A stretch of DNA of 64,000 nucleotides from Thermanaerosceptrum fracticalcis. Lineage in GTDB: Bacteria; Bacillota; Peptococcia; DRI-13. The DNA lies in NCBI RefSeq assembly GCF_000746025.2, contig NZ_CP045798.1:730501-794500 (forward strand), written 5' to 3'. The notes beneath the pieces are model-generated. The model was not told the DNA's origin. It ran no database searches and saw nothing but the letters and a program-made list of their open reading frames with translations. Of the stretch, positions 1 through 64,000 are shown one piece after another; positions within the stretch are counted from its first letter, which is position 1; each line of letters begins with the position of its first letter. A program made the position numbers and the translations under genes.

Positions 1-9
1 CGTAGTCAT
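1..9 (-). CDS. First codons of a leftward gene cut by the window edge
   Basis: Read on the minus strand, the window begins with ATG ACT ACG (Met-Thr-Thr) preceded by the ribosome binding site GGAGGTG (positions 14-20) at a four-base distance. This is a convincing translation start for a gene that runs leftward out of the window. Nothing can be said about its product. It is divergent from the MerR-type gene and shares the control region between them. Confidence 0.6.
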
Positions 10-72
10 AAAACACCTCCTTAATCATTTTAATATAGTATGAACAAAAAATAGTTTAGACTATGCGTACCA

Positions 73-122
73 TTTGTCGAAATTAGCTTGCAAAAGCTAT
101 AATTTTTGTGCAATTTGTCTCA
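73..122 (+). promoter_or_regulatory. Divergent control region with Spo0A-box-like sites and a sigma-A promoter
   Basis: TTTGTCGAA at 73-81 matches the Spo0A box consensus TTTGTCRAA in all nine positions. A weaker copy, TTTGTCTCA (seven of nine), starts at 114, 41 bp further, close to four helical turns. A perfect -10 TATAAT at 98-103 lies 18 bp from TTGTCG (74-79), so the strong box overlaps the -35 region of a rightward promoter for the MerR-type gene. Box position over the -35 is the arrangement known from Spo0A-activated promoters; control by Spo0A is inferred. Confidence 0.45.
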
Positions 123-220
123 AAGTGTTGCTAAAAAGTTTATGGCAAAAAAAGGAAAATAAACCCCGCCAGGTGAATTATTTTTAAGTGTTACTTAATA
201 TTCACAAGGGGGGTTCTAAT

Positions 221-691
221 GTGGAAAAAAAGCTGACAGCTAAAGAAGCTGCACGAATTTTGCAAGTAGAAGAAAGCACTGTACGTTTTTGGGAAAAGGA
301 GTTTGCGGAATTCCTGCTGATCAAGGCCGACAAAGGTCAAAGAAACCGTTATACCCAGGAAAACATAGAGATGTTTACCAAAATTCGTGAATTACTTCAT
401 ACAGAGTTGTATACTATAAAGGGGGCCAGGCGCCGTTTGGAGTTGGACCGGACAGTGGGTGATTCCCTGGGAGTGGATCATAACTTTAAGACTACCGTTG
501 TTTTTATGTTTTCTTCCATCCTTTCGGAGCTCCAGGAGGCACGTAAAGAAGCGGATAAGTTATCCCGTGAAGTACAAAACTTAAAGCGGGCCAAAAACGA
601 GATAGAAGAGAAATTGTGGGAGGAACAGAGCAGGGGGCTTTTAGGATTTTTCCGTACCAGGTTAAGGGTTAAACAAATAGAAGGAGAATGA
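221..691 (+). CDS. MerR-family transcriptional regulator
   Basis: About 156 residues. The N-terminal 70 residues form a MerR-type winged helix-turn-helix (TAKEAARILQVEESTVRFWE near residues 6-25, then the RNRYT wing). A charged, heptad-like stretch around residues 95-135 should form the dimer coiled coil. There is no C-terminal effector domain of the large MerR type and no metal-binding cysteine cluster, so the signal sensed is unknown. GTG at 221 is preferred over a GTG 33 bases upstream because AGGGGGG (207-213) is correctly placed only for it. The gene is divergent from the truncated leftward gene. Confidence 0.85.
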   Translation: MEKKLTAKEAARILQVEESTVRFWEKEFAEFLLIKADKGQRNRYTQENIEMFTKIRELLHTELYTIKGARRRLELDRTVGDSLGVDHNFKTTVVFMFSSILSELQEARKEADKLSREVQNLKRAKNEIEEKLWEEQSRGLLGFFRTRLRVKQIEGE

Positions 692-732
692 TTTTTTTCA
701 TATGACTGACAGAAGACAAGGCAGGTGAGATG

Positions 733-1278
733 ATGAAAACGAATATCGTACTGGTGGGTTTTATGGGTACCGGTAAAACGGCTGTGGGTAAAAGACTGGC
801 CGCGGTGTTAAATAAGGAGTTTTATGATACAGATCAGGAAGTTGAAGCTGTAACAAATATGACTATTCCCCAGCTGTTTGCCAAATATGGAGAAGTGCGT
901 TTCCGCTCCGAGGAGCAGCTGGCTATTAAAAGGCTTTCCCAAAAAGAAAACTGTGTGATTGCCACCGGCGGAAGTATGGTTTTGGATAAGGAGAATATCG
1001 AGATGCTGGCGGAAAAAGGAATTATCATCTGTCTTTCCGCCCACCCTCAGGTTATTTATGAAAGGGTGAAAAGGCGTAATAACAGACCTCTTTTAAAAAA
1101 AGGGGATCTTTACGAAACCATTGTAGAACTCATGAAACAGCGGGAAGAATTATATAAATGTGCAGACGTTCATATTGATACCTCTAACCTGGATTTTCAC
1201 GAAGTAATTGAAAAAATACTGGCTTTCCTGGAAAAATACGAGTCCCAAGAACAGGATGATAAAGAATGTAAAACTTGA
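733..1278 (+). CDS. aroK: Shikimate kinase
   Basis: Phosphorylates shikimate to shikimate 3-phosphate with ATP in the chorismate pathway. Residues 9-16 are the Walker A loop GFMGTGKT; DTD at 32-34 and R58 fit the Mg2+ and shikimate sites; RPLL near residue 118 is the lid arginine. The family's GGG shikimate-binding motif reads T-G-G-S here (78-81), so the third glycine is serine, which is unusual. ATG at 733 is favoured over 730 because AGGTGA ends at 728. aroQ (16419) is a second gene of the same pathway in the window. About 181 residues, normal size. Confidence 0.93.
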   Translation: MKTNIVLVGFMGTGKTAVGKRLAAVLNKEFYDTDQEVEAVTNMTIPQLFAKYGEVRFRSEEQLAIKRLSQKENCVIATGGSMVLDKENIEMLAEKGIIICLSAHPQVIYERVKRRNNRPLLKKGDLYETIVELMKQREELYKCADVHIDTSNLDFHEVIEKILAFLEKYESQEQDDKECKT

Positions 1279-1369
1279 GCTGCAAGGCTCTTTTCTTTTT
1301 CCCCAAAATAATAGATGAGAGGAATTTGCTGTTTGCTGTCGAAGAAGAAGGGAGGGAAGGAGTGGTTCC

Positions 1370-3064
1370 ATGATACCACGTGAAAGAAAACGCTTGGGCG
1401 ACCTTTTGGTGGAAGCCAATGTCATAACCCGGGAACAATTGCAAAAAGCCCTGGAGATCCAAAGAAGCAGCGGCAAAAGATTGGGAACAGTGTTGATAGA
1501 AAATAACATTGCCACAGAAGAACAAATCATTACCACCCTGGAATTCCAGTTAGGGATTCCCCGTCTCTACCTGCACCGCCTGACTCCCGATAAAGCGTTG
1601 CTGGAGAAAACACCTGAATCACTGGTACGGAGACATAAGGTTTTTCCTGTGGGAGTACAGGGGGCCAAAGTGCTGGTGGCCATGAGCGATCCTTTAAACC
1701 TGGTAGCCATCCAGGACCTGGAACTGGCTTTGGGGTTAGAGGTGGAAGCGGGCATTGCCACAGAAAGGGAAATAGAACTTGCCATTCAGCGTTATTATGG
1801 TCTGCCTGAAGAACTGAAAAGTGCCTATGAGAGCAGCAAGACGGAAACAGTCAGTTTTTTTAATATTGACCAGGGCAGTACCAGCACAGATGACGCTCCG
1901 GTGATCAAAGCCGTTAATACTATTTTACAAACTGCGGTCAAAGAAGGGGCCAGTGATATTCACATTGAACCCCGGGAGCATGACCTCAGGGTAAGACTGC
2001 GGGTGGATGGGGTTTTGCGGGAAGCCATGACACTTTCTAAAAATATTCATCCCCCTATGATATCCCGGTTAAAGATTATGGCGGAAATGGACATTGCGGA
2101 AAAGCGTTTGCCCCAGGATGGACGCATTATGATTAAATATGGCACGAGAAATATTGATTTGCGGGTGTCATCCTTACCTTCTATCTTTGGGGAAAAAATA
2201 GTGATTCGTCTCTTAGATAAGGAGAATCAGTTCTTAAGCTTAGAACAATTAGGTTTCCGGCCCAAGCTCCTGGAAAAGTTCAAAAATGTTTTGGCTTCTC
2301 CTTATGGGATGATCCTTTTGACAGGCCCCACGGGAAGCGGGAAAACGACGACCCTCTATGCCTCCCTGGGCGAGATTAACCAGGTGGGCCGCAACATCGT
2401 TACCATCGAAGACCCGGTAGAATATATTTTACCGGGAATTATCCAGGTACAGACCAACGTTAAAGCCGGCCTGGATTTCGCTTCAGGCCTGCGCTCTATC
2501 TTACGCCAGGACCCCGACGTGATCATGGTAGGAGAGATAAGAGACAAAGAGACTGCCAGCATTGCCGTACGGGCTGCCACCACCGGACACCTGGTTTTCA
2601 GTACATTACATACCAATGATGCGGCAGGAGCCGTTACCAGGCTGGTGGATATGGAAGTAGAGCCATTTTTAGTGGCTTCCTCTGTTGTGGGTATTGTGGC
2701 CCAGAGACTGGTGAGGCGCAACTGTCCTTACTGCCGGGAAGAATATGACGTTCCCCCCGGGACCCAGGAACGCCTGTTTTTAAAAATACCCGATGAACAG
2801 CCTTTAAGGTTGAAACGTGGAAGGGGTTGTGCCCAGTGTGGTTTTACGGGTTATAAAGGACGGCTGGCGCTCCATGAGCTGCTGGTTGTTAATGCCGGGA
2901 TACAAGAACTGATACTGCGTAAGACTTCAGCGGAAAAAATTAAGGAACTGGCCATGGCCCAGGGAATGGAAGACCTCTATATGGATGGAGTGGAAAAGAT
3001 ACTGCAAGGCGCCACCACTGTTCAGGAGGTCTTACGGGTGGCCTACTGGGAAGAAGGGAGATAA
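1370..3064 (+). CDS. pilB: Type IV pilus extension ATPase PilB
   Basis: Hexameric cytoplasmic ATPase that drives pilin polymerisation. An N-terminal MshEN/T2SSE_N region (about residues 1-150) precedes the motor domain with Walker A GPTGSGKT (about 319-326), Walker B DPDVIMVGEIRD and the histidine box GHLVFSTLHTND. A tetracysteine zinc site (CPYC...CAQC, about 450-490) is diagnostic of PilB/GspE rather than PilT. The 564-residue length is typical. It opens a co-directional pilus locus and is separated by three bases from pilT. A GGAGGGAAGGAG ribosome binding region precedes the ATG. PilB/GspE share motifs; the pilT partner argues for PilB. Confidence 0.95.
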   Translation: MIPRERKRLGDLLVEANVITREQLQKALEIQRSSGKRLGTVLIENNIATEEQIITTLEFQLGIPRLYLHRLTPDKALLEKTPESLVRRHKVFPVGVQGAKVLVAMSDPLNLVAIQDLELALGLEVEAGIATEREIELAIQRYYGLPEELKSAYESSKTETVSFFNIDQGSTSTDDAPVIKAVNTILQTAVKEGASDIHIEPREHDLRVRLRVDGVLREAMTLSKNIHPPMISRLKIMAEMDIAEKRLPQDGRIMIKYGTRNIDLRVSSLPSIFGEKIVIRLLDKENQFLSLEQLGFRPKLLEKFKNVLASPYGMILLTGPTGSGKTTTLYASLGEINQVGRNIVTIEDPVEYILPGIIQVQTNVKAGLDFASGLRSILRQDPDVIMVGEIRDKETASIAVRAATTGHLVFSTLHTNDAAGAVTRLVDMEVEPFLVASSVVGIVAQRLVRRNCPYCREEYDVPPGTQERLFLKIPDEQPLRLKRGRGCAQCGFTGYKGRLALHELLVVNAGIQELILRKTSAEKIKELAMAQGMEDLYMDGVEKILQGATTVQEVLRVAYWEEGR

Positions 3065-3067
3065 CAG

Positions 3068-4147
3068 ATGGATGTGATAGAATTATTAAAGAGTGCGGTT
3101 AAAGCTGGGGCTTCAGATATTCACCTCTCCGTAGGCGCTTATCCCATGTTTCGTATTAATGGTCAGTTGAAGAGATGGGTGCCGGAAGAAGGAGAAAACC
3201 TGCCCTTAAAAAGGGAAGACACGCTAAAAGCGGCGGAAATCCTCATGAATTCGGAACAAATGGAAGCCTGGCAGCAAAAAGGAGAACTGGATTTTTCTTA
3301 TTCTCTGCCTGGCGTGGGGAGATTCAGGGTTAATATATACCGCCAGCGGGGCTGTGTGAGCCTGGCCCTGCGGCCTGTGCCTTACCAGATTCCTTCCCTG
3401 GAGAGCCTAGGGGTTCCCCAGGCTGTAGTGGGTCTGGCCGATAAAACCAATGGGCTGGTACTGGTCACGGGACCAACAGGCAGCGGCAAATCCACTACTT
3501 TAGCTGCCCTCATTAACAAAATCAACCAGGAGCGGGCCTGTCATATCATTACCATTGAAGACCCCATCGAGTATCTTTACCAACATCAAAAAAGTGTAGT
3601 GGACCAGAGGGAACTGGGGAGCGATACCTTTTCCCTGGCCGGCGCCCTGCGGGCCTGCCTGCGCCAGGACCCGGACGTTATCCTGGTAGGTGAAATGCGG
3701 GACCTGGAGACTATTGCCACGGCCATTACTGCCGCGGAGACAGGCCACCTGGTCTTTGCCACCCTCCATACCAACAGTGCCGCCCAGTCTGTGGACCGGA
3801 TTATTGACGTCTTTCCACCCGGCCAGCAGGAACAGATCAAGGTCCAGCTTGCGGCTACCCTGCAGGGCGTCGTAACCCAGCAGCTCCTGCCCAGGGCCGA
3901 TGGCATGGGCAGAGTTTTAGCGGCGGAGGTAATGATTGTCACTCCTGCGGTCCGTAACCTAATCCGGGAAGGTAAGACCCACCAGATTCAGACTGTGCTG
4001 CAGACAGGCGGGCGCTGGGGGATGCAGACCATGGATATGGCTCTGCGCGAGCTTGTGCGTTCCGGGGCAGTGACTATGGAAACGGCGCTTAAGTATACCA
4101 ATGACCAGGAAAATTTTAGCCGCCTGGTGAATGCAACGGGATTTTAG
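3068..4147 (+). CDS. pilT: Twitching motility retraction ATPase PilT
   Basis: Retraction motor that depolymerises type IV pili. Walker A GPTGSGKS lies at about residues 135-142, Walker B DPDVILVGEMRD and the histidine box GHLVFATLHTNS follow, and the C-terminal PilT signature (AIRNLIREGK-like, here TPAVRNLIREGK) is at about residue 293. There is no tetracysteine site, which separates it from PilB. The 359-residue length is normal. It starts three bases after pilB and is followed by a repeat-bearing spacer before pilC. Its presence implies dynamic pili able to support twitching or DNA uptake. Confidence 0.95.
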   Translation: MDVIELLKSAVKAGASDIHLSVGAYPMFRINGQLKRWVPEEGENLPLKREDTLKAAEILMNSEQMEAWQQKGELDFSYSLPGVGRFRVNIYRQRGCVSLALRPVPYQIPSLESLGVPQAVVGLADKTNGLVLVTGPTGSGKSTTLAALINKINQERACHIITIEDPIEYLYQHQKSVVDQRELGSDTFSLAGALRACLRQDPDVILVGEMRDLETIATAITAAETGHLVFATLHTNSAAQSVDRIIDVFPPGQQEQIKVQLAATLQGVVTQQLLPRADGMGRVLAAEVMIVTPAVRNLIREGKTHQIQTVLQTGGRWGMQTMDMALRELVRSGAVTMETALKYTNDQENFSRLVNATGF

Positions 4148-4345
4148 TTAGTTGCTGGTTGGTAGTTGATAGTTGGTAGTAATCTTTGACTTGAACCGTT
4201 AACAGTTAACCGTAATTTCGAGTTGGCAGTTCGCAGTGGGCAGTTCGCAGAATAGACCGCGTATCGAGTACTGGGTGCCGATTATTGGTCACTGGACACC
4301 GGTCTCTGGTCACTAATGTCGGATATCGGAAAGCGGAAGTCGTAT
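4148..4345 (+). repeat. Modular intergenic repeat, copy A (pilT-pilC)
   Basis: Non-coding spacer built of short repeated words: TTGGTAGTTG-type tandem units at the left, two GCAGTTCGCAG-like units, then ACACCGGTCTCTGGTCACT (4296-4314) and GTCGGATATCGGAAAGCGGAA (4318-4338). The last two blocks recur almost unchanged at 29603-29621/29634-29654 and in divergent form near 19183-19223. It lies upstream of the pilC ribosome binding site. An open frame runs through it into pilC, but the translated part is only the repeat. Confidence 0.75.
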
Positions 4346-4368
4346 ATAAGGAAGTTGAGGTAAAGCAA

Positions 4369-5586
4369 ATGGCGGTATTTTATTATAAAGCCCGGGACAG
4401 GAAGGGGCAGTTAATTGAAGGTCAGCGGGAAGCGGCCCAAATCCAGCAGGTAGCGGCGTTTCTGCGGGATGAAGGCCTTTTTATCGTGGACATTACCGAA
4501 AAAGCTCCTGTGACCCTGGATTTTAAGAAGTGGCTCACCCGGCGGACCAAACCCATCAAAGAAGGGGAAATGGCGGCCTTCTGCCGCCAGCTGGCAGTCA
4601 TGCAGGAGGCGGGTATTCCCCTTTTAACAGGTTTACAGCAGCTGGCTGACCAGGCTGCAAACGGGCGCCTGAAAAAGGCTTTACAGGAAGTGATAAAAGA
4701 TATATCCAGCGGAAGGACTTTAGCTGAAGCGGCGGGGCGGCAGGATACAGTCTTCAGTCCCGTTTTTGTCCACATGATTGGGGCAGGTGAGCTGGGAGGC
4801 ATCCTGGACGAGGTCCTGGTGCGCCTGGCCGAGCACTTTGACCGGGAACACCAGATCAAAGAAAAAATTAAAACGGCCATGATCTACCCCCTTGGCATCA
4901 CCTGTGTGGCTCTCTTGGCCGTGGTGGTCCTCCTGACCTATGTACTGCCTAAGTTTGTGGATATATTGCAGGGAATGAATGTGGAATTACCACTCCCTAC
5001 CAGGATAGCCCTGGGGGCCAGCCATCTCCTGAATACCTACTGGTACCTGGCCTTATTGCTATTGGGGATTGTAGTATTGGGTTTACGGCACTGGTTTGCC
5101 ACTTCCCGGGGTAAGTTTTTCCTGGATCACCTGGTCTTAAAAGTGCCCGGCTTTGGTAAATTCTCTCGCAACATTATTTTGGCCCGCTTTACCCGGACCC
5201 TGGGAACCCTGCTAAAGACAGGCGTTCAGGTCTTGCCTGCCCTGGAGATTGTCAGCAAGGTGGTAGCCAATGAGATCGTGGCCGCTGAAATCCTAAAGGC
5301 ACGCCAGGCTGTCCAAAACGGGCGCAGCATAACTTCGCCTTTGGTTAACTCCAAATTTTTTCCGCCTATGGTTATTCAAATGATGCAGGTAGGGGAGGAA
5401 TCGGGCAGTCTGGATATGATGCTGCTTAAAGTGAGCGGACACTATGAACAGGAAGTGGATGAAATGGCCGAGCGGTTGTCCAAGCTGGTGGAGCCTGTGC
5501 TGCTGGTTTTTCTCGGGGGCTTTATCGGCTTTATTTTGGTATCTATTCTCATGCCTATGTTCAGTGTCTTTACCAATATCGGTTAA
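4369..5586 (+). CDS. pilC: Type IV pilus inner membrane platform protein PilC
   Basis: Polytopic platform protein that couples the PilB/PilT motors to the pilus. It carries two tandem T2SSF domains (roughly residues 65-190 and 270-395), membrane segments near 165-195, 215-240 and at the C-terminus, and the family patterns FCRQLAVMQEAGIPL and GEESGSLD. The true start is ATG 4369 with GAGGT at 4357-4361: the frame is open for 28 more codons upstream, but that stretch is translated intergenic repeat (copy A). This gives 405 residues, the normal PilC length. Confidence 0.94.
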   Translation: MAVFYYKARDRKGQLIEGQREAAQIQQVAAFLRDEGLFIVDITEKAPVTLDFKKWLTRRTKPIKEGEMAAFCRQLAVMQEAGIPLLTGLQQLADQAANGRLKKALQEVIKDISSGRTLAEAAGRQDTVFSPVFVHMIGAGELGGILDEVLVRLAEHFDREHQIKEKIKTAMIYPLGITCVALLAVVVLLTYVLPKFVDILQGMNVELPLPTRIALGASHLLNTYWYLALLLLGIVVLGLRHWFATSRGKFFLDHLVLKVPGFGKFSRNIILARFTRTLGTLLKTGVQVLPALEIVSKVVANEIVAAEILKARQAVQNGRSITSPLVNSKFFPPMVIQMMQVGEESGSLDMMLLKVSGHYEQEVDEMAERLSKLVEPVLLVFLGGFIGFILVSILMPMFSVFTNIG

Positions 5587-5666
5587 CAATGACAATTCTA
5601 GAATCGAGTCCTAAATAATTAATTGATAAATAAAGAATATAATAAAAATTTTACCAGGATTTAGTT

Positions 5667-5694
5667 TTGACATATCTTGTAGAAAAAGGATAAA
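5667..5694 (+). promoter_or_regulatory. Probable sigma-A promoter of the major pilin
   Basis: A perfect -35 TTGACA (5667-5672) is followed after 16 bases by GATAAA (5689-5694). It lies in an AT-rich 170-bp spacer upstream of pilA, downstream of pilC. Together with the terminator after pilA it would give the pilin its own high-level transcript. Confidence 0.5.
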
Positions 5695-5756
5695 AGCCTT
5701 ACAATTAACAATATACATATATTTCGACAGAAAGAAAAAAGGAGGTGTAAAGGAGA

Positions 5757-6176
5757 ATGTTAAATTTTTTCTGGAGAATGCTGAAAAACCGGAAAGGTTT
5801 TACGTTAATTGAGTTGATGGTTGTTGTGGTAGTATTAGGTATTTTAGCGACATTAGCTGTTCAACAACTGGGTGATCAATCGGGAAAAGCAAAAATTAGT
5901 AAGGTTAAAGCCGATTTAAAAACAATAGCTTCTGCTGCAGAAATTTATAAGGTGAATACAGGAGATTATCCAAATAGTATTACTAATTTAATTACAGCAT
6001 ATTTAAAGAAATGGCCAGAATCTCCAGTTGCTGGTCAGAGCTATGCATGGGATCCTACAAATGATGTAGCAGTATTATGCGGTGATACTAATGGTAATGG
6101 TGCTTTAGATTCAGGTGAAACTGTATATCAATTCACTACACCAGAATCTTTTGTATGCAGTTCGGCTAATTTATAA
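5757..6176 (+). CDS. pilA: Major type IV pilin (prepilin)
   Basis: 139-residue prepilin. A 14-residue leader ends in Gly14, followed by the class III signature FTLIELMVVVVVLGIL, with the conserved Glu at mature position 5; PilD would cleave after Gly14 and methylate Phe. The C-terminal part holds two cysteines (C108, C134), probably a disulfide, and between them an EF-hand-like loop D-T-N-G-N-G-A-L-D-S-G-E (110-121) with acidic or amide side chains at loop positions 1, 3, 5, 9 and 12, suggesting calcium binding. GGAGGTG (5741-5747) is the binding site for ATG 5757. Codons are visibly more A/T-rich than in the neighbouring pilus genes. Confidence 0.93.
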   Translation: MLNFFWRMLKNRKGFTLIELMVVVVVLGILATLAVQQLGDQSGKAKISKVKADLKTIASAAEIYKVNTGDYPNSITNLITAYLKKWPESPVAGQSYAWDPTNDVAVLCGDTNGNGALDSGETVYQFTTPESFVCSSANL

Positions 6177-6188
6177 TAATACTAGTAA

Positions 6189-6215
6189 AGCCCCCTTACG
6201 GGGGCTCCTTTATTA
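6189..6215 (+). terminator. Terminator after the major pilin
   Basis: Stem AGCCCCC (6189-6195) / GGGGGCT (6200-6206) with a TTAC loop, then CCTTTATT. It sits between pilA and pilD and would bound the pilin transcript, as expected for an abundant structural subunit. Confidence 0.8.
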
Positions 6216-6232
6216 TGTAAAGGAGACTTGGT

Positions 6233-6976
6233 ATGACGTTATTCTTAACATTTGCCTACGGCCTTATTTTTGGCAGCTTCCTCAATGTCCTTATCTACCG
6301 CCTGCCCAGAGGGGAAAACATCGCTTATCCCCCGTCCCACTGCACCTCATGCAATACAAAACTTAAACCCCGGGATTTAATTCCTGTCTTTAGTTTTCTT
6401 TTCCTTGGAGGAAAATGCCGTTATTGTGGCGAAAAGATACACTGGTGTTATCCCGTGACGGAAATTGTCAATGCCCTGGGCTGGATGACCATCATCTATT
6501 ATTATGGTCTTTCTGCCAGGGGCGTCGCCGGGTGTTTTCTCTTTTCCTTGGCTCTGGTAATTGGCCAAATCGACTTAGAACATTACCTCATTCCTGACAG
6601 CCTGGTCATTACTTTACTGGCAGGGGGAGTTGTTTATCATTTTTTTAGCCAGGAAATGGGTATTCTCAATCGTATCTTAGGATTAGCTGTGGGTTTTGCC
6701 ATTCCTTTTCTTCTGGCTGTAGTAAGCCGGGGAGGCATGGGGGGCGGGGACATAAAACTCACAGCCGCCATGGGCTTCTGGCTGGGCTTTCCCGGCGTGT
6801 TCTATGCCCTCTTTGTGGGAGCCCTGGTGGGAAGTATTACAGGAATTCTTTTAATCGCTTTGAAGAGAAAAAAAAGGAGAGACCCTATTCCCTTTGGGCC
6901 CTTTCTTGTACTTGGTTTTCTCGTAATTTTCTTTTTCCGGGACCAATTTGTCCAGTGGTACTGGAACTTGTTTTAG
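6233..6976 (+). CDS. pilD: Prepilin peptidase and N-methyltransferase PilD
   Basis: Membrane aspartic protease that cleaves prepilin leaders and N-methylates the new N-terminus. The N-terminal cytoplasmic loop has two CxxC pairs (CTSC, CRYC) of the bifunctional zinc-containing type. The catalytic aspartates lie in QIDLEHYLIPD and in the GGMGGGDIKL motif (the GxGD signature). 247 residues with about seven predicted membrane segments, normal for the family. It is placed among its substrates: pilA upstream and four pilin-like genes downstream. AGGAG precedes the ATG. Confidence 0.95.
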   Translation: MTLFLTFAYGLIFGSFLNVLIYRLPRGENIAYPPSHCTSCNTKLKPRDLIPVFSFLFLGGKCRYCGEKIHWCYPVTEIVNALGWMTIIYYYGLSARGVAGCFLFSLALVIGQIDLEHYLIPDSLVITLLAGGVVYHFFSQEMGILNRILGLAVGFAIPFLLAVVSRGGMGGGDIKLTAAMGFWLGFPGVFYALFVGALVGSITGILLIALKRKKRRDPIPFGPFLVLGFLVIFFFRDQFVQWYWNLF

Positions 6977-6986
6977 GGGTGTTAAA

Positions 6987-7439
6987 GTGTACAATAAGCA
7001 GGGTTTTACCTTTTTAGAAGTTATGGTGATAACCGTTATCATAGGGATTTTTACGGCAGTCGCCATGCCTTCTGTTGGTGATGTTTTAGCGGAACAGAAA
7101 CTAAAAGCTGCCGCCCGCTCTTTGGCCTCGGATTTAAGAAACGCTCAAGAAATTGCTATTTCCAGAGAAACCCCGGTTAGGGTCAATTTTGATCTTCTAA
7201 ATAACTATTACAAAGCCAGCATAGGAACCACCAATATCCTGGGTCCCAAGTATTTACCCGCTGATGTTAAAATGGTTTATGCTCAGTTCAACGGCAGCGC
7301 GCAATTTTATTTTAATGCCTTAGGGGCTGCAGAAAACGGTACCGTAACTTTAGCCTTAACAAATAATCCTTCCAAAATGCTCTATGTAATTGTATATCGA
7401 TCCGGTAGGATTCGGATTTCCCCTACTTCCACGCCTTAG
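6987..7439 (+). CDS. GspH/FimT-type minor pilin
   Basis: 150-residue prepilin-like protein. The leader is only six residues (MYNKQG) followed by FTFLEVMVITVIIGIF, the hydrophobic pilin helix with Glu5. The segment AARSLASDLRNAQEIAISRE is characteristic of GspH/FimT minor pseudopilins. GTG at 6987 is chosen because AGGGGTG (6975-6981) is properly spaced and the leader is then canonical; a longer open frame from 6948 overlaps pilD. FimT-type minor pilins prime pilus assembly and in some bacteria bind DNA; which applies here is unknown. Confidence 0.88.
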   Translation: MYNKQGFTFLEVMVITVIIGIFTAVAMPSVGDVLAEQKLKAAARSLASDLRNAQEIAISRETPVRVNFDLLNNYYKASIGTTNILGPKYLPADVKMVYAQFNGSAQFYFNALGAAENGTVTLALTNNPSKMLYVIVYRSGRIRISPTSTP

Positions 7440-7454
7440 AGAAGGTGTCATGAA

Positions 7455-7826
7455 ATGAGAAATCAACAAGGTTTCACCCTTTTGGAAATTGTTGTTTCTA
7501 TTGTAATACTGGGCATTGCTTTAGTGCCGATGCTTGGCATGTTTTCTACGGCCCATTTTAGCCTCAAACATGGAAATTCTTCCACAGAGGCTGTGGGTTT
7601 GGCTCAGGAAATTATGGAGGATCTAAAACTGCAGCATCTGAAAGGTATAGGCTTAGGTTCAAGTCCTCGCCAGGCAATAGCAGGCCATCCTGATTATTCT
7701 TATGAAGTTCATGTCAACAGTGCCGGTTCACGCCTGAAGCAGGTAAAAGTAACTGTATATTATAACCTGGCTGGACAAGAACGTTCCATAAGCTTATTAA
7801 CGAAAATGGGTGAGTGGTATGACTAG
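7455..7826 (+). CDS. PilV/GspI-type minor pilin
   Basis: 123-residue prepilin-like protein with leader MRNQQG and pilin helix FTLLEIVVSIVILGIALVP. The pattern STEAVGLAQEIMEDLKLQ following the helix is the PilV/GspI arrangement. It probably sits in the minor-pilin priming complex with the genes on either side. It overlaps the next gene by eight bases, indicating translational coupling. No adhesin domain is visible; the C-terminal part is short. Confidence 0.87.
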   Translation: MRNQQGFTLLEIVVSIVILGIALVPMLGMFSTAHFSLKHGNSSTEAVGLAQEIMEDLKLQHLKGIGLGSSPRQAIAGHPDYSYEVHVNSAGSRLKQVKVTVYYNLAGQERSISLLTKMGEWYD

Positions 7827-8328
7827 AGGCTTTACCTTTATCGAACTCATGGTCAGTATTACCATCCTGGGATTGTTGATGGCTGGCGTGGGAGGCCTTC
7901 TGGACAGCGGCTTGCGTGATTGGGGCAAAGGTGAGGTCAAAGTGGAGGCCCAGCAGAATTTACGGTTGGCCATGGAACGAATAACCCGTGATATCCGCTT
8001 AGCTTTAGAAGTGACCGGTAATTCTGACCATGATGAATTGGAGTTAAAACTTCCGGGAAATAAAATTATAAAGTATTATTTGGTGACGCAAAGCCTCTGG
8101 GGTCCGGGGGGATTAACGGGCAAAGTGCTGGAAAGAAAGGAAGACTCAAAACAGGCTGAACCTGTGGCCAGCTATCTCAAGCTGGTGGAGTTTTCCTATG
8201 AACCCAACGGTACATACCGTGATTGTGAGAAAGTAAATGTACTATTGCGTACTGAACTGCCTTCGGGAGAACTGATAGAAATTAATACTGGTATAGCCCT
8301 GCGGGGCAAGTTTCTCCCCCGGAGGTGA
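7819..8328 (+). CDS. PilW/GspJ-type minor pilin
   Basis: 169-residue prepilin-like protein with the very short leader MTRG and the helix FTFIELMVSITILGLLMAG. The region QNLRLAMERITRDIRLA is the typical PilW/GspJ continuation. ATG 7819 with GGGTGAG at 7808-7814 is preferred to GTG 7810, which would lie inside the binding site. It overlaps the preceding gene and is five bases from the PilX-like gene. Likely part of the priming complex at the pilus tip. Confidence 0.87.
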   Translation: MTRGFTFIELMVSITILGLLMAGVGGLLDSGLRDWGKGEVKVEAQQNLRLAMERITRDIRLALEVTGNSDHDELELKLPGNKIIKYYLVTQSLWGPGGLTGKVLERKEDSKQAEPVASYLKLVEFSYEPNGTYRDCEKVNVLLRTELPSGELIEINTGIALRGKFLPRR

Positions 8329-8332
8329 GGCC

Positions 8333-9448
8333 ATGCTAAAAAATGAACGAGGCGCGGCCCTGCTCTTAACCGTCCTTGCCATGTTCCTAATTCTTGCCCT
8401 GGGAATGACCCTTTTGGAGACAGGGGCTACCGAGGCTAATATAGCTTCAAACCAGATCCGGTCTGTCCAGGCTTTTTATGCTGCAGAGGCCGGCATAGAA
8501 GAAACCCTGGCCCATTTAAAGGATAATCCTTCATATGATCCGCCAGACACCCCTGTTACTGTGGGAATAGTGGGCCCGGGCAACCTGGAGGCCAAGTACC
8601 AGATTACCTTGTTTTCAAAGAGTGGTGAAACTGTACAAATTGAATCCACAGGTATGGTTGGCAACAGCAAATATACGCTGACTGCTCAAGGCACTGTAAA
8701 ACAAGGCGGGGGTTATTTGTCCCGGGGATTGACGGCCTTTGCGGTATCTAGCAATACATTGAGCACCATTGTTAAAGAGGATTCCTTAATTGGTCCTTAC
8801 ATGTTCAATCATCCTCATCGTATTAAACATACAACTTATCCTCCCCATAACCAGGATAACAGTATAGGATTTCCTGAACTTCCCACAGACTGGTATAAAC
8901 CGGCGGGGTTAGGGTCACCTTACGTTATTAACGGTACAGTTTTTGATTTAAATGTGTTTAAAACCGGTTTTCCATACTATAAAGTTAACGGGGATATTTA
9001 TTTGCGCCATGGTAATTTATCTTTAAACGGCACGATTATTGAGGCAACGGGGCAAGTTTATCTTGAAAACGGGACTTTTAAGGGATTTACTATGGCTGCA
9101 AATCAAGGGATAACAGTAAACAGCAACACTGATTTAGAAAATTTAGTATTGACAGGTAAGAATATAATCTTAAATTCAAACACGGATGCTGATAATTTAT
9201 TTATCTACGATACCGGCTATACCATTATAAACAGCAATGTGGATTTCACGGGAATTCTTATTACGAAAAATTCTTTGGTGGTTAATTCCAATGTAGAAAT
9301 TGAAGGAAGCGTGGTTTGCAGCAGTCTAACCGTAAACAGTAATGCTACGATTACTTATAAAGAGGATATATCCGTACCGATTGTACCCGCTGAAATTAGC
9401 GAGATCGTCGTGAGTCTGGACTCATGGGGATACAAGTACACTTTGTAG
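8333..9448 (+). CDS. PilX-like pilus assembly protein with a repeat-rich C-terminus
   Basis: 371 residues. The N-terminus (ERGAALLLTVLAMFLILALG, then QAFYAAEAGIEETLAHL) matches the PilX_N domain of minor pilins of the PilX/GspK class, which lack the aromatic +1 residue. After about residue 130 the protein becomes polar and Asn/Gly-rich, and residues about 261-345 contain five NSN units (TVNSN, ILNSN, IINSN, VVNSN, TVNSN) spaced about 17-22 residues, suggesting a parallel beta-helix like that of bactofilins or surface fibres. This is far larger than a usual PilX. It could be a tip adhesin. GGAGGTGAGG precedes ATG 8333. Confidence 0.83.
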   Translation: MLKNERGAALLLTVLAMFLILALGMTLLETGATEANIASNQIRSVQAFYAAEAGIEETLAHLKDNPSYDPPDTPVTVGIVGPGNLEAKYQITLFSKSGETVQIESTGMVGNSKYTLTAQGTVKQGGGYLSRGLTAFAVSSNTLSTIVKEDSLIGPYMFNHPHRIKHTTYPPHNQDNSIGFPELPTDWYKPAGLGSPYVINGTVFDLNVFKTGFPYYKVNGDIYLRHGNLSLNGTIIEATGQVYLENGTFKGFTMAANQGITVNSNTDLENLVLTGKNIILNSNTDADNLFIYDTGYTIINSNVDFTGILITKNSLVVNSNVEIEGSVVCSSLTVNSNATITYKEDISVPIVPAEISEIVVSLDSWGYKYTL

Positions 9449-9467
9449 TGTGTAAGGAGGAGAAAGT

Positions 9468-9737
9468 ATGGAACTGGTCAACTATACAGAAATTTGGGTA
9501 AGACAAGTCCTGGATGAGATGCTGGCTAAGAGAAGGGATATTTGCACATGCGAGCAGTGCCGCCTGGATATGCTGGCTATGGCCTTGAACAGGCTGAAGC
9601 CCAACTACGTGGTAAGCCAGCATGGCAGTGTCTACACCAAGATCAAAATGCTGGAACAGCAGCAGAATACGGATGTCATCGCGGAAGTCGTTAAAGCCAT
9701 GGAACAGGTAAGTAAAAATCCCCGTCATTTAGCATAA
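9468..9737 (+). CDS. comFB: ComFB-like late competence protein
   Basis: 89 residues matching the ComFB family: VRQVLDEML, then RRDICTCEQCRLDMLAMALN and L-x-P-x-YVVS. The Cys-rich centre (C-x-C-x-x-C near residues 26-31) is a family hallmark. ComFB is found in the B. subtilis comF operon; recent work on cyanobacterial relatives reports binding of cyclic di-GMP, which would suit a pilus regulator, but that role here is inference. It lies inside the pilus operon between the PilX-like gene and pilM, with AAGGAGG upstream of the ATG. Confidence 0.85.
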   Translation: MELVNYTEIWVRQVLDEMLAKRRDICTCEQCRLDMLAMALNRLKPNYVVSQHGSVYTKIKMLEQQQNTDVIAEVVKAMEQVSKNPRHLA

Positions 9738-9761
9738 ACAAACATTCTAGGAGTTGTCATC

Positions 9762-10700
9762 ATGCTTTTTAGGACCAGGGAATATATAGGCCTTAGTGTA
9801 GGAACGGAAGAAATGATATTAGTCCATGTGAAACAGGGTAGAAAAAAAGAGTTGGGACTGGGGAAAGTTATATCTCTGCCTGTACCTGAGGGTGCTTATG
9901 CCGATGGGGTCATTGCAGACCGCAAGTCTTTAGTTCATATCCTGGCCCCCCTGGTTAAGGAAAACCGTCTCAAGGGTGTACGGGCCAGTATCGCCGTGAA
10001 TTCCCGCCAGGCCGTTATTCGTTCTGTCAGGCTGCCCCTTATGCCTGAAAAAGAATTAAAGCAAGCCCTGGAATGGGAAGCCAGGAGGTACATTGCCCTG
10101 GCCAACAACCAGTTCACCATGGATTACCTGAAGCTGGGTGTCATTGATGTGGAAGGAGCTATCTACCAGGACCTTCTCATTGTGGCTGTCAAAGAGAATG
10201 TCTTAAATGAGTTATGTCTTTTATTAAAAGAAGCTGGACTTAAGATACTGGCCATAGACGTGGAGCCTATGGCTTACTTGTATTTGCGGAGTTTTGCCGC
10301 TGCCAGGGGTGTTTGGCCTGCCCTGGAAGACACCTGGGCCAGCGTAGAGTTAAGCGCCGAGAAAACCACGGTAGCTTTTTATCAAAGAGATACCTTGCAG
10401 TTTGTCCATACCATTCCTCTTGCTTATAACAACGACCCTTATCTGATGGGAGATATTTTCCGGGAAGTGCAGCGTTCCTTTGATTATTACCATCTTAATC
10501 TTAAACGCCCGCAAACCAGCAATGTCTACCTGTGGGGAAAAGGGGCAGGACAAGCCCTGGCTTCTTTCCAGGGGGGGCTAACCTATCCCGTCACCTATTT
10601 GCCCATTTCCTCACTAACAGAAGTTTTAAATTATTCCGGTGAAATTGATGATTCTGCCACTTTGGCGTTAGGCATGGCCTTGCGGGAGGTGGTACTTTGA
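9762..10700 (+). CDS. pilM: Type IV pilus assembly protein PilM
   Basis: 312-residue actin-like cytoplasmic protein of the pilus alignment complex. EYIGLSVGTEEMILVHV is the phosphate-1-like start, and VRLPLMPEKELKQALEWEARRYI is the characteristic PilM segment. PilM binds the N-terminal tail of PilN, which is encoded immediately downstream with a four-base overlap. Slightly shorter than proteobacterial PilM (about 350). No PilP or PilQ gene follows, as expected for an organism without an outer-membrane secretin in this locus. Confidence 0.9.
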   Translation: MLFRTREYIGLSVGTEEMILVHVKQGRKKELGLGKVISLPVPEGAYADGVIADRKSLVHILAPLVKENRLKGVRASIAVNSRQAVIRSVRLPLMPEKELKQALEWEARRYIALANNQFTMDYLKLGVIDVEGAIYQDLLIVAVKENVLNELCLLLKEAGLKILAIDVEPMAYLYLRSFAAARGVWPALEDTWASVELSAEKTTVAFYQRDTLQFVHTIPLAYNNDPYLMGDIFREVQRSFDYYHLNLKRPQTSNVYLWGKGAGQALASFQGGLTYPVTYLPISSLTEVLNYSGEIDDSATLALGMALREVVL

Positions 10701-11281
10701 TCCAAAAACCCAACCTCCTGCCGCCGGCTTTTCAGCCTAAACCCCTGGTACATATACCAAGGCTCTTGATGACCATTGCCGGGGTTGCGCTTTTTTTCTG
10801 GTTAGGATTTATATACGCCCAGTTCCAGTGGGAAATTAAAGAACTGGAAAACCAGACCCAGAATCTTACCCAGTCCCTGGGACAGTTAACCCAGTTAAGG
10901 GAACGGGTGAGGGAACTGGAAAACCTGCAAAATGAGATTACTCGATTACGGGGATTATCCGGTATGGTCAAACAGGATGAAATAGACTGGTCCAAGATAC
11001 TGGCCGATATAGCCAGGGTCATTCCTCCCGGTGTCAAGTTCAGTGAGGTAAGCCTTAAAGAAGACGACCGATTAGTGATTAAGGGTGAGAGTACCAGTCG
11101 GATTCTGGTAGCCCAGTATGCTTTTGTCTTGCGGGAGCTTACCTGGTTTAGCAGTATAGAAGTAATTAAAGTGAATAGAAATGATAAAGGCGTTATAACC
11201 TTTGAGTTAACGGCTGCCTTGCCAAAGGAAGGGGGTAAACCGGATGGGCAAAAGCCTCCTGCAAAAGAATCCACGCCTTAA
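10697..11281 (+). CDS. pilN: Type IV pilus alignment protein PilN
   Basis: 194-residue bitopic membrane protein. The start peptide MIQKPNLLPP matches the INLLP-type motif that docks into PilM. A single membrane helix (about residues 25-43), a coiled coil (about 47-90) and a ferredoxin-like periplasmic-type domain follow. TTG at 10697 overlaps the pilM stop and is preceded by GGGAGGTGG. The Pro/Lys-rich tail (KPDGQKPPAKESTP) reads over the start of pilO and is probably flexible. Confidence 0.88.
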   Translation: MIQKPNLLPPAFQPKPLVHIPRLLMTIAGVALFFWLGFIYAQFQWEIKELENQTQNLTQSLGQLTQLRERVRELENLQNEITRLRGLSGMVKQDEIDWSKILADIARVIPPGVKFSEVSLKEDDRLVIKGESTSRILVAQYAFVLRELTWFSSIEVIKVNRNDKGVITFELTAALPKEGGKPDGQKPPAKESTP

Positions 11282-11837
11282 AATTCTCCTGCCTTTGCTT
11301 TTGGTTTGTACAGTATGGGTTTTATATGTGTACGTCTTAACACCCCAGCTGGCTTACCGGGAAAACTTGAAGAACAGGTTAGCCGCTTTAGATAAAGAGT
11401 TAACCCATATTTATAAATTCACCGGTGCTATTACAACCGAAGAAAGAGACCGGATGGTCCAGGAATTAAGGACTATTCGGCAGAGCCTGGGGGTAGGTTT
11501 AAGTTCCCAGGAAATTATCATATTATTGGAAGATAAAAGTAAGCTAGCCCAAGTGGATATTCAAAACATTACTTTTGAGCCTGTGGTGACCAAAGAAAAT
11601 CTAGAACAGCGCAGTATGAAGGTCACCTTTGCCGGTTCGTACCAGGCTATCCTGGCCCTACTAAAGAGCCTGGAGGAATATCCATCTTTTGCGGGCATGT
11701 CCGGTTTAACTATCCAGCCTGCAAAAGACAGTAAAGAGCTGACAGCCGAAATGAAGCTGACTTTCATGGCTATTCCCGAGAATTATGCCAAAAAAGATGT
11801 AAGTTCCCTGCCGGTGAGGGATAATCCCTTTAAATAA
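11244..11837 (+). CDS. pilO: Type IV pilus alignment protein PilO
   Basis: 197-residue partner of PilN. A membrane helix lies near residues 13-31, followed by a short coiled coil (YRENLKNRLAALDKEL) and the PilO alpha/beta domain (SSQEIIILLEDKSKLAQVDI...). It overlaps pilN by 38 bases, so the two are likely made together as a heterodimer. It closes the pilus operon; the next gene is an inverted insertion sequence. Confidence 0.87.
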   Translation: MGKSLLQKNPRLKILLPLLLVCTVWVLYVYVLTPQLAYRENLKNRLAALDKELTHIYKFTGAITTEERDRMVQELRTIRQSLGVGLSSQEIIILLEDKSKLAQVDIQNITFEPVVTKENLEQRSMKVTFAGSYQAILALLKSLEEYPSFAGMSGLTIQPAKDSKELTAEMKLTFMAIPENYAKKDVSSLPVRDNPFK

Positions 11838-11999
11838 ATGGAAAAGTATAGCTTGAGAGTAATCTTTGAGTTAGTACGAAAATAACCCTATCAAATAATC
11901 AATATGCTTGTAAGGCAAAAAAGACAATAACGAACTAGCAGATGCAAGTTCATGCATCTGACGGATTAATCCTTCTGGAGGATATAACTGTTAGACAGC
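11838..11999. other. Spacer between pilO and the IS110 transposase
   Basis: No gene. The one structure is a perfect 8-bp inverted repeat, CAGATGCA (11939-11946) / TGCATCTG (11953-11960), with a six-base loop and no T-run on either side. It lies 40 bp beyond the transposase stop codon and may be a subterminal feature of the element. A pilO terminator is not evident. Confidence 0.5.
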
Positions 12000-13237
12000 T
12001 TACTGGACTTCTCTCACCTCCAGACCGAGTTTTTTAGCTTCGGCAATAATTCTTTTTACACGGAATTTTTCCTGTTTTTGTTTAGCTTTTTCAAAGGATG
12101 TCTCGTCGTAGTCAACATCTTTCTTCAATAAGTTGTAAATGATCACGAGGAGCTTTCTGGCTAATGCAATGAGAGCTTTCTTGGCCCCGCGGCGTTGTTT
12201 TATCTTCCAGTACCAAGACGATAAATAGCTATCGCGTATTCGGGTGATGCACCAGGCAATTTCGCAAAGGATTCGTTTTAGATAGGTGTTGCCATGGGTG
12301 GTACGGGTGGACTTTTTTTTCCTGCACTTTCATTATTACCAGGACTTAAGCCCGCCCAGGAACAGATATGTTCCGCGGTTTTGAATCGGCTCATATCAAT
12401 GCCGATTTCCGCCAAGATTGCAGCAGCGGCGGTTTTGTCAATCCCCGGGATGCCGTCCAGTTGCTCCAGTTGTCTTTGATATTGCTTGAGTTTTTCCTCA
12501 AGCTTTTGCTCTACCTGGTGAAGATGCTCGTAGTGCTGATCCAGCCACCCTAGCAAAAGCTTGAGGAACTCCCTTTGGTGAACATCCATTTTACCATTGA
12601 CAGCCTGTTTGATCTCATGGAGCTTGCTCTTAGCGCGCCCCTTTACAAATGTTTCTACTTCGCGGGCAGATATCTTCCCGTAGCAGCAAAGGTGATCTAT
12701 AATTGCTCGGCCTGATACGCCGAATATATCGGTGAGAAATGTTGACAGCTTAAAGCCGCAGCTTTGTAAGTGCTTTTCAATCCGATTTTTCTGGGAAGTA
12801 ATTTCCTCGACGATGCTTTTACGGTACCGGGTCAGATTACGGAGTTCCCGGATAGGTTTCGAGGGGATAAAACTTCCTTCTAACAATCCGGCACGCAAGA
12901 GAGTGGCTATCCATTCAGCGTCCTTCATGTCGGTCTTTTTGCCAGGAACATTCTTCATGTGCCGGGCGTTGGTAACAATCAAAACCATACTGCCGTCAAA
13001 GGCTTCTTCCAGTACGTTATATACAGGCTGCCAATAAACACCAGTACTTTCCATAGCCACATTCCGGCAGTTTTCCTCTTCCAGCCAGGCTTTTAGTTCA
13101 TCAAGTCCAGCAAGAAGGGTGGAAAAAGTGCGGATGGTTTTAACTGGTTCCCCGTCAACATTGCCTTTTAATAAGCAGGCGACAACAGTTTCCTTGTGGA
13201 CATCAAGACCACAACAAATTTCCAGAATGTCTTGCAT
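12000..13237 (-). pseudogene. IS110-family transposase, split by a frameshift at an A8 run
   Basis: The N-terminal DEDD RuvC-like domain is present (CCGLDVHKETVVACLL; MESTGVYWQP; KKTDMKDAEWIATLLRAGLL) as is the start of the C-terminal Tnp20 domain (LDGIPGIDKTAAAAILAEIG; WAGLSPGNNESAGKK). At a run of eight A (plus-strand T run 12313-12320) the frame closes at 12278. In the neighbouring frame the normal IS110 ending continues without a stop (KSTRTTHGNTYLKRILCEIA and onward) to TAA at 12000-12002. One extra A would restore about 415 residues. ATG 13237 with AGGAG is a better start than GTG 13246. It may be an inactivating deletion, slippage or a sequence error. Confidence 0.85.
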
Positions 13238-13246
13238 ACGACTCAC

Positions 13247-13430
13247 TCCTGCTCCAATGGATTTCAGGGATGATTGCCCGAGAAAATATGGAGTTTAGTA
13301 CCCGTGCTGTTCCCAAGTCCTTAAAAACAAGGGGCGACAATTGGCCGTGCTCAAAGGCAATCAGGTTAGGTTTTTAGTCGAGGTTATACCATCAAAATAC
13401 AATCAACCTTTGTCCCTGATAATTCCAATG
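13247..13430 (-). ncRNA. Candidate bridge RNA region of the IS110 element
   Basis: IS110-subgroup elements (IS621 is the studied case) encode a structured guide, the bridge RNA, in the non-coding end 5' of the transposase. The matching region here is about 180 bases, non-coding on both strands, lies directly upstream of the transposase and has short inverted repeats such as GCC...GGC near 13345-13357. The assignment rests on position and family knowledge; I could not identify the loops or core dinucleotide. Confidence 0.3.
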
Positions 13431-13526
13431 TAGCAGAAAATTAGACCATTGTAATCACTTCTACATATTTTCATAATTGGTTGTGCCTTCTAGGCATGGG
13501 TGGTTTTTAGGTTTTCGAGGTGTGAG

Positions 13527-14948
13527 ATGATGGATAAAAAAGATATAGCCCGGATTTTAGAGCGGGCCATGGGTCATGGGGCAGATTTTGCCGAGCTTTT
13601 TTGGGAACATAAAGTGACTACCGGTATCAGTTGTGAAGATAACCGTATCGAGAGGATTAATTCCGGGATAGATGAAGGTGTGGGCATCAGGGTGATAGCC
13701 GGGGATAAGACTTCCTATGCCTACACCAACGATTTGAGTCTGCAGCGGCTTTTAGAGGTGGCGGAAGTGGCCGGCAAAGCGGCCCAGAAAACAAAATCGA
13801 GTTTTCAGGCCTTGAATTTTACCACCCCGGTTTCTAAACTGGAATTTACCGTGGAAAAATTACCGGATACCGTGGACATAAAGAGCAAGGCGGCTAAGGT
13901 GATGGAAGCCAATAATGCTGCCCGTGCTGTGGATCCCCGGATTCGTCAGGTTTCTGTAAGTTATGGAGATGTGATCCAAAAGGTCACCATCGCCAATACG
14001 AATGATATCTTTGTCGAGGATACCCGGGTGAGGACCCGTCTATCCGTCAATGCCGTGGCTGCCGAAGGTGAAGTCATCCAGACCGGGTTCCAGTCTGTGG
14101 GGGGAATCATGGGTTTTGAACTGTTGGAAGAAAATGACCCGGCCAGCCTCGGGGAGAAGGCTGCCCAACGGGCAGTGTTGATGCTCTCGGCCCAACCCGC
14201 TCCTACGGGAAAAATGCCCGTAGTCATGGCGGGACAGGCAGGAGGGACCATGGTACACGAGGCTTGCGGCCACGGTTTGGAAGCTGATCTTGTCCAGAAA
14301 AAGCTTTCTGTTTATGCAGGTAAAAAAGGTGAACAGGTAGCTTCACCCCTGGTCACGGTTATCGATGACGGCACCCTTCCCAAGAAGTTTGGTTCCTTGC
14401 GTTATGATGACGAAGGACACCCCACGGAGAAAACAGTTCTCATTAACAAGGGTATACTGGAAGAGTATATGTATGATTACCAGACAGCCAGGGAAGAGGG
14501 ACGGGAATCCACAGGCAACGGTCGCCGGGAATCTTACAAGGACAGGCCTATTCCCCGGATGCGCAATACCTATATCGCTTCTGGCAAGGAAGATCCGGAA
14601 CAAATGATCAAGGAATTAAAATATGGGCTCCTGGTCACTGCCATGGGCGGCGGACAGGTGAATACAACCAACGGGGATTATGTCTTTGACGTAGCCGAAG
14701 GATACCTGGTCAAAGACGGAGAAATCCTTCATCCCGTAAGGGGGGCAACCCTTACCGGCAACGGCCCCGAAACTCTGCAGCTGGTGGAAAGGGTGGGGAA
14801 AGACCTGGGCTTTACCATTGGCGTATGCGGCAAAGAAGGGCAAGGGGCGCCCGTCTCCGATGCTCAGCCTACCATGAGCATTAAAGAATTGATTATTGGC
14901 GGAACCGGCGGTCCCGGCAATGGACAGGTGAAGATCAGAAGAGTATAG
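13527..14948 (+). CDS. tldD: Metalloprotease subunit TldD
   Basis: About 474 residues. The zinc-protease motif HEACGH (H244-E245-xxx-H249, HExxxH) is present, with the glycine-rich C-terminal TldD fold (GMGGGQVNTTNGDYVF, NGPETLQLVE). TldD and TldE form a barrel-shaped heterodimer that degrades unfolded peptides and, in some bacteria, trims ribosomal peptide precursors. tldE follows 49 bases downstream. ATGATG at 13527/13530 follows GAGGTG; an upstream GTG at 13500 lacks a binding site. No peptide-precursor gene is seen nearby. Confidence 0.93.
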   Translation: MMDKKDIARILERAMGHGADFAELFWEHKVTTGISCEDNRIERINSGIDEGVGIRVIAGDKTSYAYTNDLSLQRLLEVAEVAGKAAQKTKSSFQALNFTTPVSKLEFTVEKLPDTVDIKSKAAKVMEANNAARAVDPRIRQVSVSYGDVIQKVTIANTNDIFVEDTRVRTRLSVNAVAAEGEVIQTGFQSVGGIMGFELLEENDPASLGEKAAQRAVLMLSAQPAPTGKMPVVMAGQAGGTMVHEACGHGLEADLVQKKLSVYAGKKGEQVASPLVTVIDDGTLPKKFGSLRYDDEGHPTEKTVLINKGILEEYMYDYQTAREEGRESTGNGRRESYKDRPIPRMRNTYIASGKEDPEQMIKELKYGLLVTAMGGGQVNTTNGDYVFDVAEGYLVKDGEILHPVRGATLTGNGPETLQLVERVGKDLGFTIGVCGKEGQGAPVSDAQPTMSIKELIIGGTGGPGNGQVKIRRV

Positions 14949-14997
14949 GGGAGCCTTTAGCCTTTATTATGAAACTGAGCGGGAGGTTCATGGGGTT

Positions 14998-16344
14998 ATG
15001 ACTGAGACAAAATATCTTTCTTTAGCCCAGCAGGTTTTGGAAAAGAGTAAAGACAAGGGGATTTCTCTCGCCGAAGTATTTCTGGTGAATTCGGAGGAGC
15101 TTACCATTCAGGTAGCCCGGCAGAAGGTAGAGAATCTGAAACTGGCCCAGGAGTCGGGCCTGGGTTTGCGGGTAATTGTGGACAACCGTTTGGGTTATGC
15201 TTTTACTTCCGATTTGTCGGTAGAGGCTTTGAACAAAGTGGTGGAAATGGCTCTCCATAACTCCCGGGAATCTGTCAGCGATACTAACTGGGAACTGCCG
15301 GCGCCGCCTTCGGCCTATCATGAAATGGCTTTATACGATGAGCGTATTTTCGAGACCCCGGTAGAGGAAAAAATTCGTTTTGCGCAGGAAATCGAGCAGG
15401 CAGCCCGTGCCTTTGACCCCCGGGTCAAAATAACGGAAAGGACAGCATACCAAGACTCCCGCTATCAGATCTGTATCTTTAATTCCCTTGGCCTACAGGC
15501 CGCATACCGCGGATCCTACTGCGGCGGTTATGCTGTGGTGGTGGGACAGGAGAATGACGATAACCAAACGGGATTTGCCATGGAGTATGCGCTGCGTTAT
15601 CAGGAGTTAGACCCTATAAAAATTGGCAGGGAAGCCGGGCAAAAAGCCATTCGCATGCTGGGAGCGAAAACCATCCCTTCAGCCCGTATGCCCGTGGTTA
15701 TGGATCCCTATATCGTAACGAATTTTTTGGGTGTTTTACAAAATGTTTTTAGCGGCGAAGCCGTCTTAAAAGGCAAATCTTTTCTTAAAGGAAAAGAAGG
15801 ACAGCAAGTAGCCAATCCTCTTGTGACCATTATAGATGACGGCACTATGCCGGGGAGGCTGGGGTCATCGCCTTTTGACGGCGAAGGTATACCCACTTCT
15901 GCCACGCCTTTGATCGAAGAAGGGAAACTCATGGGTTTCCTGCATAATAGTTACACGGCCAAAAAGTTTGGGCTGAAATCTACGGGCAATGCCGTGCGCG
16001 GGTCCTACAAAGGGACACCTGAAGTAGGTATCACCAATTTATATTTAAAACCGGGTCCTGTCTCCCCAGAGGACATTATCAAAGATATCCAGAAGGGGTT
16101 ATATATTACCGATGTCATGGGAATGCATACGGCCAATCCTATTTCGGGAGATTTTTCCCTGGGGGCCTCGGGCTTACTTATAGAAAATGGCGAAATGACC
16201 CGGCCCGTCCGGGGGGTAGCCATGGCCGGCAATTTAAAAGATTTGCTTCTGGATATCGACATGGTAGGCAATGACCTGACCTTCTACGTGGCCAAGGGCG
16301 CCCCTACCATCAGGATAAAATCCATGAGCATCAGCGGTACTTAA
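14998..16344 (+). CDS. tldE: TldE/PmbA protease partner subunit
   Basis: 448 residues of the PmbA/TldE family. It shares the TldD fold (EVFLVNSEELTIQVARQKVE; GLGLRVIVDNRLGYAFTSDL) but lacks the HExxxH zinc motif at the equivalent site (IVTNFLGVLQNVFSGE), as TldE does. It is therefore the non-catalytic half of the TldDE complex and depends on the gene upstream. GGGAGGT (14981-14987) serves ATG 14998. Confidence 0.92.
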   Translation: MTETKYLSLAQQVLEKSKDKGISLAEVFLVNSEELTIQVARQKVENLKLAQESGLGLRVIVDNRLGYAFTSDLSVEALNKVVEMALHNSRESVSDTNWELPAPPSAYHEMALYDERIFETPVEEKIRFAQEIEQAARAFDPRVKITERTAYQDSRYQICIFNSLGLQAAYRGSYCGGYAVVVGQENDDNQTGFAMEYALRYQELDPIKIGREAGQKAIRMLGAKTIPSARMPVVMDPYIVTNFLGVLQNVFSGEAVLKGKSFLKGKEGQQVANPLVTIIDDGTMPGRLGSSPFDGEGIPTSATPLIEEGKLMGFLHNSYTAKKFGLKSTGNAVRGSYKGTPEVGITNLYLKPGPVSPEDIIKDIQKGLYITDVMGMHTANPISGDFSLGASGLLIENGEMTRPVRGVAMAGNLKDLLLDIDMVGNDLTFYVAKGAPTIRIKSMSISGT

Positions 16345-16418
16345 AGAAAAGACTAGGAAAATCAATGGGTTTATGGTAAAATGCTTGAGGAAAATTACGG
16401 AATTAGCGGGTGGACAAG

Positions 16419-16874
16419 ATGGCCAAGATTTGTGTAATTCAAGGACCCAATATGAATCTCTTAGGACAGAGAGAACAATCTTTTTATGGTCAGGAAACCC
16501 TGGAACAGCTCCACGCAAGGCTCATCCAAAAAGGCCGGACTTTAAACCTGGAGATTACCTGTTTTCAGTCTAACCATGAAGGAGAGATTGTAGAGTTTAT
16601 TCATAAAGCCCGAGGAATCTATAATTATATTATTATTAACGCCGCTGCCTATACCCATACCAGTGTGGCCATTCGTGATGCCATTTTGGGCGTTAAGATT
16701 CCTGTTATTGAGGTACATATCAGCAATATTTATGCCAGGGAGTCCTTCCGGCATAAATCCTTGCTGGCTGACATTGTCCAGGGACAGATCTGTGGTTTGG
16801 GTACCCTGGGTTATGAGCTGGCTTTGGAGGCGGCAGCTTATTATTTGAAACAAGGGGGAACAATGCTTGAATAA
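16419..16874 (+). CDS. aroQ: Type II 3-dehydroquinate dehydratase
   Basis: Converts 3-dehydroquinate to 3-dehydroshikimate. About 151 residues with the family start ICVIQGPNMNLLGQRE, catalytic Tyr in SFYG, NAAAYTHTSVAIRDA and the histidine of EVHISN followed by the arginine of ARESFRHKS. ATG 16419 is chosen over GTG 16410 because GCGGGTGG lies just upstream of it. The stop codon overlaps the start of the peptidase gene. Confidence 0.94.
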   Translation: MAKICVIQGPNMNLLGQREQSFYGQETLEQLHARLIQKGRTLNLEITCFQSNHEGEIVEFIHKARGIYNYIIINAAAYTHTSVAIRDAILGVKIPVIEVHISNIYARESFRHKSLLADIVQGQICGLGTLGYELALEAAAYYLKQGGTMLE

Positions 16875-17937
16875 ACTCTCCCAATTAAAAAATACACTTC
16901 AGGCAGAAGGCCTGGATGCTCTTTTGATCGCAAAACCTACCAACAGGAGATATTTAAGCGGTTTTACGGGGACCAGTGGCATGCTCCTCATTACTCCGGA
17001 GGCCAATCTTCTGCTTACAGACTTCCGCTATAAAGACCAGGCGGCCCAGCAGGCTCCTGAGTTTCAAATAGTGATACATAGCTTTCCCCTGGTTAAAACT
17101 CTCCAGGAGTTAGTGACTAAATATGAAGTTAAAAAGTTAGGCCTGGAGAAAGAATTTATCACCATTGCTGTCTACCAGGAGCTCCACGAGAATCTTCCCG
17201 GAGTTGATCTGGTGCCGGTTAAGGACTTCTGTGCAGAGCTGCGGTATATTAAAACACCGGAAGAAATCACGTATATGAAGAAAGCCGTGGAAATTGCCGA
17301 CAAGGCCTTTTTACATATTATGGATTTTATTCGGGTAGGTTTGTCGGAAAAAGAAATCGCCCTGGAACTGGAGTTTTTTATGCGCCGTTTGGGCTCGGAA
17401 AAGAATGCCTTCGATATTATTGCGGCCTCGGGTGTTCGTTCGTCCTTACCCCACGGAATAGCCACCAATAAGACCATTGCCCCGGGGGAACTGGTAACCC
17501 TTGATTTTGGCGCAGTATACAACGGCTGTCATTCCGATATGACCAGGACAGTGGTGATGGGTGAACCCGATGCACGGCAAAGAGAGATCTATGACCTGGT
17601 TTTAAGAGCCCAGGAGGAAGTATATAAAGTCATCAGGCCTGGTATGAAAGCCAGGGAAGCCGATGCGGTGGCCCGGGACATCATCAGCAAAGCGGGATAT
17701 GGAGAGAATTTCGGTCATGGACTGGGGCACGGTGTAGGCCTGGAGATTCATGAAGGACCCAGATTAGCCCCCAGTGATGAGACTATCCTGGAGCCGGGAA
17801 TGGTTGTCTCTGTTGAACCCGGTATTTATCTGTCCGGGTGGGGCGGTGTAAGAATTGAAGATTTGGTGGTCATAACCCCTGACGGTTGTGAAATCTTAAC
17901 TAAATCCCCTAAAAATATTTTTCTGATGAAAAAGTAA
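16867..17937 (+). CDS. Xaa-Pro aminopeptidase (M24 family)
   Basis: 356-residue creatinase/prolidase-type peptidase that removes N-terminal residues preceding proline. The metal ligands are visible: D in TLDFGAVYNGCHSD (two aspartates), H in GHGLGHGVGLEIHEGP, E in SVEPGIY and E in GVRIEDLVV. The TTG start overlaps the aroQ stop by eight bases with GGGGG upstream. A position just before efp is common in Clostridia. Aminopeptidase and dipeptidase activities cannot be told apart from sequence. Confidence 0.92.
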   Translation: MNKLSQLKNTLQAEGLDALLIAKPTNRRYLSGFTGTSGMLLITPEANLLLTDFRYKDQAAQQAPEFQIVIHSFPLVKTLQELVTKYEVKKLGLEKEFITIAVYQELHENLPGVDLVPVKDFCAELRYIKTPEEITYMKKAVEIADKAFLHIMDFIRVGLSEKEIALELEFFMRRLGSEKNAFDIIAASGVRSSLPHGIATNKTIAPGELVTLDFGAVYNGCHSDMTRTVVMGEPDARQREIYDLVLRAQEEVYKVIRPGMKAREADAVARDIISKAGYGENFGHGLGHGVGLEIHEGPRLAPSDETILEPGMVVSVEPGIYLSGWGGVRIEDLVVITPDGCEILTKSPKNIFLMKK

Positions 17938-17958
17938 TGTATATGTAGGAGGGAAAAT

Positions 17959-18516
17959 ATGATTTCAACATCAGACTTTCGCACTGGCTTAACTTTTGAA
18001 CTGGAAGGAGATGTAGTGCAGCTCCTGGAGTTCCAGCACGTTAAACCGGGAAAAGGTGCAGCTTTTGTACGCTGTAAACTCAAAAACATTAAAACCGGGT
18101 CTGTGGTAGAGAAAACTTTCCGCCCAGGCGAAAAATTTGAAAAAGCCCACATTGAACGTAAAGAAATGCAGTACCTCTACAAAGAAGGAGACAACTGGGT
18201 ATTTATGGACACAGAGACATATGAACAGATCTCCTTGCCGGAAAGTGTTCTGGAAGATGCCCCCAAGTACTTAAAAGAAAATATGAATACAGGAATCCTT
18301 TTTTATCAAGGCCAGGTCATTGGCATGGACCTGCCCAAGCAAGTGGAATTAAAGGTGGTAGCCACGGAACCCGGCATCAAGGGAGATACGGCTTCCGGCG
18401 GCGGTAAGCCAGCCACCGTGGAAACGGGCCTGGTTGTACAGGTTCCTTTCTTTGTCAATGAAGGTGATACCCTCATTATTGATACCCGTACAGGGCAATA
18501 TGTAAGCCGTGCTTAG
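17959..18516 (+). CDS. efp: Translation elongation factor P
   Basis: 185 residues. EF-P rescues ribosomes stalled at polyproline. A KOW-like N-terminal domain carries the loop [10 protein letters not shown] with Lys32 at the modification site, followed by two OB domains ([30 protein letters not shown]). The lysine loop is of the Bacillus-like type, which is modified differently from that of E. coli. AGGAGGG precedes ATG 17959. Confidence 0.97.
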
Positions 18517-18556
18517 TTTTAAAGTGGATTTAATGTTTAATTATAGATAAATAAGG

Positions 18557-18562
18557 TATAAT
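18557..18562 (+). promoter_or_regulatory. Perfect -10 element upstream of the CD1247-type gene
   Basis: TATAAT at 18557-18562 in an AT-rich spacer, 34 bases before the GTG start and ahead of AAGGAGG. The -35 region (around 18534) is weak. Suggests that the gene can be transcribed apart from efp. Confidence 0.4.
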
Positions 18563-18595
18563 ATAGCAGTAATACTCATTAAGGAGGATAAAACT

Positions 18596-19033
18596 GTGAG
18601 TGATTTAAAGGCAAAAATAGCCTATCTCCAGGGCCTGGCGGAAGGTTTAGACCTGGATAAAGGTACTAAAGAAGGGAAAATTATTTCCGCTATTATCGAT
18701 GTCCTGGAAGAAATGAGTATAGCCGTGGATGAAATGGCTCAATACCAGGAAGAATTGGAAAAATATATTGAGGCAGTTGATGAGGATTTAGGCGATCTGG
18801 AAGACGAAGTTTACGGTTATGAAGAAGGCTGCTGCTGCCATGACCACGACGAGGACAACGAAGACGACGAGGAGGAGGGCAGCTTTGTAGAAATTGAGTG
18901 CCCCAAATGCCACGACATCGTCCGTTTTGAAGCGGGTATCCTGGCCGATGATGACGTGATTGAGGTCACCTGCCCGAACTGTGATGAAGTCGTCTATGTC
19001 AATGACGGAGAAGAACAAAAAGATGAGGAATAG
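18596..19033 (+). CDS. CD1247-type zinc-ribbon protein
   Basis: 145 residues. The N-terminal half (DLKAKIAYLQGLAEGLDLDK, VLEEMSIAVDEMAQYQEEL) is the CD1247 N-terminal domain found across Clostridia next to efp and spoIIIA. A cluster CCCHDHDED followed by a strongly acidic linker separates it from a C-terminal zinc ribbon with two CPxC pairs (ECPKCHD, TCPNCDE). The function is not established. The GTG start has AAGGAGG. A terminator follows directly, so the gene ends the efp group. Confidence 0.85.
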   Translation: MSDLKAKIAYLQGLAEGLDLDKGTKEGKIISAIIDVLEEMSIAVDEMAQYQEELEKYIEAVDEDLGDLEDEVYGYEEGCCCHDHDEDNEDDEEEGSFVEIECPKCHDIVRFEAGILADDDVIEVTCPNCDEVVYVNDGEEQKDEE

Positions 19034-19061
19034 ACAGCAAAAGGCTGTCTATTTTTTTTTG
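19032..19061 (+). terminator. Strong terminator after the CD1247-type gene
   Basis: Stem AGACAGC (19032-19038) / GCTGTCT (19044-19050) with a five-base loop, then A and nine T. It overlaps the stop codon by two bases. Confidence 0.9.
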
Positions 19062-19104
19062 CATAAAATCAGGCAGAGGACAATATATTTTATTGTCCAG
19101 CAAA

Positions 19105-19250
19105 GTTAGTTGGTAGTTGTTAGTTGTTGGTTGGTAGATATTTTTACAGTGACCTGTGACCAGTAAATTAACCGGACACCGCACACTGGGCTCCGGTTAC
19201 CAAAAAATCGGACGTCGGAAAGGGGAATATCGGATATCGGTACACATGGG
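19105..19250 (+). repeat. Modular intergenic repeat, copy B (upstream of spoIIIAA)
   Basis: Tandem TTGGTAG/TTGTTAG words, then CAGTGACCTGTGACCAGT, then ACACTGGGCTCCGGTTACC (19183-19201) and TCGGACGTCGGAAAGG (19208-19223) with a second TCGGATATCGG. Block order is the same as in copies A and C. It fills the place where the spoIIIA promoter should be. Confidence 0.7.
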
Positions 19251-19262
19251 GGTGGCAGCAGT

Positions 19263-20279
19263 GTGACGACCATTACTATAAGTAAAGAAAACAAGGTAAC
19301 GAAAATGATAAGCAGTGAGGTTTTTGAACCCAATACCTGGTTACAAGCATTGCCAAATAATATTCGTCATTTAATGGAGCACAATTTAAAGTTTTACCTC
19401 CAAGATATTGAAGAAATACGGATGCGCATTGAGCGCCCCCTGCTTATCCGCATGGGGTTAAAGGAAGTAACCGTTGACCCTGACCGCAAACTTACCAACG
19501 ATTATGGCCGTGGTTATCTTGTCAGGCGTGAGGATATTGAGCAGGGCATGGAAATCTTAAGCCAGAGTTCTCTATATGCCTGGGAAGACGAGTTAAAGAA
19601 CGGCTATCTGACCATACCGGGGGGGCACCGGGTGGGGATCGTAGGTAAAGGTGTTTTGGACAAGGGAAGAATCAAAACCCTAAAAGAAATTTCCGGCTTA
19701 AATTATCGTATTGGGCGTGAGGTTCCAGGCTGTGCTGACAAGCTTCTGCCCTCTTTAATCAACGAGGGCCGCATTTACAACACCCTGATAATATCGCCGC
19801 CCCAGTGCGGCAAGACTACCTTGCTGAGAGATGTGGTACGCCAGTTAAGTGACGGTATCCCCCGTATGCATTTTTCGGGGGTCAATGTAGGCCTGGTGGA
19901 TGAACGATCAGAAATTGCCGGTATGTACCAGGGACAACCTCAGTTTCTCATTGGTTTACGCACTGACGTCTTGGATGCCTGCCCCAAAGCCCAGGGGATG
20001 ATGATGTTGATTCGCTCCATGTCGCCGCGGGTGGTGGCCACCGATGAAATTGGCAGGGAAGAGGATATAGAAGCCCTTTACCAGGCCCTGCAGGCGGGAG
20101 TAAATGTGATTACCACCGTCCATGGCCATAGTCTCAAGGAACTCCAGGAAAGGCCTGTGTTAAAAGAGCTTTTACGGTGGGGATATTTTGAGCGTTTGGT
20201 TTTCCTGAGCCGCCGCCGGGGAGTGGGAACCATTGAAGCGGTGTGGGACGGAAAAACACTGGAAAGGATGAGCAGCTAA
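19263..20279 (+). CDS. spoIIIAA: Stage III sporulation protein AA (secretion-type ATPase)
   Basis: 338-residue AAA-type ATPase of the SpoIIIA-SpoIIQ channel between mother cell and forespore. Walker A is SPPQCGKTTLLRD (about residues 179-190), and the Walker B region is RVVATDEIGREEDIEA. It is related to type II/IV secretion ATPases. GTG 19263 is kept because GGGGGTGG (19248-19255) is well spaced; ATG 19305 is an alternative. It overlaps spoIIIAB by one base (TAATG). Confidence 0.95.
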   Translation: MTTITISKENKVTKMISSEVFEPNTWLQALPNNIRHLMEHNLKFYLQDIEEIRMRIERPLLIRMGLKEVTVDPDRKLTNDYGRGYLVRREDIEQGMEILSQSSLYAWEDELKNGYLTIPGGHRVGIVGKGVLDKGRIKTLKEISGLNYRIGREVPGCADKLLPSLINEGRIYNTLIISPPQCGKTTLLRDVVRQLSDGIPRMHFSGVNVGLVDERSEIAGMYQGQPQFLIGLRTDVLDACPKAQGMMMLIRSMSPRVVATDEIGREEDIEALYQALQAGVNVITTVHGHSLKELQERPVLKELLRWGYFERLVFLSRRRGVGTIEAVWDGKTLERMSS

Positions 20280-20797
20280 TGGTGAAATTCATCGGTGCTC
20301 TGTGTATCATCAGTGGCTGCGGCTACCTGGGGCTGAATATTGCCCGGATGTATAAAAAAAGAGTGGAACTGTTACGGATGTTACAGAGTGGATTGAATTT
20401 ACTGGAAACGGAAATCAATTACACTTCTACACCACTGCCCCTGGCTTTAAAGAGAGTAGCCGATAAATTACACAGCGAAAGCAGGATACTGTTTGAACAT
20501 GCGGCCAGGCTGTTAACAAATAAAAAAGGTGTTACCGCAGGTGAGGCCTGGCGGGAGGGAGTCAAGGCCCTGGTCAAGGAGATACCCCTGACCAACGAAG
20601 AAATCAATATCTTAACATTGTTTGGCTATGGACTGGGGATTTCCGCCAAAGAAGACCAGCTAAAAAACCTGGCCCTGGTGAAAGAACAACTCCACATGGC
20701 CGAAGTGGCAGCCGTGCAGAGGATGGAAAAATACCAGAGAATGTGGCAGTATTTAGGATTCTGTTTGGGAGCCGTAATTGTTCTTATCTTGATTTAA
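20279..20797 (+). CDS. spoIIIAB: Stage III sporulation protein AB
   Basis: 172 residues, the usual SpoIIIAB length. A membrane helix lies near the N-terminus (IGALCIISGCGYLGLNIA) and one at the C-terminus (LGFCLGAVIVLILI), with the family segment LRMLQSGLNLLETEINYTSTPL. It resembles GspF-type platform proteins. ATG 20279 shares its A with the spoIIIAA stop codon (TAATG); the longer frame from 20243 would lie inside spoIIIAA. Confidence 0.94.
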   Translation: MVKFIGALCIISGCGYLGLNIARMYKKRVELLRMLQSGLNLLETEINYTSTPLPLALKRVADKLHSESRILFEHAARLLTNKKGVTAGEAWREGVKALVKEIPLTNEEINILTLFGYGLGISAKEDQLKNLALVKEQLHMAEVAAVQRMEKYQRMWQYLGFCLGAVIVLILI

Positions 20798-20812
20798 AAA
20801 AGGGGAGTAGCT

Positions 20813-21010
20813 ATGAATATTGAGTTAATTTTTCAGATAGCCGGGATAGGCATCCTTACCTCAATTTTTCATACTGTACTGAAACAGGCGGGTAAAGAGG
20901 AATACTCCTTTATTGCTACCCTGGCCGGTGTATCCATCGCCCTGATTATGGTCATTCAGCTCATCGCTGATCTCCTGACCAGGGTAAAAAGTGTCTTCTT
21001 TTTGTCGTAG
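20813..21010 (+). CDS. spoIIIAC: Stage III sporulation protein AC
   Basis: 65-residue two-helix membrane protein (IFQIAGIGILTSIFHTVLKQ; FIATLAGVSIALIMVIQLI), full length for SpoIIIAC. Multimeric membrane component of the feeding channel. AAAAGGGGAG precedes ATG 20813. Confidence 0.95.
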   Translation: MNIELIFQIAGIGILTSIFHTVLKQAGKEEYSFIATLAGVSIALIMVIQLIADLLTRVKSVFFLS

Positions 21011-21019
21011 GGGTGTCTT

Positions 21020-21406
21020 ATGGAGATCCTGCAGATAGTGGGCATCGGCTTAATTGGGGCCATATTAGCCGTTTTCGTCAAGGAGCGGAATAAAGAAATA
21101 GCCCTCCTTATCAGTATGGCTACGGGGCTCTTAATTTTCCTTTTTGCCGTCAGCAAGGTAAGTGCTGTGATAAAAGTGTTGGAGGAACTGGCATCCCGGG
21201 CTAACATTAATATGTTCTACCTGACGACAGTCCTCAAGATAATTGGCATTGCCTATATTGCAGAGTTTGGGGCTCAGGTTTGCAAAGACGCGGGGGAAGG
21301 ATCAATTGCCACCAAAATAGAGCTGGCAGCAAAAATCTTAGTGATGGTTTTGGCCCTGCCCATTATCGTGGCGATTTTGGAATCTGTTCTCCGGCTCATT
21401 CCTTAA
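21020..21406 (+). CDS. spoIIIAD: Stage III sporulation protein AD
   Basis: 128 residues with four hydrophobic segments (IVGIGLIGAILAVFVKE, LLISMATGLLIFLFAV, a third around VLKIIGIAYIAEFGAQ, and VLALPIIVAILESVLRLI). Length and segment order match SpoIIIAD, membrane component of the same channel. Nine bases separate it from spoIIIAC. Confidence 0.94.
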   Translation: MEILQIVGIGLIGAILAVFVKERNKEIALLISMATGLLIFLFAVSKVSAVIKVLEELASRANINMFYLTTVLKIIGIAYIAEFGAQVCKDAGEGSIATKIELAAKILVMVLALPIIVAILESVLRLIP

Positions 21407-21417
21407 GGTGATCAATT

Positions 21418-22602
21418 ATGAGAAGAATATTAATATATCTTATTATTTCCTTGTGTTTGCTGTTTCCTTGCCACCTCAGCGCCGCTTCAGAAAAAAATGA
21501 AGTGTTGACACCCCAGTCGGTTATGGAAAAACAGCTGGATACCCTGAACCTCCATGACCTGGAAGAGTTTATTATCCAGGTTGACCAGGAAGTAGGACGT
21601 TATATTAAAGACATTTCCTTGGAGCGGATGATTGAAAACTTTAAGAAGGGCCAGTTGGATTTATCTCCCCAGGAAGTATTAAAAAGTATTTTCCAGTACC
21701 TTTTCCAGGAGATATTAGGCAACTTAACTCTGCTGGGTAAGCTTTTAATTGTAGCTGTCGTCTGTGTGGTTTTGCAAAATCTCCAGTCGGCCTTTGCTAA
21801 CGGGACAGTAGCCAAACTGGCTTATTTTGTATGTTATCTGGTAGTAATTACTTTGGCCATCGGTTCCTTTAAAGTGGCGGTCACTACGGGTCTTTCCACT
21901 ATTGATAAAATGGTTGAGTTTATGCAGGTGTTGTTACCTGTGTTACTGGCTTTGCTTACGGCTATGGGAGGTTTGACCAGTGTGGCTCTCCTCCAGCCCT
22001 TTCTGATGGTCTCCCTCAGTGTCATGGCCACTTTTATTCAAACAATCATCTTTCCTATGATTTTTCTGTGTGCTGTTATTTCCATTGCCAATAATATTTC
22101 CGACCGTTTTAAAGTTTCCCGCCTGGCCGGATTGCTAAAGCAATTTACCAAAGTGGGGATTGGTCTCGTTCTTACTATCTTTATCGGCATTGTTACTGTA
22201 GAAGGTGTAGCGGGCGCCGTGGTTGATGGCGTCTCTTTGCGAACCGCCAAATTTGTCACGGGCGCTTTTGTTCCGGTGGCGGGAAGCATGTTTGCCGATG
22301 CTTTGGATGCGGTCATCGGAGGTTCCTTATTATTAAAAAATGCCATAGGTTTAACAGGGGTTCTGGTACTAAGTGTGATTGTCCTGTTTCCTGTTTTGAA
22401 AATACTGGCAGTGGCGGTAATCTACAGGTTGGCTGCCGCCCTCTTACAGCCCTTGGGTGACTCCTTAATAGCTGATACCCTGGAAGATATGGCCGGAAGC
22501 TTATTTATGGTGTTTGCCGCCGTAACCAGTGTGGCCATTATGTTTTTCCTCACTATAACCATCATCGTTGGGGCGGCCAACTTCACAGTGATGTTAAGGT
22601 AG
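21418..22602 (+). CDS. spoIIIAE: Stage III sporulation protein AE
   Basis: 394 residues. An N-terminal signal-like helix (ILIYLIISLCLLFPCHLSAA) is followed by a soluble part and six or more membrane segments, including the conserved MGGLTSVALLQP and AGAVVDGVSLRTAKF stretches. It is the largest membrane protein of the SpoIIIA complex. It ends directly against the GTG of spoIIIAF. Confidence 0.95.
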   Translation: MRRILIYLIISLCLLFPCHLSAASEKNEVLTPQSVMEKQLDTLNLHDLEEFIIQVDQEVGRYIKDISLERMIENFKKGQLDLSPQEVLKSIFQYLFQEILGNLTLLGKLLIVAVVCVVLQNLQSAFANGTVAKLAYFVCYLVVITLAIGSFKVAVTTGLSTIDKMVEFMQVLLPVLLALLTAMGGLTSVALLQPFLMVSLSVMATFIQTIIFPMIFLCAVISIANNISDRFKVSRLAGLLKQFTKVGIGLVLTIFIGIVTVEGVAGAVVDGVSLRTAKFVTGAFVPVAGSMFADALDAVIGGSLLLKNAIGLTGVLVLSVIVLFPVLKILAVAVIYRLAAALLQPLGDSLIADTLEDMAGSLFMVFAAVTSVAIMFFLTITIIVGAANFTVMLR

Positions 22603-23250
22603 GTGAGTTCCCTGGAGATATTGAAGGAACTTGTGCGTAACGTGGTGATCATCGTTCTGTTGACAACCTTTATCGACCTGATTATGCCCTCCAGCAGCAT
22701 GCAGCGTTTTGTGAAAGTGGTGATGGGACTCTTCATCCTGGTGACCCTCTTGAATCCTATCTTGAATCTTTTTACCAAAGGGCAGGACTTTGAAGTCATG
22801 ACCTGGCAGTTAAAAACCAGCACTTCCACAGCCAACACCGTTTTGGCCCAAAGTGATCAACTGACTGCCACCAATCAATCCCTTTTTTTAGAAAATTACA
22901 GCAGGCGTATCGAGGGACAAATGAAGGCTTTGGTAAAACTGGTGAAAGGCATTAAAGAAGTGGAGGTACAGGTAGAACTCAAAGGAGGGAAGCAGTTGGG
23001 CGCCTTGGAAGGAATCGAAAGTGTTCTGGTTATGGTAGATACAAAAGCAAGTGGAGAAAAGAGCAGTTCGGTGAAGCCCGTTGAACCGGTACGCATAGGC
23101 AGTAAAGAAAGAACAGCGGGAAGTGAAGGAGCCAAAGACGCGCAGGCAACTGTTGACGAGGAACATAAGCGCATGGAAAGGGAAATAAAGAACACTTTGA
23201 GCAATTATTTCGGCATAAATCCTAAAATTATTAAAGTTGTTTTTTCATAA
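22603..23250 (+). CDS. spoIIIAF: Stage III sporulation protein AF
   Basis: 215 residues. Two N-terminal membrane helices (VRNVVIIVLLTTFIDLIM; FVKVVMGLFILVTLLNPIL) and a soluble ring-building domain. A Lys/Ser-rich linker (about residues 145-180) precedes the C-terminal conserved segment NTLSNYFGINPKIIKVVF. GTG 22603 follows the spoIIIAE stop without a gap. Confidence 0.93.
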   Translation: MSSLEILKELVRNVVIIVLLTTFIDLIMPSSSMQRFVKVVMGLFILVTLLNPILNLFTKGQDFEVMTWQLKTSTSTANTVLAQSDQLTATNQSLFLENYSRRIEGQMKALVKLVKGIKEVEVQVELKGGKQLGALEGIESVLVMVDTKASGEKSSSVKPVEPVRIGSKERTAGSEGAKDAQATVDEEHKRMEREIKNTLSNYFGINPKIIKVVFS

Positions 23251-23266
23251 GAGCGGAGGTGAAAAA

Positions 23267-23854
23267 ATGAGTGAGTTTTTCAAAACATTAACGAATCCCA
23301 GGGGAAAATACGGCTACTGGGGTGTGGGAGTGGTAGTCCTCTTTGGGATTGCTTTACTGGTCATGCCAGGACTCTTCTTAGGTAAGAGTAAACCGCTGTC
23401 CCAGGCTCCCAATCTGGTACTGGAGAAGACAGATCCCAAACAGGCCCCTTATCCTCTAAGTACGGTAGAAAGCGCTTTGGCCCAGCAGGTAAGCCAGATC
23501 TTGTGCCAGGTGGAAGGGGCCGGCAAGGTAACGGTCTCTGTCAGTCTCACGGCAGGACCCGCCCACGATTATGCCCGTAATACAACGGACAGCAAGTCCA
23601 CCATTGAGGAAAAAGACACCGGGGGGGGAACCAGAACCACTACGGAAATGAACCAGAAAGCGGAATTAGTGTTTGCCCAGGGGAAGGGAGAACCGGTCAT
23701 CGTGAAAGAACTGGGTCCCCAGATCAAAGGAATTGTGGTAGTAGCTGAAGGCGCCAAGGATGTGGAAATCCGCTCAAAGCTAAGCCGGGCCGTCCAGTCT
23801 ATGTTAGACCTGCCTGCCCACCGGGTTATGGTACTTCCTAAGGAAAGTAGGTGA
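23267..23854 (+). CDS. spoIIIAG: Stage III sporulation protein AG
   Basis: 195 residues. A single membrane helix (GYWGVGVVVLFGIALLVMPG) precedes the ring-building domain that forms the large SpoIIIAG ring in the intermembrane space; KGIVVVAEGAKDVEIRSKLSRAVQ is the C-terminal motif, cut here to its core VVVAEGAKDV. ATG 23267 with GGAGGT upstream is used; the open frame from 23237 is inside spoIIIAF. Confidence 0.94.
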   Translation: MSEFFKTLTNPRGKYGYWGVGVVVLFGIALLVMPGLFLGKSKPLSQAPNLVLEKTDPKQAPYPLSTVESALAQQVSQILCQVEGAGKVTVSVSLTAGPAHDYARNTTDSKSTIEEKDTGGGTRTTTEMNQKAELVFAQGKGEPVIVKELGPQIKGIVVVAEGAKDVEIRSKLSRAVQSMLDLPAHRVMVLPKESR

Positions 23855-23861
23855 GAAAGAG

Positions 23862-24434
23862 ATGACGACCATATTTATTAGAATGAAGAACCTCATTTTG
23901 TTTGGGTTGGTTTTGTTATGTATATCTTTTGTGTGGTTAGGGTACATAGGATTGGATAAGGCCAAAGAAGCATCACTTCTAAAAGATAAAGCACCGATCT
24001 CGGAACCTGTTACCGCACCGGCTAACAATACCGAGCCTTCACCCACTGTAACCATTGTGCCTCAAGAAACGAAAAGTTCCAGTGACAGCTTTTTCGGGGA
24101 ATACAGGATCGAGCGGGACAGGACCCGCAGCGAACAAGTGGAAATCTTAAGAGAGATCGTGAACAACCCCAATTCCTCAGCGCAAATGCGTCAAGAAGCC
24201 CAACAGAAGCTGATCAAGATTGCGGATAACCTGGAAAAAGAGTATAAAGTGGAAAATGCTTTAATCGCCAAAGGGTTTAAAGACGCCGTCGTCGTTATAC
24301 AGCCGGAATCTGTGATGGTGATCATCGCCTCCAATGGCCTTCGCCAGGATGAAATTGCCCGGATTGCGGATATGGTGGTAAAAGTGGTGGGGTGTAAAAT
24401 GGAGGATGTGGTGATAGTTCCTAAAACCAAATAG
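23862..24434 (+). CDS. spoIIIAH: Stage III sporulation protein AH
   Basis: 190 residues. An N-terminal membrane helix (LILFGLVLLCISFVWLGYIG), a Pro/Thr-rich linker and a YscJ/FliF-type domain that pairs with SpoIIQ across the septum. The segment FFGEYRIERDRTRSEQVEIL is strongly typical. Last gene of the operon, followed by a terminator. AGGTGAG ends six bases before ATG 23862. Confidence 0.95.
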   Translation: MTTIFIRMKNLILFGLVLLCISFVWLGYIGLDKAKEASLLKDKAPISEPVTAPANNTEPSPTVTIVPQETKSSSDSFFGEYRIERDRTRSEQVEILREIVNNPNSSAQMRQEAQQKLIKIADNLEKEYKVENALIAKGFKDAVVVIQPESVMVIIASNGLRQDEIARIADMVVKVVGCKMEDVVIVPKTK

Positions 24435-24444
24435 ATATGAGAGG

Positions 24445-24470
24445 TGAGATGTTCCCACATCTCATTTCTT
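24445..24470 (+). terminator. Terminator of the spoIIIA operon
   Basis: Stem TGAGATG (24445-24451) / CATCTCA (24458-24464) with a six-base loop and a short TTTCTT tail. Confidence 0.6.
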
Positions 24471-24492
24471 ACTTCTCAGATATAACCATTGT

Positions 24493-24521
24493 TTGTGAAG
24501 AGACCGGGAATTTGGTATAAT
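24493..24521 (+). promoter_or_regulatory. Sigma-A promoter of the Asp23-type gene
   Basis: TTGTGA (24493-24498) and a perfect TATAAT (24516-24521) separated by 17 bases, 33 bases before the ATG. It starts the Asp23-AmaP-DUF2273 unit after the spoIIIA terminator. Confidence 0.7.
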
Positions 24522-24553
24522 ATTCAAGGTAGACTGAGGGAGGTGGAGTTGAG

Positions 24554-24955
24554 ATGCAAAAGGACCTGCCGGAAAAAACGACGTTTACTGAGGTCGGTTC
24601 GATTAAGATCGCTGATGAAGTAGTGGCCATTATTGCAGGTTTGGCGGCAACGGAAGTCAAAGGTGTGGCAGGTATGAGTGGCGGTATTGTCGGCGGCATT
24701 GCAGAACTGGTTGGGAAGAAGAACCCCTCTAAAGGCGTGAAGGTAGAGGTGGGAGAAAAGGAGGCCGCCGTTGATTTATTTGTGATTGTGGAATTTGGGG
24801 TGAGAATTCCGGAAGTAGCCCATGAAATACAAAGAAATGTGAAAAAGTCCATCGAAAGCATGACAGGATTAAGCGTGGTTGAGATTAATGTACATGTTCA
24901 GGGGGTAGCCTTTCCCCATGAACTACGCGACGAGGAACATCCCCGTGTCAAATGA
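24554..24955 (+). CDS. Asp23/Gls24-family envelope stress protein
   Basis: 133 residues of the Asp23 (DUF322) family: IKIADEVVAIIAGLAATEVK, a Gly-rich MSGGIVGGIAE stretch, and VPEVAHEIQRNV-like VRIPEVAHEIQRNV. Asp23 is a membrane-associated cell-envelope homeostasis protein tethered by AmaP, whose gene follows. GGAGGTGGAG precedes the ATG. Confidence 0.93.
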   Translation: MQKDLPEKTTFTEVGSIKIADEVVAIIAGLAATEVKGVAGMSGGIVGGIAELVGKKNPSKGVKVEVGEKEAAVDLFVIVEFGVRIPEVAHEIQRNVKKSIESMTGLSVVEINVHVQGVAFPHELRDEEHPRVK

Positions 24956-24986
24956 GAAGTAGGCCCTGCCGGGCCTACTTCCTTAA
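24956..24986 (+). terminator. Hairpin after the Asp23-type gene
   Basis: Perfect 11-bp stem GAAGTAGGCCC (24956-24966) / GGGCCTACTTC (24971-24981) with a TGCC loop. The T tail is only CTT, so it may act as a partial terminator or mRNA-stabilising stem rather than a full stop. Confidence 0.55.
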
Positions 24987-25042
24987 AGGGTAAACTGCCT
25001 GATACTATATGTCCGGTCTTTTGCTAAAAGAGGAGGGTTAGC

Positions 25043-25579
25043 ATGGGTTATAATTGGGATCGCATGTTTATCGGTATCATGTCCCTTGGGTATTTAATGA
25101 TTTCTGTGGTATTGGTCTTGGCTGCTCTAGGTTGGACAACCCCTGTCACTTACGTAGAAAACTACCTATATCGTACTAATCCCTGGGTGCTTGGGTTAAC
25201 AGGGGGCTTTGTCTTTATAGCCTCCTTAACCCTGTTTTTAAGCAGTTTTAAAAAGAAACCCGTCATGCAGACAGCCATCCATGAAACTAATCTGGGGCAA
25301 ATCAAGATTACTTTGCCTGCCCTGGAACATTTAGTTTTAAAAGCGGCTAAGAGTATACACGGGATCAGGGATATCAAACCGTTTATCAATAACACACCCA
25401 CCGGGCTCTCCATACAACTAAAAATACAAGTGCTGCCTGATGTAAACATACCCAATATTACTGCTGATCTCCAGAAAACCATCAGGGATTATATGCAGAA
25501 GACCGCCGGCACTACCGTCCAAGAAGTAAGGGTCCTGGTGAATAAAGTGAGCTGGGAAAATAAGGCCCGGGTAGAATAG
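25043..25579 (+). CDS. amaP: Alkaline shock response membrane anchor protein AmaP
   Basis: 178 residues with two membrane helices (about 10-30 and 48-67) and a C-terminal Asp23-like cytoplasmic domain (LVLKAAKSIHGIRDIKPFI; IQLKIQVLPDVNIPNI). AmaP recruits Asp23 to the membrane. The neighbours Asp23 upstream and DUF2273 downstream complete the known three-gene module. AGGAGGG precedes ATG 25043. Confidence 0.9.
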   Translation: MGYNWDRMFIGIMSLGYLMISVVLVLAALGWTTPVTYVENYLYRTNPWVLGLTGGFVFIASLTLFLSSFKKKPVMQTAIHETNLGQIKITLPALEHLVLKAAKSIHGIRDIKPFINNTPTGLSIQLKIQVLPDVNIPNITADLQKTIRDYMQKTAGTTVQEVRVLVNKVSWENKARVE

Positions 25580-25590
25580 GGGGTAGTAAG

Positions 25591-25809
25591 ATGTGGGAAA
25601 AAGTATTAACAGAACTGATGCGCTTTCACCGGGGAAAGATTTTTGGTATATTTTTCGGGCTTTTGTTTAGTATACTTGTTATTACCGTAGGCTTTTTACA
25701 AACAATTTTTATTGCGTGTTGCATCTATGTAGGGTATATTATCGGTAAACGTGTGGATGACAATGAAAGTCTTAAAGAAGTTATGGAAAGAATTTTCCGG
25801 GAGAGATAA
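25591..25809 (+). CDS. DUF2273 small membrane protein
   Basis: 72 residues: a hydrophobic centre of two closely spaced helices (IFGIFFGLLFSILVITVGFLQ; IFIACCIYVGYIIGK) and a charged tail. DUF2273 proteins accompany Asp23/AmaP in Firmicutes; the role is unknown but probably structural in the envelope module. GGGGGTAG precedes ATG 25591. Confidence 0.88.
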   Translation: MWEKVLTELMRFHRGKIFGIFFGLLFSILVITVGFLQTIFIACCIYVGYIIGKRVDDNESLKEVMERIFRER

Positions 25810-25815
25810 AGAAAA

Positions 25816-25831
25816 CTTGGCTTGGGCCAAG
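25816..25831 (+). other. Short hairpin upstream of nusB
   Basis: CTTGGC (25816-25821) / GCCAAG (25826-25831) with a four-base loop, followed by a GCGTA-AGCGTA duplication and no T-run. Possible mRNA structure at the DUF2273-nusB junction. Confidence 0.35.
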
Positions 25832-25903
25832 CGTAAGCGTAGGCGGAAGCCTTAGTTGCACTTATGCCGTGGTATAAGGGAAACAAAAGGAGGGATAACT
25901 TTT

Positions 25904-26338
25904 TTGAAAAGGCGGCTGGCTAGAGAACTCGCCCTGAAAGCGCTCTTTGCACGGGATATTAGCGGCAACGAGCCTATTACCACTCTGGAACAACTGGTTC
26001 TGGAAGAAAATGTTAACGACTCTACCAAGAATTTTGCTTTGTATTTAATCAACGGTGTTGTTGCTCACCTGGCTGAGATCGATAAGATCATCAGGCAGTT
26101 TGCCGTGGAGTGGGAATTGGAAAGAATGGCCACTGTGGATAGGAATATTATGCGCTTGGCCCTTTTTGAAATTTTATATTCCGATAATGTTCCGGAAGCT
26201 GTAGCCACCAATGAGGCGATAGAGTTAGCCAAAAGCTATGGCAGTGAAGAATCGGCCCGCTTTACCAACGGGATTTTAGGTAATATAATTAAGCATTTAC
26301 CGGAAATAAAAAAGAAAGTGGCGAAGACAGAAGAATAG
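25904..26338 (+). CDS. nusB: Transcription antitermination factor NusB
   Basis: 144-residue all-helical RNA-binding protein that works with NusE (S10) at boxA in rRNA transcription. RRLARELALKALFA and VDRNIMRLALFEIL are the family signatures, with AVATNEAIELAKSYG near the end. TTG 25904 with AGGAGGG (25889-25895) is preferred; the open frame extends upstream to 25856 but the binding site would then be coding. Confidence 0.95.
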   Translation: MKRRLARELALKALFARDISGNEPITTLEQLVLEENVNDSTKNFALYLINGVVAHLAEIDKIIRQFAVEWELERMATVDRNIMRLALFEILYSDNVPEAVATNEAIELAKSYGSEESARFTNGILGNIIKHLPEIKKKVAKTEE

Positions 26339-26341
26339 GCT

Positions 26342-27307
26342 ATGGATATCTATTTAGGTGTGGATACAAGTTGTTATACCACTTCCCTGGCCATAGTGGA
26401 TCATGAGGGTAATCTCTTAAGAGACCTGAGAAAATTATTACCCGTACCTAAAGGCCAACAAGGGCTGAGACAATCGGCAGCCCTTTTTCAGCATCTAAAG
26501 AACCTCCCTGAATTGACGTACAACTTGTTTGAAAATATTCCTGTCCGGGATATTAAAGCTATCGGTGTAAGCTCCCGGCCCAGGCCCCGCGAAGATTCCT
26601 ATATGCCCGTTTTTACGGCAGGATTATCTTTTGCGGAAAGCTTTGCCAACCTGCTCAAAGTTCCTTTATTTAAAACCAGTCACCAGGAGGGACATGTGAA
26701 AGCCGGTCTCTGGTCCGCGAAAGCAGAGGACTGGGACAGCTTTCTTGTGGTACATCTTTCAGGAGGAACTACGGAATTCCTGGCTGTACAGGCCCAAAGA
26801 GAAAATCCCGGGGAATACCTGGTGGAGACTTTGGGTGCATCCTTAGATATTCACGCAGGCCAGCTTATCGACCGGGTAGGTGTGGCTATGGGGCTTCCCT
26901 TTCCCGCAGGACCTCATCTGGAAAAATTAGCTGCCCAGTGCGGGGAAAAACATGAGATTATGATACCTTCCTATGTCAAGGGGTATAATGTAAGTTTTTC
27001 CGGAGCGGAAACAATGGCCAAAAAAATGCTGCAGAAAAGAGAGACACCAGCCGCTGTAGCGCGTGCAGTGGAACACTGTATAGCCTTATCCTTAGAAAAG
27101 ATCATACGTTCTGCGCTGAGGGAGTTGAAAACCACCCGCGTCTTACTGGTGGGAGGGGTGGCAGCCAACCAATATATCCGGGAAAGGCTTAAGACACGCT
27201 TACAGCACCCGGCTGTGGGGGCAGAACTGTATTTTCCCGAACCCAAATACAGCAGTGATAACGCAGTAGGTGTGAGTCTTATTGCCCGGGACAGGAGCAA
27301 AAATTAA
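26342..27307 (+). CDS. TsaD/Kae1-like protein (second, paralogous type)
   Basis: 321 residues of the Kae1/TsaD ASKHA ATPase fold: GVDTSCYTTSLAIVD phosphate loop, SHQEGHVKAG metal motif (H114 and H118, HxxxH), LSGGTTE, GQLIDRVGVAMGLPFPAGP and LLVGGVAANQYIRERL. It differs from canonical TsaD (HxEGH kept, but SSRPRPREDSYMPV replaces the usual GPGLxxxLxVG segment). It is likely the paralogue often labelled O-sialoglycoprotein endopeptidase in Clostridia; its substrate is unknown. Three bases from nusB. Confidence 0.8.
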   Translation: MDIYLGVDTSCYTTSLAIVDHEGNLLRDLRKLLPVPKGQQGLRQSAALFQHLKNLPELTYNLFENIPVRDIKAIGVSSRPRPREDSYMPVFTAGLSFAESFANLLKVPLFKTSHQEGHVKAGLWSAKAEDWDSFLVVHLSGGTTEFLAVQAQRENPGEYLVETLGASLDIHAGQLIDRVGVAMGLPFPAGPHLEKLAAQCGEKHEIMIPSYVKGYNVSFSGAETMAKKMLQKRETPAAVARAVEHCIALSLEKIIRSALRELKTTRVLLVGGVAANQYIRERLKTRLQHPAVGAELYFPEPKYSSDNAVGVSLIARDRSKN

Positions 27308-27320
27308 GGAGGAATGAGGA

Positions 27321-29545
<2,225 letters not shown>

Positions 29546-29549
29546 GTAC

Positions 29550-29705
29550 AGTTCGCAGTTCGTTAGCAGTGACCGGTGACCAGTTTATGAACCGGACTCC
29601 CGACACTGGTCTCTGGTCACTGAATAATCAGAAGTCGGATGTCGGAAAGCGGAAAACGTTTACTATTACTGTTCACCGTTCACGGTTTACGGTTTGCGTT
29701 AAACG
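29550..29705 (+). repeat. Modular intergenic repeat, copy C (nfnB-folD)
   Basis: Blocks in order: CAGTTCGCAGTTCG, CAGTGACCGGTGACCAGT, ACACTGGTCTCTGGTCACT (29603-29621), GTCGGATGTCGGAAAGCGGAA (29634-29654), then GTTCACCGTTCACGGTTTACGG. The central two blocks match copy A closely. A 67-codon open frame crosses it but has no coding character. Confidence 0.75.
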
Positions 29706-29729
29706 AAACAAGTATGAGGGAGGATGCTC

Positions 29730-30581
29730 ATGCCCGGACAAGTGATTGACGGTAAGGCCATAGCTCTTAAGCTTAGAGAAGCCATTATGGAAAGGGTGAA
29801 AGCCTTAAAGAGCCAGGGAATATTGCCCGGTTTAGCCGTGGTGCTCGTGGGTGAGGACCCGGCCTCTCAGGTTTATGTGGGGCATAAGGCTAAGGCTTGC
29901 CAGGAAGTGGGTATTAAATCTGAAGTCATGAAACTGCCTGCTTCCACTTCGGAGGCGGAACTGCTGGCCCTGGTGGAAAAACTGAATGCCAGACCTGACA
30001 TTCATGGGATTTTGGTACAACTTCCTTTACCCAAACATATTCATGAAGAAAAAATCATCCTGGCCATCAGCCCCGATAAAGATGTGGACGGTTTTCATCC
30101 CCTTAATATGGGGCAGCTTTTTATTGGGAGTCCCCGTTTAGTTCCCTGTACGCCTTATGGCTGCCTGAAAATATTACAGGAACTTGGTTTGGACATCGCC
30201 GGTAAACAGGCGGTAGTGGTGGGACGCAGTAATATTGTGGGGAAACCCATGGCGGCCTTACTCCTCCAGGAACATGCCACAGTGACCATTTGTCATTCCC
30301 GTACCAGGAATCTTTCCGAGATAACGAAGACTGCCGACATCCTGGTGGTAGCTGTAGGCAAGCCCAATTTTATTACCGGTGAGATGGTGAAACCGGGGGC
30401 AGTTGTTCTGGATGTGGGCATCAACCGCTTGCCCACGGGGAAGTTAGTGGGCGATGTGGACTTTTCCTCGGCTGCGGAAGTGGCCGGCTGGATTACGCCG
30501 GTGCCCGGCGGGGTGGGACCCATGACCATTACCATGCTGCTTTTCAATACACTTGAGGCCATTAATTATGCGCGGAAATAA
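29730..30581 (+). CDS. folD: Methylenetetrahydrofolate dehydrogenase/cyclohydrolase FolD
   Basis: 283-residue bifunctional enzyme interconverting methylene-, methenyl- and formyl-tetrahydrofolate. Lys in [15 protein letters not shown], the signature [23 protein letters not shown] and the Rossmann motif [18 protein letters not shown] are all present, ending in [17 protein letters not shown] 29730 has GAGGGAGG (29716-29723); ATG 29724 lies too close to it. In anaerobes it may also serve the acetyl-CoA pathway. Confidence 0.96.
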
Positions 30582-31782
30582 GATTCTAACCGTTAGTGAA
30601 GTTTCCTTTCATATTCAAAAACTGCTGGATGATGATCCCCTCTTATCTAATCTCTGGATAAGAGGGGAAATATCTAATTTTAAGCATCATTCCACAGGCC
30701 ATTTCTACTTTTCTTTAAAAGACAAGGAATGTACGCTTCGTGCCGTGATGTTTAAAAGCAAGACCTGGCGTTTGAATTTTTTGCCCAAAGATGGTATGGA
30801 TTGCCTGGTCCGGGGTTATGTGTCATCGTATCCTAAAGATACGGTTGTGCAGCTCTATGCAGAAGAGATTATTCCGGCGGGTGTGGGCTTGCAGGCTTTA
30901 GCCTTAGCTGAGTTAAAAGAAAAATTACAGAAAAAAGGATATTTTGCTCCGGAACGTAAAAAACCCATACCCTATCTGCCCGGGGCCATAGGTGTGGTTA
31001 CATCACCTGCGGGAGCTGCCATTAGGGACATATATAGAGTTGTACAAAAAAGGTACCCGGGTATGCCGGTTATTTTATTTCCCGCAGGGGTTCAGGGTGA
31101 AAAGGCGGCCCAAAGCATAGTAGAGGGAATTAGGGCTTTAAATGGGAGAAAGGAAATAGATGTAATCATCGTGGCCAGAGGAGGCGGCTCCGCCGAAGAC
31201 CTTAGTGTGTTTAATGTAGAGAGCGTTGCTGATGCTGTTTTTGCCTCCACGAAACCCATCGTTTCGGCTATCGGCCACGAAATAGACTGGACCATTACTG
31301 ACCTGGTGGCCGATGTAAGGGCGGCTACTCCTTCTATGGCCGGAGAACTTGTAGTACCTGTACGTTGGGAATTGGAAAATTCCCTTTCCAAGTATAAGGA
31401 AAGATTATTGCGGGCAGCGAGAGGGCGGATGGAGCGTGAGAACATGCGCTTAGCTTATCTCAAAGAAGCGGGGGTTATGAAAAAACCGGAACGCTGGTTA
31501 AACCGCTATCAAGATCATTTAAGCAGATGTGAAAGCTCACTCTATAAAAGCACCAGGGAATTGCATGGCAAAGCAGAATATCATTTGCACGTGATTGCCG
31601 GCAGGCTGCATGCCCTGAGTCCCCTGGCTACGCTGGGGAGAGGGTACAGTCTTTGCCAAAACAGTGAAGGGAAAATAGTGACTGAGGCCAGGCATGTTTC
31701 GATCAATGAACAGGTAAAGGTCCGGTTATATAAAGGTTCTCTCGGCTGTATCGTGGTGGCAAAGGAGGAAGAGTGTGACTAA
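30568..31782 (+). CDS. xseA: Exodeoxyribonuclease VII large subunit
   Basis: 404 residues. An N-terminal OB domain ([20 protein letters not shown]) precedes the catalytic region ([52 protein letters not shown], cut here to [10 protein letters not shown]) and a long helical region. Degrades single-stranded DNA to oligonucleotides with XseB. It overlaps folD by 14 bases and xseB by eight. Confidence 0.95.
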
Positions 31783-32005
31783 CCGGAAGGCAACTTACGA
31801 AGAAAATATTAAAAGGTTGGAAGAAATCGTACGGCGCCTGGAACAGGGCGATATTAGTTTGGAGGAAGGGCTCACTTATTTTGAAGAGGGAATCGGCCTG
31901 GTAAGAATTTGCCAGCAGCAGTTGGACCGCGTGGCGCAAAAGATACAGGTATTGACCCAGGACGGACAGCTTAAAGATGTAACGGAAGAGTTCAGGGAGG
32001 AGTAA
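31775..32005 (+). CDS. xseB: Exodeoxyribonuclease VII small subunit
   Basis: 76-residue helical protein: YEENIKRLEEIVRRLEQGDI and SLEEGLTYFEEGIGLVR are the XseB signature. Several copies bind one XseA. GTG 31775 overlaps xseA; AAAGGAGGA lies upstream. Two bases separate it from ispA. Confidence 0.95.
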   Translation: MTNRKATYEENIKRLEEIVRRLEQGDISLEEGLTYFEEGIGLVRICQQQLDRVAQKIQVLTQDGQLKDVTEEFREE

Positions 32006-32007
32006 GC

Positions 32008-32895
32008 GTGGATTTGCAATGCTACCTAAAAGAAAGAGCCCAAGTAGTCGAGGGAACGTTACAGGCCCTGCTGCCCCAGGAGGCTGTATACCCTAATGTT
32101 GTACACGAAGCCATGCGCTACAGCGTGTTTGCCGGAGGTAAAAGGCTCAGGCCCATTCTCTGCCTGGCAGGGGCCGAGGCCGTGGGGGGAGAAAGCCATA
32201 AGCTCTTGCCAATAGCTTGTGCTTTAGAAATGATACATACGTATTCCCTTATTCACGATGACCTCCCGGCTATGGACAATGATGATTATCGCCGCGGCAA
32301 GCTCACCAATCATAAGGTTTACGGTGAAGGGATAGCTATTTTAGCCGGTGATGCTCTGCTTACCCTGGCCTTTGAAGTGATGGCCCGCTATGGATATGCT
32401 AACTTTAATGCCCAGAGTGTGCTCCAGGTGATAGGTGAAATTGCAAGAGCCTCGGGAACTTTAGGCATGATTGGTGGACAAGTAGTAGATCTGCAGTCAG
32501 AAGGTAAGAATATTGATGAAAAGACCTTAGTTTATATCCACAGCCACAAAACGGGAGCGCTGTTCCGCGCTTCCTTGCGGGCGGGCGCCTTGTTGTTTGA
32601 AGCCGAACCTCTGTACCTTGAGGCCTTAACGAACTACGCCGAGAACTTTGGTTTGGCCTTCCAAATCACAGATGATATTCTGGATGTGGTGGGGGAAGAA
32701 AGTAAGTTAGGTAAACCCGTGGGTAGTGATTCCAGAAATCGAAAAGCCACTTATCCTGTGCTTTATGGACTGGAAGAATCACGAAAACTGGCTAAAGAAG
32801 CGGTAGAAAAGGCGGTAGCCAGCCTGAAACCACTGCCTGGTGAGACAAAGCCGCTGGAGTTATTAGCCAGGTATCTCTATGAACGGGAAACGTAA
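32008..32895 (+). CDS. ispA: Farnesyl/geranyl diphosphate synthase
   Basis: 295-residue trans-prenyltransferase. The first aspartate-rich motif is DDLPAMDND (IHDDLPAMDNDDYRRG), the second DDILD (FQITDDILDVVG); KRLRPILCLAGAEAVGG is also typical. It condenses IPP with DMAPP and GPP. The neighbouring dxs makes the precursor, so this is a small isoprenoid cluster. The GTG start follows GGGAGGAG. Confidence 0.94.
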   Translation: MDLQCYLKERAQVVEGTLQALLPQEAVYPNVVHEAMRYSVFAGGKRLRPILCLAGAEAVGGESHKLLPIACALEMIHTYSLIHDDLPAMDNDDYRRGKLTNHKVYGEGIAILAGDALLTLAFEVMARYGYANFNAQSVLQVIGEIARASGTLGMIGGQVVDLQSEGKNIDEKTLVYIHSHKTGALFRASLRAGALLFEAEPLYLEALTNYAENFGLAFQITDDILDVVGEESKLGKPVGSDSRNRKATYPVLYGLEESRKLAKEAVEKAVASLKPLPGETKPLELLARYLYERET

Positions 32896-32924
32896 AACGC
32901 TAGGTAAGGATTGGATGGAGATAG

Positions 32925-33368
32925 ATGCAAGATTTTTTCCACGGTATTGCTAATAATCATGTTTTTAAGGTAACCTTTTCTGCCTGGATTATTGCCCAAA
33001 TTCTCAAAGTCATTACCACTGTGTTTGTTCATGGAAAACTGGATTTGATGCGCTCCGTTGGTGCCGGCGGGATGCCCAGTGCCCATTCCGCCCTTGTTAC
33101 TGCTTTGGCAGTCAGCATCGGACAAGACCTGGGCTGGGATTCTCCCATTTTTGCCATGGCTCTTGCTTTTGCCGCCATAGTGATGTATGACGCCGCCGGT
33201 GTGCGCAGGGCTGCCGGAAAACAAGCCGAAGTGATCAATCAGATTATTAGTGATATCTACCATGGCACACAAATATCAGAAGAACGTCTCAAAGAACTTA
33301 TCGGGCATACCCCCTTCGAAGTATTAATGGGCGCTTTACTGGGGCTTTTGGTTGGCCTGTTTTTTTAG
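32925..33368 (+). CDS. Divergent PAP2-type membrane protein (YuiD/DUF212)
   Basis: 147 residues with helices at both ends and a central PAP2-like signature ([38 protein letters not shown]). Similar to B. subtilis YuiD. The family keeps parts of the acid phosphatase motif (PSAHSA); a lipid phosphate substrate is likely, perhaps prenyl phosphate given ispA and dxs on either side, but this is inference. Confidence 0.88.
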
Positions 33369-33403
33369 TGTTCCTATTGCGGGTTAAGAGGCAGGTGAAT
33401 GAG

Positions 33404-35332
33404 ATGGGACTACTCAAAGAGATTAATAAACCGCAAGACATTAAAAAATATTCTATGGAGCAGTTAAATGAAATCGCCAAAGAAATTCGACAATTAATCC
33501 TGGAGACTGTCTCGGTTACAGGCGGACATCTTGCCCCCAGCCTGGGTGTGGTGGAATTGACCTTAGCCCTGCATTATGTTTATAATTCTCCCCAGGATAA
33601 AATTGTCTGGGATGTGGGGCATCAATCTTATGTCCATAAGATTTTAACGGGCAGGAGAGAAGAATTTTCCACGCTGCGCCAGTATGGAGGAATATCAGGT
33701 TTCCCCAAACGGGAGGAGAGTGCACATGATGTTTTTGCTACGGGACACAGCAGCACCTCCATCTCGGCAGCTTTGGGATTTGCCCAGGCCCGTGATAAAC
33801 TGGGCCTGGATTATGAAGTGGTGGCCGTTATCGGCGATGGAGCCATGACCGGAGGGATGGCTTTTGAAGCCTTAAATCATGCCGGTCATTTAGGGGCAGA
33901 TTTATTAGTTATTTTAAACGATAATGAAATGTCCATTGACCAGAATGTGGGGGCCATGTCTTCCTATTTAAGCCGTTTACGGGCAGACCCCATGTATACG
34001 AAACGAAAAGAGGATATTGAGTATATTTTGAAAAAAGTGCCGGCCATTGGGTCTACTGTGGTGAAAGCTGTGGAAAGGGTAAAAGACAGCCTGAAATATC
34101 TCTTAGTACCGGGAATTTTATTTGAAGAATTGGGCTTTACCTATTTAGGCCCTATTGATGGGCATAATATCCCTGAAATTTCTATGGTGTTACGGAAAGC
34201 GAAAAAACTTAAAGGGCCGGTGCTTCTTCATGTCATTACCCAAAAGGGGAGAGGATATGAACCGGCTGTTTGTAATCCCGCTGTCTTTCACGGCGTTGCT
34301 CCTTTTCAACTAAAAACGGGCTGTATTATTAAGAATCCGGGGCCGTCGTCTTATACCAGTGTGTTTAGTGAAGCCCTCACCGAGCTGGCCGAAAAAGACC
34401 AGCGTATTATTGCCATCACCGCAGCTATGCCCGAAGGGACGGGACTAAACTCTTTTGCTAAGAAGTATCCTCAACGTTTTTATGATGTAGGGATTGCCGA
34501 ACAGCATGCTGTGACCATGGCCTCCGCCATGGCTCTGGAGGGGTTGCGGCCGGTAGTGGCTATCTATTCTACTTTTCTGCAAAGGGCTTATGACCAGATC
34601 CTTCATGACGTCTGCCTGCAAAAAGCACCTGTGCTTTTTGCCATTGACCGGGGCGGTCTTGTAGGTGAGGATGGACCCACCCACCATGGCGTCTTTGATT
34701 ATTCATATCTGAGACATATCCCTGGGATGGCTGTGTTAGCACCCAAAGATGAAGAAGAACTCCGTCACATGATTTATACCGCTTTACAGTATGACGGGCC
34801 CGTGGCCGTACGTTACCCCCGCGGCGCCGGCATAGGTGTGGATATCAGCGAGGATTTTAGGCTCCTTCCTTGGGGGAAAGGGGAAGTCCTGGCTAAAGGT
34901 GACAATTTGGCTATCCTCGCTGTGGGTTCTATGGTGTATCCCGCCTTAACGGTGAAAAAGATCCTGGAATATAAAGGTATCCGTTGTACAGTGGTTAACG
35001 GCAGATTTATCAAGCCCTTAGACCAGGAATTAATCGTTGAATTGGCCCAAACCCACCCCTGCTTGGTGACCATGGAAGAAAATGTCATTGCCGGCGGGTT
35101 TGGCAGCGGGGTCCTGGAATTATTGACAAACTCCGGTATCAACGGTGTTAAAGTATTGAACATTGGCGTTCCGGACCAATTTGTCACCCATGGGAAGGTA
35201 GACATCTTAAAGGAGGCCATTGGGCTTACGCCGGAAAAAATAGCTGAACAAATTGTAAGTCACTTTGCTTTGCCGGAACAAAAAGTAAAGCCGCAAAAAG
35301 TGCCATTAACCTTCGCCTATAAACAAGGCTGA
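33404..35332 (+). CDS. dxs: 1-deoxy-D-xylulose-5-phosphate synthase
   Basis: 642 residues. First enzyme of the MEP isoprenoid pathway, joining pyruvate and glyceraldehyde 3-phosphate with thiamine diphosphate. Visible motifs: [36 protein letters not shown] with NDNEMSI (the TPP site), [15 protein letters not shown] and [18 protein letters not shown] 33404 with AGGTGA upstream is preferred to the longer frame from 33368. Confidence 0.97.
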
Positions 35333-35344
35333 TGACAGGGATGA

Positions 35345-36154
35345 ATGATGAAAAAGGAACGTTTGGACCTGCTGTTAGTTGAAAAAGCCCTGGCTCCCAG
35401 CCGGGAGAAAGCCAAAGCTTTAATTATGGCAGGTCTGGTATATGTGAACCAAGTGAAGATTGATAAGCCGGGGACACTGGTGGACAGTACAAGTCTTGTG
35501 GAAATCAAAGGGAGTATCCTGCCTTATGTTAGCCGTGGGGGCTTGAAACTGGAAAAAGCCTTACGCGTGTTTTCTTTGGACTTGCAAGAAAAAGTAGTCA
35601 TGGATATCGGTGCCTCCACCGGTGGATTTACCGACTGCGCCTTACAGAATGGCGCCGGGAAAGTTTATGCCATTGATGTGGGCTATGGCCAGTTGGATTG
35701 GTCACTCAGGCAGGATCCCCGGGTAATAAATTTAGAAAGAATGAATGCCAGGTACTTAACCCCTGAGATCATTCCGGAACCTGTAGATGTTATCACTATT
35801 GATGTCTCCTTTATTTCACTGGAAAAAATTTTACCCGTGCTGACGCCTTTTTTAAAGGAAAGGGGCTGGGTCCTGGCTTTAATCAAACCCCAGTTTGAAG
35901 CAGGCCGGGAAAAAGTGGGCAAAAAAGGTGTAGTAAGAGATCCGGCTATCCATAAGGAAGTAATTGAAAAGATTATACAGGCAGCTTTTGAGTTAGAGTT
36001 TATTCCCCGGGGTCTCGATTTTTCACCTATAACGGGGCCAGAGGGTAACATTGAATATCTGTTGTGGTTGGAGAAGGGGGGGCTTCCCTCGGCTATTCAC
36101 TGGCCGCAAAAAATAGAAGAAGTCGTCAATGAAGCCCATCGCAACTTAAAATAA
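35345..36154 (+). CDS. tlyA: TlyA-family rRNA methyltransferase
   Basis: 269 residues: an N-terminal S4 RNA-binding domain (RLDLLLVEKALAPSREKAK) and an FtsJ-type methyltransferase domain (VVMDIGASTGGFTDCALQNG; VDVITIDVSFISL; ALIKPQFEAGR). TlyA proteins 2'-O-methylate rRNA; the same family is sometimes called a hemolysin. Common between dxs and nadK in Clostridia. ATG 35345 and 35348 are adjacent options. Confidence 0.93.
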   Translation: MMKKERLDLLLVEKALAPSREKAKALIMAGLVYVNQVKIDKPGTLVDSTSLVEIKGSILPYVSRGGLKLEKALRVFSLDLQEKVVMDIGASTGGFTDCALQNGAGKVYAIDVGYGQLDWSLRQDPRVINLERMNARYLTPEIIPEPVDVITIDVSFISLEKILPVLTPFLKERGWVLALIKPQFEAGREKVGKKGVVRDPAIHKEVIEKIIQAAFELEFIPRGLDFSPITGPEGNIEYLLWLEKGGLPSAIHWPQKIEEVVNEAHRNLK

Positions 36155-36185
36155 GCATATTTTCATGGTTAAGGAGGAAATCAAG

Positions 36186-36653
36186 GTGTCCCCTTTGGAA
36201 AAGGTCAGGGAGTATATGAAGACACTGCCTTTCTCCCTGGAAATCATCTTGTTTAATGAAAGCACCCATACCTCCCAGCTGGCCGCCCAGGCCTTAGGGG
36301 TTGAGGTGGGGCAGATTGCCAAAACCTTGGTGTTTGTGGGTAAAGATAGTCAGGCCGTACTGGTGGTAACCAGTGGCGATATGAAGGTGGATCAAAAGAA
36401 ACTAAAGGAAGTTGCGGGTTTTAAGCCACGCTTTGCCTCGGCAGAAGAGGCTTTAGCCTTAACGGGTTTCCCTCCGGGCGGTGTTTGTCCTTTTGCTGTT
36501 CCTGTAACGATTCCCGTTTTCATTGATGTAAGCCTTGAAAGGTTTCCCGTAGTCTACGCCGCTGCCGGTACTGCCAATTCCGCGGTACCTATTACTGTGC
36601 CTCAATTAATGACAGCTACCAGGGGTAATATGTGTGATGTATGCTACTGCTAA
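36186..36653 (+). CDS. YbaK/EbsC-family aminoacyl-tRNA deacylase-like protein
   Basis: 155 residues of the YbaK/ProX fold that hydrolyses mischarged tRNAs: AAQALGVEVGQIAKTLVF, Lys in TSGDMKVDQKKLKEV, TGFPPGGVCPF and the C-terminal PVVYAAAGTANSAVPIT. The precise tRNA edited is not clear. GTG 36186 is preferred because AAGGAGG (36171-36177) lies eight bases upstream; a longer frame from 36165 would include this site. Confidence 0.9.
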   Translation: MSPLEKVREYMKTLPFSLEIILFNESTHTSQLAAQALGVEVGQIAKTLVFVGKDSQAVLVVTSGDMKVDQKKLKEVAGFKPRFASAEEALALTGFPPGGVCPFAVPVTIPVFIDVSLERFPVVYAAAGTANSAVPITVPQLMTATRGNMCDVCYC

Positions 36654-36660
36654 CAATAAA

Positions 36661-36687
36661 AGCGTGCCAGGCACGCTTTTTTATTTC
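36661..36687 (+). terminator. Terminator after the YbaK-type gene
   Basis: Stem AGCGTGC (36661-36667) / GCACGCT (36671-36677) with a three-base loop, then TTTTTATTT. The core GTGCCAGGCAC is the same palindrome seen at 61706-61716. Confidence 0.85.
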
Positions 36688-36748
36688 ATAGTGAAAAGAG
36701 GGAAGTTTTGCCTTATTGTCGAATAGGAGAAAAGAGGGTGTGGAAAAC

Positions 36749-37276
36749 ATGAACCAAACCGATATTTTTATTTTAGGAATACTCCTGGGTGGTTTTGTTA
36801 TATTTTATTTTAACAAGTTGTATAAAAGGCTCATTCTTAAGCTAAGATTAAAGAAAGCAAGGAAGGGTGAACTGGCCGCTGCCAAATATTTAGAGGAGCG
36901 GGGTTATGCAATCATCGGCATTCAGGAGAAAAAAAGCATCACCACGTGGGTTGACGGCACACCCTATACCAATACGCTTAAAGTAGATTTTCTGGTAAAG
37001 AAAAATGGTAAAAGTTATGTAGCTGAAGTAAAAACCGGCAAGTATGCCATAAAACCAACCCTGGCGGAGACCAGACGGCAGCTTCTGGAATATTACCTGG
37101 CTTACCGGACTTCCGGCATACTGCTTTTGGATATGGAACATAAAAAGCTTCATGAAATATCATTTGCTACCGGTGGGCCTTTGGAGCGATACACCACGAT
37201 CCCCCTCTTGGTGATTACCGCTTTGTTTGGTTTTGCCTGTGGTTTTATCCTGTACAAATATATCATTGGAGGATAA
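36749..37276 (+). CDS. Membrane-anchored PD-(D/E)XK nuclease-like protein
   Basis: 175 residues, no assigned function. One membrane helix at each end (DIFILGILLGGFVIFYF; VITALFGFACGFILYKYI). The central cytosolic part (about residues 38-140) has the order of a PD-(D/E)XK endonuclease fold: a helix with E (RKGELAAAKYLEERGY), D in KVDFLVKK, E-x-K in YVAEVKTGK, then a glutamine helix (TRRQLLEYYLAY). ATG 36749 with GAGGGTG is used. It has its own unit after a terminator and is followed by nadK. Confidence 0.7.
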   Translation: MNQTDIFILGILLGGFVIFYFNKLYKRLILKLRLKKARKGELAAAKYLEERGYAIIGIQEKKSITTWVDGTPYTNTLKVDFLVKKNGKSYVAEVKTGKYAIKPTLAETRRQLLEYYLAYRTSGILLLDMEHKKLHEISFATGGPLERYTTIPLLVITALFGFACGFILYKYIIGG

Positions 37277-37280
37277 TCTT

Positions 37281-38150
37281 ATGCTCTCAGCCGTCGGCTT
37301 TGTTTTAAATACGCGCAAGAAACAGCCTGTCTCCTTGGCCAAACAGCTTTTACAGTGGTTTAAGGAAAGAGGGATTGCTGTCTATGCCCCCGAGGAAGAC
37401 AGCAGGATGATAGGCATCAATAGGCCTGGCAATGTCACTGACTGGGGAAAGCTGGTGCAGTGTGTAATCGTTATAGGTGGAGACGGCACTTTTTTGCGAG
37501 CTGCACGAATGATGGCTCCCTACGGTGTTCCTATCCTGGGCATCAATATGGGGACATTGGGATTTCTCACAGAAATTGAACTGAGTGAAGTTGAAACAGC
37601 TTTGACCCGGTTATTACAAGGTGATTTTTACATAGAGGACCGCATGATGCTTGAGGCTAAGGTAACGCGTGGACAGCAGCCTGTAGCTGCCTATATTGGA
37701 CTTAATGATGTGGTGATTAATAAAGGCCCCATGGCGCGTTTAATTACCCTGGATATTTTTGTAGACCAGGAGTTTGTTACCACCTATACGGCCGACGGGG
37801 TTATACTGGCTTCCCCAACGGGGTCCACTGCCTATTCCCTTTCGGCGGGAGGACCTATTGTTTACCCGGAAATAGAGGTTACGCTCTTAACACCCATTTG
37901 TCCCCATACCTTACACGCCAGGCCCCTGGTGATTCCCGCCCAAAAAACCACCAGGGTTGTGGTCATGAACCAGCAGCCCGACTCTATGCTCACCATCGAC
38001 GGGCAAAGCAGTTTTGAACTTTTAAGCGGTGATGAAATCTTTGTCAGTAAGGCTCCTTTTATCACACGCTTAATAAGGATTAAGGGGCAAAGCTTTTTCT
38101 CCATCTTACGGGAAAAACTAAAAGCCGAAGGACGAAGTTTTTATGAGTAA
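37281..38150 (+). CDS. nadK: NAD kinase
   Basis: 289 residues. Phosphorylates NAD to NADP. GGDGTFLRAARMMAPY is the catalytic GGDG motif, LGFLTEIE and NDVVINKGPMARLI the substrate site, and SPTGSTAYSLSAGGPI the conserved second loop. ATG 37281 with TTGGAGGA upstream; the open frame from 37227 overlaps the preceding gene. It overlaps mnmM by eight bases. Confidence 0.96.
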   Translation: MLSAVGFVLNTRKKQPVSLAKQLLQWFKERGIAVYAPEEDSRMIGINRPGNVTDWGKLVQCVIVIGGDGTFLRAARMMAPYGVPILGINMGTLGFLTEIELSEVETALTRLLQGDFYIEDRMMLEAKVTRGQQPVAAYIGLNDVVINKGPMARLITLDIFVDQEFVTTYTADGVILASPTGSTAYSLSAGGPIVYPEIEVTLLTPICPHTLHARPLVIPAQKTTRVVVMNQQPDSMLTIDGQSSFELLSGDEIFVSKAPFITRLIRIKGQSFFSILREKLKAEGRSFYE

Positions 38151-38712
38151 ATTACTACGTACCACAGTCGTGGCCCATATGCTTTTAAGGGAGATGGTCA
38201 GGGAAGGCGATGTTGTCGTGGATGCCACTGCCGGCAACGGTCATGATACCCTGTTTCTAGCCAAGCTGGTAGGAATACGGGGAAAGGTATATGCTTTTGA
38301 TATACAGGAGGAGGCCCTCAAAAAAACGGAGCGCCTTCTGGCACAACACAATTGTTTGGCCCAGGTAGAATTTATTCATGACGGTCATGAAAAAATCGGT
38401 CAATATATTAAAGAGCAGGTACGTTGTGTCATGTATAATTTGGGTTACCTGCCTGGCGGGGATAAAAGTATCATTACCCAAGGGACAACCACTATAAGTT
38501 CCCTGGAACAGGCTACTCATTTGTTGAGTAAAGAAGGCGTCATTTCCCTCATGGTCTATAGTGGTCATCCCGGTGGTTTGTCTGAAGCGGAGGAAGTGGA
38601 ATGTTTCGTAAAAAGCCTGGCTTCTCCGCCCTGGCATGTACTGAAATGGCAAAAAATAAACGGTACACAGAGTGGACCGTATTTAATGTTGCTCTATAAG
38701 ATGGTTAAATAA
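38143..38712 (+). CDS. mnmM: tRNA (mnm5s2U34) methyltransferase MnmM-like protein (YtqB)
   Basis: 189 residues of the YtqB/PF06962 family. SAM site: VVDATAGNGHDTLFLAKLVG; the YNLGYLPGGDKSI motif is family-specific. B. subtilis YtqB is MnmM, which completes the mnm5s2U34 wobble modification; assignment here is by family. ATG overlaps nadK, so translation is probably coupled. Confidence 0.88.
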   Translation: MSKLLRTTVVAHMLLREMVREGDVVVDATAGNGHDTLFLAKLVGIRGKVYAFDIQEEALKKTERLLAQHNCLAQVEFIHDGHEKIGQYIKEQVRCVMYNLGYLPGGDKSIITQGTTTISSLEQATHLLSKEGVISLMVYSGHPGGLSEAEEVECFVKSLASPPWHVLKWQKINGTQSGPYLMLLYKMVK

Positions 38713-38725
38713 AGGAGGAATCCTT

Positions 38726-39178
38726 TTGAAGACACGCAGGCAGAAAAAAATTATCGAAATCATTCAAAACAACATTATCTCTACCCAGGAGGAGTTGGCC
38801 GAAGCTCTACGCAATGAAGGTTTTGAAGTTACCCAGGCCACCGTTTCCCGGGATATTAAAGAACTTCGCCTGGTCAAAATTCCCACAGGCCAGAACAGCT
38901 ATAAATATGGGGTTCCTAACGAGCAAGGAATTGTGCAAAACGAAGACCGCTTAAGGCGGATGATGCAGGAACTGGTTACTGGCATGGATTATAGTGAAAA
39001 TATCGTGGTTTTACGAACCTATCCCGGTAATGCCCACGGTGTAGCCTCCCTCATAGACGCTGCCAACTGGAAGGAAGTCATTGGTACTGTGGCGGGTGAT
39101 GATACCATTCTTCTTGTGGTTAAACCCACCGCTGCAGTCCCGGCTCTTATGCAAAAAATAAGAGAATTAATGGAGTAG
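38726..39178 (+). CDS. argR: Arginine repressor ArgR/AhrC
   Basis: 150 residues: an N-terminal winged helix (TQEELAEALRNEGFEVTQAT, VSRDIKELRLVK) and a C-terminal arginine-binding trimerisation domain (NAHGVASLIDAANWKEVIGT; VAGDDTILLVV). Located before recN as in most Firmicutes, not with arginine genes. The TTG start follows AAAGGAGGA. Confidence 0.95.
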   Translation: MKTRRQKKIIEIIQNNIISTQEELAEALRNEGFEVTQATVSRDIKELRLVKIPTGQNSYKYGVPNEQGIVQNEDRLRRMMQELVTGMDYSENIVVLRTYPGNAHGVASLIDAANWKEVIGTVAGDDTILLVVKPTAAVPALMQKIRELME

Positions 39179-39188
39179 GTGTTTGTGT

Positions 39189-40859
39189 ATGCTGCAGAGT
39201 ATACTGATTAAGAACTTTGCCCTCATTGAGGAGGTACAAATTGATTATGCCCCTGATTTTAATGTTCTTACGGGAGAAACGGGGGCAGGTAAATCTATTA
39301 TCATCGATGCCGTAACTATCCTTTTGGGAGGACGGGCCCAGACGGAGATGGTCCGTAAGGGGGCAGAGAAGTGCCTTATCGAGGGTATTTTCTCTTTACC
39401 TCCTCATCATCCGGCATACGGGATACTTAGTGAGTTAGGGATTGAGGCAGAGGAGGATTACCTGGTTTTATCACGAGAAATCTCCCTCAACGGTAAAAAC
39501 ACCTGTCGTGTAAACGGAAGAATCGTAACATTGGGAAACTATCGGCTCATTGGCACCGGTCTTATCGATATTCATGGCCAGCACGACCATCAATCCCTGT
39601 TGCAGCCGGAAAAACATCTTTTTATCCTGGACAATCTCGGGGGGGCCGAGCACCTGCAACTGGTGAAAGATGTCCGGGAAAAATATGAAACATGGCTGTC
39701 GCTAAAGAAAGAATTATTCTATTTACGGGAAAAAGAACATGAGCGCCTGCAGAAAATAGATTTTCTCACCTATCAGATTAATGAAATAAAAGAGGCCAGG
39801 CTAAAACCCGGTGAAGACACGGAACTGGCACGGGAAGCCAATCTTTTAGCTAATGGGGAGAAAATCGCCAACTACGTTAATTTAGCATATAACCAACTTT
39901 TTAGCGGTGAAAGAGGACAATCAGTCTATGATCTTTTAAGTAAAGCTTTAATTAATTTACAAGAGCTAAACCGGCTAGACCCTGTTTTAGAAAATTTGCT
40001 CAATCAATTGGAGCCATGCTTGTATGTCATTGAGGAAGTTGCCGGTGAACTGCGCAATTACCGGGAAAACATTGAATTTTCACCTGCCAGATTAGAACAG
40101 GTGGAAAAGCGCCTCCAATACCTCAAAGATCTTACGAAAAAATACGGTCCTTCCCTGGAAGATGTGATTGCCTATGCCGAAAAAGCGGAACGAGAATTGA
40201 AGACCTGGTTGTGGAGTGAAGAGAGGGCTCTGGAACTGGAAGACTCAGTTACCACCGCCTGGAAGACTTATGAGTGTGCAGCGCTGGAACTGTCTACGGC
40301 CAGAAAAAAATTAGCTTTAGAGTTGGAAGAGAAAGTCATCAGGGAACTAAAAGAATTAGCCATGCCCCATGCAAATTTTTCAGTGACTTTCTTACCTAGC
40401 GAACCTGCACCCCTGGGTATGGAAAAGATCGAGTTCTATATCTCACCCAACCCGGGAGAACCGCTCTTACCCGTTGCCAAAATCGCCTCTGGAGGGGAAC
40501 TTTCCCGCATCATGCTGGCCCTGAAGACAATTACGGCCGATTTGGATGACGTGGGGACACTCATTTTTGATGAAATAGATTCAGGGATAGGCGGGAAGGC
40601 TGCCCAGAAAGTTGCCGAAAAGTTGGAAAAAATCAGCAAAAGCCAGCAGGTTATCTGTGTAACCCATTCGCCTCTTATCGCTGCCTTAGCCGATCACCAC
40701 CTCTTTTTAGAAAAGAAGGTGGAAGGAGGCAGGACGAGAACGACGGTAAAAATATTAGGTGAATTGGAAAGAGTTGATGAGATTTCCCGTATGTTAGGTG
40801 GGGATAAGCAGACAGCCGATTTACGGAAGCATGCTTCACAAATCTTGAAAAAAAGATAG
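39189..40859 (+). CDS. recN: DNA repair protein RecN
   Basis: 556-residue SMC-like ATPase for double-strand break repair. Walker A GETGAGKSIIIDAV near residue 31, a divided coiled-coil centre (about 150-370), the signature KIASGGELSRIMLALK and Walker B TLIFDEIDSGIGGKAA at the C-terminus. ATG 39189 follows GGAGTAGGTG. A terminator follows. Confidence 0.96.
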   Translation: MLQSILIKNFALIEEVQIDYAPDFNVLTGETGAGKSIIIDAVTILLGGRAQTEMVRKGAEKCLIEGIFSLPPHHPAYGILSELGIEAEEDYLVLSREISLNGKNTCRVNGRIVTLGNYRLIGTGLIDIHGQHDHQSLLQPEKHLFILDNLGGAEHLQLVKDVREKYETWLSLKKELFYLREKEHERLQKIDFLTYQINEIKEARLKPGEDTELAREANLLANGEKIANYVNLAYNQLFSGERGQSVYDLLSKALINLQELNRLDPVLENLLNQLEPCLYVIEEVAGELRNYRENIEFSPARLEQVEKRLQYLKDLTKKYGPSLEDVIAYAEKAERELKTWLWSEERALELEDSVTTAWKTYECAALELSTARKKLALELEEKVIRELKELAMPHANFSVTFLPSEPAPLGMEKIEFYISPNPGEPLLPVAKIASGGELSRIMLALKTITADLDDVGTLIFDEIDSGIGGKAAQKVAEKLEKISKSQQVICVTHSPLIAALADHHLFLEKKVEGGRTRTTVKILGELERVDEISRMLGGDKQTADLRKHASQILKKR

Positions 40860-40875
40860 AATTGGTATTTTTTAC

Positions 40876-40906
40876 AAGCTCCTTTTCCGGGAGCTTTATT
40901 TATTTT
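40876..40906 (+). terminator. Terminator after recN
   Basis: Stem AAGCTCC (40876-40882) / GGAGCTT (40890-40896) with a seven-base loop and an AT-rich tail TATTTATTTT. Confidence 0.8.
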
Positions 40907-40989
40907 GCGTTTTTTCTCTTATACCTAACATCTTTTATGAGTAATGGTGGATTTAAACACAAACACCACCTTTTTTGCTAAGCTGCCAA

Positions 40990-41019
40990 ACATAAAAGAA
41001 TTCAACTCAGGACACTTTA
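40990..41019 (+). promoter_or_regulatory. Possible sigma-F/G-type promoter of spoIVB
   Basis: ACATA (40990-40994) and CACTTTA (41013-41019) are separated by exactly 18 bases, close to the sigma-G consensus GNATR-18-CATNNTA with one mismatch in each half. In B. subtilis spoIVB is transcribed in the forespore. Weak consensus; suggestive only. Confidence 0.35.
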
Positions 41020-41078
41020 AAATCATCAAAAACTTAAGATGAGAGAGGAAGGATTTGCCGGCATAAGGAGGATAAAGT

Positions 41079-42452
41079 ATGCTGAAAAAAAAGAGGCAAA
41101 TCCTGGGAGTTTTCTTATCGATATTAGTAGTGGCAAGTTCTTTTACACCACAAGCTCAAAGCTTTTTTTCACTGCAAGATAAACAACTGATAGCCGTGGG
41201 AGAAACCCTGGAGCTGCCACTGAAATTTCCCCTAACCATTCTCAATACCATAGATGTTAGGGTGAAAGATGAAGAAAAACTTCTTAAACTCAAAGGTGGG
41301 GAATTATTAGAAAAAAGCAGTTACATTTTAGGTTCCGACAAACCAGTTGTCACTAAACCGGGAAAAGTCAGTCTGGAATTAAGGCTTTTTGGTTTTATCC
41401 CTTTAAAGAAAATTAATGTTGATGTGTTACCCAATCTTACCTTAGTGCCTGGCGGACATTCCATTGGTGTACTGCTTAGAACCGAAGGCGTAATGGTTGT
41501 AGGGCATTCTCCCGTACTAAATGAGAGCTCTGAACCCCGGCTTCCTGCCAAAGAGGCTGATATCGAAGTGGGAGATATTATTTTGGAAATCGAAGGTACA
41601 AAGGTAATGACGGATGATCAGGTAGGTACACTCATTAATAAAATCGGACAGCAGAAACAGGCGGCTACCATTGTAATCAAAAGAAACGGTAAACTATATA
41701 AGCGGGTGGTCTATCCTCAGTATTGTACGGATACAAAATCTTATCGTATTGGCTTATTTGTCAGGGACAATGCCGGTGGTGTAGGAACTCTAACTTTCTT
41801 CGATCCGGTAACGAAAAAATACGGTGCCCTGGGGCATGTCATTACAGATGGGGAAACAAGCCAAAAATTAAATATTCGTCAGGGGAAAATTTTAAGTGCC
41901 TCCATTGAAGACATCCAAATGGGCAAACGTGGTGTACCGGGAGAAAAAGTTGGTGTCTTTCTTGAAAATACCGAATTTGGAAACATCGAAAAAAACGAAA
42001 ACTGCGGAATATACGGTATTATGAGTAAAGACATATTCAATCCTTTATACAAAGACCCGTTACCCACAGCTTATTTCAACCAGATTCACACCGGAAATGC
42101 CCAGATTCTGACGGTAGTGAAGGGTCAAGAGATAGAACAGTTCAATATTTTGATTGAGAAAATTATGCCAGGACGAGCTGATGGAAAGAATATGATTATT
42201 CGTATTGTTGACGAAAAATTGCTAAATCATACAGGCGGTATCGTCCAGGGAATGAGCGGCAGCCCTATTATTCAAGACGGCAAAATCGTTGGTGCCGTTA
42301 CTCATGTTTTTGTCAATGATCCTACGCGAGGTTACGGTGTGTTTATTGAAAATATGCTCTTTGAAGCCGGTATTTTACAAGAGCAGCAAAAAACCTTGGG
42401 GCAGGGGCCTCAAGGTTTTTTTGCGAAATCTATTTATTTTTTACCAAATTAA
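41079..42452 (+). CDS. spoIVB: SpoIVB serine peptidase
   Basis: 457 residues. Forespore-secreted protease that triggers pro-sigma-K processing. N-terminal membrane helix (ILGVFLSILVVASSF), a PDZ domain (about 165-220, AKEADIEVGDIILEIEGTKV), then the S55 protease domain with His in LGHVITD and Ser393 in GMSGSPI. The C-terminus runs about 18 residues beyond the usual end (QQKTLGQGPQGFFAKSIY), through a terminator hairpin. AAGGAGGA precedes the ATG. Confidence 0.94.
   Translation: MLKKKRQILGVFLSILVVASSFTPQAQSFFSLQDKQLIAVGETLELPLKFPLTILNTIDVRVKDEEKLLKLKGGELLEKSSYILGSDKPVVTKPGKVSLELRLFGFIPLKKINVDVLPNLTLVPGGHSIGVLLRTEGVMVVGHSPVLNESSEPRLPAKEADIEVGDIILEIEGTKVMTDDQVGTLINKIGQQKQAATIVIKRNGKLYKRVVYPQYCTDTKSYRIGLFVRDNAGGVGTLTFFDPVTKKYGALGHVITDGETSQKLNIRQGKILSASIEDIQMGKRGVPGEKVGVFLENTEFGNIEKNENCGIYGIMSKDIFNPLYKDPLPTAYFNQIHTGNAQILTVVKGQEIEQFNILIEKIMPGRADGKNMIIRIVDEKLLNHTGGIVQGMSGSPIIQDGKIVGAVTHVFVNDPTRGYGVFIENMLFEAGILQEQQKTLGQGPQGFFAKSIYFLPN
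42388..42422 (+). terminator. Intrinsic terminator inside the end of spoIVB
   Basis: Stem AAAAAACCTTG (42388-42398) / CAAGGTTTTTT (42411-42421) with a G-rich loop and a run of seven T, ending 30 bases before the spoIVB stop codon. It has the form of a normal rho-independent terminator but lies in the coding sequence. Confidence 0.65.
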
Positions 42453-42616
42453 AACAATTACGAATTTGGAGCATAAAAATAACAGATATTGCGAATTACA
42501 TAATATTTTGTAAAAAAATAGTAGATTGTGTCTTAATTATTAGGCATTCTTAGATTTTAACCCGACATTTAGGGAAAAATAATTTGCAAACATTTGCAGT
42601 TAATTGGAAGTATATT

Positions 42617-42644
42617 GCAGGATATATTATCCAATTTGTCGAAT
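42617..42644 (+). promoter_or_regulatory. Sigma-H promoter with overlapping Spo0A box upstream of spo0A
   Basis: GCAGGATAT (42617-42625) and GTCGAAT (42638-42644), 12 bases apart, fit the sigma-H consensus RNAGGAWWW-N11/12-RNNGAAT at every defined position. TTTGTCGAA (42635-42643) is a perfect Spo0A box lying across the -10 element. This parallels the autoregulated sigma-H promoter of spo0A in B. subtilis. Confidence 0.8.
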
Positions 42645-42686
42645 TCAAATTACACTAAGAACTTTAGATTTTCAGGAGGGGAAAAA

Positions 42687-43475
42687 ATGCATAAAATGAC
42701 TAAGCTCTTAATTGCAGACGATAATAAGGATTTCGTAGACATTTTAACCGATTATTTTCAAAAACAAGACGATATGGTTGTTGTAGGCGTGGCCTACAAT
42801 GGGTTGGAAGCCCTGGATTTAATGAACAACAAGAATCCGGACGTAATGGTTCTGGATATAATAATGCCCCATTTAGATGGCATAGGGGTTCTGGAGAAAA
42901 TGAATCAATCTGATTTCGGTCATAAACCGAAAGTCATTATGCTGACGGCTTTCGGTCAGGAGTCTATGACCCAAAGAGCGGTAGAATTGGGAGCCGATTA
43001 CTTTATACTGAAACCCTTTGATTTGAATACCCTAGCCAACAGGGTACGCCAGTTAGGCACCGGTTATACGGCTACCAGTAAGCCCAGTACACCTGCACCT
43101 TACCAGCCGCCGGTGAGAACAAGAAGCATGGATGTGGAAGTTACGAATATTATCCACCAGATGGGTGTCCCCGCCCATATTAAAGGCTACCAATACCTAA
43201 GGGATGCCATCTTACTGGTGATCAATGAGGTTAATCTCCTGGGGGCTGTTACTAAGGAATTGTATCCCATGATTGCGGAAAAATACCAAACCACACCAAG
43301 CCGTGTGGAAAGAGCCATCAGGCACGCCATTGAACTTGCCTGGGATCGTGGTAACGTAGAAATGATGAATAAATTCTTCGGCTATACCATTAACCTCCAG
43401 CGCGGGAAGCCCACTAATTCAGAATTTATCGCCATGGTTGCTGACAAACTGCGCATAGGCACCAAAGTCAGTTAA
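42687..43475 (+). CDS. spo0A: Sporulation master regulator Spo0A
   Basis: 262-residue response regulator. The receiver domain has D-D in [10 protein letters not shown], the phospho-acceptor Asp in [12 protein letters not shown], Thr in MLTAFG and Lys in ILKPFD. The C-terminal Spo0A DNA-binding domain ends with [20 protein letters not shown] and [19 protein letters not shown] (cut to GKPTNSEFI), the recognition region. ATG 42687 follows AGGAGGGG; longer frames pass through the promoter. Located after spoIVB as in nearly all sporulating Firmicutes. Confidence 0.98.
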
Positions 43476-43488
43476 AGAATTTTATTAC

Positions 43489-43520
43489 AAGCCATCTTTT
43501 ATTTAGGTGGCTTTTTTGTT
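43489..43520 (+). terminator. Terminator after spo0A
   Basis: Stem AAGCCATC (43489-43496) / GGTGGCTT (43506-43513, one G-T pair) followed by TTTTTGTTG. The 150 bases to steA contain a 10-bp direct repeat AGTCTCGCTA (43544-43553 and 43570-43579) and no gene. Confidence 0.8.
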
Positions 43521-43669
43521 GTTTTCTTTGTACTACAGGCACAAGTCTCGCTACGTCGCATGCGCGCCTAGTCTCGCTATGCAACTATTACCAGGGTTGA
43601 CAGGGGAAATTTTAAGTCAAGGGGGCACATAATAAAAACAAAGAGTGATATAGGGAAATAACAAGTAAA

Positions 43670-44791
43670 ATGACACTTAAAGGAAAAGTAAAAGTAGACC
43701 GGAAAACCAAAAATCTTGTTAAAAGAATACAACCTTATGAAATTGCCGTCATCGATCATGCCGACTTAGATGAGGTGGCTGCCCTTTCGCTTATCAAGGC
43801 CAGGGTTAAAGCAGTCATTAATGTCAAACCTTCCATTACCGGCAAGTATCCTAACCTGGGGCCTTTGGCCCTCCTTAACCATAACATCCCCCTTATTGAT
43901 AACGTGGGTTCTGATATTCTTTCTTTACAAGATGATGAGATTGTGGAAATAGAGCAGAACAGGATATTTGTGAATGGGGAATTGTACGCCATCGGTGTCA
44001 GGCAAACAAAAGAAACTATTACGAGAATGATGGAATTAAGCAGGGCCAATATTGACCATGTTCTAGAAAAGTTTGTGGATAATACTTTGGAATATGCCCG
44101 GATGGAGCAGGACCTGATCTTAAAAAATCTTATTGTTCCCTGTTCCCTTAAAACAAAATTTAAGAACAGGCACACGCTCATTGTCATCAGGGGGAAAACG
44201 TATCGTGAAGATTTGTTGGCCATTAAGTCTTATATTGATGAAGTGAGACCTGTCCTGGTAGGTGTGGATGGGGGTGCTGATGCGTTAATTGAATGCGGTT
44301 ATAAACCAGATTTAATCATCGGTGATATGGACAGTATCAGTGATGCCACCCTCAACTGTGGTGCGGAGATTATTGTCCATGCCTACCCCAATGGCCGTGC
44401 TCCGGGATATGAGCGGATCAAAAAGATGAATTTACCGGCAACCATTCTTCCTGCACCGGGAACCAGTGAGGATGTAGCCATGCTTCTGGCCTATGAAGCG
44501 GGGACAGAACTTATTGTGGCGGTAGGTACCCACTCCAATATGATTGACTTCCTGGAAAAGGGAAGAAGAGGGATGGCCAGTACACTTTTAACCCGTATGA
44601 AAGTAGGCAGCGTCCTGGTGGATGCTAAAGGAGTCAGTAAGCTTTATGGTAAGAGTGTTGGTTTTGGACATGTTTTACAGGTAGTAGCAGCAAGTTTTAT
44701 TCCTTTTCTCATTATAGCCTCAGTATCAACGGCCCTCTCGCAATATGGACGGCTCCTTTTGCTTAAGTTCAGATTTTTATTAGGAATCTAG
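43670..44791 (+). CDS. steA: SteA-like cytokinetic ring protein
   Basis: 373 residues. A thiamine pyrophosphokinase-like centre (VGVDGGADALIECGYKPDLI, GDMDSISDATL) without the full TPK catalytic set, and two C-terminal hydrophobic segments (VLQVVAASFIPFLIIASV). In Actinobacteria SteA pairs with SteB at the division septum; the steB-like gene follows 12 bases downstream. The role in Clostridia is inferred from this pairing. Confidence 0.87.
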   Translation: MTLKGKVKVDRKTKNLVKRIQPYEIAVIDHADLDEVAALSLIKARVKAVINVKPSITGKYPNLGPLALLNHNIPLIDNVGSDILSLQDDEIVEIEQNRIFVNGELYAIGVRQTKETITRMMELSRANIDHVLEKFVDNTLEYARMEQDLILKNLIVPCSLKTKFKNRHTLIVIRGKTYREDLLAIKSYIDEVRPVLVGVDGGADALIECGYKPDLIIGDMDSISDATLNCGAEIIVHAYPNGRAPGYERIKKMNLPATILPAPGTSEDVAMLLAYEAGTELIVAVGTHSNMIDFLEKGRRGMASTLLTRMKVGSVLVDAKGVSKLYGKSVGFGHVLQVVAASFIPFLIIASVSTALSQYGRLLLLKFRFLLGI

Positions 44792-44803
44792 GGAGGAATT
44801 AAT

Positions 44804-45568
44804 GTGATTATTGACATCAGATATCATGTAGCCTCTCTGGTTGCCGTTTTTCTTGCCCTTGGTTTGGGCATCTTTATCGGTAGTACTATTGTGGGCGAAA
44901 GCCTGGTAGCGGAGATAGTTGAGCAGCAGGAAAGCATGGTGAGTAAGCTTGAGGGTGATTATGAAGCCTTAAAAAATGAGGCTAAAAAATACCAAGAACA
45001 GTTGACAGCCATACAGGAAACAGCCCAGCTTTATAAACGTTATGCGGAGGAATCCATTCCCTACGTGCTTAAAGATAAGTTGCCGGCTAAGCGGATCGCC
45101 ATTATCCAAAATGGTGACATGGAAATACCCCAACAGTTTTTCTATAATCTTAAAATTGCCGGTGCTGAGATTATTTCTTATACCAAATTTTCCCCAGATC
45201 TTTATGCAGATAGTGAAAGAATCGATGATTTAGTCTGCGCTCTGGGAGGGACGGGAGATAGAGTGGATTGTGTTCTTATCACTCACGGTTATTTGAATAC
45301 AGCCGGTATTAATCTTACATTAGCGCAGAGAATTGAAGAAATTTTACTCCAGAAGTTACAGGGACAGGGTATACCCGTGTATGTGGTAAAAGGTAGTACG
45401 GGTTATCCTGTAAATGATCGTTTATACAAGGAGTTTACAGTATCAACAGTTGATGATATCAACACAGTACCGGGACAAATTGCTCTCATCCTGGCCATGG
45501 CAGGTTATCACGGGCACTATGAAATTAAAGCCACGGCTGATTTTATCTTGCCGGCATTTAACCAGTAA
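44804..45568 (+). CDS. steB: SteB/MctB-like membrane protein (copper transporter family label)
   Basis: 254 residues. One N-terminal membrane helix (YHVASLVAVFLALGLGIFIG) is followed by a coiled coil (about residues 38-75) and an extracellular alpha/beta domain. Family DUF3186/MctB is often named copper transporter, but no metal-binding motif is evident here, and pairing with steA supports a division or envelope role. GTG 44804 follows GGGAGGAA. Confidence 0.85.
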   Translation: MIIDIRYHVASLVAVFLALGLGIFIGSTIVGESLVAEIVEQQESMVSKLEGDYEALKNEAKKYQEQLTAIQETAQLYKRYAEESIPYVLKDKLPAKRIAIIQNGDMEIPQQFFYNLKIAGAEIISYTKFSPDLYADSERIDDLVCALGGTGDRVDCVLITHGYLNTAGINLTLAQRIEEILLQKLQGQGIPVYVVKGSTGYPVNDRLYKEFTVSTVDDINTVPGQIALILAMAGYHGHYEIKATADFILPAFNQ

Positions 45569-45584
45569 AAGGAGGTAGGGTTAT

Positions 45585-46250
45585 TTGTCCGTTTCAGTGC
45601 TTATTCCCGCCTATAACGAGGAGGGCAGTCTCTCTCTAACCCTGGAAGCTTTAACGAAAATGCAGGGTCTTGAAGAAATACTGCTGGTAGATGACGGTTC
45701 CCGGGATAGAACATCCCTGATTGCCTGCAAATGGGGAGTAAACCTACTGCGCTTACCCAAAAACAGGGGCAAAGGGTATGCGCTCATGTCTGGTTTAGCT
45801 TATGTTTCGGGAGACATTATTATGTTCCTAGATGCAGATTTGGGCTTTAGCGTACAGGAAGCCGTACTTTTAATCGAACCTCTTAGGGCTGGTACTGCCG
45901 ATATGACCATAGCCAAATTTAAACCCGGGAAAAGCGGAAAGGGTTTTGGCCTTGCCAAGAGAACAGCCCAGTGGGGGATAAAACTCTTGACGAGACAGGA
46001 TGTTTGTGCCCCACTTTCGGGACAGCGTGCCATGTGGAAAGACATGGTGAAGGATTTATTACCTTTTTCCCCACGGTTTGGCCTGGAGGTAGGGATGACC
46101 ATAGATGCCCTCAGGAAAGGTTACCGGATCTTAGAGGTTGATACGGATATGTCCCATTCACCTCCGGGACGCAACTGGGCCGGATTTAAACACCGGGGAA
46201 AACAAATGTATGATATCTGTTCAACTTTAACCTGCCGGGCTTTGAGGTGA
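45585..46250 (+). CDS. Family 2 glycosyltransferase
   Basis: 221 residues, GT-A fold: SVLIPAYNEEGSLSLTLEAL, LLVDDGSRDRT, the DxD motif in FLDADLGF, and PLSGQRAMW followed by FGLEVGMTIDA, resembling glucosyl-3-phosphoglycerate or dolichol-phosphate-mannose synthase type enzymes. No membrane helix. The acceptor is unknown. Four-base overlap with the next gene suggests a joint function in a lipid-linked sugar step. TTG start after AAAGGAGG. Confidence 0.88.
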   Translation: MSVSVLIPAYNEEGSLSLTLEALTKMQGLEEILLVDDGSRDRTSLIACKWGVNLLRLPKNRGKGYALMSGLAYVSGDIIMFLDADLGFSVQEAVLLIEPLRAGTADMTIAKFKPGKSGKGFGLAKRTAQWGIKLLTRQDVCAPLSGQRAMWKDMVKDLLPFSPRFGLEVGMTIDALRKGYRILEVDTDMSHSPPGRNWAGFKHRGKQMYDICSTLTCRALR

Positions 46251-47053
46251 CCATATTGATTTTATTGGTTGCAGCAACCAGTTTTATGATAACAAGAATG
46301 CTTTTCCCCTATTTTCTGGAATTATTGATGCGAGGCGGTGCCACAAAGAGAAACTGGCAAGGGGAAATAATACCGGCCGTTGCTGGTATTATTATTCCTG
46401 TAGTCTTGTGCCTCTCTACTTTCCCCTTGGTCTGGATGGGAAAAAATCCTGAAATCAGTGTCTATTTATTCGCTATATTTGGTGTTACCTTGCTGGGCTT
46501 GCTCGACGATCTCCTGGGAGATAACCGGCAAAAAGGTTTAAAAGGTCATTTTTTCTTTCTTTGGCGCGAGAAAAAATTGAGTACGGGCGTTGTAAAGGCT
46601 TTGGGTACAGGAGTACTCGCTTTCTGGCTTATCTTAGTACGCGGTGACAGTGGCTTCTACGCGGTAATGAACTGGCTTATAATCGTTTTAAGCGTAAATT
46701 TTATAAACCTACTGGATTTAAGGCCGGGGCGAGCCCTCAAAGGAACCCTCTTTTTTGTCTCAGTTGCCGTTTTCTTACGGATTTCGGTACTTTGGTTGGC
46801 AGCTGCCGTAACCGGGATTGTTTTTGCCTATGCTCATTACGATTTAAAAGGTAAAGCCATGCTGGGTGATACGGGGGCTAACCCCCTGGGAATGACGGTG
46901 GGCATATTATTCTTACATACACCGGCAATAGTCAGGCTTAGCCTGGTGATCTTCTTAATTGTTATTCATATCGTCAGTGAAAAAATTTCGTTAAGCCTGC
47001 TCATTGAAAGAAACTATTTTTTAAGGATGATTGATCACTGGGGGCGAAGATAA
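46247..47053 (+). CDS. MraY/WecA-type phosphoglycosyl transferase-like membrane protein
   Basis: 268 residues with eight or so membrane helices. Polyprenyl-phosphate hexosamine-1-phosphate transferase motifs are recognisable: LLGLLDDLLGD (DD), NFINLLDLRPGRALKG (NxxNxxD) and MLGDTGANPLG (GDxGA). The final histidine motif is poorly conserved (IERNYFLRMID). It is shorter than MraY (about 320), so this is a distinct subfamily acting with the adjacent glycosyltransferase. GTGA overlap gives translational coupling. Confidence 0.82.
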   Translation: MTILILLVAATSFMITRMLFPYFLELLMRGGATKRNWQGEIIPAVAGIIIPVVLCLSTFPLVWMGKNPEISVYLFAIFGVTLLGLLDDLLGDNRQKGLKGHFFFLWREKKLSTGVVKALGTGVLAFWLILVRGDSGFYAVMNWLIIVLSVNFINLLDLRPGRALKGTLFFVSVAVFLRISVLWLAAAVTGIVFAYAHYDLKGKAMLGDTGANPLGMTVGILFLHTPAIVRLSLVIFLIVIHIVSEKISLSLLIERNYFLRMIDHWGRR

Positions 47054-47100
47054 TTGCCTTAAGGCTATACGGCTTACATACACTTTACCGAACAGGCGTG

Positions 47101-48189
47101 ATGAAAATGCTAAACAGACAAACAGGGACTGTGAAGTCTCTTAAAAAAATTACCGAAGGGCTGGAAGAGGCCCTTGTGGAGATACAGGGCGCAGAGGCCA
47201 AAGCCTACGTTTTTCCTTTCTTAACGGGTCAATTGCAGCCTAATGATGAGGTGTTATTAAATACTACTGCTGTTGACTTAAAGCTAGGCAGCGGGGGGTA
47301 TCACTTTGTCATGGGCAAACTACAAGATCAGCAGGTGAAGTACACTACCCCCGGTCACATCATGAAGTTACGTTATACCCCTTTACAATTAAAAGTTTGT
47401 GCGGTGGAAGAACCTGATAGTCCCCACCATGCCTTAATGGTCCGGGTCCAGTCTTTGTCCGGGACGCCTGTGATTTGCGGTTCTCTCCACAGCATGCTTA
47501 TTCCCTGTGTTTGCGGGCTTGTCTCCGTAAATCCCAGGCTTAAGATAGCCTATGTCATGACAGACGGGGGGGCACTGCCCTTGGCCCTAAGTCAGGCTGT
47601 AGCCAGCTTAAAGAAGAATTCTCTGCTGTGTGGCACTGTTACTACCGGGCATGCTTTTGGTGGTGACTATGAGGCAGTGAACTTATACAGCGGGTTACTG
47701 GCAGCCAAGGAGATATTAAAAGCTGATGTCATTATTGTTTTAATGGGTCCCGGCGTGGTAGGAACCGGTACTACCTGGGGCAATACGGCCTTAGAAGTGG
47801 GACAGATCATCAATGCGGTAACCACCCTGGACGGGGTGGCTTATTGCATCCCGCGCCTGAGTTTTGCTGAAAAACGCACACGTCATTTAGGCATCAGCCA
47901 TCATACCTTAACAGCCCTGGGCAAAGTAGCGCTGGGGGCTGCCTCTATTGTTTTACCGGCACTTAATGATGGCCAAAAAGAAATCGTCCTTACTCAGCTC
48001 AAAAGAGAAGGCATGGAGAAACACCGGCTGATCTGGGGACGAGGACACGACGGTATAAGATTGGCCTGTGAATTAGGACTTATGATGTCTCATATGGGTA
48101 GAAGCTATGAAGAAGATCCACTATTTTTTTTAGCAGGGGCCGCGGCCGGAGAAGAAGTCGCCAGGAGGGTAAATTGTGAATTAATGTAG
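47101..48189 (+). CDS. DUF3866 family protein
   Basis: About 362 residues of the DUF3866 family, conserved in Clostridia and Actinobacteria in this gene neighbourhood; function unknown. Visible features are a beta-rich N-terminal domain, GGYHFVMGKLQDQQVKYTTPG (shortened: YHFVMGKLQ), TDGGALPLALSQAV, TTGHAFGGDYEAVN, and the glycine-rich MGPGVVGTGTTWGNTALEVG. No membrane helix. It follows the steA-steB-glycosyltransferase group. The start may be ATG 47101 or GTG 47098; the ribosome binding site is weak. Confidence 0.85.
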   Translation: MKMLNRQTGTVKSLKKITEGLEEALVEIQGAEAKAYVFPFLTGQLQPNDEVLLNTTAVDLKLGSGGYHFVMGKLQDQQVKYTTPGHIMKLRYTPLQLKVCAVEEPDSPHHALMVRVQSLSGTPVICGSLHSMLIPCVCGLVSVNPRLKIAYVMTDGGALPLALSQAVASLKKNSLLCGTVTTGHAFGGDYEAVNLYSGLLAAKEILKADVIIVLMGPGVVGTGTTWGNTALEVGQIINAVTTLDGVAYCIPRLSFAEKRTRHLGISHHTLTALGKVALGAASIVLPALNDGQKEIVLTQLKREGMEKHRLIWGRGHDGIRLACELGLMMSHMGRSYEEDPLFFLAGAAAGEEVARRVNCELM

Positions 48190-48381
48190 TTTTATTTGCA
48201 GCACTTGTTTGAGATAATTGTATTGTTTCTGAAGCAATTGTAATTGCAGTAATATGTCATGGGATTTGCCCACCATAAAAAGCCCCCGGCTGGTGATGAC
48301 CATGATGATTTCCCCCTTATCCTGTGGTTTTTATAACCAGTATATGTATAAACCATATTTTTATGACAGGAGGAGAGCAGT

Positions 48382-48918
48382 ATGGAGGAAAAGTTCAGTA
48401 AAATTCTTTTGCAAAAAGAAGGTTCTTTTATCACTTTCCGGCAAGATGAAGTGATAATGAGTAACGGCAAGAAGGCCATACGGGATACGGTACAGCACCC
48501 CGGTGCTGTTGCTGTTTTAGCATGTACTTCTCAGGAAGAAATTCTTCTGGTGAAACAGTACCGTTATCCTATTGGGAGGATAACCTGGGAGATTCCCGCC
48601 GGAAAACTGGAAAGGGGAGAAGACCTGGTTCGTTGTGCACAGCGGGAACTTGCGGAAGAAACGGGGTTTACGGCGGCAAACTGGCAAAAGTTAATTTCTT
48701 TTTATACAGCTCCGGGTTTTAGCAATGAAATTATCCATCTGTACCTGGCTACCGATTTACAAGAAAAACAAGCTTCTCCTGACCCTGACGAAATTATAGA
48801 GTATGTTAAGCTACCCCTGGCCAAAGTTTATCAAAAAGTAAAAAACGGTGAGATCATTGACGCTAAGACGATTATCGGTGTTTTGTGGCTCGTTAAACTG
48901 AAAGGACTAGAGACATGA
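48382..48918 (+). CDS. Nudix hydrolase (ADP-ribose pyrophosphatase type)
   Basis: 178 residues. The Nudix box G-x5-E-x7-REUxEExGU is present (GKLERGEDLVRCAQREL, AEETGFT). The upstream WEIPAG and downstream FYTAPGFSNEIIHLYLA are typical of NudF/ADP-ribose pyrophosphatases. AGGAGGAGAG precedes the ATG. It overlaps the endonuclease Q-like gene by four bases. Confidence 0.93.
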   Translation: MEEKFSKILLQKEGSFITFRQDEVIMSNGKKAIRDTVQHPGAVAVLACTSQEEILLVKQYRYPIGRITWEIPAGKLERGEDLVRCAQRELAEETGFTAANWQKLISFYTAPGFSNEIIHLYLATDLQEKQASPDPDEIIEYVKLPLAKVYQKVKNGEIIDAKTIIGVLWLVKLKGLET

Positions 48919-50093
48919 AGAACTTTTATCTCGATTTACACATCCATATTGGCCGTTCCGGTGACGGGCTGCCCGTTAAGATTACAGCCAGCCGTGATTT
49001 AACCCTCCTCAATATACTCAATGAATGTCTTACCCGTAAGGGAATTGATATGATAGGTGTAGTAGACTGTGGTTCACCCGGTGTACTGGCAGATTTACGC
49101 GCGCTTCTCCAAGAGGGTAAACTTGCACCCCTTTCCCAGGGTGGTTTTCGCTACGGGGAAAAGATAACCATTTTCACAGGAATAGAAATGGAAGCCAAGG
49201 AAGACTCCGGCTGCCGGGCTCATTATCTGGCCTTTTTTCCTACCCTGGACCGTCTTCTGGATTTTGCTGCTTTTGTGGCAGTACACGTGAAAAACCCGCA
49301 ATTAAGTACCCAGGCCACCAACCTGCCGGCTTTAACTCTGCTAAAGGTAGTTAAGAGCATGGGAGGAATTTTTATTCCTGCCCATGTTTTTACACCGCAT
49401 AAGGGAGTTTATGGGGCTTGTGCTTCTTCCCTTACCCAGGTCTTTGGTGCTGAAGCAGAGTCAATCAAAGCAGTGGAGTTGGGTTTGTCGGCTGACCGGA
49501 ATATGGCTATGCTGCTGCCTGAATTAAGGGAGAGAGTGTTTTTCTCGAATTCTGACGCTCATTCCTTAGAGAAAATTGGACGGGAATACAACCTGGTCGT
49601 ACTGGAAGAGCCCACTTTTAACGAATTTCTCTATCTACTGGAAAAAAAGAAGGGAAGGTATCTTAAAGCAAATTATGGCCTGGATCCACAGTTAGGAAAA
49701 TATCACCGCAGTTTCTGCAACAAATGCCAGGTTTCACTTCTTCAAGATGAAGCCGTCACTGCGTGCCCGTTCTGCGGCAGCAGGGAACATGTGGTCGTGG
49801 GCGTGTTGGACCGGATTATGGCCCTAGCTCCTCCCGGTGAGAAGGAGTTCGGTACTGTACCTTATTATTATCAAGTACCTTTACCGTTTTTACCCGGTGT
49901 AGGGAAGAAAACCATTGAAAAGCTTCTTCTCACTTTTGGCAGCGAGATGAGCATCCTGCACCAGGTTGGGCCGGAAGAATTGGCTAAAATAGTAAGTAAC
50001 GAAGTCGTGGAATTAATCATGAAAGCAAGGGAAGGAAAACTTAAACTTGAAGCTGGCGCGGGGGGAAAGTATGGCCGGATCATGGGAGAGTGA
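48915..50093 (+). CDS. Endonuclease Q-like PHP-domain protein
   Basis: 392 residues. PHP phosphoesterase domain (DLHIHIGRSGDG, VVDCGSPGV, PAHVFTPHKGVYG, FSNSDAHSLEKIGRE), a four-cysteine zinc finger (CNKCQVSLL...ACPFCGS, about 270-300) and a C-terminal helix-hairpin-helix (LPFLPGVGKKTIEKLL). This order is that of EndoQ, which nicks DNA 5' of deaminated bases and abasic sites in Thermococcales and a few bacteria. Coupled to a Nudix hydrolase, suggesting nucleotide or DNA damage repair. DNA activity here is inferred. Confidence 0.83.
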   Translation: MKNFYLDLHIHIGRSGDGLPVKITASRDLTLLNILNECLTRKGIDMIGVVDCGSPGVLADLRALLQEGKLAPLSQGGFRYGEKITIFTGIEMEAKEDSGCRAHYLAFFPTLDRLLDFAAFVAVHVKNPQLSTQATNLPALTLLKVVKSMGGIFIPAHVFTPHKGVYGACASSLTQVFGAEAESIKAVELGLSADRNMAMLLPELRERVFFSNSDAHSLEKIGREYNLVVLEEPTFNEFLYLLEKKKGRYLKANYGLDPQLGKYHRSFCNKCQVSLLQDEAVTACPFCGSREHVVVGVLDRIMALAPPGEKEFGTVPYYYQVPLPFLPGVGKKTIEKLLLTFGSEMSILHQVGPEELAKIVSNEVVELIMKAREGKLKLEAGAGGKYGRIMGE

Positions 50094-50763
50094 AAGAAGC
50101 CGTCTCACCATTGCTTATAATCTTTCAGGGGCCTTGGAGGCAGTTAAAAAGAGTGCTTTGATTGTAGTCGTAGATGTCATCAGTATGTCCACCACCTTAG
50201 AGGCCGTCACAGAAGCAGGAGCAGTAGGTATCTGGGGCGCTTGCCCCTCCCCCAAGGCTTCCGGTAACACGTTAGTTAACCCTTTTCGCATCGGACAATT
50301 GGCAGCAAGGGAGGCTAAAAATAAAGGAGCAGAAGTGGTTATCATAACAGAACCACGGGTTGGGAGCTGCGAGGAGAGAAAGGCCAATGCCGCAGATGTC
50401 ATCAGGGGTGTAGAAAATGAGGGACTCCCGGTAGGAGAGATCTGGCCCAATTTGGGTGCGGAGACTGCTAAATTCACCCATTGGCATAACAAAGTTGCAG
50501 TAGCCGTAACTGATGCAGGTGGTGTGATCTATGATGCCGTTTACCAATTGGGAGGGATGATAACCACAGCTACTGTTGCCCGTACCCTGGGGATGAAAGG
50601 GGTAGAACCCGCCCTCAAGGGAGTAGAAAGGGCTATAGCCATGGCCAAGAAGTCACCGATTACCCTGGTGGCCGCCAGCAGTAATGCTTTGGAAGATGTG
50701 CTGGCCGTACACTATTTAGCCCAACTGTTCATCGCCAGGGGTTACTGTCAATTTATGGACTAG
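50071..50763 (+). CDS. ComB-like (2-phosphosulfolactate phosphatase family) protein
   Basis: 230 residues, putative. The stretch VVVDVISMSTTLEAVTEAGA resembles the ComB signature VIDVLRATTT, and the C-terminal VAASSNALEDVLAVHYLAQL resembles its SFLNA region. Other ComB motifs are not clear. A sulfolactate role is doubtful in a Clostridium-type organism without other coenzyme M genes in view. It overlaps the EndoQ-like gene by 23 bases, with GGGGGGAA upstream of ATG 50071, so it is probably cotranscribed. Confidence 0.5.
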   Translation: MAGSWESERSRLTIAYNLSGALEAVKKSALIVVVDVISMSTTLEAVTEAGAVGIWGACPSPKASGNTLVNPFRIGQLAAREAKNKGAEVVIITEPRVGSCEERKANAADVIRGVENEGLPVGEIWPNLGAETAKFTHWHNKVAVAVTDAGGVIYDAVYQLGGMITTATVARTLGMKGVEPALKGVERAIAMAKKSPITLVAASSNALEDVLAVHYLAQLFIARGYCQFMD

Positions 50764-50766
50764 TAG

Positions 50767-50795
50767 TTATATTTACCTCCTTTTCTTCATAACAT
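50767..50795 (+). promoter_or_regulatory. Possible sigma-E promoter of spoIIM
   Basis: TTATATT (50767-50773) and CATAACAT (50788-50795), 14 bases apart, fit the sigma-E consensus KMATATW-N14/15-CATACANT with one mismatch in the -35 and two in the -10. spoIIM is a sigma-E gene in B. subtilis. Moderate support. Confidence 0.4.
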
Positions 50796-50818
50796 TTAGG
50801 GAGAGGAGGAGGTAAGCT

Positions 50819-51439
50819 GTGGATAAGCTTAAGAGTAAAATGACACAACATTTCCGTTCAAGCTGGTGGGTATATCTTTTTGTACTGCTTTGTTTTACGG
50901 CAGGCTTAATTTTTGGTTCATTGGGAGTAAAGGCCCTCGACAGTAAACAGACCTCTTCCCTGCATCAATACTTAGATAATGGTTTAACCCAGATCAGTGA
51001 GGAGCTTAACTACGCTATGAATACGAAACAGGCGATGTTAAGAAATCTTTATAATCTGGGCAAAATTTTTATCTTAGGGCTTACCATAATCGGTTTGCCC
51101 CTGGTTCTGGTGATTATTTTCACCAGAGGTTTCGTTTTAGGCTTTACCATCGGCTTTATCCTCCAGGAGAAAGCCTGGCGGGGCGTTGTCCTGGCCTTAT
51201 TAGCCATTGTTCCTCCTAATATCTTGTCACTGCCGGCTTATATTCTGGCCGGGGTTACGGCTATAAACTTTTCCCTGTATTTAATCAGAGGACGGGAAGG
51301 GCTCAGGTCCCAACCCATCTCACGGGGTGTATTGCATTACTCTATCATTATGTTTGGTCTATCCTTGTTCATGCTGGGGGCGGCCTTCATTGAAGGATAT
51401 ATTTCCCCTGTCTTTATCAGGCTTTTAAGCCTGGCTTAG
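50819..51439 (+). CDS. spoIIM: Stage II sporulation protein M
   Basis: 206 residues with five membrane helices. SpoIIM scaffolds the DMP complex (with SpoIID and SpoIIP) that thins septal peptidoglycan during engulfment. Signature stretches: LFVLLCFTAGLIFGSLGVKA, FTRGFVLGFTIGFILQE, IVPPNILSLPAYILAG. GTG 50819 follows GAGGAGGTAAG. Position before xerD is common in Clostridia; here a symporter and small genes intervene. Confidence 0.95.
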   Translation: MDKLKSKMTQHFRSSWWVYLFVLLCFTAGLIFGSLGVKALDSKQTSSLHQYLDNGLTQISEELNYAMNTKQAMLRNLYNLGKIFILGLTIIGLPLVLVIIFTRGFVLGFTIGFILQEKAWRGVVLALLAIVPPNILSLPAYILAGVTAINFSLYLIRGREGLRSQPISRGVLHYSIIMFGLSLFMLGAAFIEGYISPVFIRLLSLA

Positions 51440-51442
51440 TTG

Positions 51443-51494
51443 GTATACAATTTCATTACATGTGTTTTCCTACACGAAACAAATTGTATACAAT
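51443..51494. promoter_or_regulatory. Paired GTATAC palindromes upstream of the symporter
   Basis: GTATACAATTT (51443-51453) and its exact reverse complement AAATTGTATAC (51481-51491) form an 11-bp inverted repeat around a 27-base spacer. Each arm lies in a smaller palindrome: ATTGTATACAAT (51483-51494) is perfect, TTGGTATACAAT is nearly so. GTATAC-centred palindromes are typical GntR/FadR-type operators. The regulator is not in the window. A stem-loop in RNA is the alternative. Confidence 0.5.
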
Positions 51495-51519
51495 ATGCGA
51501 GATAATTTCGAAAAAGCCG

Positions 51520-51548
51520 TTGTTTAGACAATGTTTTTTAAGTATAAT
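51520..51548 (+). promoter_or_regulatory. Sigma-A promoter of the alanine symporter gene
   Basis: TTGTTT (51520-51525), 17 bases, TATAAT (51543-51548). It lies 26 bases downstream of the GTATAC palindromes and about 100 bases before the ATG, so binding at the palindromes could act on this promoter. Confidence 0.7.
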
Positions 51549-51647
51549 AATGATGCTGGTATCTCCTTTTATTCTTATTGAGGGGGTGAATCAGGTCTTT
51601 TAGCGGTATTATCTTTTTGTTTACAGTAATATAAGGAGAGTGAACAG

Positions 51648-53024
51648 ATGGAAGCCATTGAAAAATTTGTAGGTACGGTCAACTCCCTGGTATGGGGTCC
51701 GTACATGCTGGTCTTATTAGTTGGTACCGGATTATTTCTCACACTTAGATTAAAATTTGTCTCTTTCCGGTATTTACCTTATGCTTTGAAATTAGCTTTC
51801 AGCAAAAATCAAGACCAAACTTCACAGGGGGATATCAGCCATTTCCAGGCTCTCATGACGGCACTGGCTGCTACCATTGGTACCGGTAACATCGCCGGTG
51901 TGGCCACAGCCGTAACCTTGGGTGGACCTGGTGCTGTTTTCTGGATGTGGGTAACGGCCCTGGTTGGAATGGCTACCAAATACGCCGAGGCTATCTTAGC
52001 GGTGAAATACAGGGTTGTTGATGAGAACGGTGAAATGGCCGGCGGTCCCATGTATTTCCTGGAAAAAGGACTTAATATGAGATGGCTGGGTTTACTCTTT
52101 GCCTTCTTTGGTGCAGCAGCCGGTTTTGGTATCGGCAACATGGTTCAATCCAACTCTGTAGCCGCAGCAATTGAAACCACTTTTAAGGTGCCTACTTGGG
52201 CCAGCGGTGTTGTTCTCGCCATTTTAACGGCCCTGGTCATCCTGGGCGGTATTAAGAGTATAGGACGGGTAACGGCTTTGTTAGTTCCCTTTATGGCCGT
52301 ATTTTATATCCTTGGTGGTTTAGTTATCATTATAATGTATATTAGTAATCTGCCTCAGGCCATCGCCACTATTCTCCAGGCCGCCTTTGCCGGGTCCCAA
52401 CCAATTGCCGGCGGTTTTGCCGGTGCTGCTGTGGCTCAAGCTATTCGTTTCGGGGTGGCTCGTGGTGTTTTCTCCAACGAAGCCGGTTTGGGAAGTGCGC
52501 CTATCGCTGCCGCTGCCGCCAAGACTGACCATCCTGCCCGCCAGGCACTGGTATCTATGACCGGTACCTTCCTTGACACTATTGTGGTATGTTCTATCAC
52601 CGGTTTGGTATTGACCATCACCGGAACCTGGGAAATGGCTAACCCCAAGACTCTGACAGGTGCAGCTTTAACCACTGCCGCTTTCAGTAAAGGTTTACCA
52701 GGTAACTGGGGTGGAATTATCGTCTCCATTGGTATTATCCTTTTTGCTTACTCCACCATTTTAGGCTGGGCTTACTACGGGGAAAAATGTGCTGAGTACC
52801 TCCTCGGTACCAAAGCCATCAAACCTTACCGTTATTTGTGGGTCATCGCCGTTCTTGTTGGCGCTGTGGCTAAGCTCTCTTTTGTTTGGGACCTGGCTGA
52901 TACCTTAAACGGGCTCATGGCTATACCTAACCTCATAGGACTCCTCTTATTAAGCGGAGTAGTAGTATCGGAGACCAAAGACTTCTTTGAGAACTTTTAT
53001 GCTAAAGAACAGGCTCGAGGATAA
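51648..53024 (+). CDS. Sodium/alanine symporter (AgcS family)
   Basis: 458 residues with about eleven membrane helices. The AgcS signature [21 protein letters not shown] and [20 protein letters not shown] mark the Na+ and substrate region; [21 protein letters not shown] is the second conserved loop. Takes up alanine or glycine with Na+. A single-gene unit with its own promoter, palindromes and terminator. Alanine is also a spore germinant, but no link is shown. AAGGAGAG precedes the ATG. Confidence 0.94.
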
Positions 53025-53039
53025 TAAATGAATTAAGTT

Positions 53040-53070
53040 AAAAGCACCTGGCCAAAACCGGGTGCTTTTC
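53040..53070. terminator. Bidirectional terminator between symporter and DUF4911 gene
   Basis: Stem AAAAGCACCTGG (53040-53051) / CCGGGTGCTTTT (53058-53069, one G-T pair) with a six-base loop; A-run on one side and T-run on the other let it serve both converging genes. Confidence 0.85.
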
Positions 53071-53071
53071 T

Positions 53072-53341
53072 CTATTTATTTATTTTATTTATGATTTCCA
53101 AAGGCCGGGGAATATTTTCTAAAATGATGAGAAGTTCCTGTAATCGGTCTTTGGGGGTGTGTAACCCTACATATCCCTCTTGAGGATCCAGTTGTACCGG
53201 AATGGTCAGGTGACTGTGGGTTTCCAATATTTTGATGATAAAATTGATGTGTTCCGGCTTTGTTTTAATTTTAACCAGTGCTTCTTCTCTGTTCTCCGGC
53301 CGGATGGTGGAAAGGGTATTCTTGCCGTGATAAGCAGACAA
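53072..53341 (-). CDS. DUF4911 family protein
   Basis: 89 residues, minus strand. IKTKPEHINFIIKILETHSH and VGLHTPKDRLQELLIILENI match the small DUF4911 family of Firmicutes, a ferredoxin-like alpha/beta protein of unknown function. The start is TTG 53341 with AAGGAAGGA five bases upstream. It is convergent with the symporter and divergent from the 120-residue gene to the right. Confidence 0.75.
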   Translation of the reverse strand: MSAYHGKNTLSTIRPENREEALVKIKTKPEHINFIIKILETHSHLTIPVQLDPQEGYVGLHTPKDRLQELLIILENIPRPLEIINKINK

Positions 53342-53438
53342 TCTAATCCTTCCTTTTTTAAGAGATTTGAAATAAAATCATTCTCCTCAGTAAATAATAG
53401 CAGTAGAATCCCAGTGGAAAAAGGGGGAATAAATAATC

Positions 53439-53801
53439 ATGGAAAAGTCTAAACAGGATCTCTTGGGCGATGCTCCCGTCGGACATATTTTTGTACCTGC
53501 AGCCATGGGGTCAGCCGCCTTTGTCGCCTTAGACGGTGAAGGCAGTACTTACAAATATGAAACAGGATCTACTGAACTAAAACACGGGTTTAAGGGCCCG
53601 CCCTGGGGCGTGGAACCTGGTATGCATTTTGTATGTGATGAAGTGGGTATCGATGCGGATCAGTTCATCGACGGCTTGGCTCAGAATAAAAGCGATACGG
53701 AAATGGCCAGGGAATTTGGCGTTCCGGAAGGCACCATCAGGCACTTAAGAGAACGTTTCTATAAGGTGGAATCAATTACCGGCAATTACGGTCAGGATTA
53801 A
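53439..53801 (+). CDS. Hypothetical protein with C-terminal helix-turn-helix
   Basis: 120 residues, not recognised. The N-terminal half has HIFVPAAMGSAAFVALDGEG and PPWGVEPGMHFVCDEVGI with no known motif. The C-terminal part, DTEMAREFGVPEGTIRHLRE, reads as a helix-turn-helix of the type used in small DNA-binding proteins. AAAGGGGGAA precedes the ATG. Its own terminator follows, so it is a single-gene unit. A regulatory role is inferred. Confidence 0.7.
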   Translation: MEKSKQDLLGDAPVGHIFVPAAMGSAAFVALDGEGSTYKYETGSTELKHGFKGPPWGVEPGMHFVCDEVGIDADQFIDGLAQNKSDTEMAREFGVPEGTIRHLRERFYKVESITGNYGQD

Positions 53802-53831
53802 AAGGGATATTACAATAGGATGTTCATAGCC

Positions 53832-53870
53832 AAAAGACCAAGAAGTTAAATGAAAGCTCTTGGTCTTTTA
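53832..53870. terminator. Bidirectional terminator
   Basis: Perfect 12-bp stem AAAAGACCAAGA (53832-53843) / TCTTGGTCTTTT (53858-53869) with a 14-base loop, between the hypothetical gene and the convergent ferredoxin gene. Confidence 0.85.
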
Positions 53871-53902
53871 CGTGTGTTGACAAAGAAATTTACCTATCTC
53901 AA

Positions 53903-54187
53903 CTAACTTTCATTGACCACACGGGCTGTAGGTGCTTTTTCTTTAGCTTTGCGTTCCACTCTGATAGCAGGTTCCGGGCAGACAGTCTCACAAATTCCGC
54001 AGACAATACAGCCTTCCATCCGTGTTTTAACGGCGGGTGTCCCCATAAAGCCCAGTTCTTCTGACCAATATATGACTTTCACGGGACATTTTTCAATACA
54101 AAGGCCACAGCCTTTACAAAGATCGGGAAATATAGTCCAGGTACCGCGGTTATTTTCCTGAGTCGTTTGTTTCCATTTCCTTTCCAC
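53903..54187 (-). CDS. Two-cluster [4Fe-4S] ferredoxin
   Basis: About 94 residues on the minus strand. Two CxxCxxCxxxCP motifs, CKGCGLCIEKCP and CIVCGICETVCP, for two [4Fe-4S] clusters; the sequence between them (VIYWSEELGFMGTPAVKTRM) is like the delta subunit of 2-oxoacid:ferredoxin oxidoreductases. No such oxidoreductase is nearby, so it probably acts as a free electron carrier. GTG 54187 follows GGAGGG; ATG 54202 would place that site inside the gene. Confidence 0.9.
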   Translation of the reverse strand: MERKWKQTTQENNRGTWTIFPDLCKGCGLCIEKCPVKVIYWSEELGFMGTPAVKTRMEGCIVCGICETVCPEPAIRVERKAKEKAPTARVVNES

Positions 54188-54365
54188 AGCTATCCCTCCC
54201 ATGTTTTAATCCAACAAAGTTCTTTAGCTATAGAATGACCGAAAACACAAAGGGTTATAAGTAAATCGTCCATCTAAAAATTTTTAAATTTAAGGGACTG
54301 GAGAATGTGTACATATTCTAAGAGTTTATCACACCACATATATAACTAAAAAAGGAGGGATGACT

Positions 54366-54614
54366 ATGGTTTTAATTACGATAACCAGGTGGAAAAGAAA
54401 ACTTTTGGCCTTACTGGTATGTGTGTGTTTGTTAGTAGGCTTGGGACTGGGTTTGAACTGGTATTTGACTCCCAAGGATAATGCCACCGTAGCTCCTTCC
54501 GATAACCTGCAGAAGGATGTAACCACACAACCGGTAAAGGTACAAGGCCAACCAGCTAATTCCAACTCCCCGACTAAAAATGCTAATCCGGCTACCACAG
54601 TCCCCAAGAAGTAA
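54366..54614 (+). CDS. Small membrane-anchored protein with Pro/Asn/Thr-rich tail
   Basis: 82 residues, not recognised. A short basic start (MVLITITRWKRKL) leads into one membrane helix (LLALLVCVCLLVGLGLGLNW) and an extracytoplasmic low-complexity tail rich in Pro, Asn, Thr and Lys, without a lipobox. AAAGGAGGG (54351-54359) favours ATG 54366 over ATG 54360. It lies just before xerD. Could be a spore or envelope protein; no function can be assigned. Confidence 0.65.
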   Translation: MVLITITRWKRKLLALLVCVCLLVGLGLGLNWYLTPKDNATVAPSDNLQKDVTTQPVKVQGQPANSNSPTKNANPATTVPKK

Positions 54615-54681
54615 AGAGGAAATTACTCTCTTTTGTGGAAATGGTAATATATATTTTCTACAAAAGGGAGGCATTTCTTGC

Positions 54682-55569
54682 ATGGACAAGCTTTTGGCCG
54701 AATTTATAGAGTATCTTCAGGTGGAGAAAGGGCTTTCCCGCAATACACTGGACTCCTATAAAAGAGATGTGACCAAATTTCTCATGTACCTGCAAAATAC
54801 GAAAAAAGTAAAAATAGAGGAAATCGACAAAGATTTACTGGCTGGTTACGTTTTTTATCTTAAAAAAAGCACGTTCTCGCCGGCTACAGTAGCCAGGGGA
54901 ATTTCGTCTCTCAAAGGTTTTTTTCGCTTTTTATGCCTTGAGAAATACCTGGAGGCAGACCCCAGCATTCACTTGGATGCCCCCAAACTGACCGAGAAAC
55001 TGCCCAAGGTGTTGACGGTGGAAGAGGTAGACAAGCTTTTAGCGGGGCCCCGGGGTTCAGACCCGGGAAATTTAAGAGACAAGACCATGTTAGAAGTGAT
55101 GTATGCCACGGGCATGAGGGTTTCGGAGTTGACCGGTTTAGACCTCAATCATGTAGACGTTGATTTGGCCTTTGTACGCTGTGTCGGAAAAGGAAACAAA
55201 GAGAGGATTATTCCTATAGGTTCTTTGGCTGCCCACAGTCTTCAACAGTATCTAGAAAGAGCACGGCCCCTCCTGGTAAAAAAAACGGGAGAAAAAGCCC
55301 TGTTTCTCAATTATCACGGAAAGCGTATGACGAGGCAGAGCTTTTGGAAAATTATAAAGAAGTATGCTGTGGCAGTTGGCATCAATAAAGAAATTTCGCC
55401 CCATACCTTGCGGCATTCCTTTGCTACCCATCTCTTAATCAATGGGGCTGACCTAAGATCTGTCCAGGAATTACTGGGGCATGCCGATATCTCTACTACA
55501 CAGATTTACACCCACCTAACGAAAAGTAAGCTTAAAGAAGTATACAACAAAACTCATCCGCGGGCATAA
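54682..55569 (+). CDS. xerD: Tyrosine recombinase XerD
   Basis: 295 residues. N-terminal SAM-like domain (EFIEYLQVEKGLSRNTLDSY) and the catalytic domain with R (TGMRVSELTG), K, H-x-x-R (HTLRHSFATHLL), H (LLGHADISTTQIY) and nucleophile Tyr in QIYTHL. Resolves chromosome dimers at dif with XerC or alone. Its position before deoB is standard in Firmicutes, so it is the housekeeping enzyme, not an integrase. ATG 54682 with GGGAGG. Confidence 0.95.
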   Translation: MDKLLAEFIEYLQVEKGLSRNTLDSYKRDVTKFLMYLQNTKKVKIEEIDKDLLAGYVFYLKKSTFSPATVARGISSLKGFFRFLCLEKYLEADPSIHLDAPKLTEKLPKVLTVEEVDKLLAGPRGSDPGNLRDKTMLEVMYATGMRVSELTGLDLNHVDVDLAFVRCVGKGNKERIIPIGSLAAHSLQQYLERARPLLVKKTGEKALFLNYHGKRMTRQSFWKIIKKYAVAVGINKEISPHTLRHSFATHLLINGADLRSVQELLGHADISTTQIYTHLTKSKLKEVYNKTHPRA

Positions 55570-55595
55570 CCAGCAGAAGAAAGAAAATATTTATT

Positions 55596-55797
55596 AAGGT
55601 TTGCCACCACGTATCCCGATCTTCGCATAGAACAGACTAAGGCTCGTTTCGGGAAAAATCAGCCCACCCTCAACAGTCCATCCGTGGACTGGCTTCGGGT
55701 TGGGTCTGACCTCCTGTCAGCCCATCTGATTTTTCTACCTCACTTCGCCAAGTCTGTTTAGCTATGCTCCGATAGGGAACGTTTGTGGTAAAACCTT
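55596..55797. repeat. 202-bp branched palindromic element
   Basis: The ends AAGGTTT (55597 region) and AAAACCTT (55790-55797) and successive inner blocks pair in order: CGCATAG with CTATGCT, AACAGACT (55631-55638) with AGTCTGTTT (55751-55759), AAAAATCAG (55654-55662) with CTGATTTTT (55727-55735). Inside, two hairpins branch off: AGTCCA/TGGACT (55675-55690) with flanking CCCACCCTCAAC pairing to GGTTGGG, and CTGAC/GTCAG (55706-55720). The shape could be a MITE or a structured RNA. Confidence 0.65.
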
Positions 55798-55859
55798 CAT
55801 TCTGATTGATAATTTAGGATAGCTCCTAGTTACTAGTGGCTTTCAGCGGAATTCTGAAA

Positions 55860-55876
55860 TCGGAAGTCGGAAAGCG
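55860..55876 (+). repeat. Modular intergenic repeat, copy D (short)
   Basis: TCGGAAGTCGGAAAGCG here matches the last block of copies A, B and C (TCGGATATCGGAAAGCG and TCGGATGTCGGAAAGCG). Only this block is clear; the preceding TACTAGTGGCTTTCAGC may be a decayed remnant. Confidence 0.55.
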
Positions 55877-55926
55877 CAAAGGAGAAAAGGGGCGGGAATG
55901 TCCCCAACTTAAAGGAGGATAAGCAC

Positions 55927-57111
55927 ATGACAAAAACAATGTTGATCGTTATGGATAGTGTAGGTATCGGTGCTTTACCCGATGCCCATTTGTATGGCGA
56001 TGAGGGTAGTAATACCCTGGTACATATAGCGGAAGCCGTTAAAGGTTTAAAACTGCCGAATTTGGCCCGTTTAGGTTTAGGCAAAATCACGGACATACCG
56101 GGGGTACCGGGAGATGTTATGGCGTTAGGCGGGTATGGACGTATGGCCGAACTATCCAAAGGGAAAGACACCACCACAGGTCACTGGGAATTAAGCGGCA
56201 TCTTGACCCGCGACCCGATGCCAACCTTTCCCCAGGGATTTCCCCCCGAAATTATCACAGCCTTTGAAAAACTTATCAAGCGCAAAGTGTTGGGCAATAA
56301 AGTGGCTTCCGGTACCGAAATCATTAAAGAACTGGGCGAAGAGCACATGAGGACAGGATTTCCCATCGTTTATACCTCCGCGGACAGTGTGTTTCAAATC
56401 GCAGCCCATGAAGAAGTCATTCCTCTTCCTGAACTTTACGAGATGTGTAAAAAAGCAAGAAGCTTATTAACCGGTCCCTGGGCGGTAGGGCGGGTGATTG
56501 CCCGTCCCTTTGCAGGAAGACCGGGGGATTTTACCAGAACGGCGAACAGGCACGACTATTCCCTGTTGCCCCCTGAACCTACTGTTTTGGATGCCCTGAA
56601 AAGTAAAGGGGAAGAAGTTATCGCCGTAGGTAAAATATATGATATTTTTGCCGGGCAGGGCCTTACCCGGAGTTTCCCCACCAAGAGTAATAATGAGGGG
56701 ATGGAAAAAACCTTGGAACTGTGGGGACAGCTCAAAAGTGGTTTGATTTTCACCAATTTGGTTGAATTTGATGCTACCTACGGGCACCGTAATAACCCTG
56801 TGGGATATGCTAAAGCCCTGGAAGAGATGGATGCCCAGTTAAAGGATGTCATAGAGGCTGTAGCAGAGGACGGCTGGTTATTCATCACTGCGGACCACGG
56901 CAATGATCCTACCACTGCCAGTACAGACCACAGCCGGGAATATGTTCCCCTGCTGGTTTATGGTAAAGGGGTAAAAAGAGATGTAAATTTAGGGACGCGC
57001 AGAACATTTGCGGATGTAGCCGCCACCCTGTCAGAACTCTATCACCTGGATTATACCTGTGTGGGAGAGAGTTTTCTCCCTGAGCTTCTTCATGGCAATG
57101 AACAAAAATAA
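55927..57111 (+). CDS. deoB: Phosphopentomutase
   Basis: 394 residues of the alkaline phosphatase superfamily. Interconverts ribose/deoxyribose 1- and 5-phosphates in nucleoside salvage. Metal sites: [25 protein letters not shown] (with the phospho-threonine), [20 protein letters not shown] (shortened: ADHGNDPT) and the C-terminal [11 protein letters not shown]. It pairs with pdp 24 bases downstream. Confidence 0.97.
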
Positions 57112-57135
57112 GGATTATGAGGAAAGGAGCCTCCT

Positions 57136-58473
57136 ATGAGAACAACAGACTTGATTATTAAGAAGCGTAACGGTTATAGCCTCACCAAAGAAGAAATAGA
57201 ATTTTTAGTGCATAATTTTACTCAAGGCAACATTCCAGATTATCAAATGGCAGCATTTTGTATGGCCGTCTATTTTCGTGGCATGGATATGGAAGAAACA
57301 ACCAATCTTACTTTAGCCATGGTAAATTCAGGTGAAACCATTGACCTTACCGCCATAAAGGGGACTATTGTGGACAAACACAGTACCGGAGGAGTGGCTG
57401 ACACAACAACACTGGTGCTGGCCCCTCTGGTAGCGGCTGCCGGTGTACCCGTAGCTAAAATGTCGGGGCGTGGTTTGGGTCATACAGGCGGTACCATCGA
57501 TAAGTTGGAGAGTATCCCCGGTTTTCATACTATACTCAGTAAAGAGGCCTTTATCGAGCAGGTCAATAAAATCGGCGTAGCTGTGGTCGGTCAGAGCGGC
57601 GCCTTAGTTCCGGCTGATAAAAAGATATATGCTTTACGTGATGTTACAGGCACTGTAGATTCCATACCACTAATTGCCAGCAGCATTATGAGTAAAAAAA
57701 TCGCTGCCGGTGCACAGGCCATCGTGCTGGATGTAAAAACCGGCAGCGGAGCTTTTATGAAAGACACGGAAGAAGCTTTTAGGTTAGCAGAGACAATGGT
57801 AGGAATTGGTACCAGAGCGGGTAGGGAAACAGTAGCCATTATTTCAGATATGAATGAACCATTAGGCTCGGCCATAGGCAATGCCCTGGAGGTCCAAGAG
57901 GCCATTGAAGTATTACAGGGAAAAGTGAGCGGCCCTTTACGGGAGTTATCCCTGGGGCTCGGTTCCTATATGATCTTAGCTGCAGGAAAAGCAAAAGATT
58001 TTGCTGAAGCAAAAGGCATACTTACCGGGCTGCTTGAGGAGAGAAGGGCTCTTGCTAAAATGAAAGAACTTATAGAAGCCCAGCACGGCAATCCGGAAGT
58101 ATTGGAAAACTTAACTTTATTACCCCAAGCACGGGGCAAATTGATTGTAAAAGCGTGGGCTGAAGGATATCTGGCCGAAATTGACGCACAGGCCCTTGGT
58201 TTAGCGGCCATGGTTTTAGGGGCAGGAAGGGAAACGAAAGATGCTGCCATTGATCTGGCTGTTGGTTTAAAAGTTCATGGTCGAAGAGGGGATTATTTTA
58301 AACTGGACCAGCCTTTGCTAACTCTCTACTATAATGAAGAAAAAAGAATGGCTGAAGCCATGAAATATGTACGGGAAGCATTTACATTTTCTCCTTCCAA
58401 AGTTGAGAAAAACCCCCTCATCTATGGTGTGGTGACGAAGAAGGGACGTGAATCATACAATGGGCTACTTTAG
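57136..58473 (+). CDS. pdp: Pyrimidine-nucleoside phosphorylase
   Basis: 445 residues. Cleaves uridine/thymidine to base and (deoxy)ribose 1-phosphate, which DeoB then uses. Family signature KMSGRGLGHTGGTIDKLESI; phosphate and K+ site KHSTGGVADTTTLVLAP; catalytic Lys in VDKHS and KTGSGAFM. The DeoB-Pdp salvage pair between xerD and dacF is typical of this genome region. AAAGGAGCC precedes the ATG. The last codons overlap the end of the 40-residue gene on the other strand. Confidence 0.95.
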   Translation: MRTTDLIIKKRNGYSLTKEEIEFLVHNFTQGNIPDYQMAAFCMAVYFRGMDMEETTNLTLAMVNSGETIDLTAIKGTIVDKHSTGGVADTTTLVLAPLVAAAGVPVAKMSGRGLGHTGGTIDKLESIPGFHTILSKEAFIEQVNKIGVAVVGQSGALVPADKKIYALRDVTGTVDSIPLIASSIMSKKIAAGAQAIVLDVKTGSGAFMKDTEEAFRLAETMVGIGTRAGRETVAIISDMNEPLGSAIGNALEVQEAIEVLQGKVSGPLRELSLGLGSYMILAAGKAKDFAEAKGILTGLLEERRALAKMKELIEAQHGNPEVLENLTLLPQARGKLIVKAWAEGYLAEIDAQALGLAAMVLGAGRETKDAAIDLAVGLKVHGRRGDYFKLDQPLLTLYYNEEKRMAEAMKYVREAFTFSPSKVEKNPLIYGVVTKKGRESYNGLL

Positions 58474-58587
58474 TTGCTGTTGTTGTCTAACTAACTTTAT
58501 TATTGCCAGGAGTATGTGGGTTACGAAGAGATAAACCAGGCTGGCACTTATTATCAATAATAAAAAAAATGCAATAGCCTTTTCCAT
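58465..58587 (-). CDS. Unlisted 40-residue single-span membrane protein
   Basis: A 41-codon frame, ATG 58587 to TAG 58465, preceded on the minus strand by GGAGGTGA with a four-base spacer, an optimal ribosome binding site. The product begins MEKAIAFFLLLIISASLVYL, has one long hydrophobic helix (about residues 4-32) and a short KLVRQQQQLK tail. It overlaps the last three codons of pdp tail to tail. No known family recognised. Placed next to dacF and the spoIIA operon; a sporulation link is only a guess. Confidence 0.6.
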   Translation of the reverse strand: MEKAIAFFLLLIISASLVYLFVTHILLAIIKLVRQQQQLK

Positions 58588-58645
58588 ATTGTCACCTCCT
58601 GCTCATAGTTTTACCTCGTTGCTCCGTACTATGTAATATGTTTTT

Positions 58646-58676
58646 ACATACTTCTTTAGCATCGGGGGGAAAACTA
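58646..58676 (+). promoter_or_regulatory. Sigma-F promoter of dacF
   Basis: The -10 GGGAAAACTA (58667-58676) fits the sigma-F consensus GGNRANANTW at every position; ACATA (58646-58650) lies 16 bases upstream and fits GYWTA except its first base. dacF is a known sigma-F gene in B. subtilis. Confidence 0.7.
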
Positions 58677-58704
58677 GAACTAGTTTGCTAGGAGGTGCAG
58701 AAAC

Positions 58705-59862
58705 ATGTCAAAAAAATTGAAAAATATTTATGCCACCCTTGTGGTAATCTTATTAATTATGTTCCTTGCTCCCCAACAAGTATTGGGTGTAGAATTACCT
58801 GTTAAAGCGGAATCAGCCATTCTCATAGACGCCCATTCCGGAAAAATTCTCTACGAGAAAGATCCTCATAAAACCTTACCTCCCGCCAGTGTCACCAAGC
58901 TCATGACCCTTGTCCTGGCCATGGAGGCCATTAAAGAAGGGAAGGCCAGCATGAATGATGAGGTTATCGCCAGTCCCAATGCGGCCTCCTATGGAGGATC
59001 CCAGATTTACCTGGCACCGGGAGAAAAACTTACCCTCAAAGAACTACTGTTAGGGATTGCCCTGGCTTCGGGGAATGATGCCAGTGTAGCAGTTGCCGAA
59101 CATATTGCCGGTACTCATGAAGCTTTTGTGGATATGATGAATAAAAAAGCCGCGGAACTAGGTTTGAAAAATACCCATTTTGTCAACTGCAATGGTCTCC
59201 ACGATCCCAACCATTATACTTCTGCCTACGACCTGGCCCAAATTGCTTTATATGCCTTAAGGTATCCGGAATTAAGAGAACTTTGTTCAGTAAAACATTA
59301 CCGTATTCGTGAGGGTACGGACCGGCCTTTTCAGTATGATAACAAAAACAAACTCCTCTGGCAGTATCCGGGCACTGATGGCTTTAAAACCGGCTGGACC
59401 AATGATGCTAAGTATTGCCTGGCGGCTACCGTGGAGAGGAATGGTTTAAGGTTTGTCTCTGTCGTAATGGGATCACCGGAAAAAAGCGGGCATTTTGCCG
59501 ATACTAAAATCTTGTGGAACTGGGGGTACTCCCAATATACCTTTAAACAGTTTCATAAAGAAAACGAAATTATCACCCAGGTAAAGGTCGGTAAAGGCCA
59601 GGTGGACTCGGTAGCAGCTATCCCCGAGAAAAAAGTGGGGATAACCTTGCCTAAAGGTCAGGACAAAAATTTGACCACGCAAGTAACGGCTGTTCCCATC
59701 CTTAATGCCCCCGTTAAAGCCGGTCAAGTTGTGGGACATATTTCCATCCTTAAAGATGGTGAGATCATAGAGCGAGTGAATTTAGTAGCGAAAGATAGTG
59801 TGGACAAAGGCTCCTGGTGGCGAGAATTCAGCAAAGTCGTACGGGGAGTAGTTACCGGTTAA
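58705..59862 (+). CDS. dacF: D-alanyl-D-alanine carboxypeptidase DacF
   Basis: 385 residues. Signal peptide (about residues 1-27, LVVILLIMFLAPQQVLGV), penicillin-binding motifs SVTK (catalytic Ser), SGN (ASGNDAS) and KTG (GFKTGWTND), then a C-terminal PBP5-like domain. Trims pentapeptides in the forming spore wall. Its place immediately before spoIIAA and its sigma-F promoter identify it as DacF rather than the vegetative DacA. AGGAGGTG precedes the ATG; a terminator follows. Confidence 0.95.
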   Translation: MSKKLKNIYATLVVILLIMFLAPQQVLGVELPVKAESAILIDAHSGKILYEKDPHKTLPPASVTKLMTLVLAMEAIKEGKASMNDEVIASPNAASYGGSQIYLAPGEKLTLKELLLGIALASGNDASVAVAEHIAGTHEAFVDMMNKKAAELGLKNTHFVNCNGLHDPNHYTSAYDLAQIALYALRYPELRELCSVKHYRIREGTDRPFQYDNKNKLLWQYPGTDGFKTGWTNDAKYCLAATVERNGLRFVSVVMGSPEKSGHFADTKILWNWGYSQYTFKQFHKENEIITQVKVGKGQVDSVAAIPEKKVGITLPKGQDKNLTTQVTAVPILNAPVKAGQVVGHISILKDGEIIERVNLVAKDSVDKGSWWREFSKVVRGVVTG

Positions 59863-59888
59863 ATGGTTAAATAAGCTTAATGGTGAAT

Positions 59889-59926
59889 AAAGGCGAACCC
59901 AAATTTGCTTGGGAGCGCCTTTTTAT
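59889..59926 (+). terminator. Terminator between dacF and spoIIAA
   Basis: AAAGGCG (59889-59895) / CGCCTTT (59916-59922) with inner pairing CCCA/TGGG, then a TTTTATAT tail. In many Firmicutes dacF reads through into spoIIA; here this hairpin and a new promoter separate them. Confidence 0.85.
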
Positions 59927-59955
59927 ATGTTTATAAAAACAATTTCCAGATATTA

Positions 59956-59982
59956 GCAGGAATTTGCCTGTTTTTGGAGAAT
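59956..59982 (+). promoter_or_regulatory. Sigma-H promoter of the spoIIA operon
   Basis: GCAGGAATT (59956-59964) and GGAGAAT (59976-59982), 11 bases apart, match RNAGGAWWW-N11/12-RNNGAAT at every defined position. This is the expected promoter for spoIIAA-spoIIAB-sigF. No clear Spo0A box was found next to it. Confidence 0.8.
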
Positions 59983-60015
59983 ACCTATCCATAAAGTGGA
60001 CAAGGAGGTAAAGAC

Positions 60016-60375
60016 ATGTCATTCATTTTTAACAGCAAAAACAGAACATTGCTTGTTAAAATTACCGGGGAATTGGATCTGGTAACAGCAAAGGAATTCC
60101 GGGAAAGGCTGGATAAAGCCATAGATGAAATGTTTACGAAAAATCTTTTCCTGGATTTGACACGGGTAAGCTTTATAGATAGTTCGGGTTTGGGTGTGAT
60201 TTTGGGAAGGTACCGTAAAATACAGGAAAAGCGGGGAATCATGATTATTTACGGTATGAACACTAACATCAAAAGAATATTGGAACTATCAGGAATCCTC
60301 TCGATTATTCCTGCTTTTAACAGCGAAAATGAAGCATGGACTTATTTGGAGAGAAAGTCACTTAAGGAGGCATAA
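60016..60375 (+). CDS. spoIIAA: Anti-sigma factor antagonist SpoIIAA
   Basis: 119 residues, STAS fold. Releases sigma-F from SpoIIAB when unphosphorylated. The phosphorylation site is Ser57 in IDSSGLGVILGRY. AAGGAGGT precedes ATG 60016. First gene of the three-gene operon with spoIIAB and sigF. Confidence 0.97.
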   Translation: MSFIFNSKNRTLLVKITGELDLVTAKEFRERLDKAIDEMFTKNLFLDLTRVSFIDSSGLGVILGRYRKIQEKRGIMIIYGMNTNIKRILELSGILSIIPAFNSENEAWTYLERKSLKEA

Positions 60376-60377
60376 AA

Positions 60378-60830
60378 ATGGATAAAATAGTAAGAAACCA
60401 AATAAAATTAGAATTTATCAGTATACCGGAAAATGTGGGGCTGGCCAGGATTACCATAGCTGCTTTAGCCTCGCAGCTTGATTTAACCTTAAATGACCTG
60501 GAAGAAATTAAGGTAGCCACTTCGGAGGCTGTATCCAATGCCATTATCCACGGTTACCGGAATAAGCCTGCGGGTATTGTTAAACTGATTGGTTCTCTTT
60601 ATGAAGACTCCATCGTTATAGAGGTAATTGACGAGGGAGTAGGTATAGCTGATATTCCGCAAGCAATGCAGCCAGCCTTCACCACTGATCCCGAGCGTAT
60701 GGGCCTTGGCTTTGTGTTTATGCAGTCATTTATGGATGAAGTTAAAGTAGAGTCGGAAATCAATAACGGTACCAGAGTAATACTTACCAAAAAGCTAGAA
60801 GGTGCCGGAATTCAAAAGGCCGTCTCATAA
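60378..60830 (+). CDS. spoIIAB: Anti-sigma F factor SpoIIAB
   Basis: 150 residues, GHKL serine kinase. N box TSEAVSNAIIHGYRN, G1 box DEGVGIADI and G2 box RMGLGFVFM are present. Binds and holds sigma-F and phosphorylates SpoIIAA. Two bases after spoIIAA with AAGGAGG inside the preceding gene's end. Confidence 0.97.
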   Translation: MDKIVRNQIKLEFISIPENVGLARITIAALASQLDLTLNDLEEIKVATSEAVSNAIIHGYRNKPAGIVKLIGSLYEDSIVIEVIDEGVGIADIPQAMQPAFTTDPERMGLGFVFMQSFMDEVKVESEINNGTRVILTKKLEGAGIQKAVS

Positions 60831-60845
60831 GAGAGGGTAAAATTT

Positions 60846-61634
60846 ATGAATGTTAGATTATCAGAGATGAATTTGCCCCGTTTTCCCCTGTTAAACGATG
60901 ATGAGATGACGGATCTTTTAATCCGAGCCCAGGCGGGAGATCACCCCGCCAGGGAGAAGCTCATCAACTGTAATTTACGACTAGTCTTCAATCTCGTCCA
61001 GAGGTTTACCAACAGGGGTTACGAATTAGAGGATTTATTTCAGATTGGTACAATAGGTTTAATCAAAGCCATTGACAAGTTTAATCTTTCTTATAACGTA
61101 AAATTTTCCACCTATGCCGTTCCCATGATCATAGGTGAGATTCGTCGTTTTTTACGCGATGATAATCCCGTAAAGGTCAGCCGGTCCTTGAAGGAAAATG
61201 CCTATAAAATTAATAAAGCCAGGGATTCCCTGACCAAGGAATTAGGGCGGGAACCCAACTTACAAGAAATTTCGGAAGCGATAGACTTACCCGTAGAAGA
61301 AATAATTTCCAGTTTGGAAGCTGTCCAGCTGCCCACATCCATACACGAAACCCTTTACCAGGATGATGGGGACCCCATTTATGTACTGGACCAGCTGAGT
61401 AATGAAAAGGACGACGGGAACTGGTTTGACAGGATTGCCCTTAAAGAAATCTTGGAAAAGCTGCCTGACAAGGAGAAGGAAATCATCCTTTTAAGGTTTT
61501 ATCAAGATAAAACTCAAACAGAAGTGGCAGCTTTGGTAGGATTATCCCAGGTACAAGTATCCCGTATCGAAAGACAAGCCTTAAAAAAAATACGGCACTT
61601 GCTGCAAAGTGACGCCTTTCAAACAGGGTCTTAA
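60846..61634 (+). CDS. sigF: RNA polymerase sigma-F factor
   Basis: 262 residues, first forespore sigma factor. Region 2 (ELEDLFQIGTIGLIKAIDKF, KFSTYAVPMIIGEIRR), region 3 (NAYKINKARDSLTKELGREP) and region 4 (LPDKEKEIILLRFYQDKTQT, LVGLSQVQVSRIERQALKKI) are complete. Promoters upstream of dacF and possibly spoIVB and spoVAC fit the sigma-F/G class it would switch on. A terminator starts inside its last codons. Confidence 0.97.
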   Translation: MNVRLSEMNLPRFPLLNDDEMTDLLIRAQAGDHPAREKLINCNLRLVFNLVQRFTNRGYELEDLFQIGTIGLIKAIDKFNLSYNVKFSTYAVPMIIGEIRRFLRDDNPVKVSRSLKENAYKINKARDSLTKELGREPNLQEISEAIDLPVEEIISSLEAVQLPTSIHETLYQDDGDPIYVLDQLSNEKDDGNWFDRIALKEILEKLPDKEKEIILLRFYQDKTQTEVAALVGLSQVQVSRIERQALKKIRHLLQSDAFQTGS

Positions 61635-61653
61635 AGTAAGACTCTGTTTTTTT
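61623..61653 (+). terminator. Terminator of the spoIIA-sigF operon
   Basis: Stem ACAGGGTCTTA (61623-61633) / TAAGACTCTGT (61637-61647, one G-T pair) with a three-base loop and seven T. The left arm contains the end of the sigF coding sequence. Confidence 0.85.
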
Positions 61654-61703
61654 ACTAAAACAATAGAAACGCCTGTATTAATTCAAAAAAATTCAGAAAG
61701 TTT

Positions 61704-61718
61704 AGGTGCCTGGCACCT
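61704..61718. repeat. GTGCCTGGCAC palindrome
   Basis: AGGTGCC-T-GGCACCT, a perfect 15-base palindrome around one base, in the sigF-spoVAC spacer. The core is shared with the terminator at 36661-36677 (GTGCCAGGCAC is its reverse complement). No T-run, so not a terminator here. Confidence 0.6.
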
Positions 61719-61789
61719 CGACTAATTAACAATTTCTTAACAAAGTGGTTTTTGTTTTTGTCCTGTGCTACACGTTGTTTAGGAAGTAC

Positions 61790-61819
61790 GTATAACATCA
61801 CAGATTCGGATAAATAATA
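61790..61819 (+). promoter_or_regulatory. Possible sigma-G promoter of the spoVA operon
   Basis: GTATA (61790-61794), 18 bases, AATAATA (61813-61819), compared with GNATR-18-CATNNTA: all -35 positions match and one -10 position differs. spoVA is a sigma-G operon in B. subtilis. Confidence 0.45.
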
Positions 61820-61865
61820 AAGGTTGTCACTTATTGATTAATTTTAACGAAGGTAGGTTGATACA

Positions 61866-62543
61866 TTGACAGCAAAAGTTCTCGATGTGGAAAAAATTAA
61901 GGAACGGCTGGCCCAACGCCAGGAACTGATTAAGCGTTATCAAGAGCGGGGAGAAAACCTGGAAAAAAAACTGGAACAACAGTTGAACAAAGAATTACAG
62001 CAGGATCACCAAACTGTACTCTTCTTAGAAGCACAAAAAGAAAAGGATGACAGGGAGGAAATCATTAAACTCAAGAGCGAGATTGAACAGCAGCAGCAAG
62101 AACTCTTGAAAATAAAACAATTGAATTATCAGAGGATGGCTGTGCGAATGGCGCCTCCTATGACAGTATTGCGAAATGCTATCCTAGCCTTTGTCGTCGG
62201 TGGTTTAATTTGTGTGATTGGTCAGGTCATGTTTGCTTTATTTCAACAGGGAGGACTAGTGGAAAAAGAAGCCAGTACAGCTACGTCGGCGACTTTAGTC
62301 TTTTTCGGCGCTCTTTTTACCGGTTTAGGTCTTTATGATGAACTGGGGAAGTTTGCCGGCGCCGGTTCTATTATTCCGATTACGGGTTTTGCTAATTCTA
62401 TGGTGGCGCCAGCCCTGGAATTTAAAAGAGAGGGATTTGTCTATGGCGTAGGGGCACGACTCTTTACCATTGCCGGGCCGGTAATTACTTATGGTACGGT
62501 GGTGTCTATCTTTATTGGTCTTATATATTACTTTATAAAGTAG
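61866..62543 (+). CDS. spoVAC: Stage V sporulation protein AC with coiled-coil N-terminal extension
   Basis: 225 residues, about 75 more than usual SpoVAC. Residues from about 95 onward are SpoVAC: LRNAILAFVVGGLICVIGQV, GALFTGLGLYDELGKFAGAG, IPITGFANSMVAPALEFKRE, RLFTIAGPVITYGTVVS. The first 90 residues are charged and heptad-like (KIKERLAQRQELIKRYQERG ... EQQQQELLKIKQ), a long coiled coil not normally present. SpoVAC is part of the dipicolinic acid channel of the spore inner membrane. TTG 61866 follows AAGGTAGG; ATG 62136 would give the short form but has a weak binding site. Confidence 0.88.
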   Translation: MTAKVLDVEKIKERLAQRQELIKRYQERGENLEKKLEQQLNKELQQDHQTVLFLEAQKEKDDREEIIKLKSEIEQQQQELLKIKQLNYQRMAVRMAPPMTVLRNAILAFVVGGLICVIGQVMFALFQQGGLVEKEASTATSATLVFFGALFTGLGLYDELGKFAGAGSIIPITGFANSMVAPALEFKREGFVYGVGARLFTIAGPVITYGTVVSIFIGLIYYFIK

Positions 62544-62552
62544 GGATTAGAC

Positions 62553-63560
62553 ATGGTACTGAAAAAGCTGGGAAAACAAACGTTACAATTCAATAGTATA
62601 CCGTCTATCAAATCCTGGGCTTCCGTGGTGGGGCCCATGGAGGGGCAGGGTCCCTTGGCTGATTACTTCGACGTGATCTGGGATAATACATTAGGCTCGG
62701 AAAAAACCTGGGAAAAAGCCGAACAGAAGTTAATGCAGTACAGTATGGAACTGGCTTTGGAAAAAGCAGGGCTATTACCCACTGACCTGGATTTTTACCT
62801 GGCGGGTGATTTACTGAACCAAATCATTACGGCCAATTTTACAGCCGGTTCCCTGGGAGTTCCCTTTTTCGGACTGTTCGGCGCTTGCTCCACTTTAGCG
62901 GAGGGTTTGGCCTTAGCCGGAGTTCTTATTGATGGGGGTTATGCCGCCAAAGTGGGGGTTTCGGCCAGCAGTCATCATGACACGGCGGAGAGGCAATTTA
63001 GATTTCCCACGGAACTTGGTGTACAGCGTCCCAAGACGGCCCAGTGGACCGTAACGGGCTGCGGCTCTTTTGTTGTAGAGAATAAATCCCATGGGTTTAA
63101 AATAACCCAGGCTACCATTGGTAAAGTGGTAGACATGGGGACAATGAATGCCAATGATATGGGAACAGCCATGGCCCCGGCCGCCTTTGATACCATCCAA
63201 ACCCATCTTCAGGATACTGGAAGAAAAATAGATGACTATGATCTGATTATTACGGGGGATTTAGGCCTCTTGGGCAACAATATTTTAAAAGAACTACTTA
63301 AAAAACAGGGTATGGATACAGGAAATGTATCTGATTGTGGAATTCTTATTTACAGTCCTGAACAGGACACTCATTCAGGGGGCAGTGGGTGTGGTTGTTC
63401 TGCCGTGGTGCTTGCAGGGTATCTTTTAGAGCAAATGCGAAAAGGTGTATACAAAAGAATTTTTCTGGTAGGTACGGGAGCACTTTTAAGTCCTACCAGT
63501 AGCTTCCAAGGCAACTCCATACCCTGTATAGCCCATGGGGTTGTTTTGGAATACAGCTGA
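62553..63560 (+). CDS. spoVAD: Stage V sporulation protein AD
   Basis: 335 residues, thiolase-like fold. Binds dipicolinic acid and works with SpoVAC and SpoVAE in its uptake and release. Signature stretches: SWASVVGPMEGQGPLADYFD, GLFGACSTLAEGLALAG with the pseudo-active Cys, QWTVTGCGSFV and YSPEQDTHSGGSGCGCSAVV. Nine bases after spoVAC. Confidence 0.97.
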   Translation: MVLKKLGKQTLQFNSIPSIKSWASVVGPMEGQGPLADYFDVIWDNTLGSEKTWEKAEQKLMQYSMELALEKAGLLPTDLDFYLAGDLLNQIITANFTAGSLGVPFFGLFGACSTLAEGLALAGVLIDGGYAAKVGVSASSHHDTAERQFRFPTELGVQRPKTAQWTVTGCGSFVVENKSHGFKITQATIGKVVDMGTMNANDMGTAMAPAAFDTIQTHLQDTGRKIDDYDLIITGDLGLLGNNILKELLKKQGMDTGNVSDCGILIYSPEQDTHSGGSGCGCSAVVLAGYLLEQMRKGVYKRIFLVGTGALLSPTSSFQGNSIPCIAHGVVLEYS

Positions 63561-63573
63561 GGGGTGAAAAGAG

Positions 63574-63933
63574 ATGGAAGATTTAATTAAGGCTTTTTTG
63601 GTAGGTGGGGCTTTATGTTTATTTGGTCAACTCATAATGGATTTAACTCCTTTTAACATTACTCCGGGTCATATTTTAGTAGGTTATGTAACCGTGGGGG
63701 CAGTATTAAGTGCCCTGGGTCTTTATCAGCCGTTGGTTGAATGGGGGGGAGCCGGTGCTACCGTACCGCTCTCAGGTTTTGGCCACTCTCTAGCCCAGGG
63801 AGCTATTGAATCTGTAAAAAATAAAGGTCTTTTAGGCGCTTTGGGAGGAGGACTGGAAGCCACTTCTGTAGGTATTGCCGCTGCTGTTGTCTTTGGCTTA
63901 GTGGTGGCTACATTATTTAATCCCAAGGGATAG
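63574..63933 (+). CDS. spoVAE: Stage V sporulation protein AE (SpoVAEb type)
   Basis: 119 residues with four membrane helices. LVGGALCLFGQLIMDLTP, GLYQPLVEWGGAGATVPLSG and FGHSLAQGAIESVKNKGLLG match SpoVAEb, structurally similar to SpoVAC. It follows spoVAD by 13 bases, with GAGGGGTGA upstream. Operon continues to the right. Confidence 0.95.
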   Translation: MEDLIKAFLVGGALCLFGQLIMDLTPFNITPGHILVGYVTVGAVLSALGLYQPLVEWGGAGATVPLSGFGHSLAQGAIESVKNKGLLGALGGGLEATSVGIAAAVVFGLVVATLFNPKG

Positions 63934-63943
63934 GGTGAGGGAC

Positions 63944-64000
63944 ATGATGGAACCGTCTGCAGGCAAACACAGAGTCATCTTTGTCACTGATGGTGACGAT
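63944..64000 (+). CDS. SpoVAEa-type protein, cut by the window edge
   Basis: Only the first 19 codons are present (ATGATG start, with GGGTGAGG upstream). The peptide ends KHRVIFVTDGDD, which resembles the start of SpoVAEa (RRVILVTDGDE). Position after spoVAE supports it. The window ends in the gene. Confidence 0.6.
   Translation, partial: MMEPSAGKHRVIFVTDGDD

Follow-up and report, generated by a model that had tools for sequence, protein, structure and literature searches.

What is the long palindrome between xerD and deoB of Thermanaerosceptrum fracticalcis, and does it serve the genes on either side of it? The initial annotation of the window (the whole stretch of 64,000 nucleotides that was analysed) had offered two readings, a hairpin element of the MITE type or a structured RNA lying before nucleoside salvage genes, and had asked for an RNA fold, a covariance search and a DNA search of this genome and its relatives. 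These analyses were run and gave a stable fold, a match to the catalogued RNA family TwoAYGGAY (RF01731) and dispersed copies, respectively. From the results described below we conclude that the spacer probably carries a single copy of a mobile palindrome that is dispersed and MITE-like and belongs to the TwoAYGGAY family; the insertion of the window copy itself is a step that we infer from the behaviour of the family.

The identity of both neighbouring genes was supported by protein family matches (Table 1), and the palindrome indeed folds on itself from end to end. Its predicted RNA fold reached -85.1 kcal/mol compared to -51.7 +/- 4.6 kcal/mol for 200 dinucleotide shuffles, none of which was as good (z -7.3), the DNA fold gave a z of -7.7, and none of 632 stretches of the same length on the plus strand of the 64 kb was as stable. 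The nested outer blocks and the two inner hairpins lie at the positions originally described, and the extent of 202 bp holds for the palindrome, but the repeat unit, as judged by likeness to other copies, is wider. The element consists of an outer long imperfect inverted repeat and a core, which comprises two hairpins with loops of the GGA type in addition to a long stem and a conserved internal loop. Read on the minus strand, the loop of the second hairpin is ACGGAT, which fits AYGGAY, whereas that of the first is AGGAG, which keeps the GGA but not the full consensus; in other copies of the lineage of the window this first loop (AYGGAY/GGA) is lost. The inner stem shows a compensatory change to AAAAAGCAG/CTGCTTTTT in two other copies (L002 and L004; L numbers denote loci and G numbers genomes). 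The palindrome has no coding capacity.

Table 1 Features of the xerD-deoB region, with positions counted from the first nucleotide of the window unless a locus is named.
Feature	Position	Strand	Basis or remark
xerD, neighbour (listed ORF; conserved from 54676 on)	54580..55569	+	TIGR02225, 397 bits
Stretch in whose place relative L033 has 2 bp; exceeds the repeat unit	55570..55912		98.8% identical flanks
Repeat unit, as far as likeness to other copies goes	55578..55815		Alignment with five copies
End-to-end palindrome	55596..55797		RNA and DNA folds
RF01731 (TwoAYGGAY) match, full model 1-168	55618..55774	-	41.6 bits, E 1.2e-5 (cmscan)
Inner stem, left strand, AAAAATCAG	55654..55662	+	Pairs with 55726-55734
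Second TwoAYGGAY hairpin, AGTCC-ATCCGT-GGACT	55675..55690	-	Sequence, fold, cmscan alignment
First TwoAYGGAY hairpin	55706..55720	-	Sequence, fold, cmscan alignment
Inner stem, right strand, CTGATTTTT	55726..55734	+	Pairs with 55654-55662
Degenerate tandem arrays	~55825-55875 (window); L030 ~1380-1560; L032 ~1270-1560; L006 ~1390-1470		
deoB (phosphopentomutase), neighbour	55927..57111	+	TIGR01696, 486 bits

The initial annotation had recognised no known motif in the spacer, a statement that did not survive the comparison with Rfam. While a standard scan of the window at the gathering score returned no match, a relaxed threshold revealed a match to the full RF01731 model on the minus strand. 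This match misses the gathering score of 43 bits by 1.4 bits, and two sister copies exceed the cut-off (L002 with 45.7 bits, L015 with 43.8 bits). Two further matches from the relaxed scan, LINC00901 and ylbH, had E values of 9 and were discarded as chance. To guard against the possibility that two palindromes had matched by chance, we used a covariance model (R1) built from nine copies of the lineage of the window only, without any Rfam sequence. In other genomes, R1 recovered RF01731 loci with identical coordinates and strand (E 8e-33 to 1e-5), with 28 matches below E 1e-4 in 43 loci, the best of them L118 (126 bits, E 8e-33). Because of this recovery, we regard the common origin of the window copy and TwoAYGGAY as secure, although the window copy scores below the curated threshold. 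The window copy thus shares with TwoAYGGAY (RF01731; Weinberg et al. 2010, PMC2864571) the full-length minus-strand covariance match, the two hairpins on a common stem and the reciprocal recovery of members; it differs in its score and in its first loop, and some copies of its lineage differ by two extra hairpins or by the lack of the core.

Next, we considered the covariation in an alignment of 68 matches from 19 genomes, which was fitted to the model, so that the figures lean towards structure, albeit by a very large margin. Standard pairs occupied 90.8% of the cells compared to 61% in shuffles and 32-40% with slid partners, both sides had changed in 46 of the 48 pairs, and the covariation score was 0.689 compared to 0.055-0.091 for slid partners. 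Where the initial annotation had named a lack of homologues and of paired-base covariation as the outcome that would suggest chance or decay, we found the opposite, i.e. homologues and strong covariation. Among imperfect pairs, G-U outnumbered A-C by 105 to 43, or by 30 to 14 if each genome contributes one copy. This slightly favours folding of the RF01731 strand, which is the minus strand in the window. Our best overall reading is a MITE-like mobile palindrome whose folded core appears to be under selection.

A covarying structure with two GGA loops raises the question of CsrA. Gardner and Eldai proposed CsrA binding by TwoAYGGAY (PMC4333381), a proposal that is reflected in CL00106, the Csr/Rsm clan of Rfam (PMC5753348). 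According to this explanation, the element would act as a small RNA whose two hairpins sequester CsrA; its loops and stems resemble CsrA sites, CsrA is encoded in the genome of the window, and GGA is present in the loops of 53 and 61 of the 68 aligned copies, respectively. However, the distribution of the protein does not follow that of the element. CsrA was detected in 22 of 29 carriers and in 74 of 121 other genomes (no association, p 0.20), and the seven carriers in which it was undetected include G036 (96% complete, at least 17 matches listed) and G014 (94% complete, at least 12); incompleteness of metagenome-assembled genomes could explain single absences, but less easily all of them. Furthermore, the loops keep GGA in 26/26 and 25/26 aligned copies of the CsrA-less genomes G014, G020, G022, G033 and G036, whereas the first loop keeps it in only two of six copies in the CsrA-bearing genome of the window. 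To our knowledge, dozens of copies per genome would also be atypical of CsrA-sequestering regulators. We therefore consider the CsrA-sequestering small RNA unlikely; as a general function of TwoAYGGAY, the sponge is not supported by these comparative data, but CsrA may be bound in some hosts.

The copy numbers themselves point to dispersal. The genome of the window contains further full-length copies at 96, 95 and 85% identity, as well as a copy with extra arms, a short copy without the inner half and fragments. With the covariance model, five complete copies were found in this genome and four in the congener, i.e. the one other genome of the genus that was compared; the window unit is 94% identical to L016 over query positions 3-238 and 91% identical to L015 of the congener. 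Changes are modular, in that two more hairpins separate the outer stem from the inner one in L017 and L027, and L006 has no inner stem. RF01731 is carried by 29 of 150 relatives, several of them with at least 12 to 17 matches each among the up to 17 candidates scored per genome. Within genomes, the copies are very similar up to sharp ends, after which unrelated flanks follow, and the ends form inverted repeats (palindromes) in G000, G021, G033, G036 and G075. Between genomes the ends differ, which we count against a MITE reading, unlike what is expected of a MITE group served by one transposase. A longer element with the same ends and a transposase was not seen among the DNA matches in G000, G001, G075 and G150, and blastn searches of plasmid and phage collections returned no match.

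The part of the original proposal that did not hold is a role ahead of deoB; both the MITE-like palindrome and the structured RNA, in the form of a catalogued covarying family, hold in part. A cis-regulatory leader, terminator or 3' UTR stabiliser for the adjacent genes, here xerD or deoB, could account for the fact that most copies are intergenic: based on gene calls restricted to long open reading frames, only 12 of 113 copies overlap one of at least 100 codons. Likewise, relative to the RF01731 strand, the gene lying 3' of the copy runs antisense in 75 of 111 cases and sense in the other 36 (113 copies, p 3e-4; the strong bias seen in the first 35 loci weakened to this ratio), so that many copies lie just after a stop codon, and in the window the hairpin would be transcribed together with xerD. 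Yet the orientation is mixed overall and reversed in G089, the copies lie beside different genes with no constant position relative to a gene class, and no sigma-70-like promoter was found near the window copy. In addition, a near-identical relative retains xerD and deoB with 2 bp (L033) in place of the 343 bp of the window, and thus lacks the element between them. We therefore judge a cis-regulatory role to be improbable, and return to the mobile palindrome.

If copies were inserted, duplications of the target might be recognisable beyond their ends. Direct repeats of at least 8 nt were present in 26 of 126 copies compared to 59 of 894 mismatched left-right pairs (p 2e-6), using position-restricted flank windows that were chosen after the first results, since wide windows were diluted by the common flanks in G033, G072 and G101; the pairs are partly dependent, because copies within a genome are related. 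G075 and G150 show the signal, G021 and G089 show it in part, and it did not exceed chance in G036, G101, G006 and G014; the direct-repeat tests found no target duplication for the copies in the genome of the window. G075 and G150 belong to the same genus and harbor a sharply bounded unit of 266 bp, for which 28 and 50 matching places were counted, respectively, partial ones included. Here, the copies sit between two copies of one intrinsic-terminator hairpin, which is a different one at each locus (for example AACCGCCCCTGCCGAGGCGGTT on both flanks of L333), and the outer borders are usually marked by an A-run (left) and a T-run (right). The flanking 32-nt stretches form hairpins well above shuffles. 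A direct-repeat score of at least 10 was reached by 19 of 38 copies compared to 2.4% of mismatched pairs; the 19 copies of G075 that score worse may be decayed or inserted elsewhere. A duplicated palindrome could mimic an inverted repeat, but the loops are in direct orientation in L282, L283, L127 and L294. Finally, G150 contains a locus corresponding to the right flank of the L282 site that shows a single hairpin and no element, with strict orthology on the right side only, as the left neighbour gene differs.

Two sites at which close genomes differ in the presence of the element were dropped as clean proof of insertion. At the L002 site, G001 lacks 210 bp between CATT repeats and keeps a remnant resembling an element end; there and at L033 a deletion is equally possible, and neither site reveals the ancestral state. 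For the L003 site no matching site was found in G001.

Since the repeats in the genus of G075 and G150 are whole terminator hairpins, insertion there would duplicate an entire intrinsic terminator, and a terminator would be a safe place for it, given that each side of the element retains a hairpin. According to the mechanism we favour, copies would propagate at the DNA level. An enzyme acting in trans would move them by way of a wide staggered cut, and this machinery would recognise the folded core, in the form of RNA or of single-stranded DNA. The mover is most likely a transposase acting in trans.

Known hairpin-using routes, i.e. a Y1 (RAYT-type) transposase or a reverse transcriptase, would be in keeping with a hairpin structure that spans the whole element; Y1 proteins occur in 20 of 29 carriers and 58 of 121 other genomes (p 0.06), and a reverse transcriptase is present in some carriers including the genome of the window. 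However, a Y1 protein was undetected in the multi-copy genomes G006, G021 and G036, and RVT_1 is absent from G075 and G150, which have the most copies, and also from G006, G020, G021, G033 and G036. Because each is missing from several multi-copy genomes, neither is a general mover, and target duplications are not an expected product of Y1 transposition. Movement by either route is therefore very unlikely. None of CsrA, Y1 transposase and reverse transcriptase was supported as a necessary partner, each being missing from several carriers.

For the mobile palindrome, comparable repeats are known from other bacteria. In the Bacillus cereus group, bcr1 and similar MITE-like repeats (PMC2267715, PMC3446304) are also intergenic, non-coding, about 150-200 bp long, dispersed and folded, but their sequence and host range, by these descriptions, set them apart, and a target duplication comprising a whole hairpin is not among the bcr1-type features reported in the passages searched. 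BOX, RUP and SPRITE of the pneumococcus (reviewed in PMC10969869) are likewise mobile repeats, small and structured, that occur close to terminators or in clusters with other repeats; SPRITE is itself terminator-like, whereas the present element lies between two copies of a host terminator hairpin. REP elements with RAYT transposases (PMC3733652) are dispersed extragenic palindromes as well, but of 20-40 nt as opposed to about 200-270 nt, and the present element also occurs in genomes in which no Y1 protein was detected. Searches of the literature for MITEs that target terminators yielded nothing directly relevant, and the open main texts naming TwoAYGGAY or RF01731 gave no description of mobility or terminator insertion in the parts searched.

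As a wider and more tentative proposal, which we hold to be possible rather than probable, TwoAYGGAY could be a class of structured nucleic acids that is mobile and widespread in Bacillota. The folded core, as opposed to the ends, would define this class, and its insertion machinery would be able to recognise intrinsic-terminator hairpins and duplicate them whole. If this is true, what Rfam lists as a candidate for cis-regulation or CsrA binding would be a mobile element that seeks out terminators, by an insertion reaction absent from the literature searched. A catalogued, unexplained family would thereby gain a testable identity as a mobile palindrome, the published CsrA-sponge proposal is weakened by the comparative data, and the data point to insertion by a reaction in which the terminator hairpin is duplicated in full. 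With dozens of copies in each genome and one element-free site, the genus of G075 and G150 represents a natural system for finding the enzyme.

Some additional features of individual copies and their surroundings were observed. The extra-hairpin variant, with about 58 nt added, is found at L017:1384-1642, L027:47-306, L021:1386-1642 and L022:1509-1765, and one such copy is common to both genomes of the genus of the window (L022 and L021). In the same genus, degenerate tandem arrays of 7-8 bp (TTACTAGTTACTAGTTCTTAG; CGGTTAACGGTTTACGG; CGGATATCGGAAATCGG) adjoin TwoAYGGAY copies in intergenic spacers (Table 1). In G101 (L197-L203), a flanking module (AGGGTGGGTGGGGT..GCTGCAAAACC) lies to the left of some copies and, reverse-complemented, to the right of others, as would be expected if the element or its core were able to invert. 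Five loci of G033 (L147, L149, L151, L152 and L154) have a common left flank (CTCCTTTAACGCACCGC..), which looks like another intergenic repeat and suggests that small repeats are nested at these sites.
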